Assembly: GCA_003331425.1 (NCBI GenBank)
Contig: QOOS01000001.1
Span: forward strand, 186,001 to 250,000
Reading direction: 5' to 3'
Length of the DNA: 64,000 bases
From: Candidatus Nitrosopumilus sp.
GTDB taxonomy: Archaea > Thermoproteota > Nitrososphaeria > Nitrososphaerales > Nitrosopumilaceae
The notes under the pieces were generated by a model. That model saw nothing but the letters and a program-made list of their open reading frames with translations, was not told the DNA's origin and did no database searches. The stretch's first letter is position 1, and every line of letters begins with the position of its first letter. A program made the position numbers and the translations under genes. Shown in pieces: positions 1 to 64,000 of the stretch.

Positions 1-2
1 TA

Positions 3-158
3 CGTGGTTTAGGCATACTTTTGCCTGATGATATTGATGTGATATCCAAACTTTCTGAACAGATTAGCGTGATTAATGATAGTGATATCTTTCCTGAAAG
101 AGAAGATGAAGTGATTAGTGTGATAGAGAAGCTAATCAGGCAAGCGTCAAATATGTAA
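3..158 (+). CDS. C-terminal fragment of an unidentified protein (truncated by window edge)
   Basis: Open frame 3 from the window start, RGLGILLPDDIDVISKLSEQ...IRQASNM*, stop TAA at 156-158. Confidence 0.6.
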   Translation, partial: RGLGILLPDDIDVISKLSEQISVINDSDIFPEREDEVISVIEKLIRQASNM

Positions 159-360
159 TTGGTGTGATTGATGTGATTAGTGTATTGAATAGTGTATTGT
201 GATTACCTTTATTGAATTGTGATTGTTAGTGTGAGATTGTTAATCTAAAGTGTGAAATAATTTTGGTCAATCACAATAAATCACAACTTAGGCATAGAAA
301 TTGTGATGTTAGTAGAGATTCCTGATCCTGAAGTGATTTTAGGTGTGATTTTAGCATTTT
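155..360. repeat. GTGATT/TGTGATT-rich iteron-like field
   Basis: Many copies of (T)GTGATT in the intergenic region 159-302 and both flanking coding ends, plus inverted AATCACA copies near 268-290. Confidence 0.55.
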
Positions 361-908
361 TGATAGGTTTGGGTGGCTTGTATCTATTCTTCAAAATACG
401 TCCATTCATAAAATCTAGTAGTGATATTGATGATCCTACCCAAACAGAGCGCTTAGAGTACTATGAAAGACAGTTAATTGATATGAAAATACGCCTAGAT
501 GCATTAGAAATTCAAGGAATTGATGAAAAGCCTGTTGATCCTAACCTGGAATTGAAACAATTCATGCAAGGATTAGTAGAAAATTATGAATCACAAAAAG
601 AAGTTGAAGTGATTAAAGAGCCTGAAATTATTGTTGAAAAGCCTGTTTCTGTGCCTAAAATTCCTAATATTGAGCATGTGAGCCCAACTGATTATGTGTT
701 GCACCTAATCACAGACAAAGCTATGACGTCACGTGACATACAAATCACAACAAAAAGAAGTAGAGAGCATACTTCGCGGTTAATGAAGAAATTATTTGAA
801 AGTGGTTTGGTTCAACGAAATACTGAGACAAAACCTTACACATATTCAATTACTGAAAAAGGCAAATCTAAAGTTGAGGATGTTACATCTAATCCAACTG
901 TTGTTTAG
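303..908 (+). CDS. Membrane-anchored winged-helix DNA-binding protein
   Basis: N-terminal hydrophobic helix (VILGVILAFLIGLGGLYLFF), linker, C-terminal wHTH-like region (TSRDIQITTKRSREHTSRLMKKLFESGLVQRN...YSITEKGK). Confidence 0.7.
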   Translation: MMLVEIPDPEVILGVILAFLIGLGGLYLFFKIRPFIKSSSDIDDPTQTERLEYYERQLIDMKIRLDALEIQGIDEKPVDPNLELKQFMQGLVENYESQKEVEVIKEPEIIVEKPVSVPKIPNIEHVSPTDYVLHLITDKAMTSRDIQITTKRSREHTSRLMKKLFESGLVQRNTETKPYTYSITEKGKSKVEDVTSNPTVV

Positions 909-1042
909 ATAGTTCAACATATTATTTTCAGAGTGATTTTAGTGAAAATATGAAATTTACTCAATAAATCATTATAATTTTTAATTATTCATTAAAATAA
1001 TATAATATTAAATTATATATATTATTAAATTATAATCAAATT

Positions 1043-1204
1043 ATGTCAGTTCAAGAGAATGAAGTTTTAGTGAAAATTACATCTGCAGGTACAATTTCAA
1101 TACCTAAACAATTTAGAAAATTTATGGATGTTCAAAAAGGTGAATATGTTAAAATGATTCTTGGTAAAGATAGGTTGATTGTTCGAAAGGTAACTATTAC
1201 TTGA
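1043..1204 (+). CDS. AbrB/SpoVT-like swapped-hairpin small DNA-binding protein (53 aa)
   Basis: Below the ORF-track cutoff; MSVQENEVLVKITSAGTISIPKQFRKFMDVQKGEYVKMILGKDRLIVRKVTIT* matches AbrB-fold pattern. Confidence 0.75.
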   Translation: MSVQENEVLVKITSAGTISIPKQFRKFMDVQKGEYVKMILGKDRLIVRKVTIT

Positions 1205-1207
1205 GAA

Positions 1208-1597
1208 TTATTGTTGTTTTTGAGTGATTTTAATAGATTGGTAAGTCCATTCTCTACCAGTTCTAGTTCTTTCTACCCTACCTTTTGAAGCAAATCGTGA
1301 TAAATATGTCGAAATTACACTAAGTTTTACAGGTTCGTTGTATTCATCTTCATATTTTTCAAGTATGTTTGATGATGTGAATTTACCCATTGGGAAGTAT
1401 TTTTCTACGATATGTGAAATTTTAGATCCTACTGAATCCATTTTTACAGGTTGGTCTTCCTGGTCTTCTATATTCATCAAATCCATCATTTCAAATATTT
1501 TTAGAACTTTATCTCTAGTCACATTACCTTCTAATTTAATATCATAACGTGCACCGTCTGCATCCTCCATATCAATTCGTATTCGTTTTTTGGCCAT
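1208..1597 (-). CDS. Small winged-helix-like protein, origin-adjacent
   Basis: 129 aa ORF with C-terminal helical/wing pattern (TSSNILEKYEDEYNEPVKLSVISTYLSRFASKGRVERTRTGREWTY). Confidence 0.6.
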   Translation of the reverse strand: MAKKRIRIDMEDADGARYDIKLEGNVTRDKVLKIFEMMDLMNIEDQEDQPVKMDSVGSKISHIVEKYFPMGKFTSSNILEKYEDEYNEPVKLSVISTYLSRFASKGRVERTRTGREWTYQSIKITQKQQ

Positions 1598-1757
1598 TGT
1601 TGAGATCTAACAGATCAAATGTTAACGGTTGAAGTGATCTGATCAGTTTTGTTAACATTGTTGTTTGTTAACATTGACTGCCTAGGTCACGCCTAGCCTA
1701 TTTTTTGTTATTAACACACACCCTTTAATTTAGCCCCCTTAGGTATGGAAAAACCAT

Positions 1758-1780
1758 GCCTGGAGTGGAAATAAAGGGGT
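1758..1780 (+). promoter_or_regulatory. ORB-like origin recognition box 1
   Basis: GCCTGGAGTGGAAATAAAGGGGT; resembles archaeal ORB core with G-string. Confidence 0.75.
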
Positions 1781-1818
1781 ATTTTTGACATATTCACAGT
1801 GTTAACAGTGTTCTTAAC

Positions 1819-1841
1819 GCCTGGAATGGAAATATAGGGGT
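1819..1841 (+). promoter_or_regulatory. ORB-like origin recognition box 2
   Basis: GCCTGGAATGGAAATATAGGGGT; 21/23 identical to box 1, 61 bp downstream, same orientation. Confidence 0.75.
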
Positions 1842-1920
1842 TAAAATGAGGTTTTTTTTGATTTTCTTCACATAAAATTAACAATTTGTTAACATGTTTT
1901 TCTAACAATAATAATCCCAC

Positions 1921-1938
1921 ACACCAATATTTCCACTC
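1921..1938 (-). promoter_or_regulatory. ORB-like origin recognition box 3 (degenerate, inverted)
   Basis: Reverse complement GAGTGGAAATATTGGTGT matches box 1 core GAGTGGAAATAAAGGGGT. Confidence 0.55.
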
Positions 1939-2087
1939 TATCTTTTTTAATTTTATTTTTTTTAGAAAAACTAAAACTAACTAAAAATAATTAATGATAA
2001 ACTAAACTAGAATTACTATAGTATTCTATACTCTCATAAATGAAAGACAGGTATGTTGATAATGAAAGGAAATGAAGGTGTCTGAGT

Positions 2088-3290
2088 ATGTCTGACCCAA
2101 TTGATAGATTACTTGATGCAGCTGAGTCTGGAAAATCTATAATTAAAAATCGAGAAATTTTACATTTTACATATATTCCAAACACAATACTTCATAGAAA
2201 TTCTGAACAAGAACAAGTCACACAATCACTATTACCAATTTTAAAACAATCTAGACCATCTAACCTTCTTGTATATGGGAAACCTGGTACAGGAAAAACA
2301 TTAGTTGTAAAAAAAGTATTATCAAAAATTCAAGAACGAGTTGAAAAATCAAATTTCCCAATAAAATTAGTATACTCAAATTCTAAAAATGAGACAACAT
2401 TATACGGATTATTAGTCAGTATAGGCAGGCAATTAGGCCTAAATGAGAAAGAATTACCAACAACTGGTCTTGCAATAAGTGAGGTTTTCAAAAGATTATT
2501 GAATAAAATTAACAATGAAAAACTAAATGCGGTTTTCGTCATAGATGAAATTGACTATCTTGCACAATTAGTAGTAAAAACTGGAAAGGATATACTCTAT
2601 CAACTAACTAGAGCAAATGAACAATTAGATGTAGGTTCACTCACAATGGTTGGCATTTCAAATGACCTAACATTCAAAGAAAAACTAGATCCTAGAGTAA
2701 TTAGCAGCCTTGGTGAAGAAGAAATTGTATTCACAAATTATAATGTTGAACAAATTAAAAAAATCCTAGAAGAACGAATCAATGAATCATTTATTGAAGA
2801 TGTTGTTGAAGAACCAGCACTAAACCTCTGTGCTGCATTAGCAGGGGGGGAACATGGTGATGCTAGAAGAGCCATAGATTTACTTAGAGTAGCAGGAGAA
2901 TTGGCCGAAAGACAACAATCCGATAAAGTCACCATTGAGCATGTCAGAGAAGCTTCACAAAAAATTGAAGAAAATAAAGAAGAAGCATCTCTAAAATCAT
3001 ATCCATTACACGAAAAATTAGTCATATTATCAATAATGAAGGCCAACGGTTCATCAACTGGCGAAATCTATACTTCATACAAAACCCTCTGTAAAACGGT
3101 TGGAAAAGACGAATTAACACAAAGACGAATAACACAAATGTTAAGTGAAATTGAATTATCTGGAATTATTTCTGGACGTCTTATCCACCAAGGAATTCAT
3201 GGTAGAACAAAAAAATACAAACTAACTATTTCATCTGAAATGATAAAAAAATCCTTCAAAGATGAATTAACTTTGCAAGACATTATCTGA
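2088..3290 (+). CDS. cdc6: Orc1/Cdc6 replication initiator
   Basis: AAA+ Walker A GKPGTGKT, Walker B VFVIDEIDYL, C-terminal winged helix; next to ORB-like boxes. Confidence 0.95.
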   Translation: MSDPIDRLLDAAESGKSIIKNREILHFTYIPNTILHRNSEQEQVTQSLLPILKQSRPSNLLVYGKPGTGKTLVVKKVLSKIQERVEKSNFPIKLVYSNSKNETTLYGLLVSIGRQLGLNEKELPTTGLAISEVFKRLLNKINNEKLNAVFVIDEIDYLAQLVVKTGKDILYQLTRANEQLDVGSLTMVGISNDLTFKEKLDPRVISSLGEEEIVFTNYNVEQIKKILEERINESFIEDVVEEPALNLCAALAGGEHGDARRAIDLLRVAGELAERQQSDKVTIEHVREASQKIEENKEEASLKSYPLHEKLVILSIMKANGSSTGEIYTSYKTLCKTVGKDELTQRRITQMLSEIELSGIISGRLIHQGIHGRTKKYKLTISSEMIKKSFKDELTLQDII

Positions 3291-4715
3291 GTTAGAACTA
3301 TAATTTTCATGAAATACTTGGAAAGTTTTTAGGTTTACAATAATAGCAAGACCTGGATTTGGGACCATACCAACACTTGCTTGGAAAGGTGTTTGTTTTT
3401 GCCATGAACCCGAATTAACTAGTAAAATTCCCTTGTACATATCTAATTGAGCCTTATGTACATGTCCTACATGAAAAATATCAGGAATGTCTTCAATTAC
3501 CAAAAGATCTTCTACTTCTGGTGCTATTGGGGTTGAACTACCATAAACTGGACTTAGATGTCTGGCTCTAAGAAGATTTTTCATAACATCAGTAGGCCTA
3601 TCATAACTTAGTCCAGGAGTAGTTTTTACAATATCATCTATACTTTGACCATGAAACATCAACACCTTAACACCATTTAATGAAACTAAAGCAGGATTTC
3701 CAACCATTTCAATATTTTCTCTTTCCCATAAACCTGAGTTGTATTTTTGTGGTATTGCAGGTTGAGGCAGGGCTCTCCTTCCTGGGTCATGGTTTCCAGG
3801 CATAATGATAATTTTGACGTTTGTTGGAATTTTATCTAACAAATCTTCTGCCTTTTGTAATTGGTCTTCAATTGTTTGACAAACTAATTCTTTATTTTGA
3901 TTTGGATAAATTCCAACACCATCAACCATATCTCCACCAATTAGTACAAAACGAACCTTTCTTGCAACAGGATCAGGACTAGATATCCATTTTACAAATT
4001 CAACCAATTCTTCTTCCATGAAGTATTTACTTCCAATATGCAAATCTGACAAAAATACAGCATACACTTCACTTTCAGATTTATTGATTTTCTGGTCAGG
4101 CAAATCAGGCATAATCAAATCCTTAATCATTAATCCTGAATTTTTGGCCGTAGCCACTCTTACCATTACAAACTGGTCAATTAACAAGGTTCCAGCAGTT
4201 TTTTGTAACTCATCATCAAAAATAATACCCTCAAATGAGCCTGATGGGTCTTCTAATACTAATTTCGTAATATTTCGTTCAGCACTTCTAGCAGTTACCA
4301 ATCCACACACATAAACATCATTTTCTAATTTTGTGGATTTTACAACAGAAATAGATTTTAGCATTTTTGATTCTGGTCTCTCTGAAATAATTCGTTTAAG
4401 TTTGTTAAAGCGACTTGAAAACAAAGCATTGTATCCCTTAACACCTTCCCCTGAAGTGATTTTTTCAGTAGGATCTGATAGTACCTTAAGATCACTTTGA
4501 AGATTTGGGTCATCTTTAATTCCTAGATATGTTTCTAAATCATTTTGATTAATTTGGTATTGTTTTTGTCTGGTTTTTTCTTTAACAATTTCTTTAATTA
4601 TTTTCTCTAATTTTTTAACATCAGTAATATCATCTAAGATTTTAAACGCATCAGGATGAATTTGAAATCCTTTGTTTAATGCATAATTAAGTACAAAAGA
4701 TAATTCCTTTTTCAT
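3267..4715 (-). CDS. polB: DNA polymerase D small subunit (DP1)
   Basis: OB-fold plus calcineurin-like phosphoesterase motifs (FLSDLHIGS, GGDMVDG, MPGNHDPGRRALPQP, HGQSIDD, HVGHVHKAQ). Confidence 0.93.
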   Translation of the reverse strand: MKKELSFVLNYALNKGFQIHPDAFKILDDITDVKKLEKIIKEIVKEKTRQKQYQINQNDLETYLGIKDDPNLQSDLKVLSDPTEKITSGEGVKGYNALFSSRFNKLKRIISERPESKMLKSISVVKSTKLENDVYVCGLVTARSAERNITKLVLEDPSGSFEGIIFDDELQKTAGTLLIDQFVMVRVATAKNSGLMIKDLIMPDLPDQKINKSESEVYAVFLSDLHIGSKYFMEEELVEFVKWISSPDPVARKVRFVLIGGDMVDGVGIYPNQNKELVCQTIEDQLQKAEDLLDKIPTNVKIIIMPGNHDPGRRALPQPAIPQKYNSGLWERENIEMVGNPALVSLNGVKVLMFHGQSIDDIVKTTPGLSYDRPTDVMKNLLRARHLSPVYGSSTPIAPEVEDLLVIEDIPDIFHVGHVHKAQLDMYKGILLVNSGSWQKQTPFQASVGMVPNPGLAIIVNLKTFQVFHENYSSNSDNVLQS

Positions 4716-4791
4716 ATCAAAAAATACTATTTGGTTTAATTAAATCTGCTCTAAACTAACCCTCAAATATTGTTCATCAACGCAAATCTAT

Positions 4792-5328
4792 ATGAATAAA
4801 AATAGAATCATTTTATTTTTCATATTCTTAGCAGTGTTTACAATAATTTTTCAATTAGGTTCAATGTCTACTGTTAGTCAAGTAGAGGCAGATTTGTTTA
4901 TGGAGGAATTTAAAAAACTAGTTTTAGATATAGATGCTTTTGGAATTTTTGTGCATAATACAACTATAGCACTACCTATGTTTATTCCAGGATTTGGAAT
5001 TTTTTGGGGATTATTTTCATCATGGTCTACAGGATATGCATTTGCAGCAATTGCAACATCTATACCTGAAGTAGCTAATATTTCACCACTAACAATACTA
5101 TTTTTATCTCCATTTGGGCTAATGGAGATTTCTGCATACTCATTAGGAATTTCTAGGAGTTTTATTTTGATTAAAGCAATTATTACAAAAACAAATCTTC
5201 TTCAATTTATCAAACCTACAATTATTGAGATTGGTATTGTAATTGCTCTTCTTTTAGCAGGTGGGTATATTGAATTTTACATGATAGAATTAGTTGAAAA
5301 TGAGAATCTTGAAATGCCTGGTATTTAA
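4792..5328 (+). CDS. SpoIIM-like (stage II sporulation protein M family) membrane protein
   Basis: Multi-TM protein with FVHNTTIALPMFIPGFGIFWGLFSSWSTGYAF pattern. Confidence 0.65.
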   Translation: MNKNRIILFFIFLAVFTIIFQLGSMSTVSQVEADLFMEEFKKLVLDIDAFGIFVHNTTIALPMFIPGFGIFWGLFSSWSTGYAFAAIATSIPEVANISPLTILFLSPFGLMEISAYSLGISRSFILIKAIITKTNLLQFIKPTIIEIGIVIALLLAGGYIEFYMIELVENENLEMPGI

Positions 5329-6041
5329 TTTTCCCACTGCCATCTATAATTCATATAAGAATCTAAACTTGCCTGATTAAACACCATTACTGATAAGTCA
5401 GAAAATTCTTTTCCTTCTAACTCCTTAACAGTTCCTTCAAAATTAGTTTCATTCTCAGTAGTAATTGACTCATAAACATGAACTTTGATTTTTGTTGTGT
5501 CAAAACCATTTTCTCTAAGATAGACTGCTATCTCTGATGGCATAAAATGTTTGTCTGGTTGTTTTGGCCACGGTCTTGGAACCAATACCACACTAAAACC
5601 ATCTATCAATGCTTTTTGTAATTCTAATTTTTTATCTTCAATTGGAGTTGTAACATGCATTGTAATTACTTTGGATTTATCTAGAGGAACTTTAGCCCTT
5701 GATGCAGCCACTTGAAAAGAACTAATTCCAGGAATAATTTCTACTTCTCCAAAAATTTCAATTAATCTATCAACAACTTCTGACTCTGAAAAATTTACAT
5801 CTCCTGTAAATGGAATGACTAATGTTCTATCACCAAGTTCAGGTAAAATTTTTTGATAAGACTTTTCTTGATCATTCATAGTAATTTCATAAATTTCCTT
5901 ACCCTCAATTAGATTCTCTATTGTTTTTAGCGTGTATTTGTAACCAATCAAAATATCACAATTTTGAACAATTTCTTTTACAATTTCTGTCACATATTTA
6001 GGAGAACCAGGCCCAACACCGACAGCGTAAACTTTACCCAA
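5325..6041 (-). CDS. cbiE: Cobalt-precorrin-7 C5-methyltransferase
   Basis: SAM-dependent tetrapyrrole methylase: VYAVGVGPGSPKYVT, IPGISSFQVAASR. Confidence 0.8.
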   Translation of the reverse strand: MGKVYAVGVGPGSPKYVTEIVKEIVQNCDILIGYKYTLKTIENLIEGKEIYEITMNDQEKSYQKILPELGDRTLVIPFTGDVNFSESEVVDRLIEIFGEVEIIPGISSFQVAASRAKVPLDKSKVITMHVTTPIEDKKLELQKALIDGFSVVLVPRPWPKQPDKHFMPSEIAVYLRENGFDTTKIKVHVYESITTENETNFEGTVKELEGKEFSDLSVMVFNQASLDSYMNYRWQWEN

Positions 6042-6055
6042 CTTTATTTCATAAA

Positions 6056-6535
6056 TTATTGCCTTTCTTTAACATATTGAACAAAAGGCTCCCAATCTAC
6101 TTTTAGAAACTTTGTTGGTTCTTTTAGGGGATATTTTACCCAATCTTGGGCTACAGAATACTGAAAATTCTCTTTTTTACCATTTTTTTCATATTCTAAA
6201 AACAAAACACTACCCCATGTCTCTTCTTTAAATTCAATTTTATCAATTTCTTTAAATTCCAATTCAACATTTTTACTATTTTCAATGTCACTTACAAGAT
6301 CTTCTTCATTATACCCGTCATGACGAATCATTGTATTTTTTGATTTAAGAAAAGTAATTACTTGTCTTTGTGTAATTGCTTTCCACCAACTCATTTTTGA
6401 TTCGGTTTTATGAACAAATGATAAGTGCTTATCAGTTAATACCAACATACCTTCTTTTCCACCAACTGAAAAAAACTTTTTAGATTCTCTCCACACTGAA
6501 ACTACGTGTGCCTGAATCTTTTCATCAGGGTGCAT
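6056..6535 (-). CDS. Conserved hypothetical protein, possibly PH-like
   Basis: 159 aa soluble ORF; GKEGMLVLTDKHLSFVHK resembles PH-like strands. Confidence 0.5.
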   Translation of the reverse strand: MHPDEKIQAHVVSVWRESKKFFSVGGKEGMLVLTDKHLSFVHKTESKMSWWKAITQRQVITFLKSKNTMIRHDGYNEEDLVSDIENSKNVELEFKEIDKIEFKEETWGSVLFLEYEKNGKKENFQYSVAQDWVKYPLKEPTKFLKVDWEPFVQYVKERQ

Positions 6536-6607
6536 ATCAAAGATTTGTTTGGCTTTGTTAAAAACTAATACAATTGCCTTTTAAGTGAGATATTTTTTTT
6601 ACAACTA

Positions 6608-8143
6608 TTGAAAAAAATTCTTTTAACTTTAATTTTTTCTCTAATTTTTATTACTTCAACTAGTTATGCATTTGCACAAGTTTATGAAGACCCTCTGGTA
6701 ATTTTAGAAACAACTCAAGGAGAAATTGTTATTGATCTATTCCGTATTGATGCACCAAATCACTCAGAAAATTTTCTTTTATTATCAAAAACTGGATTTT
6801 ATGAAGGAACATTATTTCATAGAATAATTCCTGGATTTATGATCCAAAGCGGTGATCCAAATTCTATTAGTGGTGATCCAAACACTTGGGGGCAAGGTGG
6901 TAATGGAGCTTTATCTGACAGAATAGATGCAGAATTTAACAGCATTAAACATGATAGAGGAATTGTTTCAATGGCAAGAGCACAAGATCCAAACAGTGCA
7001 GGCTCACAATTCTTTATTGTCCATAAAGATTCACATTTTCTTGATGAGCAGTATACTGTTTTTGGTAGGATTGTAACTGAATCAAGTTTTGAGACTCTTG
7101 ATAAAATTGCAGCAGTTCAAACAGGATCTAATGATAGACCATTTAATCCAGAACAAGTTAGAATAATTTCAGCTACAGTAGTTGAACGTTCGGAAATTTC
7201 TAATATTATGAATCTCTCAGAACCTTCTCGTACAGGCTCTACAGTTACAGCAACACCTGAATTTACACTTTTTGAAAATCAAGATCTTGATGTGAGATTT
7301 TCAGCACCTGTAGGATGGTTATTACAACAACCCCCAAAATCTACTCCTGATTCTCCTGATGTTGTAGCAGTAGGACCAGAAGTCAATGGAGTTAACCCTT
7401 ACATTTCATTAACAATTAAAGACGCATCAGGTAAAACTATTGATGATTTAATTACTGAAAAAAATCAAATTCTTGATCAAGCTGTATATTTAAATAAATT
7501 AGAAATTCTTAATCAACAAAAAATAAAATCTAATGTTTACCAAACCGAAGCACTTGGTACTTTCGTAGTTGATGATACTGAATTAAAAATAAAATTTGTA
7601 GAAGCAATGATTTTTACAAATGAAAAATTATACACTTTTGCATATAGTAATACAGTAGAAAATTTTGATAATGACGTTTCAAAATTTAATGAATCACTTA
7701 ATTCATTTGAAATACTATCACAACAATCTTCTGAATCAAAATCTACTGAAGAAAATACAAATCAACAAACTGAAGAAGGTGGAGGTTGTCTAATTGCAAC
7801 AGCAACTTATGGTTCTGAACTAGCACCACAAGTTCAACAACTCCGAGAATTACGAGACAATCAATTACTACAAACTGAATCAGGAACTGCATTTATGAGC
7901 GCATTCAATGATATTTACTATTCATTTTCTCCAGTAATTGCAGATTATGAGCGTGAAAACCCATACTTTAAGGAAACAGTAAAGATTGCAATTACTCCAA
8001 TGATTTCCACACTATCATTAATGGAAAATGCAGAATCTGAAAGCGAAGTTCTCGGATTTGGATTGTCTGTAATTGCATTGAATTTGGGAATGTATCTAGG
8101 AATTCCAGCAATTATTATTTTTGGAATTAAAAAAAGAAATTAA
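6608..8143 (+). CDS. Secreted cyclophilin-type peptidyl-prolyl isomerase with C-terminal CLIATATYGS module and TM helix
   Basis: Signal peptide; cyclophilin motifs (FHRIIPGFMIQSGDP, GIVSMARAQDPNSAGSQFFI); C-terminal GGGCLIATATYGSELAP... and terminal TM. Confidence 0.9.
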   Translation: MKKILLTLIFSLIFITSTSYAFAQVYEDPLVILETTQGEIVIDLFRIDAPNHSENFLLLSKTGFYEGTLFHRIIPGFMIQSGDPNSISGDPNTWGQGGNGALSDRIDAEFNSIKHDRGIVSMARAQDPNSAGSQFFIVHKDSHFLDEQYTVFGRIVTESSFETLDKIAAVQTGSNDRPFNPEQVRIISATVVERSEISNIMNLSEPSRTGSTVTATPEFTLFENQDLDVRFSAPVGWLLQQPPKSTPDSPDVVAVGPEVNGVNPYISLTIKDASGKTIDDLITEKNQILDQAVYLNKLEILNQQKIKSNVYQTEALGTFVVDDTELKIKFVEAMIFTNEKLYTFAYSNTVENFDNDVSKFNESLNSFEILSQQSSESKSTEENTNQQTEEGGGCLIATATYGSELAPQVQQLRELRDNQLLQTESGTAFMSAFNDIYYSFSPVIADYERENPYFKETVKIAITPMISTLSLMENAESESEVLGFGLSVIALNLGMYLGIPAIIIFGIKKRN

Positions 8144-8146
8144 TTC

Positions 8147-9505
8147 TTACCAAAGATCATCAACTTCATCAAGTAATTTGTATTCTTTTTCAGTTTCTCG
8201 TTTGATATAATTCAGTCTTGAAACATCTCTATCAAAAAACAAATCTATCATCCAATCCAAAAATACACGTGTTTTTTTATCAAATGTTGGTACCTTTGAC
8301 AAATACACATTTCTCCAAATCAACCATGCCAAAAATCCTGAAATATTCATCCCAAGAATTGTTGCAATACCCGTTCTTTTACCAATTATAGCTAACTGGC
8401 CTTTAGACTGATAAACAAATTTTTCTTTTTCAGAATTTTTAATTATAGCAATTAAATTTTTAGCAGCTAATTTTGCTTGTGCTTCTGCAATTTGTGCAGT
8501 AGGTGGCAATGGTCTGTTAGTAATTGGGTCTACAAATAATGCACAATCTCCAATTGCAAATACTCCTGGAAATTCTTTAAGCTCCAAAAATTTATTGACT
8601 ACAATTTTTCCTTTATCTGTTTTAAACATTGATCTTTTAATTGTACTAACTGAAGTAATTCCTGCAGTCCAAATTAACGTTTTTGTAATTATAGAACTAA
8701 CTTCAGATTGATCTATGGAATCTTTTGGTGTTTCATCTAGTGATTTAATCATTACTTCATTTCCATCAAAACTAGTTACTGCTTTTTTTAATTGGATGTT
8801 CATTCCTCTTTTTGTTAATTGTTCTTTTGCAAAATTTGCTAATTTTTTATTTGCTCCACCCAAAATTTCTCCCATTGCTTCTAATACAATTACTTTAACA
8901 TCCTCTTTTTGGATTGTTGGATAATGTTTTGTTGCATCAAAAAGTAAATCCAATAATTCTCCAGCAGTTTCAATTCCTGCATAACCTCCACCAACTACTA
9001 CAAAATTTAACATACCTTTTCTTAAGATTGGGTCAGTTTCATTTTCTGCTTGTTCAAGCATATCAATAACTCTATTTCGTAATAATATTGCATCATTGAG
9101 TGTCTTCATTGTATATGCATTTTTTTCAACATCAGCCATACCAAAAAAATTGGTTTCACTACCAAGTGCAACTACTAAAAAATCATAATTTATTGAAATA
9201 CTTCTTTTTTCCCTAGTACCCCATAATGTTACTAATTTTCCATGTGGATCAATATTCTTTATTCGACCTTCATAGAATTTTGTTTTTTTACATATTGTTC
9301 GAATTGGGAAAACTATGTGCCTAGTTTCAATCATACCTGAGGCTACTTGAGGTAGCATTGGGGTAAATAAGAGAAAATTATCTTCACCCACCATTGTCAA
9401 TTCTACTTCAGGATCATTTCCAAATTCTTTTTCTAATTTTTTTGCACATTCTACAGCTGCAAATCCACTTCCTAAAATGACAATTTTTTTCTTATTTTTT
9501 ACCAA
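8147..9505 (-). CDS. FAD-dependent pyridine nucleotide-disulphide oxidoreductase / NDH-2-like NADH dehydrogenase
   Basis: GSGFAAVECAKKL, VVVGGGYAGIETAGEL, FAIGDCA, C-terminal amphipathic region. Confidence 0.88.
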   Translation of the reverse strand: MVKNKKKIVILGSGFAAVECAKKLEKEFGNDPEVELTMVGEDNFLLFTPMLPQVASGMIETRHIVFPIRTICKKTKFYEGRIKNIDPHGKLVTLWGTREKRSISINYDFLVVALGSETNFFGMADVEKNAYTMKTLNDAILLRNRVIDMLEQAENETDPILRKGMLNFVVVGGGYAGIETAGELLDLLFDATKHYPTIQKEDVKVIVLEAMGEILGGANKKLANFAKEQLTKRGMNIQLKKAVTSFDGNEVMIKSLDETPKDSIDQSEVSSIITKTLIWTAGITSVSTIKRSMFKTDKGKIVVNKFLELKEFPGVFAIGDCALFVDPITNRPLPPTAQIAEAQAKLAAKNLIAIIKNSEKEKFVYQSKGQLAIIGKRTGIATILGMNISGFLAWLIWRNVYLSKVPTFDKKTRVFLDWMIDLFFDRDVSRLNYIKRETEKEYKLLDEVDDLW

Positions 9506-9570
9506 TTACTGACTTTCGTATGTTGAATAATTAAAGGATGTTAATTCAAATTTAAGAAATGGCACTAGTT

Positions 9571-10233
9571 TTATTTTCTCATAATATCTGAATGTAAAAT
9601 TTCATATGCCCTTGATGAATCTTTTTCATTTAGAATAATTGTAATGTTATCTTGACTGAAAAATGCATTAACTAATTCTACACCATTTGCATGCAATACC
9701 TCTGCAACATAAGATACTACATCAGACTGATTTTGAGAACTTGGAATTGAAATTCTAATTTTTGCTAGTCCAGTACTAAACATATCTTCTCTTTCTGAAA
9801 CACTATTGAAAATTTGTCTAATATCATCCATATCTTCAGTAAGGAATCTAAATGAATCAGATAATCTAAAAAACTCATAATCATTTGTTACCTTTGAAAA
9901 TTTATCTAAAATTGACATAGGATCCATTTCATTTGAATCCTTTACAGAAAATCTAACATCCATTATTCCACCAGTTAAAGCTAATCTTGCATTTTTCAAA
10001 ACTGATTCTTCTTTCATTTCTTCTTTAGTTTCAAATGAATCGGCATATCTTTTGATTGCAACAACAACTGTGTTTAGATTAACAGAATTTCCTAAAATTT
10101 TTTCTATTTCTGGTTGAATCTTTACTGCTAATGCAGTATAATTTATCAAATCCATCTTCATGCAATCATAAATTGATCTATTTCTGGTAATGACTTCTCT
10201 TACAACTTCTGGAACAGACATCACTGATCTCAT
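9571..10233 (-). CDS. ACT-domain-like regulatory protein, conserved hypothetical
   Basis: 220 aa; repeated beta-alpha-beta pattern (LAKIRISIP... VSYVAEVLHANGVELVNAFFSQDNITIILNEKDSSRAYEIL). Confidence 0.6.
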   Translation of the reverse strand: MRSVMSVPEVVREVITRNRSIYDCMKMDLINYTALAVKIQPEIEKILGNSVNLNTVVVAIKRYADSFETKEEMKEESVLKNARLALTGGIMDVRFSVKDSNEMDPMSILDKFSKVTNDYEFFRLSDSFRFLTEDMDDIRQIFNSVSEREDMFSTGLAKIRISIPSSQNQSDVVSYVAEVLHANGVELVNAFFSQDNITIILNEKDSSRAYEILHSDIMRK

Positions 10234-10303
10234 AAATTTTATTATATTATGTCAGATATAATAGGATTATGTAATAATATTGATATTAATTCCATATATT
10301 TAT

Positions 10304-10327
10304 ATAATGTAATACATATTACATTAT
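10304..10327. promoter_or_regulatory. Perfect 10-bp inverted repeat in hsp20 promoter
   Basis: ATAATGTAAT-ACAT-ATTACATTAT just upstream of ATG 10338, next to TATA-like TATTTATATA. Confidence 0.6.
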
Positions 10328-10337
10328 GTAGATAAAT

Positions 10338-10832
10338 ATGACAAGTTTCTTTGATACCGAAATTGATAGAATCTTCAAAAAAATGTCTAATTCATTTTTT
10401 GATACAAATGACATGATTGAAGAATTCAACGGTAATTCCAATTCTGGCCCAATTTTTTATGGTTATACAATGACCATTGGTTCAGATGGAAAACCTTCTG
10501 TGCAAGAATTTGGAAACGCAAAACCAGATCGTCTCCCTGTTTCTAATGCCAGAGAAGCAATTGTTGATACAATTGTAGATGAAAAAGAGAAAGTAGTAAA
10601 ACTCATAGCTGAAATGCCAGGAGTTGAGAAAACTGATGTCAAAATTTTAGTTGACAAAAATGTTGTAAATATAACTGCAGAACATGATGATAAAAAATAT
10701 CATTGTAAAGTCCCACTTCAACATAAAGTTGATGAAAATTCTGCAAAAGCTACTTACAAAAATGGAATCTTGCAATTGGTTTTCAAACTAGTTTTAGAAA
10801 AACAAACTGGTAAAAAAGTGGAGGTTGAATAA
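10338..10832 (+). CDS. hsp20: Hsp20/alpha-crystallin family chaperone
   Basis: VKLIAEMPGVEKTDVKILVDKNVVNITAE ... KATYKNGILQLVF. Confidence 0.85.
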   Translation: MTSFFDTEIDRIFKKMSNSFFDTNDMIEEFNGNSNSGPIFYGYTMTIGSDGKPSVQEFGNAKPDRLPVSNAREAIVDTIVDEKEKVVKLIAEMPGVEKTDVKILVDKNVVNITAEHDDKKYHCKVPLQHKVDENSAKATYKNGILQLVFKLVLEKQTGKKVEVE

Positions 10833-10861
10833 CCCCCCTCTTATTTTTTTGAGATTTTATT

Positions 10862-13003
10862 ATGAATAAAATAATTTTAAAAATAAATGAAATTCCACAA
10901 CAACATGTTGGTAAAGGTAGAGCAATTATTGATCCAAAAATAATCGAAGAACAAAATTGGAATATTGGTCAAATACTAGAATTAACTTACAATAAAAAAA
11001 CATATGTTAAACTTTGGCCAGCATCACCAGAAGAATACGGTGCTAGTTTAATCAAAATTGATGGTATTACTAGACAAAATATTGGTGCAGGATTAGATGA
11101 TAAAATATCTATTAAATCAGTTGAAGCTGCAAATGCAGAAGAAATTACTTTATCTCCAACGGAAAAAATTACAATAGATGGATTACAAGAATATATGATA
11201 TACAATTATCTTAATCATGTATTTTCTAATGGAGATTCAATATCTCTTAATACACAAATGGGAAGTAAAGTTCAATTTGTTATAACAAATACAAAACCAT
11301 CAAAACCAGTAATTGTTACTGAAAATACTATATTCACACTTGGTTCATTAACTAAAGCCGTTGATTCTTCTGTTCCAAGAATTACATATGATGAATTAGG
11401 AGGTCTAAAAAATGAAGTTCAAAAAATTCGTGAAATGGTAGAATTACCAATGCGTCATCCTGAATTATTTGATAAAATAGGTGTAGAAGCTCCAAAAGGC
11501 GTTTTACTTTATGGTCCTCCAGGAACTGGTAAGACTTTGATTGCAAAAGCAGTAGCTGGAGAAACAAATGCTCATTTTATTTCTCTGAGTGGTCCTGAGA
11601 TTATGGGTAAACATTATGGAGAAAGTGAGGAAAAAATTAGAGAAATTTTTACCCAAGGTGAAGAAAATTCTCCTAGCATTATTTTCATTGATGAAATAGA
11701 CTCGATTGCTCCAAAAAGAGATGAGGTTTCAGGAGAACTAGAGAAAAGAATAGTATCTCAATTATTGACGTTGATGGATGGTATGAAATCTAGAGGTAGA
11801 GTTGTAGTGATAGCAGCTACTAACAGACCTGATTCTATTGATCCAGCATTAAGACGACCAGGAAGATTTGATAGAGAAATTGAAATTGGAATTCCTGATG
11901 ATGATGGCAGATTAGATATTCTTTCAATTCATACACGTGGAATGCCAATTAATGAAAAAGTCAATCTAAAACAAATTGCAAAAACAACTCATGGATTTGT
12001 TGGGGCTGATTTAGAAATTTTATCAAAAGAAGCAGCAATGAGATCATTACGTAGAATTCTTCCAGAGATTGATCTTGAAGAAGATAAAATTTCTTCAGAA
12101 ATTCTTCAAAAAATTGAAATTAGTAACGATGATTTTCGAGAAGCACTAAAAGAAGTTAGACCAAGTGCACTAAGAGAAGTTCAGGTTCAAATTCCTGATG
12201 TAAATTGGGATGATGTTGGAGGTCTTGATGAATTAAAGGATGAATTACGTGAAGCTGTTGAATGGCCTGTTAAACATAAAGAAGCATATGACTATGTTGA
12301 TGTAGAAGCTCCAAAAGGCGTTTTACTACATGGTCCTCCAGGAACTGGTAAGACTTTGATTGCAAAAGCACTTGCAAAAATGACTGAATCTAATTTCATT
12401 AGTATCAAAGGACCTGAATTATTATCAAAATGGGTAGGTGAATCTGAAAAAGGAGTTAGAGAAATTTTTAGAAAAGCACGACAGGCAGCACCATGTATAA
12501 TATTTTTAGATGAAGTTGATGCACTTGTTCCAAGAAGAGGTAGTGGAAGTTCTGATTCACATGTAACAGAAAATATTGTTTCACAAATTCTTACTGAAAT
12601 AGATGGATTAGAGGAATTACACAACGTGTTAATTATTGGAGCAACAAATCGATTGGATATAGTTGATGAAGCACTTTTACGACCAGGAAGATTTGATAGA
12701 ATTATTGAAATAGGAAATCCTGATTCTAAGGCAAGAAAGCATATTTTTGAAATTCACACCAAAAAGAAACCACTTGAAAATAATGTAGATATCAAAAAAT
12801 TAGTTGAAATTACAAATGGATTTAGTGGTGCAGAAATAGCTGCAATTACCAATAGAGCTGCCTTAGTTGCATTGAAAAGATATGTTGCTGGTAAATCTCA
12901 AAACATCAAGGAAATTAAAATTACACAACAAGATTTGATTGATGCTGTCGATAAGATAAGACCTCAAAAAAAGGAAGCACCTATACCTCAAGCCATAAAA
13001 TAG
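10862..13003 (+). CDS. cdc48: Cdc48/VAT-type double AAA ATPase
   Basis: N domain plus two AAA modules, each GVLL(Y/H)[38 protein letters not shown]. Confidence 0.96.
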
Positions 13004-13032
13004 TCTAAATACTGAGGAAAATGAGATAAAAT

Positions 13033-13251
13033 ATGAAACTTTTACTAGATTTTGAACCTTGTAAAGAATGCAAAGAAATGATGAATGAATTAAGCAGTCC
13101 TGAAATGATTTTTGGTGATGAAAAAACAAGAATAGATGTATCTGCTAAATTTCTAAGACATTTGACGTATAATCACAATGAAGTTGTGCAAGCTGTAATG
13201 GAAGATCTTCCAAAACAGAAAAAAGATCAAGAACCTGATTTTTATCAATAA
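13033..13251 (+). CDS. Hypothetical small protein
   Basis: 72 aa ORF between cdc48 and ureD. Confidence 0.5.
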   Translation: MKLLLDFEPCKECKEMMNELSSPEMIFGDEKTRIDVSAKFLRHLTYNHNEVVQAVMEDLPKQKKDQEPDFYQ

Positions 13252-14166
13252 TTAATTTTTTCTTATTTTAGTAAAATCTGCGCCAAGAATTTCTTTTCTA
13301 GTAATTTTTACAATTTCATAAATTTTTTCGTAAATTTCTTCTGTACTATTACTTAAAATTTTTACAATTATTCCAGATTCATTAGGTAAAATTGATGTTC
13401 CTGATGTAATGAATTCTATTTTTTCATTAATCATTTTTTCAAGTTTTTGTAATTTTTCTTTCTTTGTTAAAATATACACTGTTCCAACAATATCATATTT
13501 TCCTAAAATTCCTTTAATTTTCATATTATTTTCTTTTGGTTCTATTTTCATATTTTCTAAACATCGAAATTTATTATTTTGATTTTTACAATATGTTCTT
13601 AGATAACAAATATCATAATCAAAATTTTCATTCATTGCAATTCTTCCAGGCGTTAAAACTTCTGAATAAATCAGAGTTGCATTATCATGAATATTCAAAT
13701 TTACTTTTTGATAATATCTAGAATTTTGATATGGAATAATTTGATCAGGAATATATTCCAAATAACAATTTTCATCTAATGTAATATTGACCATTTGTGA
13801 TGCAGAATTTGAATTCATACTATAGATTCTGGTTGCACCTTGAGTAGTAATGTGACATGTTGAATTATTTTTTAAAATAATATCTGTCTTGTATCTATCT
13901 CCTTGTAAAATTCCTCCTGATGGTGAAATAATATACAAATATGCCATGCCTGGAAGTGAATTTTCAGGATATACGGCTCTTTGAATTTGTAAAGGAACTT
14001 GAGAAAATTGTTTTGTAATGACAGTTTTGTTCTGATCATTTCCTTTTAATTCAATATCTAAAATTCCAACTTTACCAGATTTTCCAACTTCTAATTGTTC
14101 AATTTTTGAATTATATTTTCTTACTTCAATTGGAGTTTCATCTGAAATTAATTTTATGTCACTCAA
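13252..14166 (-). CDS. ureD: Urease accessory protein UreD/UreH
   Basis: SPSGGILQGDRY, TTQGATRIY, last gene of ureEFGD block. Confidence 0.9.
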   Translation of the reverse strand: MSDIKLISDETPIEVRKYNSKIEQLEVGKSGKVGILDIELKGNDQNKTVITKQFSQVPLQIQRAVYPENSLPGMAYLYIISPSGGILQGDRYKTDIILKNNSTCHITTQGATRIYSMNSNSASQMVNITLDENCYLEYIPDQIIPYQNSRYYQKVNLNIHDNATLIYSEVLTPGRIAMNENFDYDICYLRTYCKNQNNKFRCLENMKIEPKENNMKIKGILGKYDIVGTVYILTKKEKLQKLEKMINEKIEFITSGTSILPNESGIIVKILSNSTEEIYEKIYEIVKITRKEILGADFTKIRKN

Positions 14167-14169
14167 TTT

Positions 14170-14826
14170 TTACACTTTTTTTAAATTATTTGATTTAGGT
14201 AGAGAATCTAATAGTAAATCATGAATAATATGTTCTGCAATTTTTTTGATACCTTGGTCTGTTTTACAATTAATAAATTCAAATGGTTTTTCTTTTCGAA
14301 TTTTTTCAGCATCTGTTTTCATAATTTCTAAATCTGCACCAACTAATCCTGCGAGATCTATTTTATTTATCACTAAAAGATCACAATTGGTAATTCCTAA
14401 TCCACCTTTCCTTGGATATTTGTCGCCTCCTGCAACATCAATTATGTAAATAAAATAATCTGCAAGTATTGGACTAAATGTTGTTGTAATGTTGTCGCCT
14501 CCACTTTCAATTATAATTAAATCCAATTCAGTATGATTATCTTCCATTTCTTCAATTACTGCTAAATTCATTGAAGGATCTTCTCTAACTGCAGTATGAG
14601 GGCATCCTCCTGTTGCAAGACCAATTACCATATTTTCTGGTAACAATCCTTTTTTTGTAGATAGATTATTTCTAATTCTATCTGCATCTTCTTTTGAAAT
14701 TACATCATTTGAAATTATACTAATACTATAACCAATTTCAGCTAATATAGGCACAAGACGTTCAATTAACATACTTTTTCCAGAACCAACTGGTCCTCCT
14801 ATGCCTATTCTTGGTATGTGAGTCAT
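14170..14826 (-). CDS. ureG: Urease accessory GTPase UreG
   Basis: [33 protein letters not shown]. Confidence 0.97.
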
Positions 14827-14843
14827 AACAGAAAAATTAATTT

Positions 14844-15557
14844 TTATGTAATAAACATTTTAGAATCCATTTTTTCATGTGACATTTGGATTATATCGAA
14901 TTGTGGAGCAAATTGCCACATATCAAAAATTGATTTATTAGAATTATTTTTTAATGTTTGAATAATTATTGGTTTAATTTCGTGAAGAATTTTTTGACCC
15001 TCTAAATGTTGAATTAATCCTAATCTTAAAGCAGCTCCAATAACACTAACAGTAAAACCATACAATAACATTGTAAGACTTTTTTCTTTTCTAATTTTTA
15101 ATGCGTTACAACATATTGCAAATGAAACTGGAAATGTTCCATGTATTTTTTTATCTTTAATTGCTTTTTGAAAATTATTTAATGTTTCATCATCATTTAC
15201 AAATTCACTAACACATTTGACTAATTGAATCCCTGAATTTACAGATGCTTTTCTAATTTCTTCAATTGGTTTCATTATAAACGCAATTTCATCTACTTGA
15301 ATTATTTTTTGGAAATCATTATTTTCAGCATTAGTATATGCATTTGAAAGTGCAACACAATCTGATGGACCCATTTGTTGTTCTATATTCACTTTAATCA
15401 TATTTTTAATATCATCTATTCCTTTGATTTCATTATTAGAAAAAAGAAATTCTAGTCCATTTGATGTTGCATAAAGTCCTGTAGGAAAAAATGAATCTGA
15501 AAGCTGCATTACTGCAAGTTCTTCATTAATTTCATCAGTGTTCATGTACATCAGCAC
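14844..15557 (-). CDS. ureF: Urease accessory protein UreF
   Basis: [19 protein letters not shown]; position between ureE and ureG. Confidence 0.9.
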
Positions 15558-16008
15558 TTGTATGTGGTAAAAATATCTCTTCTTGTATCTCTAGTTCAAT
15601 ACAGTCGATAATTTCTTTGAAAAGTCTTTGAAATATCTCTAATTCTGAATCTTCTTGAATTGGAAATAATATCATTTTATCTTTTATTGCAATTGGTCTG
15701 TGCCTATTTCCAATAATATGCCCCAATAATATGCCCATTTTTTCATTATTTTGCTTTATTTTTACTGAAATTACTTTTTCTGCCATTTGTTCAACAATAA
15801 TTTTTATCTCATTGTTTCCGATAATATCTCCATGTTTGAGTTTTGTATTTGAATCAAGATTTATTCCAATATCAGTGCCTAAATTTGTCTTTTTTCTTAA
15901 AATTCTTTTTTCTAAATCCACTCTTGAAATTTTTAATTTTTCTAAATTATTATTTTCAAAATTATTTTCTTTGAAGATATTTCCTAAAATAGAATTAATA
16001 TTTATCAC
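15535..16008 (-). CDS. ureE: Urease accessory metallochaperone UreE
   Basis: UreE pattern LGHIIGNRHRPIAI; short His-containing tail ([10 protein letters not shown]). Confidence 0.88.
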   Translation of the reverse strand: MININSILGNIFKENNFENNNLEKLKISRVDLEKRILRKKTNLGTDIGINLDSNTKLKHGDIIGNNEIKIIVEQMAEKVISVKIKQNNEKMGILLGHIIGNRHRPIAIKDKMILFPIQEDSELEIFQRLFKEIIDCIELEIQEEIFLPHTSADVHEH

Positions 16009-16090
16009 AACTACTTTCTAATCTTGATAAAGTTATACTTTTGTAATTTACGTTTGAATTATTATATACATTAAGTAAATACTATAATTA

Positions 16091-16399
16091 TTGATGCTGA
16101 CACCTAGGGAAATTGAAAAACTAAATATTTTTGTTGCAGCTGAATTAGCACGCAAAAGACAAGGAAGAGGTTTAAAGTTAAATCATCCAGAAGCTGTAGC
16201 TATTCTTGCTGATCATATTTTAGAAGGTGCTAGAGATGGAAGATCAGTTCCTGAACTAATGAGTTCTGGAAAACAAGTTCTAAAAAAAGATCAAGTGTTA
16301 CCGGGAGTTTCAGAATTAATTCATTCTATACAAGTTGAAGCAACTTTTGATGATGGTACAAAATTAGTAACTGTTCATGATCCTATAGGAGAGAATTAA
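16091..16399 (+). CDS. ureA: Urease gamma subunit
   Basis: [36 protein letters not shown]. Confidence 0.97.
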
Positions 16400-16400
16400 A

Positions 16401-16769
16401 ATGATTCCTGGTGAATATTTTTTATCTGAAGATCCTATCATTGCAAATATAGGAAAATCAGTAATAATTCTAGATGTTAAAAATACTGGTGATAGACCAA
16501 TTCAAGTTGGTTCTCATGCACATTTTTTTGAAATCAATAAGGCATTAGAATTTTCAAGAAAAAAATCCTATGGATTCCATTTGAATATTCCTGCAGGAAC
16601 TTCTATAAGATTTGAGCCTGGAGATAGTAAAAAAATTGAATTAACTGAATTTTCTGGAAAAAAAACTGTTTACGGATTTAGTGGATTAGTAAATGGTTCA
16701 CTATCTGAAAAACAAAATGAAGCGTTCTCAAAGGCAAAAGAACAAGGATTTCGAGGTATGGAATTATGA
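16401..16769 (+). CDS. ureB: Urease beta subunit
   Basis: [22 protein letters not shown]...[14 protein letters not shown]. Confidence 0.97.
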
Positions 16770-18478
16770 CTCTAAATATTTCTAGAAAAAATTATGCTGA
16801 TTTGTTTGGTCCTACAACAGGTGATAGGGTTCGTCTTGCTGATACCGATTTAATTATTGAAATTGAAAAAGATTTGATCAAACATGGTGATGAATCTGTT
16901 TTTGGTGGTGGAAAAAGTATTCGAGATGGAATGGGTCAAGCTAGTGGGGTATCAAGAGATGAATCACTTGATCTTGTTATTACAAACGCAATAATTTTAG
17001 ATCCTGTTTTAGGAATTATCAAAGCTGACATTGGTGTAAAAGACGGAAGAATTGTAGGTATTGGAAATGCTGGTAATCCAAATATTGCAGATGATGTGGA
17101 TATGGTAATTTCATCCAACACTGAAATTATTGCTGGTGAAAATACAATTTGTACTCCTGGCACCATCGATTCACACATTCATTTTATTTCTCCACAACAA
17201 GCAACACACGCAATTTGTAATGGAACTACAACAATGATTGGTGGTGGAACAGGTCCTGCTGATGGAACAAATGCAACAACATGCACTCCTGGAAAATGGA
17301 ATATTCATAGAATGATAGAATCTGTAGATAATTTTCCAATGAATTTTGGTTTTCTTGCAAAAGGAAATGATTCACTTGAACCTGCATTATTTGAACAAAT
17401 TAAATCCGGAGCTTGTGGACTAAAATTACATGAAGATTGGGGAACAACTCCGGCCACAATAAATTCTGCACTAAATGTCGCTGATAAAACTGACACACAA
17501 GTTGCTATACACACTGATACACTAAATGAATGTGGATTTGTTGATGATACAATAGCAGCAATTGCTGGTAGAACTATTCACACTTATCATACAGAAGGTG
17601 CAGGTGGAGGACATGCCCCAGATATCTTAAAAATTGCAAGTGAATCTAATATTTTACCATCATCGACAAATCCAACACGACCATTTACTGTAAACACTCT
17701 ATCAGAACATCTTGATATGATGATGGTGTGTCACCATCTTAATTCATCTGTGCCTGAAGATATTTCCTTTGCTGAATCTAGAATACGAGGTGAAACAATT
17801 GCTGCAGAAGATGTGTTACATGATATTGGTGTTCTTAGTATGATGTCTTCTGATAGTCAGGCAATGGGAAGAGTTGGGGAAGTAACTACAAGAAATTGGC
17901 AAACTGCAGATAAAATGAAAAAAATGACTGGAAGTTTACCTGAAGACAATTCTCAAAATGATAATTTTAGAGTTAAACGCTATATTGCAAAAATTACAAT
18001 TAATCCAGCAATTACACATGGAATTTCAGATCATGTTGGTAGTTTGCAGCCTGGAAGATTAGCTGATATTGTTATTTGGTCTCCCCAATTTTTTGGTGTA
18101 AAACCTAAAATGATTATCAAGGGTGGATTCATTGCTTATTCTTTAATGGGCGATCCAAATGCATCAATACCAACTACTGAACCAATTTTCTATAGACCCA
18201 TGTTTGGATCATTTGGAAAAGCAGTCCAATCAACATCTGTAATTTTTACATCTCAATTAGCATTAGATAATGGCATGCAAGAAAAAATTAATTGTGACAA
18301 AAAATTGGTTGCAGTAAAAAATTGTCGTTCTATTGGAAAAAAAGAAATGTTGTATAATGATTCAACACCTGAGATAGATGTGAATCCTGAAACATATGAA
18401 GTAAAAGTAAATGGAAAAATTACTACAACAGATCCTGCAACAAAATTATCTTTAGGTAGATTGTATCATTTGTTCTAA
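16766..18478 (+). CDS. ureC: Urease alpha subunit
   Basis: [48 protein letters not shown]. Confidence 0.98.
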
Positions 18479-18584
18479 TTTATTTCCAAAATTATTTTTC
18501 ACGAGACAAGGCGTTTCAATTATTTAAATTCTAATTTATTTCCAAAATTATTTTTCACGAGACAAGGCGTTTCAATTATTTAAA
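18473..18584. repeat. 56-bp perfect tandem duplication at ureC 3' end
   Basis: TTCTAATTTATTTCCAAAATTATTTTTCACGAGACAAGGCGTTTCAATTATTTAAA twice (18473-18528, 18529-18584); first copy contains the ureC stop. Confidence 0.9.
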
Positions 18585-18654
18585 TTCTATTTTAATTGCC
18601 GATTTCATAGATTTTTTCAAATCCTTAAGTAGTTGATTACCACTATAAGCCCTA

Positions 18655-20646
18655 GTGTCCATCCCTAGATCCATCTATGCGTTTTCGATCTTAGCTTTGA
18701 TTGCTGTCATTACTGTGTCTAGTATTCCTCAATCCGTATACGCAGCAGGTGCAATCTCTGAAGGTTTTGCCGTTGGAGAAGCCTTGCCAGAATGGATCGG
18801 TTGGGCCATTGTTGTTGGTTTAGGAATGGTTTTTGCTGTAATTATTACAGTAGAGGTAAAAATTGAAGAAAAATATCTCGGTGTTAGCCAAACTTCTGAA
18901 ATGTTTAACACAGCAGGAAGAACAATCAAAACAGGTCTTACTGCAGCAGCAATTGTTTCAGCATGGACGTGGGCTGCAACATTACTTCAATCATCAACTG
19001 TGGCATATCAATATGGTATTAGTGGTCCATTTTGGTACGCAGCAGGTGCATCCATTCAGGTTTTATTATTTGGAATTTTAGCTATTGAATTAAAACGAAA
19101 AGCACCAAATGCACACACGTTCTTAGAAATTATTCGCGCAAGATATGGTAATGGTTCTCACAAAATATTCTTAGTTTTTGCATTAATGACAAACATGATT
19201 GTAACTGCAATGCTTCTTCTTGGAGGTTCTGCAGTTGTCAATGGTTTAACTGGCATGGATATTTCACTGGCTGCATTCTTAATTCCAATAGGTGTTATGA
19301 TTTACACTTTAGTTGGTGGATTAAAAGCAACTTTCGTTGCAGATTACATGCACACTATCATTATTTTTGTAGTCATCTTAACTTTCGTTGCAGCTGTCTA
19401 TGTCAATACTGACATTACTGGCGGTATAGAAGGAATGTATGAAAAATTAGTACAAGCGGCTGAAATAAGACCGGTTGAGGGCAATGCCGCAGGTGCTTTC
19501 TTGACAATGGCATCAGCTGGTGGTTTGATGTTTGGTATCATTAACATAGTTGGAAACTTTGGAACTGTCTTTGTAGATCAGGCGTATTGGCAACGTGCAA
19601 TTGCAGCTCAACCAGGATCAACTGTAAAAGGTTTCTTACTTGGTGGGCTATGTTGGTTTGCCATTCCATTTACACTTGCAACAACGATGGGGCTGACGGC
19701 GGTAGCGCTTGATGTGGATATTACTATGCAACAAGCTCAAATGGGCTTAGTAGTTCCAGCTGCAGCAACGGCTCTAATGGGTGAACTTGGAGCAATTATG
19801 GTATTAACAATGTTATTCATGGCAGTAACTTCGGCAGGATCTGCGGAATTAATTGCAGTATCCTCTCTGGTAACGTACGATCTGTATAGAACTTACAAGA
19901 ATCCAAATGCATCAGGTAAACAACTTGTCAAAGTATCTAGGGCGACGATTGTTGCGTTTGGACTTGGGATGGGTGGTCTAGCTGTAGTACTGCTTAGCAT
20001 GGGTCTAAGTCTTGGATTCGTCTACTTAGCAATGGGTATCTTGATTGGTTCAGCAGTTATCCCAATTGCACTGACGATACTGTGGTCCAAAACTAACAAA
20101 GTTGCTGCGACAGCGGGAGCGGTTATTGGATTATTCTGTTCAACAACTGTATGGGTAATAACAGCATCTGGTGCAGGTGGTTTTGTCGAATCAGGTGGTG
20201 TTATTGACTTAGCTAGCCTTGGTAACAATTACGCTATGCTATTTGCAAATATTACTGCAATCCTATCGGGTGGTATAATTGCAATAGCTGGAAGTCTTGC
20301 AGCAGGCAAAACATTTGATTGGAATGATCTTAAAGAAAAGATTACTCTTGTCGAAGTCTCTGCTGCGGATCAAGCTGCATTAGAAGAAGATGAAGAGACA
20401 TTGAAGAGAGCATTCAAGTTTAGTCTTAAGGGAGGAGGCCTCATGACTTTAATTCTTATCATTGCATGGCCAATGCCATTAATTGCATCAGGATATGTAT
20501 TTGAATTAGGTTCTTACGCTGTATGGGTAGCAATATCAGTTGCATGGGTAGGAATTGCATCTGCAATAATCATCTTCTTACCAATAATCGAGGCAAGAAA
20601 GGGAATAGCAAAAGTCTTTAGTGGAAGTAAAACCGAAGGAGCATAA
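18655..20646 (+). CDS. Sodium:solute symporter family transporter, probable urea transporter (Dur3-like)
   Basis: SSS-family multi-TM protein with N-terminal signal/TM, directly downstream of ureABC; GTG start. Confidence 0.85.
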   Translation: MSIPRSIYAFSILALIAVITVSSIPQSVYAAGAISEGFAVGEALPEWIGWAIVVGLGMVFAVIITVEVKIEEKYLGVSQTSEMFNTAGRTIKTGLTAAAIVSAWTWAATLLQSSTVAYQYGISGPFWYAAGASIQVLLFGILAIELKRKAPNAHTFLEIIRARYGNGSHKIFLVFALMTNMIVTAMLLLGGSAVVNGLTGMDISLAAFLIPIGVMIYTLVGGLKATFVADYMHTIIIFVVILTFVAAVYVNTDITGGIEGMYEKLVQAAEIRPVEGNAAGAFLTMASAGGLMFGIINIVGNFGTVFVDQAYWQRAIAAQPGSTVKGFLLGGLCWFAIPFTLATTMGLTAVALDVDITMQQAQMGLVVPAAATALMGELGAIMVLTMLFMAVTSAGSAELIAVSSLVTYDLYRTYKNPNASGKQLVKVSRATIVAFGLGMGGLAVVLLSMGLSLGFVYLAMGILIGSAVIPIALTILWSKTNKVAATAGAVIGLFCSTTVWVITASGAGGFVESGGVIDLASLGNNYAMLFANITAILSGGIIAIAGSLAAGKTFDWNDLKEKITLVEVSAADQAALEEDEETLKRAFKFSLKGGGLMTLILIIAWPMPLIASGYVFELGSYAVWVAISVAWVGIASAIIIFLPIIEARKGIAKVFSGSKTEGA

Positions 20647-20647
20647 C

Positions 20648-21163
20648 ATGACTTCATGTACAGGATGTAACGTTTCATTAGGATTTAAAAAATATAATTT
20701 TCAAAAACAATGGAGAATTCCTGGATATTTTTGTAGAGAATGTATGAAAAAAATGGGACAAGACTTTGATGATCATGGTAGAATCACTCTTCCTAAGAGA
20801 TCATGTGATTCATGTCATCAAGATTTCTATTTCTTAACTCAAACATGGCAAAATAAAAAACGTCATCGTTGTTGTGATGTTTGTAAAGATATTGTAGATA
20901 TTGAAGCATCTTCAGCTAAATATACAGAAGAACCATACCTTCCACCAGTACCTTCTCGAGTTCCAGTAATGATGGCTATTTTTGCAGCATTTGGTGTATT
21001 GTTAATGCTTGCTGGATTGGCATATGTTTTACTAAATTCAGATTTAGGAATTTTACACATTATTGTTGGTAGCTCTATGACTGCTGGTGGATTTATGCTT
21101 GCACGAAAAATGGTTAAAGTGAGAAATGTCATATTGGGTAAAATTTCAACCACCCAAAAATGA
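20648..21163 (+). CDS. Zinc-ribbon membrane protein
   Basis: CxxC pairs (CTGC, CREC, CDSC, CDVC) then two TM segments; track start 20621 overlaps the transporter, ATG 20648 preferred. Confidence 0.6.
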   Translation: MTSCTGCNVSLGFKKYNFQKQWRIPGYFCRECMKKMGQDFDDHGRITLPKRSCDSCHQDFYFLTQTWQNKKRHRCCDVCKDIVDIEASSAKYTEEPYLPPVPSRVPVMMAIFAAFGVLLMLAGLAYVLLNSDLGILHIIVGSSMTAGGFMLARKMVKVRNVILGKISTTQK

Positions 21164-21201
21164 TATGAATTTTTAAATTCTATTATGTTTATGGTAATAC
21201 T

Positions 21202-21294
21202 ATGCGAACAAGTGATCCAAAATATAGAAAATATATGCTAGCATTGATGGGAGTATGTGCAGCAATAATTGTTATTGTAAATATGCCAAAGTAA
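21202..21294 (+). CDS. Putative 30-aa single-TM small protein
   Basis: MRTSDPKYRKYMLALMGVCAAIIVIVNMPK*; below ORF-track cutoff. Confidence 0.45.
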   Translation: MRTSDPKYRKYMLALMGVCAAIIVIVNMPK

Positions 21295-21309
21295 ATTTAA
21301 TTAAAATTT

Positions 21310-21504
21310 TTATTTTTTAATTGATTCTAAAGAATGTCCACGATTTGTAATCATTTGTGTAACTGCCTCTATAGTATAATCAAGCCCGTGTTCTTCTTCA
21401 AAATGATCTCTTAATTTTCCAATCAAGCCCATAGTTAATTCTTCATCCAAAACTAGATCACATTCATAACCATAATCACTACATCTCATTTTGATTGACA
21501 TCAC
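21310..21504 (-). CDS. DUF1059-like small protein
   Basis: MRCSDYGYECDLVL...HFEEEHGLDY. Confidence 0.7.
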   Translation of the reverse strand: MMSIKMRCSDYGYECDLVLDEELTMGLIGKLRDHFEEEHGLDYTIEAVTQMITNRGHSLESIKK

Positions 21505-21546
21505 GTTTTTGAATTCTCAAAGCTATAAAAATGTCAGCATATTTTT

Positions 21547-21969
21547 TTGACAATACCACTATTAAGTCCTAAAACAAATTTCATATCAATGAAAGGTTTG
21601 GAATTTATTTTTCTTGGAATGGGTTCTGTTTTAGGTGCATTTCTAAGATACAAACTTACTGAATCACCATTAATTTTCAATACATTACCTGTTAACGTTT
21701 TGATAGTCAATATTGCTGGAGCATTTATTCTTGGAGTATTTGTAGTAGTTTCACAACAATGGCATCTTGATTCAAAATATTCCTTATTTGCGGCTGTTGG
21801 TTTTTGTGGGTCATTAACTACAATGTCTGCTTTTGCACTTGACTCTAGTAATCTACTTGAAAGTAATCAATACATTTCATTTATTGTTAATATTTTTACA
21901 AATGTTGGATTATCTATTGCAGCCTTAATTGGAGGAAAATCCTTAATGACTGCAATAATTAATAATTAA
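21547..21969 (+). CDS. crcB: Fluoride ion transporter CrcB (Fluc); start likely ATG 21589
   Basis: GMGSVLGAFLRYKL, NIAGAFILGV, GFCGSLTTMSAF. Confidence 0.92.
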   Translation: MTIPLLSPKTNFISMKGLEFIFLGMGSVLGAFLRYKLTESPLIFNTLPVNVLIVNIAGAFILGVFVVVSQQWHLDSKYSLFAAVGFCGSLTTMSAFALDSSNLLESNQYISFIVNIFTNVGLSIAALIGGKSLMTAIINN

Positions 21970-22206
21970 TTGAAGATGGTTTACTCGTATCAGGTAGTTA
22001 AATTTCAAACAATTTCATTCGTAAATGGAGTTCATTGGTCTCAATCTGTTAGTGATAAAGGAATCTTGTACAAATCACTAAAGGATCCATTTTCAAAACT
22101 AATTGTACAATCTCAAAATGGCTCAAAAAAATTATATCATATTCCAAAAGATCGAACAGTTGTTGTAAATAATGATAGTGTACATTTTCTAGGCGAACCA
22201 GCTTAA
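21970..22206 (+). CDS. Hypothetical protein
   Basis: 78 aa ORF directly after crcB. Confidence 0.45.
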   Translation: MKMVYSYQVVKFQTISFVNGVHWSQSVSDKGILYKSLKDPFSKLIVQSQNGSKKLYHIPKDRTVVVNNDSVHFLGEPA

Positions 22207-22269
22207 ACAGCATTTTTAATATTGATAAATATCAAATTGAATTTATATCACTAATTTTGTATTAGAATA

Positions 22270-22569
22270 TTGTTAGACTTAACCAAGATAGTATTTGGAA
22301 ACATTATGACTCAAGAAATTATTGGTTCAGAACCATCTATTTCTGAAATAAAGATTAGATTTGAAAAAGAATTTCAAATATTAATTAAAAATCTAGAATC
22401 AATTTCAAAACAAGATTTAGAAAATATTTTAGAACAACAAAAAATTTCTCAAAAACATGTGAATACTAGGCCTGGAGCTATGGCTTTGAATCAAAGTAAA
22501 ATTGAAATGTTTAATGATTACAATAACAAATATCTAAAAAAAATTAATGAAAAATTTACTACTTTTTAG
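22270..22569 (+). CDS. Hypothetical protein
   Basis: 99 aa ORF, convergent with the antiporter. Confidence 0.45.
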   Translation: MLDLTKIVFGNIMTQEIIGSEPSISEIKIRFEKEFQILIKNLESISKQDLENILEQQKISQKHVNTRPGAMALNQSKIEMFNDYNNKYLKKINEKFTTF

Positions 22570-24019
22570 AATCATCTGTTGGTTTTACAAATCCACCATC
22601 TAATTTTTCATGATATTCATCTACTTCTTCAGTAATAATTTCATTATCTGGTGAATCATCTGTTGGTTTTACAAATCCACCTTGAATTGAATCTGGTGGT
22701 GGAATTTTCTTTGATTTTCCTAATCCTATAGTTGTAATTATTACTGATGATAAAATAATAAAAAATATCATTTGTGGATATGCCTCAGCATTTGGTAATC
22801 CCATTGTAATTGGATAAGTTGCAAGTACAGCAGCAGCTAATCCTCTTGGAATCATCGAATTTGTTACAGACTTGTCTAATCTAGAAAATTTCTTTGTTAA
22901 TACGGCTTTTACAACCCCTGCTCTGCCAACAAAGACTGCAATTGTAATGACAATACCAAATATCATATATTCAATTTGTCCAAATGTTGCCATTAATCCA
23001 ACAAATACAAAGAAAAATGATCTTACCAAAAATGTTAATTGATTATGTGTTGGATCATCCATCTCAATTCTAGGAACTTTAAATCTAAGAATTCTCGAAA
23101 GATGTCTTTTGTTACCAATCATTAAACCAAATACTAAGGCTGTTAGTGCGCCTGATTCTCCAAATGAGTTAGCCAAGAAAAATAATACAAATAATATTGA
23201 TAATGTTAGCATGTAAGCGTGTTGAGTATTTGCAAATTTTGTTGAAATATACATCCAAGGTATTCCCACACCAAATCCTAAAACTAAACCAACTACTACT
23301 GCTCTACCAATTGTTTCTTGTAATGTTTGTAAATCAAAATGACCTGCTAGTACTGCTTCAAATAGAATAAATGCAATAATTGTAGCAAGAATATCAGTAA
23401 CTGCTGACTCAAAACTTAAAATCGATTTAGTTTTTTCTGAAATTCTGATATTTCTTACTAAACCAAAAACAATTGCTGAACTACTGCCTCCAACAATTGA
23501 AGCTAACAAAATACTCTCTAACCATGTCCACTCTAATACATAATGAGCACCAACTGAAATTATTATTACTGATAAAATAAAACCAACAAGTGCTAGTGTT
23601 AGTGAATAATGAGCAGTTTTTATCACATGTTTGATATCTAAATTTAATCCACCATCAAACATGATAATAATTAATGCAAGTGCAGCAAAATATGGGACAA
23701 CTTGAATTACAGCTTCAGCTTGAATAATTCCAAATACTGGTCCTATGATTACACCTAGAATCATTAAAAATGCTACATCTGGAATACCTGTTTTTTTAAA
23801 AAATGCTTCACCAGCAACTCCAAGAAATATTACCACACCTGCTGCAAGTAATATTATTGGTGCAGCAGCAATCGGCTCATCTTGTATTGATAATGAAGAA
23901 ATTGATGTTTGGATTTCTGTCAGTTTATTCAAAATAACTGATGAATTAATTTCTGAAAATGAGAAACCTTCTATTTGCGATGTTATCAAATTTAATATTG
24001 TTAAAGTAATTGTATCCAT
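22559..24019 (-). CDS. CPA-type Na+/H+ (K+/H+) antiporter
   Basis: 12-TM-like pattern, MFDGGLNLDIKHV, SFESAVTDILA. Confidence 0.88.
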   Translation of the reverse strand: MDTITLTILNLITSQIEGFSFSEINSSVILNKLTEIQTSISSLSIQDEPIAAAPIILLAAGVVIFLGVAGEAFFKKTGIPDVAFLMILGVIIGPVFGIIQAEAVIQVVPYFAALALIIIMFDGGLNLDIKHVIKTAHYSLTLALVGFILSVIIISVGAHYVLEWTWLESILLASIVGGSSSAIVFGLVRNIRISEKTKSILSFESAVTDILATIIAFILFEAVLAGHFDLQTLQETIGRAVVVGLVLGFGVGIPWMYISTKFANTQHAYMLTLSILFVLFFLANSFGESGALTALVFGLMIGNKRHLSRILRFKVPRIEMDDPTHNQLTFLVRSFFFVFVGLMATFGQIEYMIFGIVITIAVFVGRAGVVKAVLTKKFSRLDKSVTNSMIPRGLAAAVLATYPITMGLPNAEAYPQMIFFIILSSVIITTIGLGKSKKIPPPDSIQGGFVKPTDDSPDNEIITEEVDEYHEKLDGGFVKPTDDSKK

Positions 24020-24119
24020 TACTAATTGATTGAAATTCTATATGGTTAAAAAGTAAACTGAATTTTTCATGAGTGTTTAGATATTTTGTAAAACATTAAA
24101 TCCAATACAAGAATAATTT

Positions 24120-24668
24120 TTGTTATTGAGTGCAACTGATTCATTACGTGAAGATCATAAGCAAATTAGGCGTTTAGATAAAATAATAATAAAATGTTAT
24201 ACTGAGCTTTATGCCGGTAAAAATATTCCAATTTCAGATTTAGAAAAAATTACAATTATTATTGAGGAATTCTTTGACTCAATTCATTATTCTCGAGAAG
24301 AGGATTCATATTTTCCATGTGTTGCAAGTTATGATCATTTAAAACAAGAAATTCGAGCATTGTTAATTGAACATGAATTTTCAAGAAGAATTGCAATTCA
24401 AATAAAAAAGCATGTAAAACGATGGAAAAATGGCGAAGATGCACGTGAACCTGTTGCAAGATTTTTGAAAACATACTCTACTTATCTAATGGATCACATG
24501 AAAAAGGAAGAAAATTTCTTTGATAAAGCAGAAGCTGAAATAATTTCTAAAGAAGAGGAGTTTGAAATGTATGAGCAATTCAAATCTGTAATGACAGTTT
24601 CAAAAAAAATGGAAGATATGATTAAAGAGATTGATTATTTAGAAAATCAAAATTGGGTTCAAAATTAA
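24120..24668 (+). CDS. Hemerythrin HHE-domain protein
   Basis: LREDHKQIRRLDK, HYSREEDSYFPC, LIEHEFSRR, YLMDHMKKEENFF; TTG start. Confidence 0.82.
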   Translation: MLLSATDSLREDHKQIRRLDKIIIKCYTELYAGKNIPISDLEKITIIIEEFFDSIHYSREEDSYFPCVASYDHLKQEIRALLIEHEFSRRIAIQIKKHVKRWKNGEDAREPVARFLKTYSTYLMDHMKKEENFFDKAEAEIISKEEEFEMYEQFKSVMTVSKKMEDMIKEIDYLENQNWVQN

Positions 24669-24699
24669 CGTAAGCTCTTTATTAGTAATTTTAACATTT

Positions 24700-25221
24700 T
24701 TGAATATGAAACCTTTCATTCTTTGGATGACTGGTCTTCCTTGTTCAGGTAAGACCACAATTGTAAAAGATTTGCAGAAAGATATTCCAAATTTGGCAAT
24801 GCTTGATGGTGATGAACTAAGAGAATGGTTCTCACCAAAAGATTTTTCAAAAGCAGGACGTGATGAACATAACAAAAAAGTTGCTCATTTAGCTAAGCTT
24901 TTGCTAAATCATGGTGTTCCAAGTGTAGTATCTCTAGTTTCACCATATGTTGAAAATAGAGAAAATGCTAGAGAAATTATTTCTGCAGGTGATCAATTTG
25001 CAGAAGTGTATGTAAAGTGTTCATTAGCAAAATGTGAAGAAAGAGATGTCAAAGGCATGTATGCCAAGGCTCGAAAAGGAGAGATTAAAGGATTTACAGG
25101 AATTGATGATCCTTATGAGGCTCCAGAAAAAGCAGATTTAGTTATTGATACCGAACATGAACCTCTTGCAGATAGTGCAAATAAAGTAAAGGACTTTCTT
25201 AATGAAAGAAACCTACTCTAA
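24700..25221 (+). CDS. cysC: Adenylylsulfate kinase
   Basis: WMTGLPCSGKTTIV, LDGDELREWFS, KCSLAKCEERDVKGMYAKAR, GFTGIDDPYE. Confidence 0.93.
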   Translation: MNMKPFILWMTGLPCSGKTTIVKDLQKDIPNLAMLDGDELREWFSPKDFSKAGRDEHNKKVAHLAKLLLNHGVPSVVSLVSPYVENRENAREIISAGDQFAEVYVKCSLAKCEERDVKGMYAKARKGEIKGFTGIDDPYEAPEKADLVIDTEHEPLADSANKVKDFLNERNLL

Positions 25222-26028
25222 TTTTTTAAATTCTCTTAAAATTTTTTCATGAATTAATCCATTGGTTACTAAGATACCATTTTGATGATACACATTTTCA
25301 TTATTGTATGTTAATTCATTTCCTAACATATCTGTCATTTTTCCACCAGCTTCTGAAATAATACAATGAGATGCAGCTGTATCCCATTCTTTCATTTTAT
25401 TTGTTGTAGTGATGTATACTTCAGCTTGACCTGAACTAATTTTACCGACTTTTAATGAACTTCCTATACTTGTAAAATCTTTAATTCCTATTTTTTCAAT
25501 GAAATCTTTTTCTTTATCTGATAAATGATGTCTAGAACCTATTGTTCTACATTTAGGTAGTTCAGAAATTTTAGTAACTGATATTTTCTCCCATTTATTA
25601 TCTGAATATCTAAAAGCACCACAATTTTTTTGTGCAACGAATAAGGTTTTTTCAGTTGGCCATGCAATTACACCTAAAATTGGTTTTTGATTTTCTATCA
25701 ATGCAATCATTACTGTAAATTCTCCAGTTTTATCAATAAAATCAGAAGTTCCATCAAGCGGATCAATGATCCAAACCATATCATTTGATAATCTATTTTT
25801 ATCATCAACATCCTCTTCAGAAAGAATTGAATGTTTTGTGACTGAGAGAATTTCTTTAATTATTTTATTACTTTGTAAATCTGCATCTGTTACTGGCGAA
25901 TTGTCAGTTTTAGTGAACGTTTTGAAACCTTTTTCATAAATTTTTAAAATTGTATTTCCCGCTTCTTGTGCAGCCTTAATTGCAAGATCTAATTCTGGAA
26001 TTTTATTTGAAATTGGAATATTATTCAA
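25213..26028 (-). CDS. cysQ: 3'(2'),5'-bisphosphate nucleotidase CysQ / inositol monophosphatase family
   Basis: DNSPVTDADLQSN, WIIDPLDGTSDFI, EWDTAASHCIISEAGG. Confidence 0.85.
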   Translation of the reverse strand: MNNIPISNKIPELDLAIKAAQEAGNTILKIYEKGFKTFTKTDNSPVTDADLQSNKIIKEILSVTKHSILSEEDVDDKNRLSNDMVWIIDPLDGTSDFIDKTGEFTVMIALIENQKPILGVIAWPTEKTLFVAQKNCGAFRYSDNKWEKISVTKISELPKCRTIGSRHHLSDKEKDFIEKIGIKDFTSIGSSLKVGKISSGQAEVYITTTNKMKEWDTAASHCIISEAGGKMTDMLGNELTYNNENVYHQNGILVTNGLIHEKILREFKKLE

Positions 26029-26041
26029 TTATGGTTTTTCC

Positions 26042-26251
26042 TTATGTTGTTAATTCTGGTTTCAAAGACCATGCAATTCCTAGCATGATGAATGGAATTG
26101 ACATGACCCCAATTATTCCTAAAACTGTATTAAATTGAGCATCAGAAACTGCAGGATTGTTAATTATCCATGGTAGTGGTAATGTGATTACTATCCAAAT
26201 TGCTCCTAATAGAATTATTAGTTTAGCTCTAAATTTTTTCTTACTTTCCAT
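26042..26251 (-). CDS. Small two-TM membrane protein
   Basis: 69 aa, two hydrophobic segments. Confidence 0.55.
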   Translation of the reverse strand: MESKKKFRAKLIILLGAIWIVITLPLPWIINNPAVSDAQFNTVLGIIGVMSIPFIMLGIAWSLKPELTT

Positions 26252-26291
26252 ATCATTTCGTAATTTTGGGTTGTATTAAATTCATGTGAAT

Positions 26292-27071
26292 TTATTTAAT
26301 TGATTCTCCTCCATCAACTGTCAGTACTGCTCCAGTAACCCATGATGCATCATCTGATGTAAAATACAATGCAGCTTTTCCAATTTCATCAGGTTTACCA
26401 ATTCTTCCTAATGGATGTTCATTATTCATAAATTCTATATCTTTTTGATTTTTTAAAAATGGTTTTGTCATATCTGTATCAACTACTCCTGGACAAATAC
26501 AATTAACTCTAATTTTGTCTTTAGCATATTCTAATGCCCAACATTTTGTGAGGACAATTAAAGCAGCTTTTGAAGCTGAATATGCATCAGCATTAAATCC
26601 TTGATATGCTTTTAATCCTGCATCAGATGAGATGTTAATAATACAACCAGATGTTTTTTGCAAATGTGGTATTGCCTCTTTAGTAAATCTAAACTGTCCA
26701 GTTAAATTAACATCTAACACTTCATTCCATTCTTCCTCATCAATTTCATGTAATTGTTTAATTTTTGGAAATATTCCTGCATTATTTACTAAAATATCGA
26801 GTTTACCAAATTTTTCAATTGTTTGATTTAATACATTTTGAACTTCACTCTTTTTTTTAATATCACATGTTATTCCAAATGAATTTGTAATTTGTGCTTC
26901 AGCTTTTTTTATTTTTTCAGAGTCTTTTGATGTAATTACTACCAATGCTCCATTTTCTGACAGAATTTTTGCAATGGCAAATCCAATTCCTCTACTACCA
27001 CCTGTAACTAAAGCAATTTTACCCGATAATTTCATCAGTTTTAAAATCCAATTTCGTAATTTATAGATCAA
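26292..27071 (-). CDS. Short-chain dehydrogenase/reductase
   Basis: ALVTGGSRGIGFAIA, NNAGIFP, YSASKAAL, GAVLTVDGGES. Confidence 0.9.
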   Translation of the reverse strand: MIYKLRNWILKLMKLSGKIALVTGGSRGIGFAIAKILSENGALVVITSKDSEKIKKAEAQITNSFGITCDIKKKSEVQNVLNQTIEKFGKLDILVNNAGIFPKIKQLHEIDEEEWNEVLDVNLTGQFRFTKEAIPHLQKTSGCIINISSDAGLKAYQGFNADAYSASKAALIVLTKCWALEYAKDKIRVNCICPGVVDTDMTKPFLKNQKDIEFMNNEHPLGRIGKPDEIGKAALYFTSDDASWVTGAVLTVDGGESIK

Positions 27072-27167
27072 TTTGATGAAAAATTATTAAAATAATTTAA
27101 TAATATTCAGTATTATTAGTAATTATTTTGAAAAAATCTTAAATATTAAAATTTTCTATAATAGTTA

Positions 27168-27300
27168 ATGTCGAAAGTTGTTATTTCTATCGACTAATTT
27201 GCGTAGCCCCGCAGAACGAAAAAGGCACTCAGGCGTTTGACGCTTGACCACAAGAGGAAATCTCTTAGTGTTCTGCAGTTATGGGGTTTACGCCTTTTAC
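27168..27300 (+). ncRNA. Candidate structured non-coding RNA (branched; strand tentative)
   Basis: Nested pairing GCGTA/TACGC, CCCC/GGGG, GCAGAAC/GTTCTGC enclosing hairpins TCAGGCGT-TTG-ACGCTTGA and AAGAG-GAAAT-CTCTT; intergenic, GC-rich island, TATA-like CTTAAATA upstream and T-run downstream. Confidence 0.6.
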
Positions 27301-27746
27301 TTTATCAAATCCACTGATACTGAACCCTTTACGTTCCCATTTGGATCAATACTAATTGAAATTTCTTGTGAAGAATCAATTATGATTTTTTCATTTCCAA
27401 CATATTTCCACGTAAAATATTTTGCAGTTTGAGATTCATGTGGAATGCCTACTAGTTCAAAATTTTCTTCAAATGTATAATTTTGACCAATTAATTTTAT
27501 TGATAAAATTTCAGGACTACTGCCGTTTGGAACAAATCTAAAAAAATATGTTCCTGGCTCAATCAAAAATTTATCAGTATAAACTCCATTAGCATATAGT
27601 TCAGGATCTGCTAAAGTTATGTGAAATATGTCCTCATTGATTATTTCATTTTGATCTGAAAAACCTGTAATCCAATCAAATGCAACAAATCCCAGTATCG
27701 GAATAATCACCATTATGACTATTTTTTTATTCATAACACAAATCAC
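27297..27746 (-). CDS. Membrane-anchored hypothetical protein
   Basis: N-terminal TM then beta-rich domain. Confidence 0.6.
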   Translation of the reverse strand: MICVMNKKIVIMVIIPILGFVAFDWITGFSDQNEIINEDIFHITLADPELYANGVYTDKFLIEPGTYFFRFVPNGSSPEILSIKLIGQNYTFEENFELVGIPHESQTAKYFTWKYVGNEKIIIDSSQEISISIDPNGNVKGSVSVDLIK

Positions 27747-27849
27747 AAATTCTATTATAAAAAATATTTTTTATTCAGCTAACTAAATTTCACGTCCTGT
27801 TAAGCAAATTTTACACTTGAAATTAAGTAATAACTCCAGAATCTAATTT

Positions 27850-28491
27850 ATGAATGGTCTTAATGATAAATGGTCCAAACAACCAAAAACAGGCATAGCT
27901 GATAAAATTAATGATACAATCAAGCCTAAAGGTCCATTAAAACCACGAGTTCAAGATGGTATTAAAAAATTACAATCACAAATCAAAAAATTAGATTCTA
28001 TGTTATCCAGTTTAAAAGAACGTGATGCTAAATTATTTCAAAGAATTGTAACTGCAACACAAAATCATGATGTTCAAACTAGTAAAGTTCTAGGAAATGA
28101 ATTAGCTGAAGTTCGTAAAGTTACAAAAATTTTAAGCAGTGCTAGAATTGCTTTAGAACAAATTGAATTAAGATTATCTACATGTAATGATCTTGGTGAT
28201 ACTGTAGTTGCTATGGTACCTACAATGGGATTAATGAAGAATCTTAAATCATCACTTGGAAAAGTAATGCCTGGTGCAGAGCAAGAAATTGGTCAGATGG
28301 CAGAAATGCTTGGAGGATTTATGACTGAAAGTTTCGCAGGTGACGCAGCATTTGGTATAGACGAAACAACTAATGCAGAATCTGAGAAAATTTTACAAGA
28401 AGCTTCTGCTGTTGCTGAAAGTTCAACTGGTGAAATGTTCCCATCTGTTCCATCTACTAGTAAAGAACAAACAAGCTCTAAATTTTTCTAA
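27850..28491 (+). CDS. cdvB: Snf7/ESCRT-III-like CdvB-family protein (paralog A)
   Basis: Helical Snf7-like region strongly similar to ORF 52683-53336. Confidence 0.88.
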   Translation: MNGLNDKWSKQPKTGIADKINDTIKPKGPLKPRVQDGIKKLQSQIKKLDSMLSSLKERDAKLFQRIVTATQNHDVQTSKVLGNELAEVRKVTKILSSARIALEQIELRLSTCNDLGDTVVAMVPTMGLMKNLKSSLGKVMPGAEQEIGQMAEMLGGFMTESFAGDAAFGIDETTNAESEKILQEASAVAESSTGEMFPSVPSTSKEQTSSKFF

Positions 28492-28961
28492 TTTTCTATA
28501 GAATCTCTGCTTTCTTTAATTTGTTTAACTCTATTTCCTTCATCGCCTACTATAGTATCAATACCTGAAAGCTTATCTCTCAAACTATTGATTATAGTAG
28601 CTACTTCATCTGCTTCATTTTCTACTTTCATTCTTTTATTTGCTAATTGCTGAATTCCTCTATTTTCTTCATCAATGTATTCACTAACTTTTTCTAATTT
28701 TTCTTTAAGATTTTTGATATCTACTGATTCTTCTTCTATATCTTTTTCAAGCATTGTTCTTTTATCTTTAAGATTTTTTATCATTAAACCCACATAATCA
28801 ATTGCTTCTTCTAATTTTGCGCGTTTTCCCATTAATTCTCCAATACCTATAGTTGATTCACTATTTGGTGATGCCTCTACTGATTCTTCTTCACTAACAT
28901 TCTCTTCAATCCTTTCTTCCATCATTTCTCCCCCTTTCTCTTCTTTGAACTTATCAAACAT
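28488..28961 (-). CDS. Coiled-coil protein
   Basis: Charged heptad-like sequence; convergent with cdvB paralog, 4-bp overlap. Confidence 0.55.
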   Translation of the reverse strand: MFDKFKEEKGGEMMEERIEENVSEEESVEASPNSESTIGIGELMGKRAKLEEAIDYVGLMIKNLKDKRTMLEKDIEEESVDIKNLKEKLEKVSEYIDEENRGIQQLANKRMKVENEADEVATIINSLRDKLSGIDTIVGDEGNRVKQIKESRDSIEN

Positions 28962-29113
28962 TTTATGATTTTCTATTGAAATTGGGAATAAAAAGTTATT
29001 ATGAATCTCAAAGCTGACCTTGTGAATGAATTTTGATCCAATTTTTTAGCCTCATTTGGATAATTTTTTTGATAAAATTCTCATTTTTGCCAAAAATAGG
29101 GGATTTTTTTCAG

Positions 29114-29154
29114 TGAAACGGCCGTTCCGCTTTGCGTTCCGCTATAAAGTTTCA
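29114..29154. promoter_or_regulatory. GC-rich palindromic element upstream of wHTH gene
   Basis: TGAAAC...GTTTCA inverted arms enclosing AACGGCCGTT palindrome and CGTTCCGC x2. Confidence 0.5.
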
Positions 29155-29192
29155 AAATGTTCCTCATTAACAACACCATTCTATACTAATGC

Positions 29193-29480
29193 ATGTCAAA
29201 ACAACAGTATAGGTCCGAAATGGGCATAATGGGTGATATCTTAGATGTGACTGCCAATGGTGGTCGCGATGGAATCATTGTATCTGCAATCTCTCGAAAA
29301 GCCAACCTATCTCACTATGCAGTATTAGACAAATGTGAGAAATTGGTAGAAGCTGGCTTAGTAGAATCAGTCAAAAACAATAGAAATAGAGTCTTTCAAA
29401 TAACTGAAAAAGGTCTAGGCTTTTTCCAGGAATTCAAAAGATTTCAAACTCTTGTAGAAAGCATGAATCTAAGGTATTGA
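29193..29480 (+). CDS. Archaeal winged-helix transcriptional regulator
   Basis: AISRKANLSHYAVLDKCEKLVEAGLVESVKNNRNRVFQITEKGLGFFQEF. Confidence 0.8.
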   Translation: MSKQQYRSEMGIMGDILDVTANGGRDGIIVSAISRKANLSHYAVLDKCEKLVEAGLVESVKNNRNRVFQITEKGLGFFQEFKRFQTLVESMNLRY

Positions 29481-29486
29481 TCTCCA

Positions 29487-30509
29487 TTGAGCCTATTAAT
29501 CGAACCAATCCAATCGAAAAAATCTCTAGGAGAGGAGGGAATACTTTTTGTAAGGAATGACAGTATCTTTGATACAATGGTCAAAGTACCCCTTTTGGTA
29601 GCTAGTATGATAATTGTAGCAGCTTTAATGCCAATCCAATCTTCCTTTAGTACTCCTAGAGATCTTGATCTAATTATTTATCCAGATGGTTCTACTCATA
29701 TTTCAACAGAAATTGATGTTGATCCATTCTTAACTGATTATGAAGTAAATCTTTTTGGAAGTACTATTGATAATTTAGTTGTAATAGGAGATAGTGGATT
29801 TCTCTTAGACGTTGATGTGATAGACGATACAGCTTTAATCCAAACTTTTGGTTCATCTGTAATAACTATTGAATATGATATTCATGATTTAGTTTCTAAA
29901 CAAGGTAGATTATGGACATTCTCTTTAGATTCTCCTTCTGATTTTACATTACTATTACCAAAAAATTCTGCTATAGTTGGTATGACTAATTTACCGTTGA
30001 ATATGGAAATTATTAATGAACAAAACCAATTAACATTATCTTCAGGTTCAACTGAAATAGATTATTTTTTTAGCATCAACACAATTTCAAGTACTACTGA
30101 AGAAATAGTAAATGAAGAAGATAATTCGTCAAACATAATTATTGTTGGAATAATTGGTGGAATTATTGTAATTGCATTAGTTTCTGTTATCATAATTACT
30201 AAAAATAAACAAAAAAATGTTAAAGCAATTGACGAAGTTGTTACAATTCCGAAAAATAATATTTTAGATCTTGAAACAATTTTTAAATTAAAACCTGATT
30301 TAAGAGAAGACGACAAAGAATTAATCAAATTTATTTTTGATAATAACGGTGAAGCACTTGAAAGTGAATTACGAAAAAATTTCTTACAACCTAGAACCAC
30401 AATGTGGCGTGCAGTAAAACGATTAGAACGTGAGGGTGTAATTGAAATAGAAAAGAAAGATTTACAAAATTTGGTAAAATTACGTAAGAGTATGGAGGAA
30501 GACAATTGA
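29487..30509 (+). CDS. Transmembrane protein with external beta domain and cytoplasmic winged-helix domain (start possibly ATG 29578)
   Basis: N-terminal TM, extracellular-like domain, second TM (IIIVGIIGGIIVIALVSVIII), C-terminal ESELRKNFLQPRTTMWRAVKRLEREGVIEIEKK. Confidence 0.75.
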   Translation: MSLLIEPIQSKKSLGEEGILFVRNDSIFDTMVKVPLLVASMIIVAALMPIQSSFSTPRDLDLIIYPDGSTHISTEIDVDPFLTDYEVNLFGSTIDNLVVIGDSGFLLDVDVIDDTALIQTFGSSVITIEYDIHDLVSKQGRLWTFSLDSPSDFTLLLPKNSAIVGMTNLPLNMEIINEQNQLTLSSGSTEIDYFFSINTISSTTEEIVNEEDNSSNIIIVGIIGGIIVIALVSVIIITKNKQKNVKAIDEVVTIPKNNILDLETIFKLKPDLREDDKELIKFIFDNNGEALESELRKNFLQPRTTMWRAVKRLEREGVIEIEKKDLQNLVKLRKSMEEDN

Positions 30510-31336
30510 AAAAATTAGCATTTTTTGCAATAATTGTTTTGATTTGTGGTACAATGTCCCCATCATTAGTTAATCATGCATATGGACAAAATGATCCAAG
30601 TATTCTTTTACGTATTGCAGTTCAGGCAGACAAACAAATTGTAAACCAATTAGATAAAAAATATGAAAATCAAATACCAAATAATATCAATATTTTATAT
30701 GATAAAGGTCATACAGCGGTAAAATCATTAGACCAATCTCTATCAAGTAATGATATTGAAAAAGCTAAACAAGATTTTCTTTTAGCAATGAATTCCTTTA
30801 TGCAAATTTCTAGAATTATGTCACAATCCTCAGAAAAATCTATTGAAGTAAATGTATCTGTAATACCCCACCAAGCTTTAGAATCTAAAATAGATAGGAT
30901 AGAAAAATTTGTACAAACTTTAGAATCAATTTCTAAAAAACATAATATTGTTCAAAATAAGGATGAATTTACTAAAGCTCATTCTTTAATTAAAGAAATA
31001 CGTGACCAAATCACTTCTAATCAAAATCCCTCTGAAAAAATCACTGAATTAAATAATTTAATGAATTCTATTCAAAAGGAAATACGTAATTCTATAGCTG
31101 AAAAGCAATCTAATGCTATCAAAAACTTCTTTGAGAAATTCCTTGTTCAAATCGATCAAAAATTAATTGAAGCAAAAGATCTGGATAGGAATCAAATTGA
31201 AATTGATAAGGCAAATGAATTAATCGTTGAAATTAGAGAATTGCTATCAAAAAATCAAATTAATGATGCAAAAAAAGTGTATTCTGAATTAAAAGTTGTT
31301 CTAAAAGATATTGGAATTTCAGTCAAGATAACATAA
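30506..31336 (+). CDS. Secreted helical/coiled-coil hypothetical protein
   Basis: Signal peptide; starts in overlap with upstream wHTH membrane gene. Confidence 0.6.
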   Translation: MKKLAFFAIIVLICGTMSPSLVNHAYGQNDPSILLRIAVQADKQIVNQLDKKYENQIPNNINILYDKGHTAVKSLDQSLSSNDIEKAKQDFLLAMNSFMQISRIMSQSSEKSIEVNVSVIPHQALESKIDRIEKFVQTLESISKKHNIVQNKDEFTKAHSLIKEIRDQITSNQNPSEKITELNNLMNSIQKEIRNSIAEKQSNAIKNFFEKFLVQIDQKLIEAKDLDRNQIEIDKANELIVEIRELLSKNQINDAKKVYSELKVVLKDIGISVKIT

Positions 31337-31367
31337 GCTTCATATACATTTTGTAAAGAGTTTCAGC

Positions 31368-31562
31368 ATGGTCTCAAAATCAATTATTGTAGGAGTAGGT
31401 ATTCCAATGATTGTAGTTGGTGCTTTAATGGCCTGGTTATGGTCTCCAATGGGAGGGGAATTACAAAGTCAAGTTGAGTTAATTGGTAGTACAATTGGGA
31501 TCTTGGGTGTAGTATTTTTCATTTCTGGATTATTTTATACAAAAGAACCGAAAATTGTATAG
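31368..31562 (+). CDS. Small two-TM membrane protein
   Basis: 64 aa, two hydrophobic segments. Confidence 0.55.
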   Translation: MVSKSIIVGVGIPMIVVGALMAWLWSPMGGELQSQVELIGSTIGILGVVFFISGLFYTKEPKIV

Positions 31563-31606
31563 GTTAAAGTCATTAAATAAATAATGAAAAAATTTAGTAT
31601 TATTAC

Positions 31607-32320
31607 TTGAAAGTAAGACTATTTGAAATATTCACATCAGTTGAGGGAGAAGGTATTCTTTATGGAACAAAAACTCTTTTTGTAAGACTTGCTGGATGTC
31701 CTTTCACATGTTTTTATTGTGATACTAAAGAATCATTACCGCTTGATTCTGGTGAGGAATATTCAATTGACGAAGCAATTGAATTAATTGATTCTAATTT
31801 ACAAAATCAAACTTACAAAGTAAATTTTACTGGGGGTGATCCTCTTATTCAACATCAAGCTGTTGCTCAATTAGCAAAACATATTCAAACAAAAAAAATT
31901 CCTACGTATTTAGAATCATCATGTTTTGATATTGATCGTTTTAATCATGTTTTACCGTTTATTGATATTGTAAAAATTGAATTCAAAACACAGGATTCTG
32001 ATTTTGTAGATTCTGAGCACTATGACAAATTAATTAATCATACAATGAAATGTCTTGAATCTTCTGTAAATTCTAAAAAAACAACTTTTATCAAAATTGT
32101 TGTTAGTTCAAAAACTCAACCAACTGAATTCAAAAAATTAATTGCAAATATTTTTGAAATTATTTCAAAGGATAGTATTGATGGATTTGTAATTCAACCA
32201 ACTTATGGAGTTTCTGAGCCTTCTTTGGATTTACTGCTTAATTTGTATGATATAGTATTTCCATATTATATTGATGTCAAGGTGGTTCCTCAATTGCATA
32301 AATTCATTGGAGCGCCATAA
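31607..32320 (+). CDS. queE: 7-carboxy-7-deazaguanine synthase (radical SAM)
   Basis: FTSVEGEGILYGTKTLFVRLAGCPFTCFYCDT; TTG start. Confidence 0.92.
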   Translation: MKVRLFEIFTSVEGEGILYGTKTLFVRLAGCPFTCFYCDTKESLPLDSGEEYSIDEAIELIDSNLQNQTYKVNFTGGDPLIQHQAVAQLAKHIQTKKIPTYLESSCFDIDRFNHVLPFIDIVKIEFKTQDSDFVDSEHYDKLINHTMKCLESSVNSKKTTFIKIVVSSKTQPTEFKKLIANIFEIISKDSIDGFVIQPTYGVSEPSLDLLLNLYDIVFPYYIDVKVVPQLHKFIGAP

Positions 32321-32384
32321 TCTTAGCACCTGCGTAAAAATCAGATTAGGTTCAAATACTAGAAAAAATGCATAAAATTACAAA

Positions 32385-32942
32385 ATGGACGAAGAACGTG
32401 TAAAAAAACTCGTAAGAGAACTAATTATTGAAGTTGGTGAAGATCCAACACGTGAGGGATTAAGAGAAACTCCTAAACGAATTGCAAGTATGTATAAAGA
32501 AATTTTTGCTGGTTATGACTCTGATTCAGAATTATCTGTACAGTTTTCAGAAGATTCTGATGTAGTTATTGCACGAGATATTCAATTTTATTCAATGTGT
32601 GAACATCACATGTTACCATTTTATGGTAAAATCCACATTGCTTACTCTCCAAATGGAAGAGTCTTTGGTATATCTAAATTAGTTAGATTAGTTGAAAAAT
32701 ACTCAAAAAGATTACAAATTCAAGAGCGTGTAACCAAAAATATTGCCGATGAATTGTATTCCCAGGGAGTAAAAGGTGTTGCAGTTTTTGCTGATGCTGA
32801 GCACCTTTGCATGAAAATGCGTGGTGTTAGAAACGATGCAACCCTTTCTTCGTCAGCATTTAGAGGAATTTATGAAAATAAAGAAGAAAAAGAGAGTGTT
32901 TTGGCACTAATTAGAAAACGCTCATCAGATTCATCATTTTAA
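32385..32942 (+). CDS. folE: GTP cyclohydrolase I
   Basis: DPTREGLRETPKRIASMYKEIF, FYSMCEHHMLPFYGK, AEHLCMKMRGV. Confidence 0.96.
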   Translation: MDEERVKKLVRELIIEVGEDPTREGLRETPKRIASMYKEIFAGYDSDSELSVQFSEDSDVVIARDIQFYSMCEHHMLPFYGKIHIAYSPNGRVFGISKLVRLVEKYSKRLQIQERVTKNIADELYSQGVKGVAVFADAEHLCMKMRGVRNDATLSSSAFRGIYENKEEKESVLALIRKRSSDSSF

Positions 32943-32983
32943 GAATCTCAAATATTAAATAATCAATATTTTTCACCATCAAT

Positions 32984-33229
32984 ATGGGAAAAGCAAATCC
33001 ATATGTTCACATTCCAAAAGAGTCATTTCCAAGCTGGATTTGGTATGCAGCTGAATGTGTTGGTCTTATTGTTATTGCTTTTCTATCAGCAGTTCAAATT
33101 ACTAATACATTTGAAGGATTAACTACTGAACAACATAACTATATGATAACTGGAATTTTTGCATCATTCTTTGTAGTTTGGTATGTGCTAATTAGAAGTA
33201 TAATTCTAAAAAAGAAAATTCTTAGATAA
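32984..33229 (+). CDS. Small membrane protein
   Basis: 81 aa with two hydrophobic segments. Confidence 0.55.
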   Translation: MGKANPYVHIPKESFPSWIWYAAECVGLIVIAFLSAVQITNTFEGLTTEQHNYMITGIFASFFVVWYVLIRSIILKKKILR

Positions 33230-33234
33230 ATAAT

Positions 33235-33945
33235 TTATTTAAGATACTTTGTTTTATCTGTGATTCCAGCTTTTGTAAATGCAATTTTTCTATTATTACA
33301 AGATTCACAAATTCCACAGTGGTATTTTTTATTTGCATAGCAACTCCAAGTTTTAAAAATTGAATCACCTAAATTTTTAATTCCAGATTTTAATAAATCA
33401 CTTTTTGATAATCCCTTTCGATATGGTGACCAAATTTCAATATTTTTTCTTAATTTTGAATTAATTCCATCAATTTCACCTTCATTAAACGCATTTTCTA
33501 ATTTTTTTGCAAACTTTGGTCGACAATCTGGATAATTTGTATCTCCTGTATGTGCACCATATGCAACAAGAGATGCATTAAGTGTAAAAGCCCATGCAGA
33601 TGCTATTGAAAGAAATACTGCATTTCTTATTGGAACTACAATTGAATATTCAAATTCTGTTGGAATTTTTCTCTTTGAACTTGTTAAAACATTTGAATTC
33701 CCATAAAGATTTTTCATAAAACCAATATCAATAATTTTATGTTCTTTTAATCCCAATTTTTTTGCAAAAGATTTTGCTGCTTTAATTTCCATATTTGCTT
33801 TTTGACCATATGAAAATGTAATTCCATATAATTCATATTTTGATTTTAAAAATGATACAGCACATACAGAATCCACTCCACCACTAAATACAATTACAGC
33901 CTTTTTCATATTAATCATTAAATTATTTTTGTGTGTGTATTGCAC
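33235..33945 (-). CDS. queC: 7-cyano-7-deazaguanine synthase
   Basis: VIVFSGGVDSVCAVSFL PP-loop; CGICESCNNRKIAF zinc motif. Confidence 0.92.
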   Translation of the reverse strand: MQYTHKNNLMINMKKAVIVFSGGVDSVCAVSFLKSKYELYGITFSYGQKANMEIKAAKSFAKKLGLKEHKIIDIGFMKNLYGNSNVLTSSKRKIPTEFEYSIVVPIRNAVFLSIASAWAFTLNASLVAYGAHTGDTNYPDCRPKFAKKLENAFNEGEIDGINSKLRKNIEIWSPYRKGLSKSDLLKSGIKNLGDSIFKTWSCYANKKYHCGICESCNNRKIAFTKAGITDKTKYLK

Positions 33946-34846
33946 CTTTACTTGGTTTACAAACTATTGTTTGACATTCAATATTTGCTGTTTTGAAACC
34001 TTTTGCCATTGCAGTACTAATTTTTTTTAAATCAAATGAATTTTTTGAAAATGCAATTACTGATGGACCTGCACCACTAATTGTTACACCATATGCTCCT
34101 GCTTTTAGTGCATTTTGCTTTACTTTTTCATATCCTGGAATCATATGTTGTCTGGCAGGTTCAACAATCACATCTTTAATTGAATTTCCAATTAATTCTG
34201 GATCTTTTTTGATAAATCCTGCAACTATTGCTGATGCATTTGATAAATTTAATACAGCATCTGTTAATTTCACTTTTTTAGGAATTACTCCACGTGAAAC
34301 TTTAGTTTTCTTTTTTGGAACATCAATTTTTGGAACTGCAACACACATTCTTAGATTAGTTGGTGGATCTATTGAAATCACATTTAATGGATTTGTTTTG
34401 ACAATAACAAATCCTCCTAAAACTGATGCTGCAACGTTATCATAATGAATTGTTCCTGCACTTGCTTTTTCACCAAATCCAGCAAATTCTACAAGTTGAT
34501 TAGAATTTAATTTAATTTTAAATAATTTTCCAAATGCTACTGCTGTTGCAGCAGCAGATCCTGCACTGCTTCCCATTCCAAACCCTGCTGGAATTCCTTT
34601 TTTAATTTGAATTTCAACACCATTTTTAATTTTCAACTTCTTTTTCATATTTTTTACAACTAATCCAGCAGTATTATTTTCTGGATTAGTAGGAATATTG
34701 TCGTCTGTAACTATGGTGATTCCTTTTTTTGTTTTTGTTAAAGTGACTTCATCATAAAAAGCATCTATAGCTAATCCAAATGTATCAAATCCTGGACCTA
34801 AATTGGCTGTAGATGATGGTGCCCTAACTGTAATTTTTGATACCAA
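33923..34846 (-). CDS. thrB: Homoserine kinase
   Basis: GHMP kinase: APSSTANLGPGFDTFGLAID, GFGMGSSAGSAAA, GAYGVTISGAGPSVIA. Confidence 0.92.
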   Translation of the reverse strand: MVSKITVRAPSSTANLGPGFDTFGLAIDAFYDEVTLTKTKKGITIVTDDNIPTNPENNTAGLVVKNMKKKLKIKNGVEIQIKKGIPAGFGMGSSAGSAAATAVAFGKLFKIKLNSNQLVEFAGFGEKASAGTIHYDNVAASVLGGFVIVKTNPLNVISIDPPTNLRMCVAVPKIDVPKKKTKVSRGVIPKKVKLTDAVLNLSNASAIVAGFIKKDPELIGNSIKDVIVEPARQHMIPGYEKVKQNALKAGAYGVTISGAGPSVIAFSKNSFDLKKISTAMAKGFKTANIECQTIVCKPSKGAIHTQK

Positions 34847-35605
34847 CTAATCTTCTACCTCCTCACCTAAATTAAGAATTCTGCTTAATGCACTCTCAAG
34901 ATTTACAATTCCATCTCCAGTTAAATTTGAAATTGGAATTAATCCCTGTTCAAATTCACTAAGATTTAATCCTCGTAAAATACTTGTAGTCAATGAATAT
35001 GTTTCACCATCTGTATCATTAGATATTGCATTTTCTAATGTATTCATATTTGTTGACCACTGTAAAATATCTTTTAATTTAGTATCTATTACATCTGTTT
35101 TTGTTATTGCATTTATTGTTGGTAAATTAAGTCGTAATCTAATTGATGTTGCAAGAAGTGCAATGGACACAAAATTTACTGGGGTGGTAATTATTGAACC
35201 ATCAAAAAGAAAAATACTTGCTTTTTCATCAGATGTTATTTGATCTATGATAAATCTACCACTAGAGCGATATGCAAATAATTCAATTTGTCCTGGAGTG
35301 TCGACAATTAGATAATCCGGATTAATATTATTTACATCATTTTGTATTTCATCAATTTTTGATGCAATCAAATCATTTGCCATCACCAATCCGCCATTTG
35401 GTCCAAGATTATATTCTTGCATTATTGAAACATAATCCACATAATCTCTTACATCTACATCACAATTGTAAGGCATACTTTCAACACCTGGATCTAAATT
35501 TAATGTTGCAGCAAAAGCTCCATTTCTTGTATAATATTCATATAATTTTGATACAAGTGATGATTTTCCTGAACCAGCTGTACCAGTAACGAAAATTGTT
35601 TTCAA
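34847..35605 (-). CDS. GPN-loop GTPase
   Basis: FVTGTAGSGKSSLV, NLGPNGGLV (GPN loop), VDTPGQIELFAYR. Confidence 0.92.
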   Translation of the reverse strand: MKTIFVTGTAGSGKSSLVSKLYEYYTRNGAFAATLNLDPGVESMPYNCDVDVRDYVDYVSIMQEYNLGPNGGLVMANDLIASKIDEIQNDVNNINPDYLIVDTPGQIELFAYRSSGRFIIDQITSDEKASIFLFDGSIITTPVNFVSIALLATSIRLRLNLPTINAITKTDVIDTKLKDILQWSTNMNTLENAISNDTDGETYSLTTSILRGLNLSEFEQGLIPISNLTGDGIVNLESALSRILNLGEEVED

Positions 35606-35797
35606 TCTGTGTAGATTTCTTTTCTTTGCTTATATTTCAAACTAGATTGCTATCAAGAAATCTTTGAGCTAATTTTTGAAAATATCCTAAAATCGAATTC
35701 AACCTAAATTAGTCATTTTTTGTGCCTAACTCTAGGCATGATAATCTACTACCATTTTTATCAACTTTCATATTTGATTCCTTAAAAAAAATATCAA

Positions 35798-36814
35798 ATG
35801 AACTGGAGACTAGTAGCCATACCTGTTACTTTAATCCCAATTATTCTAATTGCTATTCAATTCGATATTCAACCAGAAGATATTCTTGCAATTGGGGTCC
35901 TTCCATTTGTGGGCGCAATAATTGCAATGATGATAAAATTGGTTTTACAGGGAGTAAAATTTGCATATATTACAAGAAAATATCTTGGTAATACTGATTC
36001 ATTTCTAAAATTGATTGGTGTAAGAGTGGGTAGTGAATTCATAAAATTTACAACACCAATGTTTATCGGAGCAGAATTTATTGTCATTTATTACTTAAAG
36101 AAAAAAGGTATAGAGCTTTCAAAAGCTACATGGATTGCACTTGTTGATATTGTAACTGAAGTACTTGCTGCAGGTATATTGTCAATGCTGGCAGGAATCA
36201 TTGCGTTATTGAATGGTGCATATGTTGTTGGAATAGTAATTTTAGCTACTAGTATTTCAATTACCGCACTATGGATGGTTATGTTTATGTTATCTTCTAA
36301 ACATACATTCCAAGTTCCAAATGTTTTAGAATCTCTTGTTAAAAAATTAGCAAAACAAAAAGGAACAAAAATTATTAATCAAACAAATGACTGGATGGAA
36401 GAAACTTGTACTATAATTAGAGAAAATTTTAAAAGACCAGAATCTAAAAAAATCTTTACTGTTTCATTCTTAGTTTCAATTGCTTCTTGGTCATTTTATG
36501 GAATATCATTTATGATTATTGCAATGGGAACTGGTTTCATCATAAATGCATTTGATTCAATCATGGCAGTAATGGGTGCAAATGCAATTGGTAATTTGCC
36601 TATCACAATTGGTGGTTCAGGCCTAGCTGAATTTGGTATTATAGCATATCTAAATAATTTAAATCCGTTTGATTTTACTATCACTGAAGGAATTTTAGGT
36701 TGGGATGCAGTAATTGGATGGAGAATTGCAACATATTATGTTCCAATAGCAATTACATGGCTATTATTAGTTAAATTAGCCTTGAGTAAAATTCCAAAAA
36801 CAGAAAATAAATAG
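35798..36814 (+). CDS. UPF0104/lysylphosphatidylglycerol synthase-TM (AglD-like) family membrane protein
   Basis: Multi-TM; GVRVGSEFIKFTTPMFIGAEFI, GGSGLAEFGI. Confidence 0.8.
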   Translation: MNWRLVAIPVTLIPIILIAIQFDIQPEDILAIGVLPFVGAIIAMMIKLVLQGVKFAYITRKYLGNTDSFLKLIGVRVGSEFIKFTTPMFIGAEFIVIYYLKKKGIELSKATWIALVDIVTEVLAAGILSMLAGIIALLNGAYVVGIVILATSISITALWMVMFMLSSKHTFQVPNVLESLVKKLAKQKGTKIINQTNDWMEETCTIIRENFKRPESKKIFTVSFLVSIASWSFYGISFMIIAMGTGFIINAFDSIMAVMGANAIGNLPITIGGSGLAEFGIIAYLNNLNPFDFTITEGILGWDAVIGWRIATYYVPIAITWLLLVKLALSKIPKTENK

Positions 36815-36848
36815 AAACCACTTTATCATTAAACTATTTTTTTTATTT

Positions 36849-37649
36849 GTGGATTTTAAAAATAAAGTAGTCTTAATCACTGGAGCATCATCAGGTATTG
36901 GTAAACAAACTGCAATTGAATTTGCAAAATTGGGTTCAATTATAATTTTAGTTGCAAGAAGAAAAGATAAACTTGAACAATTAGAAAAAGAATTAAAAAA
37001 ATTTAATGTGACTACATTGGTTTGTGAATGTGATATTTCAAAAAAAACCCAAGTAGAAGTCATGTCAAAAATAGTAATTCAAAAATTTAATTCTGTTGAT
37101 ATTTTAGTAAACAATGCTGGATTTGCTATTTATGGTTCTGTTTCAGATCTATCAATAAATGATATAGAATCTCAAATGGAAACAAATTATTTTGGTATGA
37201 TTTACTGTGTCAAAAATTTTCTTCCACTTATGATTGAGAAGAAATCTGGACATATTGTTAATGTTGCATCTGTAGCTGCAAGTTTTGGATTACCTGGAAT
37301 TGCATCTTATTGCGCTTCAAAATTTGCAATGTTAGGTTTTTCTGAAGGTCTTAAACATGAATTAAGTGGCAGTGGGGTTGGAATTACTGTTGTTAGTCCT
37401 ATAATGGTTAAAACTGATTTTTTTGAACATCCTTCATTTGAAAAAATGCCAAAATATTCTCCAACATCCCTAAATGCCACAACAGTGGCAAAGGCAATTT
37501 TAAAAGCTGCAAATTCATCTAGACTTGAAATTATTGTACCGTCAGTAGTTCGTGGTGCAGTATGGGCGAAACATACATTTCCATATTTTATTAATCCAAT
37601 CCTAGGAAAATCTTTTAAAAAACAATTAGATTCTTCTAAAGAAAATTGA
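36849..37649 (+). CDS. Short-chain dehydrogenase/reductase
   Basis: VLITGASSGIGKQTA, NNAGFAIYG, YCASKFAM. Confidence 0.9.
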   Translation: MDFKNKVVLITGASSGIGKQTAIEFAKLGSIIILVARRKDKLEQLEKELKKFNVTTLVCECDISKKTQVEVMSKIVIQKFNSVDILVNNAGFAIYGSVSDLSINDIESQMETNYFGMIYCVKNFLPLMIEKKSGHIVNVASVAASFGLPGIASYCASKFAMLGFSEGLKHELSGSGVGITVVSPIMVKTDFFEHPSFEKMPKYSPTSLNATTVAKAILKAANSSRLEIIVPSVVRGAVWAKHTFPYFINPILGKSFKKQLDSSKEN

Positions 37650-37654
37650 TTTAA

Positions 37655-38053
37655 TTATTCAATATCGTCTTTTGAGGATTGATTGGATCCACCTTCATCA
37701 ATTAATTTAATTGATTTTAAATCAAATTGATAAATAGCATTCATTTCAATCTCTTTTTCTTTTTCTAAAAATTCTGAAACTTTTTTACTTAATGGAGCCT
37801 TATGCTGGTCAAAAGTGAATTCATAAACAATTCCTTTCTCTAATTCTTTAATCTTAATCTTTTTTGCCACATCCATTGTAACTATTTGTCTTCCATCCTC
37901 TAAGGCATCATACAATTGAACATCAATTTTATCATCATCATGATAAAATTCTAATACATATCCTGAAATTTTTAATTCTTTAGGTTTTTTGAATTTAGCA
38001 TTTTGAATCTCATCAGTAACCCAATCAGGAATATCATCTTTCTTTTTTGCCAT
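37655..38053 (-). CDS. Conserved hypothetical protein
   Basis: 132 aa soluble beta-rich ORF. Confidence 0.5.
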   Translation of the reverse strand: MAKKKDDIPDWVTDEIQNAKFKKPKELKISGYVLEFYHDDDKIDVQLYDALEDGRQIVTMDVAKKIKIKELEKGIVYEFTFDQHKAPLSKKVSEFLEKEKEIEMNAIYQFDLKSIKLIDEGGSNQSSKDDIE

Positions 38054-38065
38054 TTTAAAATACCA

Positions 38066-38377
38066 CTAATTATCTAGATTTTTATCTTTTTTACTTTTAT
38101 TCCACCATTCAAGATAATCATCACTTTTATCATCACGTGTTCTTTCTTTTTGATTTAATTTGTATCTGATATCTGAAATTTGTTCTCTTGATGCATATAA
38201 TCCACATTTTTTACAAATGAAATTTTTAGTATTTTTATCCATTTCCATTGGTATGTCAACTTCATCGTATAATTTGTAAAGATCTTGTCTATCTCTATCT
38301 TCTTCAGCTACTTCTTCTTCGTATTTAGTTAAAATTTTCTTTTTTGCTCTTGCTGTACATTCAGGACAAACAACCAA
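38066..38377 (-). CDS. Zinc-binding hypothetical protein
   Basis: CPEC and CKKC pairs. Confidence 0.6.
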   Translation of the reverse strand: MVVCPECTARAKKKILTKYEEEVAEEDRDRQDLYKLYDEVDIPMEMDKNTKNFICKKCGLYASREQISDIRYKLNQKERTRDDKSDDYLEWWNKSKKDKNLDN

Positions 38378-38438
38378 TGAAATTCAGATTAATTTTTTCC
38401 ATAAAAGCGTTCGCACTACTAAATTGATCGATTTTTTT

Positions 38439-38506
38439 ATCTGACACGCGGATTTTTTCATCATCCCTTGCGGTCCGTTCGCCCATCGAAATCCCGCGTG
38501 CCAGAT
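38439..38506. other. GC-rich hairpin element (candidate terminator or structured RNA)
   Basis: ATCTG/CAGAT, CACGCGG/CCGCGTG, ATTT/AAAT arms around an approximately 33-nt loop; T-run follows at 38512. Confidence 0.65.
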
Positions 38507-38530
38507 GAGAATTTTTTTTAAAATTATCTA

Positions 38531-39766
38531 TTATCTCTTTTCTTCTAAAATTTCAGATGCAATTTTTGCTGAATTTTCTGCTCCATTAGGAATAAAATTC
38601 TTTGAAAAATCCTTTAAATTATCTTCATAATCATCATAATTTTCCTTAATTTTTGAAATTGCACTGATCACATGCTTGGTTTTAATGGCTAAAACTCCAA
38701 GATTTTTTTCTTGAGCCCATTTGATGTTATTGGTATGCTCATCATATATGGGAATTCCAATTATTGGCTTTGATTTTCCTCCCATTATTTCACCCATTAC
38801 AGTATGCGAACCATTAACCACTGCATATCCACATAAATTCAAAACTGTATCTTTTTCTTGTTCTGAGAGGAATCCAATATCAATTTGAATCCAATCAATT
38901 TTTTTTTCTAAAGCATCTGGTATTGAATATTTTTTACCATCTTTTCCTATAACTGAATCTATGTTTGGCTCATTTCTTGCATGTGAGATAATTCTTTTTT
39001 CATTTCTCATTTCATTTTGATTAAACACATTTTCATATCTTAGACCTGTTCCATCATTTGTCGATTTATTACCTGTTCTCATCCAATATCCAAAATTATT
39101 ATTTTCGATTAATTTTTCTAAATCTGTTTTAGTTTTAATTTCATTTTTTTTAGCATTTGTAAAATGACCAACATAAACTACTTTATGTTCAGACTCTTTA
39201 ATGAAATTTAGATTATATTCACACATGGTATATGGAGGTGGTGAATCTGCAACAAGAATTTTTGTCGCTTTATTGATTTGTTTTGCAATAAAAATTAATG
39301 ACGGATATAGATATGATCTTGAATTATATAATTTTGGTCTAAATTGATTTGTTACAAATAAACTTGGAATATTTCTATTATTTGCTAAAATATTTGATCC
39401 CATATCTCCGTCGTTAATTACTAAATCAAATTTTTCTTTATTGTAGAGTTTTCTTTCTTCTCTCAAATAATTAATTATTTGTCTAATTAATGACGGATTA
39501 TTTGAAATTGGTAATAGAATATTCATCAATGATTTTGAAATACTAGGTCCAAATTTTCCATCAATAGGCGTAGGCATTAAAATTTCGTGGATTTTTTCTT
39601 TTTTTTCTGGAAATTTTTTCAATAATTTTTCAATTACATGATCTTTGCTTGAAAAATGAACATCTAATTCATCTTTAATTTGAATTGATAAAGCATCATT
39701 TAATCTCATCATTCGAGAATAATGACCACTTCCCCATGGGTAGATGAATTCACCTATTTTAAGCAC
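38531..39766 (-). CDS. Glycosyltransferase-like protein (GT28/MJ1255-like)
   Basis: GSGHYSRMMRL N-terminal motif; C-terminal NGSHTVMGEIMGGKSKPIIGIPIYDEHTNN typical of nucleotide-sugar binding. Confidence 0.7.
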   Translation of the reverse strand: MLKIGEFIYPWGSGHYSRMMRLNDALSIQIKDELDVHFSSKDHVIEKLLKKFPEKKEKIHEILMPTPIDGKFGPSISKSLMNILLPISNNPSLIRQIINYLREERKLYNKEKFDLVINDGDMGSNILANNRNIPSLFVTNQFRPKLYNSRSYLYPSLIFIAKQINKATKILVADSPPPYTMCEYNLNFIKESEHKVVYVGHFTNAKKNEIKTKTDLEKLIENNNFGYWMRTGNKSTNDGTGLRYENVFNQNEMRNEKRIISHARNEPNIDSVIGKDGKKYSIPDALEKKIDWIQIDIGFLSEQEKDTVLNLCGYAVVNGSHTVMGEIMGGKSKPIIGIPIYDEHTNNIKWAQEKNLGVLAIKTKHVISAISKIKENYDDYEDNLKDFSKNFIPNGAENSAKIASEILEEKR

Positions 39767-39796
39767 AATTTCTTATCAAATATGCTGTTTAAATTT

Positions 39797-40969
39797 TCAA
39801 TGATCTTCACTTAAGGAATCTAAAATATCATGAACATTATTTGCTCCTAATTTCACAGAAATTTCCTTTTTTGTCTTATGTGCAAGTTCTACATCTGTTT
39901 TAGAAAATTTTGGAACATCATTTGATGTAATATTGATCATTTTTTCTATTTTTTTGATATTTCGTTCTAAACCAATCTCTTTTGCTTCTATAAACAATTG
40001 ATTATCTACGCCTGCTAATGGAATGATTGGAATTTTCTTTTTGCTAAAAATTCGATTTAAGGCATTATCGATAATATTTGCAGGAAAAATCAATGGTGAT
40101 AAAGATAAAGATATTTTATTGTTTGAATAACTTAACAGGATTTCTATTATTGAATTTACATAAATTAAATAATTTTTATTTCCATTTGGATTTATTTTTA
40201 AATTATAAAATTCTATTTCAATTTTTTCTTGTACTAGTCTTGGGATTATTTGATTAATCATTTTTGCTAAATTCATTAATTCTGATTTTTGTCTATAACA
40301 AACTATTATTTTTGTATCGTAACCTTGCTTTATGGTTTCATAACAAGATATTGCAGAAATTTCATCATAAATTGCACAGATTGTTTGTTGATCTTGTGAT
40401 TGATATGGTATTCCACCTTTCCCTGTATCTGAAAAAATGGAAATGTATGCATAGTTTTTTGTTAAATATGTATAAAGTAATTTATCATATTTTTCCTCAG
40501 TTCCTGGATGAGCACCCAAATTAGATTTTTTTTCTATGATATTAGACGTTGCAGCTATTTCCACATCCTTAACAAGAAATCCTTTTGATATTCCTTCTAC
40601 TGTAACTAAAAATTTTTCTCCTTTTAATAATAAATTACCTCCAATAGTTGTAATTTCTGAAATAATGTTTTGAAAATCATTTGTTACTTGTCTTGCAATA
40701 GCAATTTTTTTGATACCAAAAAGTAAATTGATAGCTGATGATGCAAATACTGGATCATTTGCATTAACTAAAATAATATCTCCATCACGTTTTACAGAAC
40801 TATATTTTTGATTTTTAATTTTAAGAATTTTTTTGATATTTTTAATTAATTGAGGAATTTTATTTTTAGAAAATATACTTGGAAAAACTACTACATATGA
40901 TATTTCATTCATCTTTTCTCTTTTCAATTCTACTTGTTTATAATTTAGCATAAATTTTTGGGTAATCAA
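39797..40969 (-). CDS. ThiI-like THUMP-domain protein with degenerate PP-loop (true start probably internal)
   Basis: FLVTVEGISKGFLVKDVEIAATSNII THUMP-like; GKGGIPYQSQDQQTICAIYDEISA aligns by eye with ThiI GGLPVGTxGKVLxLLSGGIDS. Confidence 0.6.
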   Translation of the reverse strand: MITQKFMLNYKQVELKREKMNEISYVVVFPSIFSKNKIPQLIKNIKKILKIKNQKYSSVKRDGDIILVNANDPVFASSAINLLFGIKKIAIARQVTNDFQNIISEITTIGGNLLLKGEKFLVTVEGISKGFLVKDVEIAATSNIIEKKSNLGAHPGTEEKYDKLLYTYLTKNYAYISIFSDTGKGGIPYQSQDQQTICAIYDEISAISCYETIKQGYDTKIIVCYRQKSELMNLAKMINQIIPRLVQEKIEIEFYNLKINPNGNKNYLIYVNSIIEILLSYSNNKISLSLSPLIFPANIIDNALNRIFSKKKIPIIPLAGVDNQLFIEAKEIGLERNIKKIEKMINITSNDVPKFSKTDVELAHKTKKEISVKLGANNVHDILDSLSEDH

Positions 40970-41713
40970 TATAAAAGAAATATTTTAAATGAAAATGTGA
41001 CAAAATTTACGCAAGAACAAGTGGATGAACTTAATTCAACAATTAAAACAACTGAAGAAGCTTTACAATGGGTATCTGATAATTTACACCCTAAGGTTGC
41101 AAAGGCATCAAGCTTTGGTGCTGAAGATGCAGTTGTCATGGATATAATGTTAAAAATTAATCCTAATTTTCGATTTTTTACCCTTGACACTGGTAGACTT
41201 CCACAAGAAACTTATGATATCATGGATATTGTTAGAAAAAAATACAATATTTCAATTGAAGTCTTGTTTCCTGATACAAAAGAAGTTGAAGAAATGGTAA
41301 AAGAAAAAGGATTGAATCTTTTCTATGAAAGTGTAGATAATAGAAAACTTTGTTGCGAAATACGTAAAGTTCATCCAATGAATAAAATGCTGAATACTTT
41401 AGATGGTTGGATTACTGGATTAAGACGTGATCAAACAAAAAATCGAGAAGATGTTAAAATTTTCCAATTAGATCATGGACATGGAGAAATTTTAAAAATT
41501 AATCCAATCGTTGATTGGACTTGGGAACAAATTCAAGAATATATTAAAAAAAATAATTTACCGTACAATAGTCTTCTTGACAAAGGTTTTCCAAGTATAG
41601 GATGTGAACCTTGTACTAGAGCGATCAAACCTGGTGAAGATATTCGTGCAGGTAGATGGTGGTGGGAACAAGATGGTAACAAAGAGTGTGGCCTTCATAT
41701 AGACCATAAATAG
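40958..41713 (+). CDS. cysH: Phosphoadenylyl-/adenylyl-sulfate reductase
   Basis: [72 protein letters not shown]; start probably downstream of the ORF start. Confidence 0.93.
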
Positions 41714-41723
41714 AGACTCAGAT

Positions 41724-42866
41724 ATGTCTGAAAATAATTCAATTAAAGCACATGGTGGAGTTTTAGTTAATAGAATTACTAAAGTAGATTCTACTGGATT
41801 ATTTTCAATTACTATTTCTGAAGATTTAGCAAATGATGTAGAAAATATTGCTGATGGAATTTTTAGTCCTTTAGAAGGATTTTTGGGACAACAAGACTTT
41901 GAAAGTGTTGTTTCTCGTGGAAGACTTGCTAATGATTTAGCATGGACAATTCCAATTGTACTTGATGTAGATGAAGAAACTGCTTCTAAAATGAAAGAAG
42001 CAGGAGATGTTTTATTAAAAAATCCTGATGATGTTGGGGTTGCAGTATTACATGTAGATGAAACATTTAGTTTTGATAAGGAAAAAACAGCCCAGGGAGT
42101 ATATGGTACTACTGACTCATCACACCCTGGTGTTGCATACACAATGTCAATGAAAGACTTTCTAGTTAGTGGAAAAATTGATTTTATTCAAAGACCCAAT
42201 GATACTGAAATTAGAAATAATAGATTAACACCAATTCAAACTCGAGAATCTTTTGAAAAAGCTGGTTGGAAAACAATTTGTGCTTTTCAAACAAGAAATC
42301 CACCACATGTTGCACATGAAATGTTACAAAAAACATCTATAACAACACGTGATGGTGTTTTTGTAAATCCAGTAATCGGCAAGAAAAAATCTGGTGATTT
42401 TGTAGATGAAGTAATTGTAAAATGTTATGAAACAATGATAAAAGAATACTATCCTGAAAATAAATGTAAACTAGGTACACTTCATACACAAATGAAATAT
42501 GCTGGTCCAAAAGAAGCAATACATCATGCAATTATGAGACAAAACTATGGTTGTACTCATATCATTATAGGACGTGATCATGCTGGTGTCGGTAAGTTCT
42601 ATGATCCAATGGCTGCCCAGAAAATCTTTGATGATTATCCAGAATTAGAAATTTCTCCAGTCTTTTTCCCACCATTCTTTTACTGTAGAAAATGTCTCAC
42701 ATTTACGAATCCAAATGTTTGTCCATGTGATGCAGAATATAGAGAACAAATTTCTGGAACAAAAATGCGAGAGATGATAAATAACGGTGAATCTCCATCT
42801 GAATTTATCCTAAGACCAGAAGTAGCAAAAGTAATTTTACAACATCCAAAACCTTTTGTTGATTAG
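41724..42866 (+). CDS. sat: Sulfate adenylyltransferase
   Basis: [40 protein letters not shown]. Confidence 0.96.
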
Positions 42867-42896
42867 ATATTTATTCAAACAAATTTACATTAGCTC

Positions 42897-43562
42897 ATGA
42901 AGTATTTCTTTTTAGGAATTTTATTTCTAGGATTATTAATAACCCCTGCATTTGCCCAGGAACAAACAAACCCATCATTATTAATTGAAAATCTGGAAAT
43001 CCCTGCTGAAAAATTTAATACAGTTTTACGAAATGCCCCATTAATTCCACTTGAAAATACTCATACTACAAGTTGGCAAGTTACACTTGACAATAATTTA
43101 CTCTATGCAAATCCAAATGGAAATGCAGTTTTTCGAATATATGATAAAGAAGATAACACTGAATTCATTGAAGTAGGAATGGGTTCACAACCTGATTACA
43201 AATTTTGGGTTGCAGTTCAAACTCCTGATGAGGGATACATTGTTGTTCATAGAGATTTAGACAGAGGATGGTATCCTCAGGCAAAATCTATTGTATCCTA
43301 TACTGATAGAGCAGGACTAACTGTCAATAATGGAGCTAGAATTGTTGTCACAAATTTGGATATTGGAAAGTTTGAGATCGAATCATATTCAGTTCATGGA
43401 ATGGAAGGAAGTACTGATCCTCCTGCAGTTAATTCAGGAATATATCTTGCTGAAATTTTATCTGGTGATCCAGGAAAAAACATGTTTGCATTCTTTCCGT
43501 TTGCTGTAGCAGCAGGAGTTGGAATTTTAGTTGGGACTTTATATCTGACTAAGAGGCGTTAG
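42897..43562 (+). CDS. Secreted/membrane-anchored hypothetical protein
   Basis: Signal peptide and C-terminal TM followed by KRR. Confidence 0.65.
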   Translation: MKYFFLGILFLGLLITPAFAQEQTNPSLLIENLEIPAEKFNTVLRNAPLIPLENTHTTSWQVTLDNNLLYANPNGNAVFRIYDKEDNTEFIEVGMGSQPDYKFWVAVQTPDEGYIVVHRDLDRGWYPQAKSIVSYTDRAGLTVNNGARIVVTNLDIGKFEIESYSVHGMEGSTDPPAVNSGIYLAEILSGDPGKNMFAFFPFAVAAGVGILVGTLYLTKRR

Positions 43563-44205
43563 TGTCTTTATAATATTTACAACTTTTTTTAATTTTGCAA
43601 ACATCACACATTGGTGAAATTGGTTTACAAATATTTTGACCATACATAACAAATGTGTCATTGATATCAATCCAATATTTTTTATCTATTTTTTTCATTA
43701 ACTCTTGTTCTGTTTCTTCAGGATTTTTTGTTTCAACTAAACCTAATCTATTTGAAATTCTATGAACATGAATGTCTACTGGTATAGCTGGTTTTTCAAA
43801 TGCATAAACTAAAACACAATTAGCAGTTTTTCTTCCAACACCTGGTAATTCTACTAATGTTTCAAGATCCTCTGGAACTTTATCTTTGTATTTTTTATGA
43901 ATTATTTTTGAAACTTCTATTATTCTTTTTGATTTTACATGAAAAAATCCAATTGATCTTATTATTTTTTCTACATCTTTGACTTTTGCATTTGCAAGGT
44001 CTTTTGGATTTTTGTATTTTTTAAATAATGCTTTCACTGCTTTTGTAGTTGTTTCATCCTTGGTTCTAGCTGAAAGAATTGTTCCTATCAAAATACTAAA
44101 TGGACCTGTTTCTGCATTATGTAGATCTCTTAATGCTGTAATTCTTGGTGGTTTTACAGAATTCATGGTATTTGTCATACCAGTAAGAATTTTTTTCATT
44201 TTCAA
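43549..44205 (-). CDS. nth: Endonuclease III
   Basis: HhH VELPGVGRKTANCVLVYAF, VDIHVHRISNRLGLV, Fe-S CKPISPMCDVCKIKKSC. Confidence 0.94.
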   Translation of the reverse strand: MKMKKILTGMTNTMNSVKPPRITALRDLHNAETGPFSILIGTILSARTKDETTTKAVKALFKKYKNPKDLANAKVKDVEKIIRSIGFFHVKSKRIIEVSKIIHKKYKDKVPEDLETLVELPGVGRKTANCVLVYAFEKPAIPVDIHVHRISNRLGLVETKNPEETEQELMKKIDKKYWIDINDTFVMYGQNICKPISPMCDVCKIKKSCKYYKDTNAS

Positions 44206-44247
44206 TTAACATTTACGCACAAGTATTATAACTGTAATAATGATATT

Positions 44248-45408
44248 TTGACATTGGAATTAACCCGTGAAGAAGAATCTGCTCTGAAAGGTGAAAATGG
44301 GGAAACTATGCAAATGGCATACAGAATTCTAGTTGCAACCGGTGAAGCAACTGATGCTGAAAAATTAATCCCAATTGAATGGGCTCATCTTTCTGGTGTA
44401 AATTATAATACAATTGGTGATGCAGGAGAAGAATTTCTTTCAACAATTAGTAAAGACGCCCGTGTTTCAGTAAAAACAACATTGAATCCAATGGGTTTTG
44501 ATATCGATAATGTGTCTAATTACAAATTAGATGAAAATTTTATTTCCAAACAACTCTCAATTAGAAATTCTTATGAAACAATGGGAGTCATTCCATCATT
44601 TTCTTGTATTCCATATGAAATTTTTGATATTCCAAAAAATGGAACACAAGTTGCATTTGCTGAAAGTAATGCAGCAATACATGCAAATTCTTATGATAAT
44701 TTAAAAACAAACAAAGAAAGTGCATTCAGTGCATTAGCTAGTGCAATAGTTGGAAAAAGTCCTTATTCGTCATTGCGTAAAGAGGATACTCCAAATATTA
44801 CAATTGAAATGAAAGTGAAAAATCCAAATGAATTATCATATGGGATGTTAGGCTTTTTTGCTGGAAAGGTAGGAGATACATCTGTAAATATTTCTGGTCT
44901 AGCTGAAATGGATCAAAGACAATGTAAAGCAATGTGCGGTGGAATGGGAACTTCTGGAACTTGTGCTAAATTTAATTTTGGTGAAGGTGATTCAAATACT
45001 GAAAAAATAGAATTTGATGAAAAAGAAATGCAAAATGTACATGATGAACTTAATACTTCAGAAAAAGGTGATATTATCACATTGGGTAGTCCTCAATTAG
45101 GTTTAGATGAAATTTCAGATCTTACTGCCAAATTGAAAGGTCGTTCGTTTGAAAAAAGATGTATGGTTTTCTTACCTAGAACAGTAAAAGAACAGGCACA
45201 AAAAATTGGATATATTTCAGAACTTGAACGTGCTGGATGTGAAATTCTTTCTGATTGCTGTACATGTCTGACCCCATTGATATCTAAAGATGATGTCGAT
45301 GCAGTAACCACAAATAGTATCAAAGGTGCATTTTATCTTAAAAATTCTAATGGTGTAGGTGTTAATTTAAAATCATTAAAAGAAATTGTAGAAGATGAAA
45401 CACGATGA
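44248..45408 (+). CDS. Aconitase X catalytic subunit; probable phosphomevalonate dehydratase large subunit
   Basis: AcnX pattern; WAHLSGVNYNTIGDAGEEFL, GGMGTSGTCAKFNFGEG. Confidence 0.88.
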   Translation: MTLELTREEESALKGENGETMQMAYRILVATGEATDAEKLIPIEWAHLSGVNYNTIGDAGEEFLSTISKDARVSVKTTLNPMGFDIDNVSNYKLDENFISKQLSIRNSYETMGVIPSFSCIPYEIFDIPKNGTQVAFAESNAAIHANSYDNLKTNKESAFSALASAIVGKSPYSSLRKEDTPNITIEMKVKNPNELSYGMLGFFAGKVGDTSVNISGLAEMDQRQCKAMCGGMGTSGTCAKFNFGEGDSNTEKIEFDEKEMQNVHDELNTSEKGDIITLGSPQLGLDEISDLTAKLKGRSFEKRCMVFLPRTVKEQAQKIGYISELERAGCEILSDCCTCLTPLISKDDVDAVTTNSIKGAFYLKNSNGVGVNLKSLKEIVEDETR

Positions 45409-45794
45409 ATAAAATTTTAGTTTCAGGAAAAGTGGAAGGAATTGTTTTAAAATCAAATGATCCAATTAATTTTTTAGGTACAGTTGATAAAAAAACTGGA
45501 ATTATCAGCGATAAGAATCACACACTATTTGAAAAATCAATGAAAAATTTGGTCTTAGTATTTCCATCTGGAATTGGTAGTAGTGTTGGTGCATATACCA
45601 TCTACTCTATTAAATCAAATAATACAGCACCAATTGCAATGATTTGTAAAAAAGCAGATCTAACAGTTGCTACAGGTTGTGCATTAGCAAATATTCCATT
45701 AATTACAATTAGTGATGAAGAATTTGAATCAATTAAAACTGGAATGAACTTATCTCTTGATACTGATTCAACTACTCTAATTCATTATCAGTAG
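45405..45794 (+). CDS. Aconitase X swivel domain (DUF126); probable phosphomevalonate dehydratase small subunit
   Basis: VFPSGIGSSVGAYTIYSIKSNNTAPIAMI; overlaps large subunit by 4 bp. Confidence 0.9.
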   Translation: MNKILVSGKVEGIVLKSNDPINFLGTVDKKTGIISDKNHTLFEKSMKNLVLVFPSGIGSSVGAYTIYSIKSNNTAPIAMICKKADLTVATGCALANIPLITISDEEFESIKTGMNLSLDTDSTTLIHYQ

Positions 45795-47721
45795 AGATTT
45801 CTTTTTCTAAATCTCCTAAACTAATCTCTTTAATTTGACTTTTTCCGGCAGGTAAAGCACGAACAAATTCATCGATATTTATTTTTCTTGTAATATCTTC
45901 AAATATTTTTAAAAATTCAATTCTAATTTTTTTTGCACATTCTGCCATTTCTAATCCATTTGGTTCAATTATTGCATAACAAATAGAATTTTTTTTAATT
46001 GGTTCTGGCGGTCCACATGTTAAAACATAATCATTATCTTCTAATTTTATTATTCCAACAGCTAATTTTAGGGTCTCAGATTTGATAAAATTTCGTTGTC
46101 CTTCTATTGTAAATGATCCTTTAGGAAGAAATTCTCCGCTGGGTGCAGATTTTTTTACTTGGTCTGGAAGAACCCAGTAGGCACTAACTCCATACAACCC
46201 TTCTCTCCATGCTCTACTAAAACAGACTGTTGCAGCAGCTATTTGATTCATAGTTGTATCTGGTACATTTTCTGCGTCCTTTAAAATAAAAAATGGTGAT
46301 CCAAAAATATCACCATGAAAAACTTTATCATCTTTATCTAGGTGTTTTCTAATTACAGCTGAATTTGATGCTGCATCTCTACCACCGATTGTAAGAAATC
46401 CATCAGTAGTCATAAACCATCTATATCTTTCAAACCAATTTTTCTTTCTAATTTCTGAAACTACTTCTAAGTTTCTTTCAGCTTCAGTTTGATTTTGAAA
46501 TTTCTTTAATTTCTTTTCTGTTTTTTCTTTAATTGCTTGAATTGAATTAATGGCACCTGATTGTTTTTTTGCTTGATTAAACAAAACAGATGCAATTGAT
46601 TGAAGTGGAGATTCTGTATTTATCTTAATTTTTTCATCTTCTATAATTATCATCGAAATTCCTTTCTCGTTAATCAATTTTGCATTATTTGTTGCCAAAA
46701 TTACTTTTGCAGAATCGTTTGTTATTGAAATAATTCCTTTTGAAACCATTTCATAAAGTGAATTTGCTACATTTGTAATCTTTTTTGATTTTTCTTTTAC
46801 TGTTGCAATTGCTTTTTCTTGTTCAGATATTTGAGTTTCTAGATCTTTAATTTTTTTATCTGAACCACTAGTTTGAATTGATTTTCCTTTATCTACTATA
46901 TTTTTTGTAAATACTGTATCTAATCCTTCAATAAATGTAGAAACACTAGTGATTTTACCTTCTAATTTACCTAATTTTACTGGAAGAACTTCTATTTTTT
47001 CATTTTCAACAATTACTGGTTCATGATTTCCTAATACAATATCTGAAATAATATTTTTTGTAGTTTGATAAATTTTTTCTATTTCTTCTTTTGTTAATAA
47101 ATTACCAATTTTTTTAGGATCTATATTTGTAATTTCAAAAACAGATTCAACATATTTTTTAGGTAATCCTAAAGTTCTTCCAAACCATTTTGCAGCAATT
47201 AAATCTGTATTTTTTAATTCATCAAAATCTGATTCTGTCAAATTAAAAATATCTAAATTATTTTCTGGGGGTTGTGTGTAGTCTAATCCTACACTAAGTT
47301 TTCTATGTCTAACTTCAATTGAATGTTGTAAGGCTAAAATTTTCATTTCATTATTACAAAGTAAAATATTTCCATCTCCAAAAAATTCTCCGACTAAAAT
47401 GAATTCTTTTCCAAATCCCTCAAATGTAAAATATGCAATTCTTTCAGCACCTATTTGTTCAATTTTTTTTAATTTTAATCGAAGTAAATCACTTCTTAAC
47501 CTCTTCAACAATCTATTTGGCTCCATTTGATCAATCTTTACTTTAGTTAGCCAAACACCAGATGTTGATATCATCATAAAGAGATCGCTTTTTTCTGTAT
47601 GATGAAGTTTGAATAGAATACTGTCTTTTGTTATTCCGTAGATATTACTGATATAGTATCCTTGAACTTGTTCAGAAATTTGATTTACTAAATATCTTAA
47701 TTCAATTCCAGCTAATGCCAT
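45772..47721 (-). CDS. NFACT/Rqc2(NEMF/RqcH) family ribosome quality control protein
   Basis: GIELRYLVNQISEQVQGYYISNIYG; NFACT-R FMTTDGFLTIGGRDAASNSAVIRKHLDKDDKVFHGDIFGSPF. Confidence 0.92.
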   Translation of the reverse strand: MALAGIELRYLVNQISEQVQGYYISNIYGITKDSILFKLHHTEKSDLFMMISTSGVWLTKVKIDQMEPNRLLKRLRSDLLRLKLKKIEQIGAERIAYFTFEGFGKEFILVGEFFGDGNILLCNNEMKILALQHSIEVRHRKLSVGLDYTQPPENNLDIFNLTESDFDELKNTDLIAAKWFGRTLGLPKKYVESVFEITNIDPKKIGNLLTKEEIEKIYQTTKNIISDIVLGNHEPVIVENEKIEVLPVKLGKLEGKITSVSTFIEGLDTVFTKNIVDKGKSIQTSGSDKKIKDLETQISEQEKAIATVKEKSKKITNVANSLYEMVSKGIISITNDSAKVILATNNAKLINEKGISMIIIEDEKIKINTESPLQSIASVLFNQAKKQSGAINSIQAIKEKTEKKLKKFQNQTEAERNLEVVSEIRKKNWFERYRWFMTTDGFLTIGGRDAASNSAVIRKHLDKDDKVFHGDIFGSPFFILKDAENVPDTTMNQIAAATVCFSRAWREGLYGVSAYWVLPDQVKKSAPSGEFLPKGSFTIEGQRNFIKSETLKLAVGIIKLEDNDYVLTCGPPEPIKKNSICYAIIEPNGLEMAECAKKIRIEFLKIFEDITRKINIDEFVRALPAGKSQIKEISLGDLEKEISTDNELE

Positions 47722-47825
47722 AATTATCGTGTTTAATCTCTAAAATTATACCCTTCCTATACTGTGCTCAAGTTTTTACCAAAGATATTAAACATGGTTT
47801 GCTTGATTTACGCTAGAAATTTACT

Positions 47826-48308
47826 TTGGCCAAATTTAAAAAGAAAAAATCAGCACCTACGCCTGGAAATGATGATTCTAAACCTAAAATTGAAGAAAAT
47901 ATTGATATTCCTGAAACAGAAAACTCTCCACCTACTACAAATAATTCCAAAGAACCATCAAAAGATCCACCAATTAGCGTAGCTGAAAAAAGTGAAAAAG
48001 ACAAAAAATTAGCCAAATTATTTTGGATGCGTATTGCTTTAGGAGTTATTGCAGGTGTTGCAACTACTTTTATTTTTGAAGACATTGAAGGTGAAGAAAG
48101 AAGATGGGCATCAATTGGATTTATGATAATAGTATTTTTTGCTTCAATTATAGTTGCTAAAGGAATGAATATGCAATTGCCATCATCAGATAGAAAAAAA
48201 ATTGTTACACAAGGTATCGGTAGCTACGTATTTTTGTATTTATTTACATGGATTGTAAGTTATACATTAACACATCTTGGAGATATCTCTACAGGAATTA
48301 ATTTATAA
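47826..48308 (+). CDS. Membrane protein, hypothetical
   Basis: Charged N-terminus and three hydrophobic segments. Confidence 0.6.
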   Translation: MAKFKKKKSAPTPGNDDSKPKIEENIDIPETENSPPTTNNSKEPSKDPPISVAEKSEKDKKLAKLFWMRIALGVIAGVATTFIFEDIEGEERRWASIGFMIIVFFASIIVAKGMNMQLPSSDRKKIVTQGIGSYVFLYLFTWIVSYTLTHLGDISTGINL

Positions 48309-48334
48309 TTAAATTTTGAGTAGGACGATAATTT

Positions 48335-48925
48335 ATGTGGAATTATAAAACACCTGGAATTCCTGATGAACATTTTGAACGTGCTGAAAAAGTTCCAATT
48401 ACTAAAGAAGAAGTAAGAACAATACAACTCAGTAAAGCAAGATTGAAACCAGGTCAAACTGTTTATGATATTGGTTGTGGTAGTGGTTCTATTTCTGTAG
48501 AGGCTGGAATTCAAATTGAATCAAGTGGAAAAGTATTAGCAATTGATTATGATGAAAATGCTGTTGAATTAACTAAAAAGAATTTAAAAAAATTTAATCT
48601 TTCAAATGTTTCTGTACTCTTTGGAAATGCTAAAGAAAAAATTTCTGATTTAGAAATGGCAGATGTTATTTTTATTGGTGGTACAGGTGGTGATACCAGT
48701 GATATTGTCAAACTTTCTGAAAATAAACTAAAAACTGGTGGCAGAATAGTAATTGGGATTATTCTAATTGAAACATTATATTCTGTTTTACAAATTCTTG
48801 ATACTCTGAAGTTTGATTCTATTGATATTACACAAGTTACTATTTCTAAGAGCAGAAAAACCACTACTGGTACTATGATGTTAGCTCGAAATCCTGTTAC
48901 TATAATATCTGCCACAAAAGTATAA
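48335..48925 (+). CDS. cbiT: Cobalt-precorrin-6B C15-methyltransferase (decarboxylating)
   Basis: GIPDEHFERAEKVPITKEEVRTIQLSKARL, VYDIGCGSGSISVEA. Confidence 0.92.
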   Translation: MWNYKTPGIPDEHFERAEKVPITKEEVRTIQLSKARLKPGQTVYDIGCGSGSISVEAGIQIESSGKVLAIDYDENAVELTKKNLKKFNLSNVSVLFGNAKEKISDLEMADVIFIGGTGGDTSDIVKLSENKLKTGGRIVIGIILIETLYSVLQILDTLKFDSIDITQVTISKSRKTTTGTMMLARNPVTIISATKV

Positions 48926-49002
48926 TCTAGACCGTATTGGTTTCTTAAACAATTTTGTGCCTAGAAATCAATTGATTTCATAAATATGGCATATTATGGA
49001 TA

Positions 49003-50136
49003 ATGATATTGAAATCAGTATTCATTATTGGAATAGTAGCAGTTGCCATGATTGGAGTTATGGTTCCAAGTGTTTTTGCACAACAGTTTGAAGATTTTGA
49101 TTATAGTATTAGAGGTGGAGAAGTTTTAAAATTTGAATTAGATGCAGATAACACATCTTTACTAATTTCCATTGATGCAAGAGCAAGAGGAGAATTAATC
49201 ATAACGTTACCTAGAGCCATAATTGATGCAAAAGTAGGCTCTGAGGATACTGATTTTGATGTGTTTATTCGTGGAATGCAACTTTCTTCATATGAAGAAA
49301 CTATCACTCCTTATGATAGAACGGTCACCATTCCTTTCAAAAGATCAAATGATGAATTATCTATTGTTGGAACACACATATTTTCACAACCTGCAGCTAC
49401 AATGCAGACACAGTCTGTAGAACAAATGGTACAATCAGAATTAAATGAAGAGATACCTAACAGACAAGCAAAATTATTGATTTTTTCAGATACAGAATGG
49501 GCAGGTGCATTTCAATCTTCAAACATAGATTTTACTGAAATAGCTGGTCAGAATAATGAGGATGTTCTTTTTGAATGTAATTCTAATATGGGAAGTCAAG
49601 CTCTATTTGGTGCAAAAATTCAAAAATTAACACAAGAAGGTTATTTGGAACTTTTTGTAATTCAAAATCAAAAAATAATATCACAGGGTTATACTGAAGC
49701 AAGTTTTGGAGAAGTATACATTACAGACAATTGTATGTCTAATTCTGGTCCTGTACCAATTCCTGATGGTGGAGGTTGTCTAATTGCAACAGCAACTTAT
49801 GGTAGTGAGCTAGCTCCACAAGTTCAACAACTCCGTGAGTTAAGGGATAATCAATTACTAAATACAGAATCTGGTTCAGCATTCATGGGAATGTTTAACG
49901 ATGTTTACTATTCCTTTTCACCAATGATTGCAGATTATGAAAGAGAAAATCCACTATTCAAAGAAGCAGTAAAGCTTGCAATTACACCAATGATTTTCAC
50001 GTTATCTTTGATGGAGAATGCAGAATCAGAATCAGAAGTATTGGGTATGGGAATTTCTGTAATTGCACTAAACCTTGGAATGTATCTTGCAGTTCCAGCT
50101 ATAGTTCTAGTTGGAATTAGAAAATCCATTTTTTAA
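49003..50136 (+). CDS. Secreted protein with C-terminal CLIATATYGS module and TM helix
   Basis: Signal peptide, Ig-like beta region, then GGGCLIATATYGSELAPQVQQLRELRDNQLL... near-identical to C-terminus of ORF 6608-8143. Confidence 0.8.
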   Translation: MILKSVFIIGIVAVAMIGVMVPSVFAQQFEDFDYSIRGGEVLKFELDADNTSLLISIDARARGELIITLPRAIIDAKVGSEDTDFDVFIRGMQLSSYEETITPYDRTVTIPFKRSNDELSIVGTHIFSQPAATMQTQSVEQMVQSELNEEIPNRQAKLLIFSDTEWAGAFQSSNIDFTEIAGQNNEDVLFECNSNMGSQALFGAKIQKLTQEGYLELFVIQNQKIISQGYTEASFGEVYITDNCMSNSGPVPIPDGGGCLIATATYGSELAPQVQQLRELRDNQLLNTESGSAFMGMFNDVYYSFSPMIADYERENPLFKEAVKLAITPMIFTLSLMENAESESEVLGMGISVIALNLGMYLAVPAIVLVGIRKSIF

Positions 50137-50152
50137 AATCAAATTAATTATT

Positions 50153-50279
50153 GAGAAAGGTAACCTACAATACTCGAGAGGATTTGAGTACTGTTGGTTC
50201 TTTCTCACATTAGATACAACTTGATTGCTTTTAAGACCATCAAAATCAATAATTTGTCTTTTGAAAAGGCAAAAAGTTG
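50153..50279 (+). ncRNA. Candidate structured leader RNA upstream of cbiL (two stem-loops)
   Basis: Hairpin 50153-50206 (GAGAAAG/CTTTCTC, AACC/GGTT, ACA/TGT, TACTC/GAGTA); second 50217-50279 (CAACTT/AAGTTG, GCTTTT/AAAAGGC, AAGAC/GTCTT). Confidence 0.55.
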
Positions 50280-50339
50280 TTTATTTTGTTTGCCAAGATA
50301 CAATCTAGACTTTTAATTGGGGGAAAAGGTAGCAAAATC

Positions 50340-51062
50340 ATGCCTGGATTAATTGGAATTGGTGTAGGTCCTGGAGACGTAGAACTCTTAACTGTTAAAG
50401 CAGTAAAGGCAATTCAAAATGCCGATATTATCATGTGTCCAGCTTCTAAAGAGACACGACCTAGTATTGCATTATCCGTTGTTTCATCTATTATAGATAA
50501 ATCCAAAAATCAAGAAATTATTAAATTAATTTTTCCTATGACTAAAGACAAAGACATTCTAGAGGAATCATGGAAAAGAAATGCCAAAATAATGGCTGAA
50601 ACTGTTTTGAAAGGAAAAAATGTTGTCTATCTTACAGTAGGTGATCCATATCTGTATAGTACATGGATTTACATGCATAGAGATTTGAAAGAAAAATATC
50701 CTGATATGAACATTAGTGTAGTACCAGGTATTGTATCCATATTCTCATTTGCATCAAAAGTTGGAGTTAGTGTTGCAGAAGGTGCTGAAAAAGTTGCAAT
50801 CATTCCATCTTGTTATGATTTATCTAGTGTAAAAGAAATTGCAAGACATTCTGAATCAATGATATTTCTTAAAGATGGTAGATATTTTGATCAAGTAATT
50901 GAAGTGCTAAAAGAATCTGGATTCCCAGATGATTCTCTTTTTGCAATTGGACAAGATTTGGGAACAGAAAATGAAATTATACGAACTATGAAATTAGGTG
51001 AAGTAAATGATGATTCATTAACTACAAAATATTTTTCAATTTTGGTGGTAAAACGTGTCTAA
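50340..51062 (+). CDS. cbiL: Precorrin-2/cobalt-factor II C20-methyltransferase
   Basis: GLIGIGVGPGDVELLTVKAVKAI, YLTVGDPYLYSTWIYM, VPGIVSIFSFAS; ATG 50340 preferred over track start 50277. Confidence 0.88.
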   Translation: MPGLIGIGVGPGDVELLTVKAVKAIQNADIIMCPASKETRPSIALSVVSSIIDKSKNQEIIKLIFPMTKDKDILEESWKRNAKIMAETVLKGKNVVYLTVGDPYLYSTWIYMHRDLKEKYPDMNISVVPGIVSIFSFASKVGVSVAEGAEKVAIIPSCYDLSSVKEIARHSESMIFLKDGRYFDQVIEVLKESGFPDDSLFAIGQDLGTENEIIRTMKLGEVNDDSLTTKYFSILVVKRV

Positions 51063-51819
51063 CGTATTTTTTGTCGGTTGCGGTCCAGGTGATCCTGAAC
51101 TAATTACAGTAAAAGCAAAAAAATTAATTCAAAAAGCTGATGTTGTAGTTTATTCTGGTTCACTAATTCCTGAACCAATTTTGAAATTATGTAAAAAAGG
51201 AAAACTCCATGATGCTGCAAAATTAGTTAGAGAAGAAATTTTTGATTTGTTGTATAAAAATGCAAAAAAAGACAAACTAGTTGTTAGACTTCATGATGGG
51301 GATCCTGCAATTTATGGTGCAATAAGAGAACAGATTGATAATTTAGAAAAAAAAGGAATAGAATCTACTGTTGTGCCTGGCGTTACATCATTTTTAGCCT
51401 CAGCAGCGGCACTTGGAACCCAATTAACTCTACCTGGCGTTACTCAAACTATGATAATTACAAGAGCAGAAGCAAGAACGAAGGTTCCTAAAAGAGAACA
51501 AATTTCTGAACTTGCAAAACATCAAGCTACATTAATTTTTTATCTCAGTGTTCATTTACTCAATAAAATTTCAAAAGAAGCTATTGAGGGAGGATACAAA
51601 AAAACTACACCTGTTGCAGTTGTTTACCGAGCAAGTAGAAAAGATCAAAAAATAATTATTGGAACACTTACAGATATTGCAAGTAAAGTGAAAGCTGAAA
51701 AAATTACAATGACTGCTATTGTAATCATTGGAGATGTGATTAAACCAAAATCTTATGAATATTCAAAACTTTATGATAAAACATTTACTCATGGATTTAG
51801 AAAAGCAAAAACTAAGTAG
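51055..51819 (+). CDS. cbiF: Cobalt-precorrin-4 C11-methyltransferase
   Basis: VFFVGCGPGDPELITVKAKKLI, LHDGDPAIYGAIREQ, VPGVTSFLASAAALG. Confidence 0.93.
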   Translation: MSNVFFVGCGPGDPELITVKAKKLIQKADVVVYSGSLIPEPILKLCKKGKLHDAAKLVREEIFDLLYKNAKKDKLVVRLHDGDPAIYGAIREQIDNLEKKGIESTVVPGVTSFLASAAALGTQLTLPGVTQTMIITRAEARTKVPKREQISELAKHQATLIFYLSVHLLNKISKEAIEGGYKKTTPVAVVYRASRKDQKIIIGTLTDIASKVKAEKITMTAIVIIGDVIKPKSYEYSKLYDKTFTHGFRKAKTK

Positions 51820-52576
51820 ATAAATAATTTATTTTATTTTTAATACCAATTTTATTTAATTTATTTTTAAAATTAATTATATCACCTGATGTAAAAATTT
51901 TTAGTGAATTTCTTTTTGATTGTTTATTTTTAATTTTCAGAAAAATTTTTTTTGCAACTAAACTTCCTGGATCAATAAACTCAACTTGTGGAAATTCTTT
52001 TTCTAATAATGTTTTTAGAAATAATAAATGAGTACTTGATAATGTAATCACATCAATTTTTTCTGTAATAATATAATCATCTAAACTTTTTTTAATTATT
52101 TTTTTACAATATTTTTTATTATTGAGAAATTTTCCTGATTCTACTAAATCCACAAGATTTGAACCATTAATTTTAAAAATTTTATATGATTTTGGAATAT
52201 TATTTTCTTTAACATAATTTTCAAGTCCTTTACTGTTAACTGAAGCCTTTGTTGCAAGAATTCCAATTTTTTTTGATTTTGATTTTTTTTGTGCTAATTT
52301 TAAAGGAGGTTTAACATCTATTATTTTCCCTGTTTGTAAATTTAACATTAGACTTGGTGTATTTGATGCAACAACAATAACATCAGGCGTAAATTTTTTT
52401 TCTAACATATTGATAGTTTTTTTAATTATTGAGGCTATTTGAGCCTGGGATTTGTTACCATATGGATAGTTCTTTTGATCTGCAAAATATACGATATCTG
52501 TTTTCATAATTTTTTTAATTTCTTTAATTATTGAAATTGAGCCTAATCCTGAATCAAAAACAACAATTTTTGCCAA
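51812..52576 (-). CDS. Asp/Glu racemase (MurI)-fold protein lacking both canonical catalytic cysteines
   Basis: VFDSGLGSISIIKEI, ADQKNYPYGNKS (MurI-like); ASNTPS and SSTHLL where MurI has ACNTA and GCTHYP. Confidence 0.8.
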   Translation of the reverse strand: MAKIVVFDSGLGSISIIKEIKKIMKTDIVYFADQKNYPYGNKSQAQIASIIKKTINMLEKKFTPDVIVVASNTPSLMLNLQTGKIIDVKPPLKLAQKKSKSKKIGILATKASVNSKGLENYVKENNIPKSYKIFKINGSNLVDLVESGKFLNNKKYCKKIIKKSLDDYIITEKIDVITLSSTHLLFLKTLLEKEFPQVEFIDPGSLVAKKIFLKIKNKQSKRNSLKIFTSGDIINFKNKLNKIGIKNKINYLST

Positions 52577-52682
52577 TAATTTGTTTTGATTAATCGACCA
52601 TTATACTTTGTTAGCTAATTTTACTCAAAAGCTGATCTAAATTTACACTGTTGATTAAGACTAAATTTCTAAATCCATTATC

Positions 52683-53336
52683 ATGCCAAACTTCGACAGT
52701 ACATGGGCTCGACAAGAGACCCAAAGTGTAACTGGCAAACTACGCGATGCAGTAAAACCTCAAGGTGCATTAAAACCACGTATTCAAACAGCAGTTAACA
52801 AACTACAAGTCCAAATATCAAAAATGGATTCAATGTTAGGTAAATTGCAAGAAAGAGATGCGCAACTCTTTCAACGAGTCGTGACTGCAATGCAGCAACA
52901 TGATACTAGCACAAGTAGAGTTTTGTCTAACGAATTAGCAGAAATTCGTAAAGTTACAAAGATGCTCGGCAACGCAAGAATGTCATTAGAACAAGTTCAA
53001 CTAAGACTGACAACTATTCATGATCTTGGTGATGCTATGGTAGCAATTGGACCAGCTATGTCTACAATGAAGGGATTGAAGTCATCGCTCGGAAGATTCA
53101 TGCCAGAAGCTGATTCAGAATTGAATAGTATGACCCAGACACTTAATGGACTCATGATGGATTCACTTGCAGGAGACTCATTCAATATGGAGTCTGATGT
53201 TTCAAACGAAGAGACTGATAAGATTCTTCAAGAAGCATCCGCAGTAGCTGAGCAACAGATAGGAGATAAATTCCCATCTGTACCATCTTCAACAGGACTT
53301 TCGTCACAAACCTCTTCTACTTCTTCCTTTGAGTAG
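52683..53336 (+). CDS. cdvB: Snf7/ESCRT-III-like CdvB-family protein (paralog B)
   Basis: KPQGALKPRIQTAVNKLQVQISKMDSMLGKLQERDAQLFQRVV; shares C-term KILQEASAVAE..FPSVPS with 27850-28491. Confidence 0.9.
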   Translation: MPNFDSTWARQETQSVTGKLRDAVKPQGALKPRIQTAVNKLQVQISKMDSMLGKLQERDAQLFQRVVTAMQQHDTSTSRVLSNELAEIRKVTKMLGNARMSLEQVQLRLTTIHDLGDAMVAIGPAMSTMKGLKSSLGRFMPEADSELNSMTQTLNGLMMDSLAGDSFNMESDVSNEETDKILQEASAVAEQQIGDKFPSVPSSTGLSSQTSSTSSFE

Positions 53337-53410
53337 ACAGTTGTGTTAGACGATTGTTACTATTTTTATTTATAATTTAAAAAATTTTTTTGATAAATAA
53401 TTTTACTAAG

Positions 53411-54868
53411 TTAAGGAAATCCTACAGAGTCAAATAAAATAGAATCAATTTTAGTAATTTCTACTCTACTTTGTTCCATTGAATCTCTTTTTCTGATTGT
53501 CACTGTATTATCCTCTAATGTTTGATGATCAACTGTAATTGCAAATGGAGCACCAATTTCATCTAATCTTCTATATCTTCTACCAATTGCACCAGAATGA
53601 TCTAAAAATGCATCATACTTTCTTTTAATATTGAGAAAAATTTCATCAGTTTTTTCTTTTAATCCATCTTTTTTAACTAATGATAAAATTCCAACATGAA
53701 CTGGTGATAAATATGGTTTTAATGATAAAACCATTCGTTCATGTTCTTCATCATTTTTTAAAGAATGTTCTAAGATTGTGTATAGACTTCTATCTATTCC
53801 CATAGAAATTTCAAATACATGGGGTAAAACTTTTTCATCATTATCCATTACTTCAAATTTTTCTTTACTCATTTTTGCATGACTAGATAAATCATAATCT
53901 GATCTGTAATTACATGCAACAAGTTCAAGCCAACCTATTGTTGTTTCAACTTCAAAATCAAATGCAACTTCTGCATAGAAAGCTTTTTCCTTATCACCTA
54001 ATTTTCTAAATCGACTTTTTGAAACATCAATTCCTGTTTTTTCATAAAATTCTGTTAAAATTCCTAAATAATATGCCACAAATCTATTTGGAACTGTACC
54101 TGACTCTAATGCCTCTTTACAAGTCATAGAAATTGGTTCAGCATCTGTTTGAACTCTAATTATTGTATTTTCAACTTCAGCAAATTTTTCAACATCCTCT
54201 AATCTACCTGGATTACAAAATACCTCAATTTCTGCTTGATAAAATTCCCTAAGACGGAGTAAGCTTTGTCTAGGTGCAATTTCATTTCTAAAACTTTTTC
54301 CTACTTGAGCAATTCCTAATGGAAGTTTTCCTCTCATAGTCTTGAAAAGTCTAGGAAAATCAACAAATATTGATTGACATGTTTCAGGTCTGAGATATGC
54401 TTCTTCTTCTTGAGGTCCGATACCAACTTTAAACATCATATTGAATTTTTTTGTTGAACTAAAATCACCTTTACATTTTGGACATTGAATTTTATTTTCT
54501 TTAATTGCATTATCAAATTCAATTAAATCTGCACTTTCAGGAATCTCAATATTTGCAATTTCTGCAATTGTTCTATCTGCTCTAAATGTTGCATTACATT
54601 TTGTACACTTTATTATTGGATCTGCAAAATTACCTAGATGACCTGAAGCTTCAAAAACTGATTTAGACATAATTTGAGAACCATCGATTTCCATCATTCC
54701 ATCCCTTCTGATTAATTCTCTTCTCCATAATTCAAGAAATTTATTTTTTAGACTAACACCTGATGGTCCATATTCCCAAAAACCTGCATTAGCATCTGAA
54801 TAAACCTCACAGCTTGGAAAATAAAATCCTCTTTCAAGTGCTAATTTCATTACTTCTTCGTAATTCAT
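53411..54868 (-). CDS. glyS: Glycyl-tRNA synthetase
   Basis: Class II aaRS; SCEVYSDANAGFWEYGPSGVSLKNKFLELW, GIAQVGKSFRNEIAPRQSLLRLREFYQAE. Confidence 0.96.
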   Translation of the reverse strand: MNYEEVMKLALERGFYFPSCEVYSDANAGFWEYGPSGVSLKNKFLELWRRELIRRDGMMEIDGSQIMSKSVFEASGHLGNFADPIIKCTKCNATFRADRTIAEIANIEIPESADLIEFDNAIKENKIQCPKCKGDFSSTKKFNMMFKVGIGPQEEEAYLRPETCQSIFVDFPRLFKTMRGKLPLGIAQVGKSFRNEIAPRQSLLRLREFYQAEIEVFCNPGRLEDVEKFAEVENTIIRVQTDAEPISMTCKEALESGTVPNRFVAYYLGILTEFYEKTGIDVSKSRFRKLGDKEKAFYAEVAFDFEVETTIGWLELVACNYRSDYDLSSHAKMSKEKFEVMDNDEKVLPHVFEISMGIDRSLYTILEHSLKNDEEHERMVLSLKPYLSPVHVGILSLVKKDGLKEKTDEIFLNIKRKYDAFLDHSGAIGRRYRRLDEIGAPFAITVDHQTLEDNTVTIRKRDSMEQSRVEITKIDSILFDSVGFP

Positions 54869-54899
54869 TATTGATCTACCTCAACAATTGTATACATTT

Positions 54900-55739
54900 C
54901 TATGCACATCCTTTTGCAATTTTGACATTTTCAAAATCATCTCTGTCATCATCAATTGGAGTTTCTAAAATTATTGGAATTTTTTTCTTATTTGCAAATT
55001 TTACAACTGATGTTATGCCTTCTTCTCCTATTCCACCTAATCCTAAATGATAATGTCTATCAAGATTGCATCCAAGTTCTCCTCTAGCATCATTTAGATG
55101 AAGAATTTTTAAATTTTCTACTCCAACATGTTTGTCAAATTCTTTAAAAGTTTCTTTTACTTTTTCTTTTGTTCGTAAATCATACCCTGCAACAAATGCA
55201 TGACATGTATCAAGACAAACACCAAATTTTTTTTCAGGTTTTAATTGCTTGAAAATTTCACCAAGTTGTTGAAAATCTGAACCGACAGAATTTTTCTGGC
55301 CTGCTGTATTTTCTAGTAAAATCATTACGTCATTTTTTGTTTGACCAGCTTTTGTTAAACCATCTACTAATCTTTTAATTCCTGCTTCTTCACCAGTCCC
55401 TAAATGACTACCTAGGTGTGTAACTAAATATGGTATTCCTAACTGTGCACATCTTTCAACTTCACTTACCAGTGTATTAACTGATTTTTCAAATGCATCA
55501 TCTTTTGGAGTAGCTAAATTTGGTAAATATGGCATATGTGCACAAATTGCAAATCTGTCAATTTTACTATCTTTTAATTTGGATTTAAAAGCATCAATAA
55601 CTTCTTTTGTTAGTTCTTTAGCATGCCATGATCTTGGACTTCTTGTGAAAATTTGAAATGCTGTACAGTTTCTTTCAACTGCATTATCTACTGCTTTATC
55701 AATTGAACCTGATGCAGAGACATGACAACCAACTTGCAT
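54900..55739 (-). CDS. nfo: Endonuclease IV
   Basis: VGCHVSASGSIDKAVDNA, LLENTAGQ, VCLDTCHAFVAGYD, LHLNDARGELG. Confidence 0.96.
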   Translation of the reverse strand: MQVGCHVSASGSIDKAVDNAVERNCTAFQIFTRSPRSWHAKELTKEVIDAFKSKLKDSKIDRFAICAHMPYLPNLATPKDDAFEKSVNTLVSEVERCAQLGIPYLVTHLGSHLGTGEEAGIKRLVDGLTKAGQTKNDVMILLENTAGQKNSVGSDFQQLGEIFKQLKPEKKFGVCLDTCHAFVAGYDLRTKEKVKETFKEFDKHVGVENLKILHLNDARGELGCNLDRHYHLGLGGIGEEGITSVVKFANKKKIPIILETPIDDDRDDFENVKIAKGCA

Positions 55740-55825
55740 ACTTTATCAATTTCTTAAAACATAATTTAAACCACCGTTCAAATCCTAAGAACCAGATTTT
55801 TATGTAAATTATTCAACTAACTATT

Positions 55826-56854
55826 ATGCTAGTTCTTGGGCAAGATGAAAAAGCAAAATATCCATTTTTGGCTGATGCTGGAGAATATTTGAAAGATAAG
55901 GGGTTTTCTTTGACTCAATTTGGTAGCGATCCGGTTTTAAAATTATCAGTTGAAAAAGCACTTCATCGAATTAAGGTTGCAGCAGCAGGTGAGGTGTATA
56001 AATCAGATTTGATTGATGGTCAGGCATCAAAAGATTATGTTCTTGAAAGAGAAGTATTTTCTTTTCTTTTAGCAATAGTTTTGATTAAACTAACTGGAAT
56101 GTCTACACTTGTCAAAAGATTTGCTTTAGCTGAAGCTAGAAGAGCAGAAAATTATTTGGAAAAAGATTTAGGAAATGCATCTAATAAATCTAAAATTGAT
56201 TTAGCAACTAGAATTATTTATGATTTATTTAATATTGAAATTGTAAAGGAAAATGATTTTTTTGTAATACCTGTATCTGATTACTTGAAACACTCAGTTA
56301 CTTTTCATGAGCGCGAATGGAAATTAATTAACAGACATGTTGAAAATGGAAAAGTATTCCTTACTCCTGATAAAACAGTTAGATTAATTCGAAAAGAATT
56401 AGGAAATTACATTAGTTCTAAAATTATTAATGCACCAAAACCATCTATGATTCCTGGACTAGAAAAAATTGTTGATGAATTAATTTCAATTTCTAAAAAA
56501 CTCACACCAACTTATACGATTACTACAGGAGAATATCCTCCATGCATCAAACATGCAATTGATGTTCTTGAAAAAGGTGAAAATCTTCCACATTCTGGTA
56601 GATTCATGCTTGCAACTTTTCTTTTATCAAGAGGACAAACAGTTCAACAAATTGCACCTCTATTCAAAAATGCACCTGATTATAATCCTAGAGTTACACT
56701 TTACCAACTTAATCATCTTGCTGGAACTTCTGGAAGTGCAACAACATATGCTTGCCCTTCATGTGAGAAATTAAAAACACAGGATCTATGTTTTATCACA
56801 AAAGAATGTGACAATATCATTAACCCTTCACAATTTGGAAAAAAGAGAAAATAA
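55826..56854 (+). CDS. priL: DNA primase large subunit
   Basis: C-terminal Fe-S helical domain: PPCIKHAIDVLEKGENLPHSGRFMLATFLLSRG, CPSCEKLKTQDLC. Confidence 0.92.
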   Translation: MLVLGQDEKAKYPFLADAGEYLKDKGFSLTQFGSDPVLKLSVEKALHRIKVAAAGEVYKSDLIDGQASKDYVLEREVFSFLLAIVLIKLTGMSTLVKRFALAEARRAENYLEKDLGNASNKSKIDLATRIIYDLFNIEIVKENDFFVIPVSDYLKHSVTFHEREWKLINRHVENGKVFLTPDKTVRLIRKELGNYISSKIINAPKPSMIPGLEKIVDELISISKKLTPTYTITTGEYPPCIKHAIDVLEKGENLPHSGRFMLATFLLSRGQTVQQIAPLFKNAPDYNPRVTLYQLNHLAGTSGSATTYACPSCEKLKTQDLCFITKECDNIINPSQFGKKRK

Positions 56855-57978
56855 TGAATGAAATTGATATTAAATTTTTAGAGGATTCATTCAAAAAATA
56901 TTATTTTAATCATTTAGAACTAATACCTACTCCACAGCGTACATCTGAAAGAGAATTTGGATACCAAAAATTTAATTCTAGTTTTTTTAATAGACATATT
57001 TCATTAAAAAACGACAAAGAATTACATTTACTATTCATGCAAAATACCCCATCTGATGTTTATTGCTCAAATGCATACTATGCATTTCCAAATTCTCCTA
57101 TGAATGAAAAAGATTGGAAAGAAGCTGATTTGATTTTTGATATTGATGCAAAAGATCTTAATTTACCATGTAGAACAAATCATACTGTATCTATTTGTAA
57201 TGAGTGTAATGAAGTTACAAAAAATAGTAATCAATGTTTAAAATGTAATTCAAGTAAATTAGAAAAAAAATCTTTACCATGTAAAATCTGTATGGATGCA
57301 TCAAAAGTTGAAGTTCAAAAATTAATTGAAGTACTAAATAATGATTTAGGAATAGAAAAAGAAAATATTCAAATTTATTTTTCAGGTAATGAAGGATTTC
57401 ACGTTTATGTTTTTAATTCACAATTTCAAAAACTGGGTTCAAAAGAAAGATCTGAACTTGTTGATTACATTATGTTCCGTGGAGCAATTCCTGAAACATT
57501 TGGAATGAAAAAATTTAAACCAAATCGATCATCATTTCCTGATTTTAATCAAAAAGGATGGAGTGGAAGATTTTCTAAACAAGTTTTTGGTTCTAAATCA
57601 AAACGTTCAAAAATTATTTCAGAATTACTCGATAATGGTTATTCTTCATTTCAAAAAACACTTGATGGTGTTTCAGAACAAATTGGTGTAAAAATTGATC
57701 CTAATGTAACAATGGATATTCATAGAATTTTTAGATTGCCTGGGTCTATTAATAGTAAAAGTGGTTTAACTAAACTTCTTTGTACTGATATCACAAAATT
57801 TGATCCATACAATGATGCATGTTTTCTTAATGATGAACCCGTTGAAGTCCTTGCAACATGCCCAATAGAATTTAAATTAAAAAATAAAAAATTTGGCCCA
57901 TTTTTGAATGAAAAAATTACAATCCCAACTTATGCTGCAGCCTATTTAATTTGTAAAAAATTAGCAACAATTGCTTAA
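56854..57978 (+). CDS. priS: DNA primase small (catalytic) subunit
   Basis: LIFDIDAKDLNLPC, YFSGNEGFHVYVF, DPNVTMDIHRIFRLPGSINSKSGL. Confidence 0.95.
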   Translation: MNEIDIKFLEDSFKKYYFNHLELIPTPQRTSEREFGYQKFNSSFFNRHISLKNDKELHLLFMQNTPSDVYCSNAYYAFPNSPMNEKDWKEADLIFDIDAKDLNLPCRTNHTVSICNECNEVTKNSNQCLKCNSSKLEKKSLPCKICMDASKVEVQKLIEVLNNDLGIEKENIQIYFSGNEGFHVYVFNSQFQKLGSKERSELVDYIMFRGAIPETFGMKKFKPNRSSFPDFNQKGWSGRFSKQVFGSKSKRSKIISELLDNGYSSFQKTLDGVSEQIGVKIDPNVTMDIHRIFRLPGSINSKSGLTKLLCTDITKFDPYNDACFLNDEPVEVLATCPIEFKLKNKKFGPFLNEKITIPTYAAAYLICKKLATIA

Positions 57979-58019
57979 TTTTGCTGGTAAGGCTTTAATT
58001 TAGTGAATCACGACTCAAT

Positions 58020-60881
58020 GTGATTTTGTATAGCGCCTCTACTGATAAGCAGACTCCACCTCCTGATACTGGAAAATTCATCAGATTAGCCATAATTGCT
58101 ATTATAGGAATTGTAATTTTTGCAATGGTTGGAAATCAAGCAGTAGTTTTATCAATGAATTTCACTGAATTTGGTGAACAATTCACAAAACCGCTTTACT
58201 ATACTGTTCTTTCAACTTTAATTTTATCAGCAATTGCCCTTATTCGTGTAAATATTTCTGGCAGATCCTCAATTTTTTGGTATGGTATCAATACTGCAAT
58301 TGGATTTATTGCTAGAGGCCCTCAACAATCTGTTTCAGCAGATATTGAAAGTTTTAGAGATTACAAATTAACATCTCCGCAATTCATTCTTTGGCAAATT
58401 ACTAAGATTCTCCTATTTGGTGCATTCTTTGCAAATATCATGTTTGGATTTGCAGCAATGTCATTTATCGATGGAAATACTTTGGGTGTTGAAAATTTAC
58501 CAAATTTATTTTCCTTACCATTTGTAACTCCTGAAACAAATCCAAACTATGCATCTGAAGAAGTAGTTCCAATGATTCCTGCATTAGTTATTTTAATTCC
58601 ACCTATTCTTGCAGCAATTGGTTTACGTTTAGTTTTGTATGTTGGTATTCATAGAATAATTGATGTAGTTACAACTTATTTGAAAGACTCTAAAGAAGGA
58701 AAACCACGTTATCTAAATTATGTTTCTACTATTGAAGGAATTTTTGGAATTGCAGTTTTATGGGTTGGAGTAAATCTTTTCTTTACTGATCAAATTGACT
58801 ATAATACAAGATATGTTATAGGTGGAACACTTGCTATTGGTGCAGCTTTAATTGCATTTTCAATTATTGATAGAATACGAGCACGAGTATTAACTCATAT
58901 GTTTAAGCGTGATGTGATTATTAGATTTGCAACAATTCTTCTAATTGGATTGATAGTTGGTGGTACTGTTGCAGTTAACAATAGTATTGCAGATGCTAAA
59001 AAAATTGAATTTTTAGGACCATATACTGCTCAACAAATTGGTGTCAATAGACATCTAGGAGAATTAAATGAAGTTCAAGAAAATATTCATGATGTTCAAC
59101 TAACATCCGTTTCTGCAAATAATATTAAAAATTATGTTAACCAAAATAGCGATGTACTAGATGTTATTCGAGTTTGGGACTGGGAAGCTGCATTTGCCAA
59201 ATTAAAACCTGAGATAGGATTAATTCCATATGTAGATTTTGAAGATAATGATATTCTTAGATTTAACAATACTTTGTATTGGACTGCTTCAATGAAACCA
59301 ATTTTACCAACTTCAGTTAGTCTTGATAATAGATGGTACAATGAACATCTTGTTTATACTCACGTTCCAGAAGGATTTTTGACTCTAGAAGCAACTGATG
59401 GTCAGATTGTTGATAGTGGTCAGTTTTTCAAACAAAGAGAAATTTACTATGGTGAAGGTGGGTTGTTTGAACAAACATGGTCTGGTTATCCAACTGGAAG
59501 AGGAGATACAAGTGCAGAATTAGGTGGCGTATCTTATTCTGGAATCGGAGGTCTAGATGTTCCACCACCACTAAGTTGGATATTTGAACCAAACTTTTTG
59601 CTTTCATTCCCGGGCGAATCTGTTCATATAATGAGATACAAAGATGTACATGATAGAATGGAAACATTGTATCCATATTTCTTATATGATCTGTTTGGAA
59701 AAGAATTGGACTCATTACCTGTAACTGATGGTAAAAATTCCTATTGGCTAATTCCATTAATTATTGGATTTGATACACGTGATGTTCCTTGGTCTGTTGG
59801 TAATCCGTATTTACGTTTAGTAGGTTATGCACTTGTTGATTCGTACAACGGAGATATACAATTATTGAAAACTGGAGATGACTTCTTTTCAGATATGTTT
59901 GCTGATCAATACTCTGAACAATTCAAACCAATACCAGCTTGGTTAGAGGAACAAATCAGATATCCAGTTGAATTATTTAATTGGAAAACAGAGATGTACA
60001 ATATTTACCACGTAACTGATGTTGAAACATTTATCCAAGCAAATGAATTTTATGAAATTCCACGAGGACTTGACACATACTATGTTGAAGCAAAACCTCC
60101 TGGATTTGAACAAACATCATTTTTGGGATTACTTTCATTGGAATTGAAAGGCTCACAAGGAAGAAATCTTGCAGGATATATGGTAGTTGAAAATGATCTT
60201 ACCAATTTAGGTAATTTACAATTTTATGAAATACCATTGGACTCTGAAACTAAATTAATTGGACCTACTGCAGTAAGAGAAGCTCTTGACAGAGATCCTG
60301 AATTTGCTCAATTAAAGACATTATTGAGGAATCCAAGAATTGGTGATAATATTTTGTATCGCGTAGGTGATCATGATGTGTACTTTATTCCTGTTTACAC
60401 AGCTGGCGCTGGTGGTGTAGTTGCACAATTAGGTACAATTGCAGCTGTTGGTGCAGCATTTAATGGAGAATACTTTGTAGGACTTGGTGATACTCAAGAA
60501 GAGGCATTTGAACAATATTTGAAAAAGGTATCAGGTGTAGCATCAACTACAACTACTGCAGATGATGATTATGTTGAATTACTAAAATCAGACAGAATTG
60601 ATATTATAAAATCTGTATTTGAAAACAATGAAATTGTTATTGCTGAACCAACATCAATTCAAATTCCATTATCATTTAATGAAGGTGAATTGTTCTTCTT
60701 TACTGAAGATGATCGTGCTGATACAGAGGAATTCTTATCCAAATTCATAGATGACTTTGTAAAACCACGAAGTGATAGAGTATTCATGTGGGAAGAAAAT
60801 GCAATTTTGAATATTGGAACTGTGTATGTGAAAGATGGATTACCTGAGATACATTATGTATCAATTGAGGTTGGCAACTAA
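58020..60881 (+). CDS. UPF0182 (COG1615) family large membrane protein
   Basis: Seven-TM N-terminus plus large external domain; RVWDWEAAFAKLKPEIGLIPYVDFEDNDI. Confidence 0.88.
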   Translation: MILYSASTDKQTPPPDTGKFIRLAIIAIIGIVIFAMVGNQAVVLSMNFTEFGEQFTKPLYYTVLSTLILSAIALIRVNISGRSSIFWYGINTAIGFIARGPQQSVSADIESFRDYKLTSPQFILWQITKILLFGAFFANIMFGFAAMSFIDGNTLGVENLPNLFSLPFVTPETNPNYASEEVVPMIPALVILIPPILAAIGLRLVLYVGIHRIIDVVTTYLKDSKEGKPRYLNYVSTIEGIFGIAVLWVGVNLFFTDQIDYNTRYVIGGTLAIGAALIAFSIIDRIRARVLTHMFKRDVIIRFATILLIGLIVGGTVAVNNSIADAKKIEFLGPYTAQQIGVNRHLGELNEVQENIHDVQLTSVSANNIKNYVNQNSDVLDVIRVWDWEAAFAKLKPEIGLIPYVDFEDNDILRFNNTLYWTASMKPILPTSVSLDNRWYNEHLVYTHVPEGFLTLEATDGQIVDSGQFFKQREIYYGEGGLFEQTWSGYPTGRGDTSAELGGVSYSGIGGLDVPPPLSWIFEPNFLLSFPGESVHIMRYKDVHDRMETLYPYFLYDLFGKELDSLPVTDGKNSYWLIPLIIGFDTRDVPWSVGNPYLRLVGYALVDSYNGDIQLLKTGDDFFSDMFADQYSEQFKPIPAWLEEQIRYPVELFNWKTEMYNIYHVTDVETFIQANEFYEIPRGLDTYYVEAKPPGFEQTSFLGLLSLELKGSQGRNLAGYMVVENDLTNLGNLQFYEIPLDSETKLIGPTAVREALDRDPEFAQLKTLLRNPRIGDNILYRVGDHDVYFIPVYTAGAGGVVAQLGTIAAVGAAFNGEYFVGLGDTQEEAFEQYLKKVSGVASTTTTADDDYVELLKSDRIDIIKSVFENNEIVIAEPTSIQIPLSFNEGELFFFTEDDRADTEEFLSKFIDDFVKPRSDRVFMWEENAILNIGTVYVKDGLPEIHYVSIEVGN

Positions 60882-61424
60882 TTGCTTCTAGTTGTTGATA
60901 ATGGTTCTATCTACACAAAACAACTAACAGATTTCTTAACTCAAAAAAAATTTTCTTTTGAAAAATATACTCCTAATACTTTAGAATTAAATTCATTAAA
61001 AAAATATGAATCAATAATTTTATCTGGAAGAAGAAAAAATGATAAAAAAATTAATGAAATAAATTCAAAAGTTATAAAATATTCAATTGATAATAATAAA
61101 AAATTACTTGGTATTTGTTATGGAGCTGAAATATTAGCTCTTACTTTAGGGGGTACTATTAGAAAATCAACTTCTATTCAAAAAGGTGATGAAATTATTG
61201 AAATTTTAGAAAATAATTTAACTTCAAAAAAATCAATCACAGTTTTTGAAAGTCATGCTTTTGAAATTTCTAAATTACCACCTATGCTAATTACAACTGG
61301 AAAATCAAAAAATTGTAAATATGAAATTATTAAACATAAGGAAAAATCAATTTTTGGAACTCAATTCCATCCTGAAATGAGTATTGATGGCAATAATTTA
61401 ATTGAAAATTTTTGTTCACTCTGA
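60882..61424 (+). CDS. guaA: Class I glutamine amidotransferase, GMP synthase subunit A-like
   Basis: LLGICYGAEILALTLGG, ESHAFEISKLPP, GTQFHPEM; TTG start. Confidence 0.85.
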   Translation: MLLVVDNGSIYTKQLTDFLTQKKFSFEKYTPNTLELNSLKKYESIILSGRRKNDKKINEINSKVIKYSIDNNKKLLGICYGAEILALTLGGTIRKSTSIQKGDEIIEILENNLTSKKSITVFESHAFEISKLPPMLITTGKSKNCKYEIIKHKEKSIFGTQFHPEMSIDGNNLIENFCSL

Positions 61425-61457
61425 TTGATTTAATAACTCTCAAAAATTCTTGTTTTT

Positions 61458-62420
61458 ATGGACGAAGAGGATCATCAATTACTCTTACCTTTAGTTGAAG
61501 ATGAAAATATTTGTCTTCCTTTACCGATTAATGTTGTATCTAGATATTGGAATGTTGAATTACCTATGGCTGAGGCTATCGATTCTGCAAAAAAATATTC
61601 TGATTTTAATGGAAGTATAATTATTGAAGGGATCGAACTTGCAGAAAGACATGGATTATCTTGTAAAATTGTTCATTCATCTTTAAATGAATTAAAAAAA
61701 ATTATTGATTCAGGAATACCACCAATTGTAATTCTTCCTGGAATTCCTGAAATTACACAACATGCTTCAATAATTACTGGTTATAATGAAGATGAAAAAA
61801 CAATTTTACATTATATTCAAAAAGGTAATCAAGAAGGAGAACAACAAGAAGGTGCAATACCTCAAGAAATTTTTGATAGAGAATGGTCAGAAGAAGGAAA
61901 ACTAATGATAATTATTTCACCTCCAGATATTTTATCAAAAATTACTTTAGAAAATGATTCTAAGAATAAATCTAATCGTTTATGTTTTGATTCTGAAAAA
62001 CAAAATATTTTACAAAATTATTCTGAAGCACTTTCATCTTTAAAACAATCTATAGAACTTGATCCAAATAATTCAACTGCACTACATTTGTATGCAACAA
62101 TGTTAAATCAACAAAAATCACCTGAATGTGTTTCATTTTATGAACAAAGTTTCAAAATTAATTCCAGATCATATTTAACATTTAATGGATTAGGAAATTT
62201 TTATTTAAAAACAAATGAATTTGAAAAAGCAGAAAATTTTTACAGTAAAGCAATTGAAATTAATCCAAAAAGATCTGCAAAAATTTACAAAAATCGTGCT
62301 TATCTACGTGAAAAATTAAATAAAAATTCTGATGCTAAGGAAGATCTTAAGTCATATTTGAAATATTTTCCAAAAGCACCTGATAGAGGAATAATAGAGC
62401 AGGCTATTAGAGAAATTTAA
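61458..62420 (+). CDS. C39-like peptidase domain fused to TPR repeats
   Basis: ENICLPLPINVVSRYW and QHASIITGYNEDEKTILHYI (C39-like), then TPR-like ALSSLKQSIELDPNNSTALHLYATML and FEKAENFYSKAIEINPKRSAKIYKNRAYL. Confidence 0.72.
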   Translation: MDEEDHQLLLPLVEDENICLPLPINVVSRYWNVELPMAEAIDSAKKYSDFNGSIIIEGIELAERHGLSCKIVHSSLNELKKIIDSGIPPIVILPGIPEITQHASIITGYNEDEKTILHYIQKGNQEGEQQEGAIPQEIFDREWSEEGKLMIIISPPDILSKITLENDSKNKSNRLCFDSEKQNILQNYSEALSSLKQSIELDPNNSTALHLYATMLNQQKSPECVSFYEQSFKINSRSYLTFNGLGNFYLKTNEFEKAENFYSKAIEINPKRSAKIYKNRAYLREKLNKNSDAKEDLKSYLKYFPKAPDRGIIEQAIREI

Positions 62421-62494
62421 TGCGGAATACGGGATTTGAACCCGTGACCTTCAGCTTGGGAAGCTGACGTCATACCAGACTAAACTAATTCCGC
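62421..62494 (-). tRNA. tRNA-Gly (anticodon CCC)
   Basis: GCGGAAT/ATTCCGC acceptor stem, T arm ACGGGTTCAAATCCCGT, anticodon arm TCAGC-TTCCCAA-GCTGA. Confidence 0.95.
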
Positions 62495-62529
62495 TTACTA
62501 TTTTTTTTAAATATGATTAAATATCTTAA

Positions 62530-62718
62530 TTGCGAATATACTGCATGGATGCAAAATGTCCTGAATGTGAAAGAGTTGCAATTTTGGATGATGATGTTAC
62601 TAGAGTGAAGTGCCCTCATTGTAATTTTGAAGCAGATTATGACACGTATCTTGAGATAATGAAAGATCATGCTATGAACATGGCATCAGATTATATTCCA
62701 GATCGACCTGGTATGTGA
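62530..62718 (+). CDS. Small zinc-ribbon protein
   Basis: CPECERVAILDDDVTRVKCPHCNFEADYDTY. Confidence 0.7.
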   Translation: MRIYCMDAKCPECERVAILDDDVTRVKCPHCNFEADYDTYLEIMKDHAMNMASDYIPDRPGM

Positions 62719-62841
62719 TTACCAATAATTGCCTTTATCTGAACAATCTAAATGGGCTCCACAATTTGGACAAAACATATGACACGCTTGCATGTCAACC
62801 ATTTTATTTTCACATCTCGGACATGTGATTTCTTCTTTCAT
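62719..62841 (-). CDS. Small zinc-ribbon protein (40 aa)
   Basis: Below track cutoff; MKEEITCPRCENKMVDMQACHMFCPNCGAHLDCSDKGNYW*. Confidence 0.65.
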   Translation of the reverse strand: MKEEITCPRCENKMVDMQACHMFCPNCGAHLDCSDKGNYW

Positions 62842-62915
62842 GACTATCTATGGAATTATTGATTTAAAAATAATGTCCAAAGGTTAATTAGTACTTCAAC
62901 TTTTTTTTCGAATAC

Positions 62916-63314
62916 TTGGCAAACTTCAAGCTTACAATATCAGATATCAAAGGAAAGTCTCTATCTAAGGAACTAAAAGATAGTGATGCAAATCCATTAT
63001 TAGGATTAGAATTAGGAAATGAAACAGATGCAGCAGTTGTTGGTCTTAGTGGAAAATTAAAACTAACTGGTGGTAGCGATAAATCTGGTGTTCCTATGAG
63101 AGATGATGTTCATGGTTCTGCAAGAAAACGTGTTTTACTTTCAAAAGGTGTTGGATTACAAGATGCAGAACATGGTGATCGAGTAAGAAAATTAATTCGT
63201 GGAAATATAATCTCTGAAGAAATTTATCAAATAAATTGTAAATTTGATGGTGAATTACCAGTTGAAGCACCTGCAGAAGAACCAGCTGCAGAAACTGAAG
63301 ATAAGAAAGAATAA
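62916..63314 (+). CDS. rps6e: Ribosomal protein S6e
   Basis: FKLTISDIKGKSLSKEL, LKLTGGSDKSGVPMRDDVHGSARKRVLLSKGVGL. Confidence 0.95.
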   Translation: MANFKLTISDIKGKSLSKELKDSDANPLLGLELGNETDAAVVGLSGKLKLTGGSDKSGVPMRDDVHGSARKRVLLSKGVGLQDAEHGDRVRKLIRGNIISEEIYQINCKFDGELPVEAPAEEPAAETEDKKE

Positions 63315-63345
63315 CTTAACATATACCGATTCTATATTTTGACTC

Positions 63346-64000
63346 ATGCATTGGCGAGAAACGCTTCCTGATTGGTACATCAAAAAATATGGTTATCAAC
63401 CATGTGTCAATATAGGAACTTCAGGACATGTAGATCATGGAAAAACTAGTCTAATTCAAGCATTAACAGGTTCATGGACAAGTGTACATAGTCAAGAATT
63501 AAAACGTGGAATTACAATACGTGTTGGTTATTCTGATGCTGCTTTTTACAAATGTAAAACATGTGAAGAACCGCTAGGATATTCTACAACTCCAAAATGT
63601 AATAATTGTGGAGATGAAAGTGAATTATCTCGAGTTGTAAGTTTTGTAGATAGTCCTGGACACGAAAGTTTGATGGCAAATATGCTTTCAGGTTCTGCAT
63701 TGATGGATGGAGCATTATTGTTAGTTGCAGCAAATGAACAAGTTCCAAGACCACAAACAAAAGAACATCTTTTAGCTCTGCAAACTCTTGGAATTAAACA
63801 AATAGTTGTACTTCAAAATAAAGTAGATTTACTTTCTCGTGATGAAGTATTAGCAAATTATAAAGAAATTACAAAATTTGTCAAGGACACTAATGCTGAA
63901 AAATCCCCAATCATTCCAATTTCTGCTCAATCTGGTTTAAATCTTGATGCATTAATTGGTTTAATAGAATCTACGATTAAAACACCTGAACGAGATGAAA
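63346..64000 (+). CDS. eif2g: Translation initiation factor 2 subunit gamma (truncated by window edge)
   Basis: ATG 63346: PCVNIGTSGHVDHGKTSLIQALTG, CNNCGDESELSRVVSFVDSPGHESLMANMLSGSALMDGALL, NKVDLL; open to window end. Confidence 0.95.
   Translation, partial: MHWRETLPDWYIKKYGYQPCVNIGTSGHVDHGKTSLIQALTGSWTSVHSQELKRGITIRVGYSDAAFYKCKTCEEPLGYSTTPKCNNCGDESELSRVVSFVDSPGHESLMANMLSGSALMDGALLLVAANEQVPRPQTKEHLLALQTLGIKQIVVLQNKVDLLSRDEVLANYKEITKFVKDTNAEKSPIIPISAQSGLNLDALIGLIESTIKTPERDE

Follow-up and report, generated by a model that had tools for sequence, protein, structure and literature searches.

The intergenic island at positions 27168-27300 of the window (the whole 64,000-nucleotide stretch of DNA analysed) raises the question of whether it holds an RNA gene and, if so, what kind of RNA that gene would specify. 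An earlier note on this DNA had described a branched structured RNA candidate in a GC-rich island, and the composition is as described, with 52% GC in the island against 30% across the window. The region folds with an MFE of -45 kcal/mol (z = -3.0; 1 of 200 shuffles equally stable). Folding energy is similar for both strands, and it is three other features that point to the plus strand: the promoter spacing, which is conserved, the T-rich 3′ terminus and the open reading frame. The TATA-like box that had been noted upstream can be placed at 27139-27145 (TTAAATA), and the 22-nt distance from its end to the start codon recurs in 100 of 111 distinct members of the family described below. The best explanation of 27139-27300 is a stand-alone plus-strand gene for an RNA of ∼130 nt, with transcription as yet unproven. 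Its features are as follows.

27139-27145, plus strand: conserved A/T-rich TATA box TTAAATA, read directly from the sequence, ending 22 nt before the ATG.
27168-27197, plus strand: nine-codon ORF ATGTCGAAAGTTGTTATTTCTATCGACTAA, encoding MSKVVISID and a stop, probably leaderless; frame conserved across members.
27171-27193, plus strand: P1 hairpin inside the ORF (27171-27177 with 27187-27193), with one A.A mismatch; 68% of cells paired.
27201-27217 with 27270-27293, plus strand: outer stem P2-P3 (GCGTA/TACGC, CCCC/GGGG, GCAGAAC/GTTCTGC).
27201-27210, plus strand: P2 5′ strand GCGTAGCCCC, starting 3 nt past the stop codon; 92.7% of cells paired.
27211-27217, plus strand: P3 5′ strand GCAGAAC; 97.5% of cells paired, compensatory changes in 7 of 7 pairs.
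27229-27247, plus strand: P4 hairpin (8 bp, 3-nt loop), variable in sequence; 87.7% of cells paired, compensatory changes in 5 of 5 modelled pairs.
27252-27266, plus strand: P5 hairpin (5 bp) AAGAG-GAAAT-CTCTT, loop strongly conserved; 95.8% of cells paired, compensatory changes in 4 of 5 pairs.
27270-27276, plus strand: P3 3′ strand GTTCTGC, from fold and covariation.
27283-27293, plus strand: P2 3′ strand GGGGTTTACGC, from fold, covariation and direct sequence.
27294-27298, plus strand: T-tract after C, inferred to be the probable 3′ end or terminator; CGCC and a T-rich tract occur in most members.

The composite outer stem and the two inner hairpins of the earlier note are thus present as it drew them, as is its GTCGA/TCGAC arm (27170-27174 with 27190-27194). 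Covariation, which had been suggested as a check, is strong. Among 76 aligned members 88.9% of cells pair and double-sided, compensatory changes occur in 29 of 33 pairs, including 7 of the 10 in P2; the covariation score is 0.357 compared with 0.176 for shuffled alignments, none of 500 shuffles reached the observed values, and the signal is lost when partners are slid. The alignment was fitted to the covariance model and so somewhat favours the pairs of that model, but RNAalifold recovered identical helices from an independent MAFFT alignment. That this is a structured RNA can be regarded as practically certain. Of all the helices P1 has the least support; the ORFs fold more stably than their shuffled versions, but covariation is weak within these fixed 30 nt. 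A pseudoknot between AAAAG (27220-27224) and the 3′ C-T-tract was considered and rejected, as slid partners gave equal or higher covariation. P5 resembles the ribosome-binding sequence GAGGUGAUC, a resemblance only, for which there are no data on 16S rRNA complementarity.

The RNA could not be assigned to a known family. No Rfam 15 family matches 27168-27300 at the gathering threshold, and a permissive scan returned only low, unrelated scores, none in a relevant place; apart from an adjacent tRNA, nothing in Rfam matched any of 15 related loci, divergent and type C loci (see below) included. That the earlier note could not match it to tRNA, 5S, SRP or RNase P RNA agrees with the Rfam result. 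RNase P RNA (RF00373) and archaeal SRP RNA (RF01857) have no match here and have genes of their own elsewhere in the genome (G000:C9:164769-165048 and G000:C1:280783-281094, respectively), and ARAGORN detects a single tRNA-Gly (62421-62494) and no tmRNA in the window. Elsewhere in the window, 5_ureB_sRNA (RF02514) scores above its gathering threshold at 16917-17209 on the minus strand; since this match lies antisense within an apparent urease alpha-subunit gene (16766-18478, plus strand), it probably represents conserved coding sequence rather than an sRNA. A literature search found no description of the RNA, within a scope that left out subscription papers and supplements, so that mention of an unnamed transcript in a transcriptome table remains possible. 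Judged from comparative sequence data, the RNA family is real and uncatalogued in Rfam.

A covariance model of the RNA (R1) detected homologues in 201 of 400 genomes of the class (18 genera) and in 126 of 300 sampled from the order (17 genera), all within the family of the window itself, which named records identify as Nitrosopumilaceae. A DNA search of 120 relatives gave matches in 69 genomes, often two per genome; 66 of these genomes belong to the genus of the window, and the other three matched only weakly. The broader model R2 matched all 25 positive-set genomes, at 1-4 copies each; it had no match in 30 genomes that represent 16 other families of the order, nor in eight genomes inside the family that R1 had not hit. 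Presence outside the family was therefore rejected for the order and class samples and for the broader model; two matches titled Nitrososphaeraceae (L180 and L203) do not stand out from the usual type A members, and the bins they come from are probably mislabelled. Among named genomes the exact core pattern occurs in Nitrosopumilus, Nitrosarchaeum, Nitrosomaritimum and related bins. It is absent from viral contigs, and viral carriage was rejected. Within this sampling, the comparisons indicate a paralogous RNA family confined to one archaeal family.

Closed genomes mostly carry two or three copies (range 1-4), which fall into three types. The window copy is of type A: on one side it has a gene for a short-chain dehydrogenase, on the other a convergent gene whose product is a small membrane-anchored protein without a Pfam match. 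Nearly all genera share this arrangement, which is likely to mark the ancestral locus. Beyond the convergent gene lies a gene for a Snf7/ESCRT-III-like protein (27850-28491, plus strand; below Pfam's cut-off), and in almost every genus of the family the type A locus has such a gene nearby. Type B adjoins a PurP-like gene (DUF1246/DUF1297). In the lineage of the window (L032, L033, L034 and L039) a same-strand gene of 182-187 aa follows type B 65-107 nt 3′; the copy tested has no Pfam match, and no such gene was noted at the remaining type B loci that were examined. Type C occupies the interval between aroC and aroA, differs in its inner domain and was not detected in the genome of the window. 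Type A members are picked up, though only weakly, by a model of type C, which indicates that the classes are related. In one genus (g36), three genomes (L139, L140 and L143) carry type A and type C-like copies ∼8.4 kb apart in opposite orientation.

These settings bear on what the RNA could do locally. A riboswitch or leader attenuator was rejected because, at type A and type C loci and at most type B loci, both flanking genes run in the opposite direction to the RNA, so that the downstream gene is convergent; the exception is the co-directional gene that follows type B in the window's lineage. The same arrangement could be taken to suggest a cis-acting antisense or interference element controlling its opposite-strand neighbours, particularly as the 3′ end of the window RNA touches the stop codon of the convergent gene (27297). 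The neighbours, however, vary from the dehydrogenase and membrane-anchored protein genes at type A to the PurP-like gene at type B, aroC and aroA at type C and others elsewhere, and the structure is conserved whatever they are, which leaves this explanation quite improbable. A dispersed mobile or repeat element would account for the presence of one to four copies in a genome and for the lineage-specific loci at which additional copies lie. Nevertheless, almost every genus has the type A locus, each copy retains a promoter of its own, the structure is under selection and no target-site duplication or mobile gene was noticed (no systematic search was made), so that this possibility can hardly be entertained.

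The branched structure proposed earlier is therefore supported but was incomplete, in that the 5′ arm had not been recognized as a conserved nine-codon mini-ORF, nor the locus as one copy of a multi-copy family. The ORF is probably leaderless, given that its start lies 22 nt after the TATA box. The exact nine-codon frame, generally at this distance, is found in 119 of 126 hit rows. With the TATA box as the anchor for each row, nine codons are counted in 103 of 111 distinct members and eight in seven; the remaining member (L006) also has eight, read from a shifted TTG. The eight-codon readings (8 of 111) allow for a shifted start or a deletion, and the anchored count omits five members with an atypical TATA box. 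One of these, L162, has lost its stop, the sole stop loss known. In a scan of named genomes, which overlaps the first member set in part, all 69 anchorable frames have nine (63) or eight (6) codons. No comparable length focus exists in frames +1 and +2. The combination of a TATA box, 22 nt and nine codons has its sole instance in the 64-kb window at this locus, and shuffles give 0.3.

One account of such a segment would be a purely non-coding structured small RNA, in which the AUG and the UAA, UAG or UGA are single-stranded signals around P1 and the frame is incidental. P1 does form within the frame in many members, the ORFs outfold their shuffles and, as set out below, the peptide sequence is not conserved; conservation inside the frame is thus partly structural. 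Yet the stops interchange (TAA 60, TAG 29, TGA 17), with TGG never found and a stop kept at codon 10 in 19 of 19 inferred changes. The inference used parsimony, with a tree derived from the structured part, and the codon-10 count is biased because only members whose frame has nine codons enter it. The start codon is ATG, GTG or TTG, bar one AGG in a low-scoring member (L142); where the ATG has been lost, codon 2 has turned into GTG or TTG, and frame length changes in steps of three bases. Moreover, type C retains the nine-codon cassette (16 of 16 members) despite its different inner domain and weaker P1. The purely non-coding explanation is accordingly unlikely, and the nine codons very probably constitute a selected reading frame, as far as can be judged without evidence of translation.

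A different reading takes the nonapeptide as the product, encoded by a very short leaderless mRNA in which P2-P5 would form a 3′ untranslated structure that ends and stabilizes the message, the peptide acting as a signal or small effector. Its length is fixed at eight to nine codons and the pattern M-x-K-D/R-V/I/A-x-S/P/Y-x-D/E/K recurs in distant genera and in type C. The substitution pattern points the other way. At codons 2-9 the amino acid is kept in only 34 of 264 inferred changes, and the pairwise synonymous share (0.205) is below the neutral expectation (0.254) rather than in excess of it, implying no purifying selection on the peptide; a conserved peptide was rejected on these grounds. 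Peptides also differ between paralogues of one genome, and the structured part is conserved in sequence and shape beyond the needs of a 3′ stabilizer. The nonapeptide as product is therefore unlikely, though not to be dismissed. A short ORF selected as a frame within a structured RNA, one criterion for a dual-function small RNA, appears to be met (start, stop and length are conserved), whereas a second, a conserved peptide, is not. The frame thus appears to be kept and the peptide not, with the qualification that P1 also constrains these bases.

If a frame is maintained without regard to the peptide, translation itself may be the conserved input. The gap between the stop codon and P2 is 3-5 nt in nearly all members, and, by established ribosome geometry, a ribosome holding this stop codon in its A site would touch or open the base of P2. 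This geometry, together with the unconstrained peptide, favours translation as the input, and the retention of the same cassette by type C with a different inner domain has been counted on the same side. It is proposed that the transcript is leaderless and that ribosomes would start on the 5′-terminal AUG, read nine codons and terminate there, which would bring the front of the ribosome up against the base of P2 or into it. The terminating ribosome would then perturb P2 or hold the 5′ end, and either effect would gate how stable the P2-P5 domain is or whether it binds protein, this domain being the putative effector of a trans-acting small RNA; there is no direct support for gating and no target is known. 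Taken as a whole, a trans-acting small RNA in which translation of the mini-ORF, not its peptide, gates a P2-P5 effector is held with about as much doubt as confidence, transcription, translation and targets being unproven. The wider suggestion is more tentative and leans towards doubtful, namely that this may be an archaeal RNA class with translation as input, in which a content-free cassette of fixed length would position a ribosome, as it terminates, at the foot of a branched RNA, which could so sense or capture ribosomes. In type C members (L295-L306) and their relatives in g36 (L139, L140, L141 and L143), codons 5-7 are able to base-pair with the segment that runs from the stop codon up to where P2 begins (as in GCAAATT/AATTTGC), possibly an alternative to P2 that translation would open, although this rests on inspection by eye and some single-sequence folds only.

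Dual-function small RNAs with a small ORF include SgrS/SgrT and RNAIII/hld, whose frames are longer than nine codons and conserved as peptides. The same holds for SR1/SR1P, according to the portion of the source available (PMC8501984). The present RNA resembles all three in combining a small, structured molecule with a short reading frame; it differs in the conservation of frame and length without that of the peptide sequence, in the position of the frame at the extreme 5′ end and in its archaeal host. In tmRNA, too, a structured RNA contains a very short frame with its stop codon beside the structure, a likeness to the arrangement here, in which there is, unlike in tmRNA, no apparent tRNA-like domain and the frame is opened by its own start codon. 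Ribosome-associated small RNAs, many without a detectable peptide, occur in the archaeon Haloferax volcanii, as far as the accessible part of that report goes (PMC12482152). They belong to another phylum, a fixed nine-codon 5′ cassette is not described in that part, and their ribosome occupancy remains unproven for the present RNA. The Tan1 ncRNA of Thalassoarchaea is an abundant, structured and uncatalogued marine archaeal RNA (PMC5069720), differing in length (229 nt) and phylum; the two have not been compared in sequence.

The conjunction of a fixed mini-ORF and an unconstrained peptide is unusual, and can be tested directly in cultured Nitrosopumilus. Nitrosopumilaceae are among the most abundant ammonia oxidisers of the sea, and the nine-codon frame directly before a branched fold suggests that, in this family, the translating ribosome may be part of the working of the RNA.
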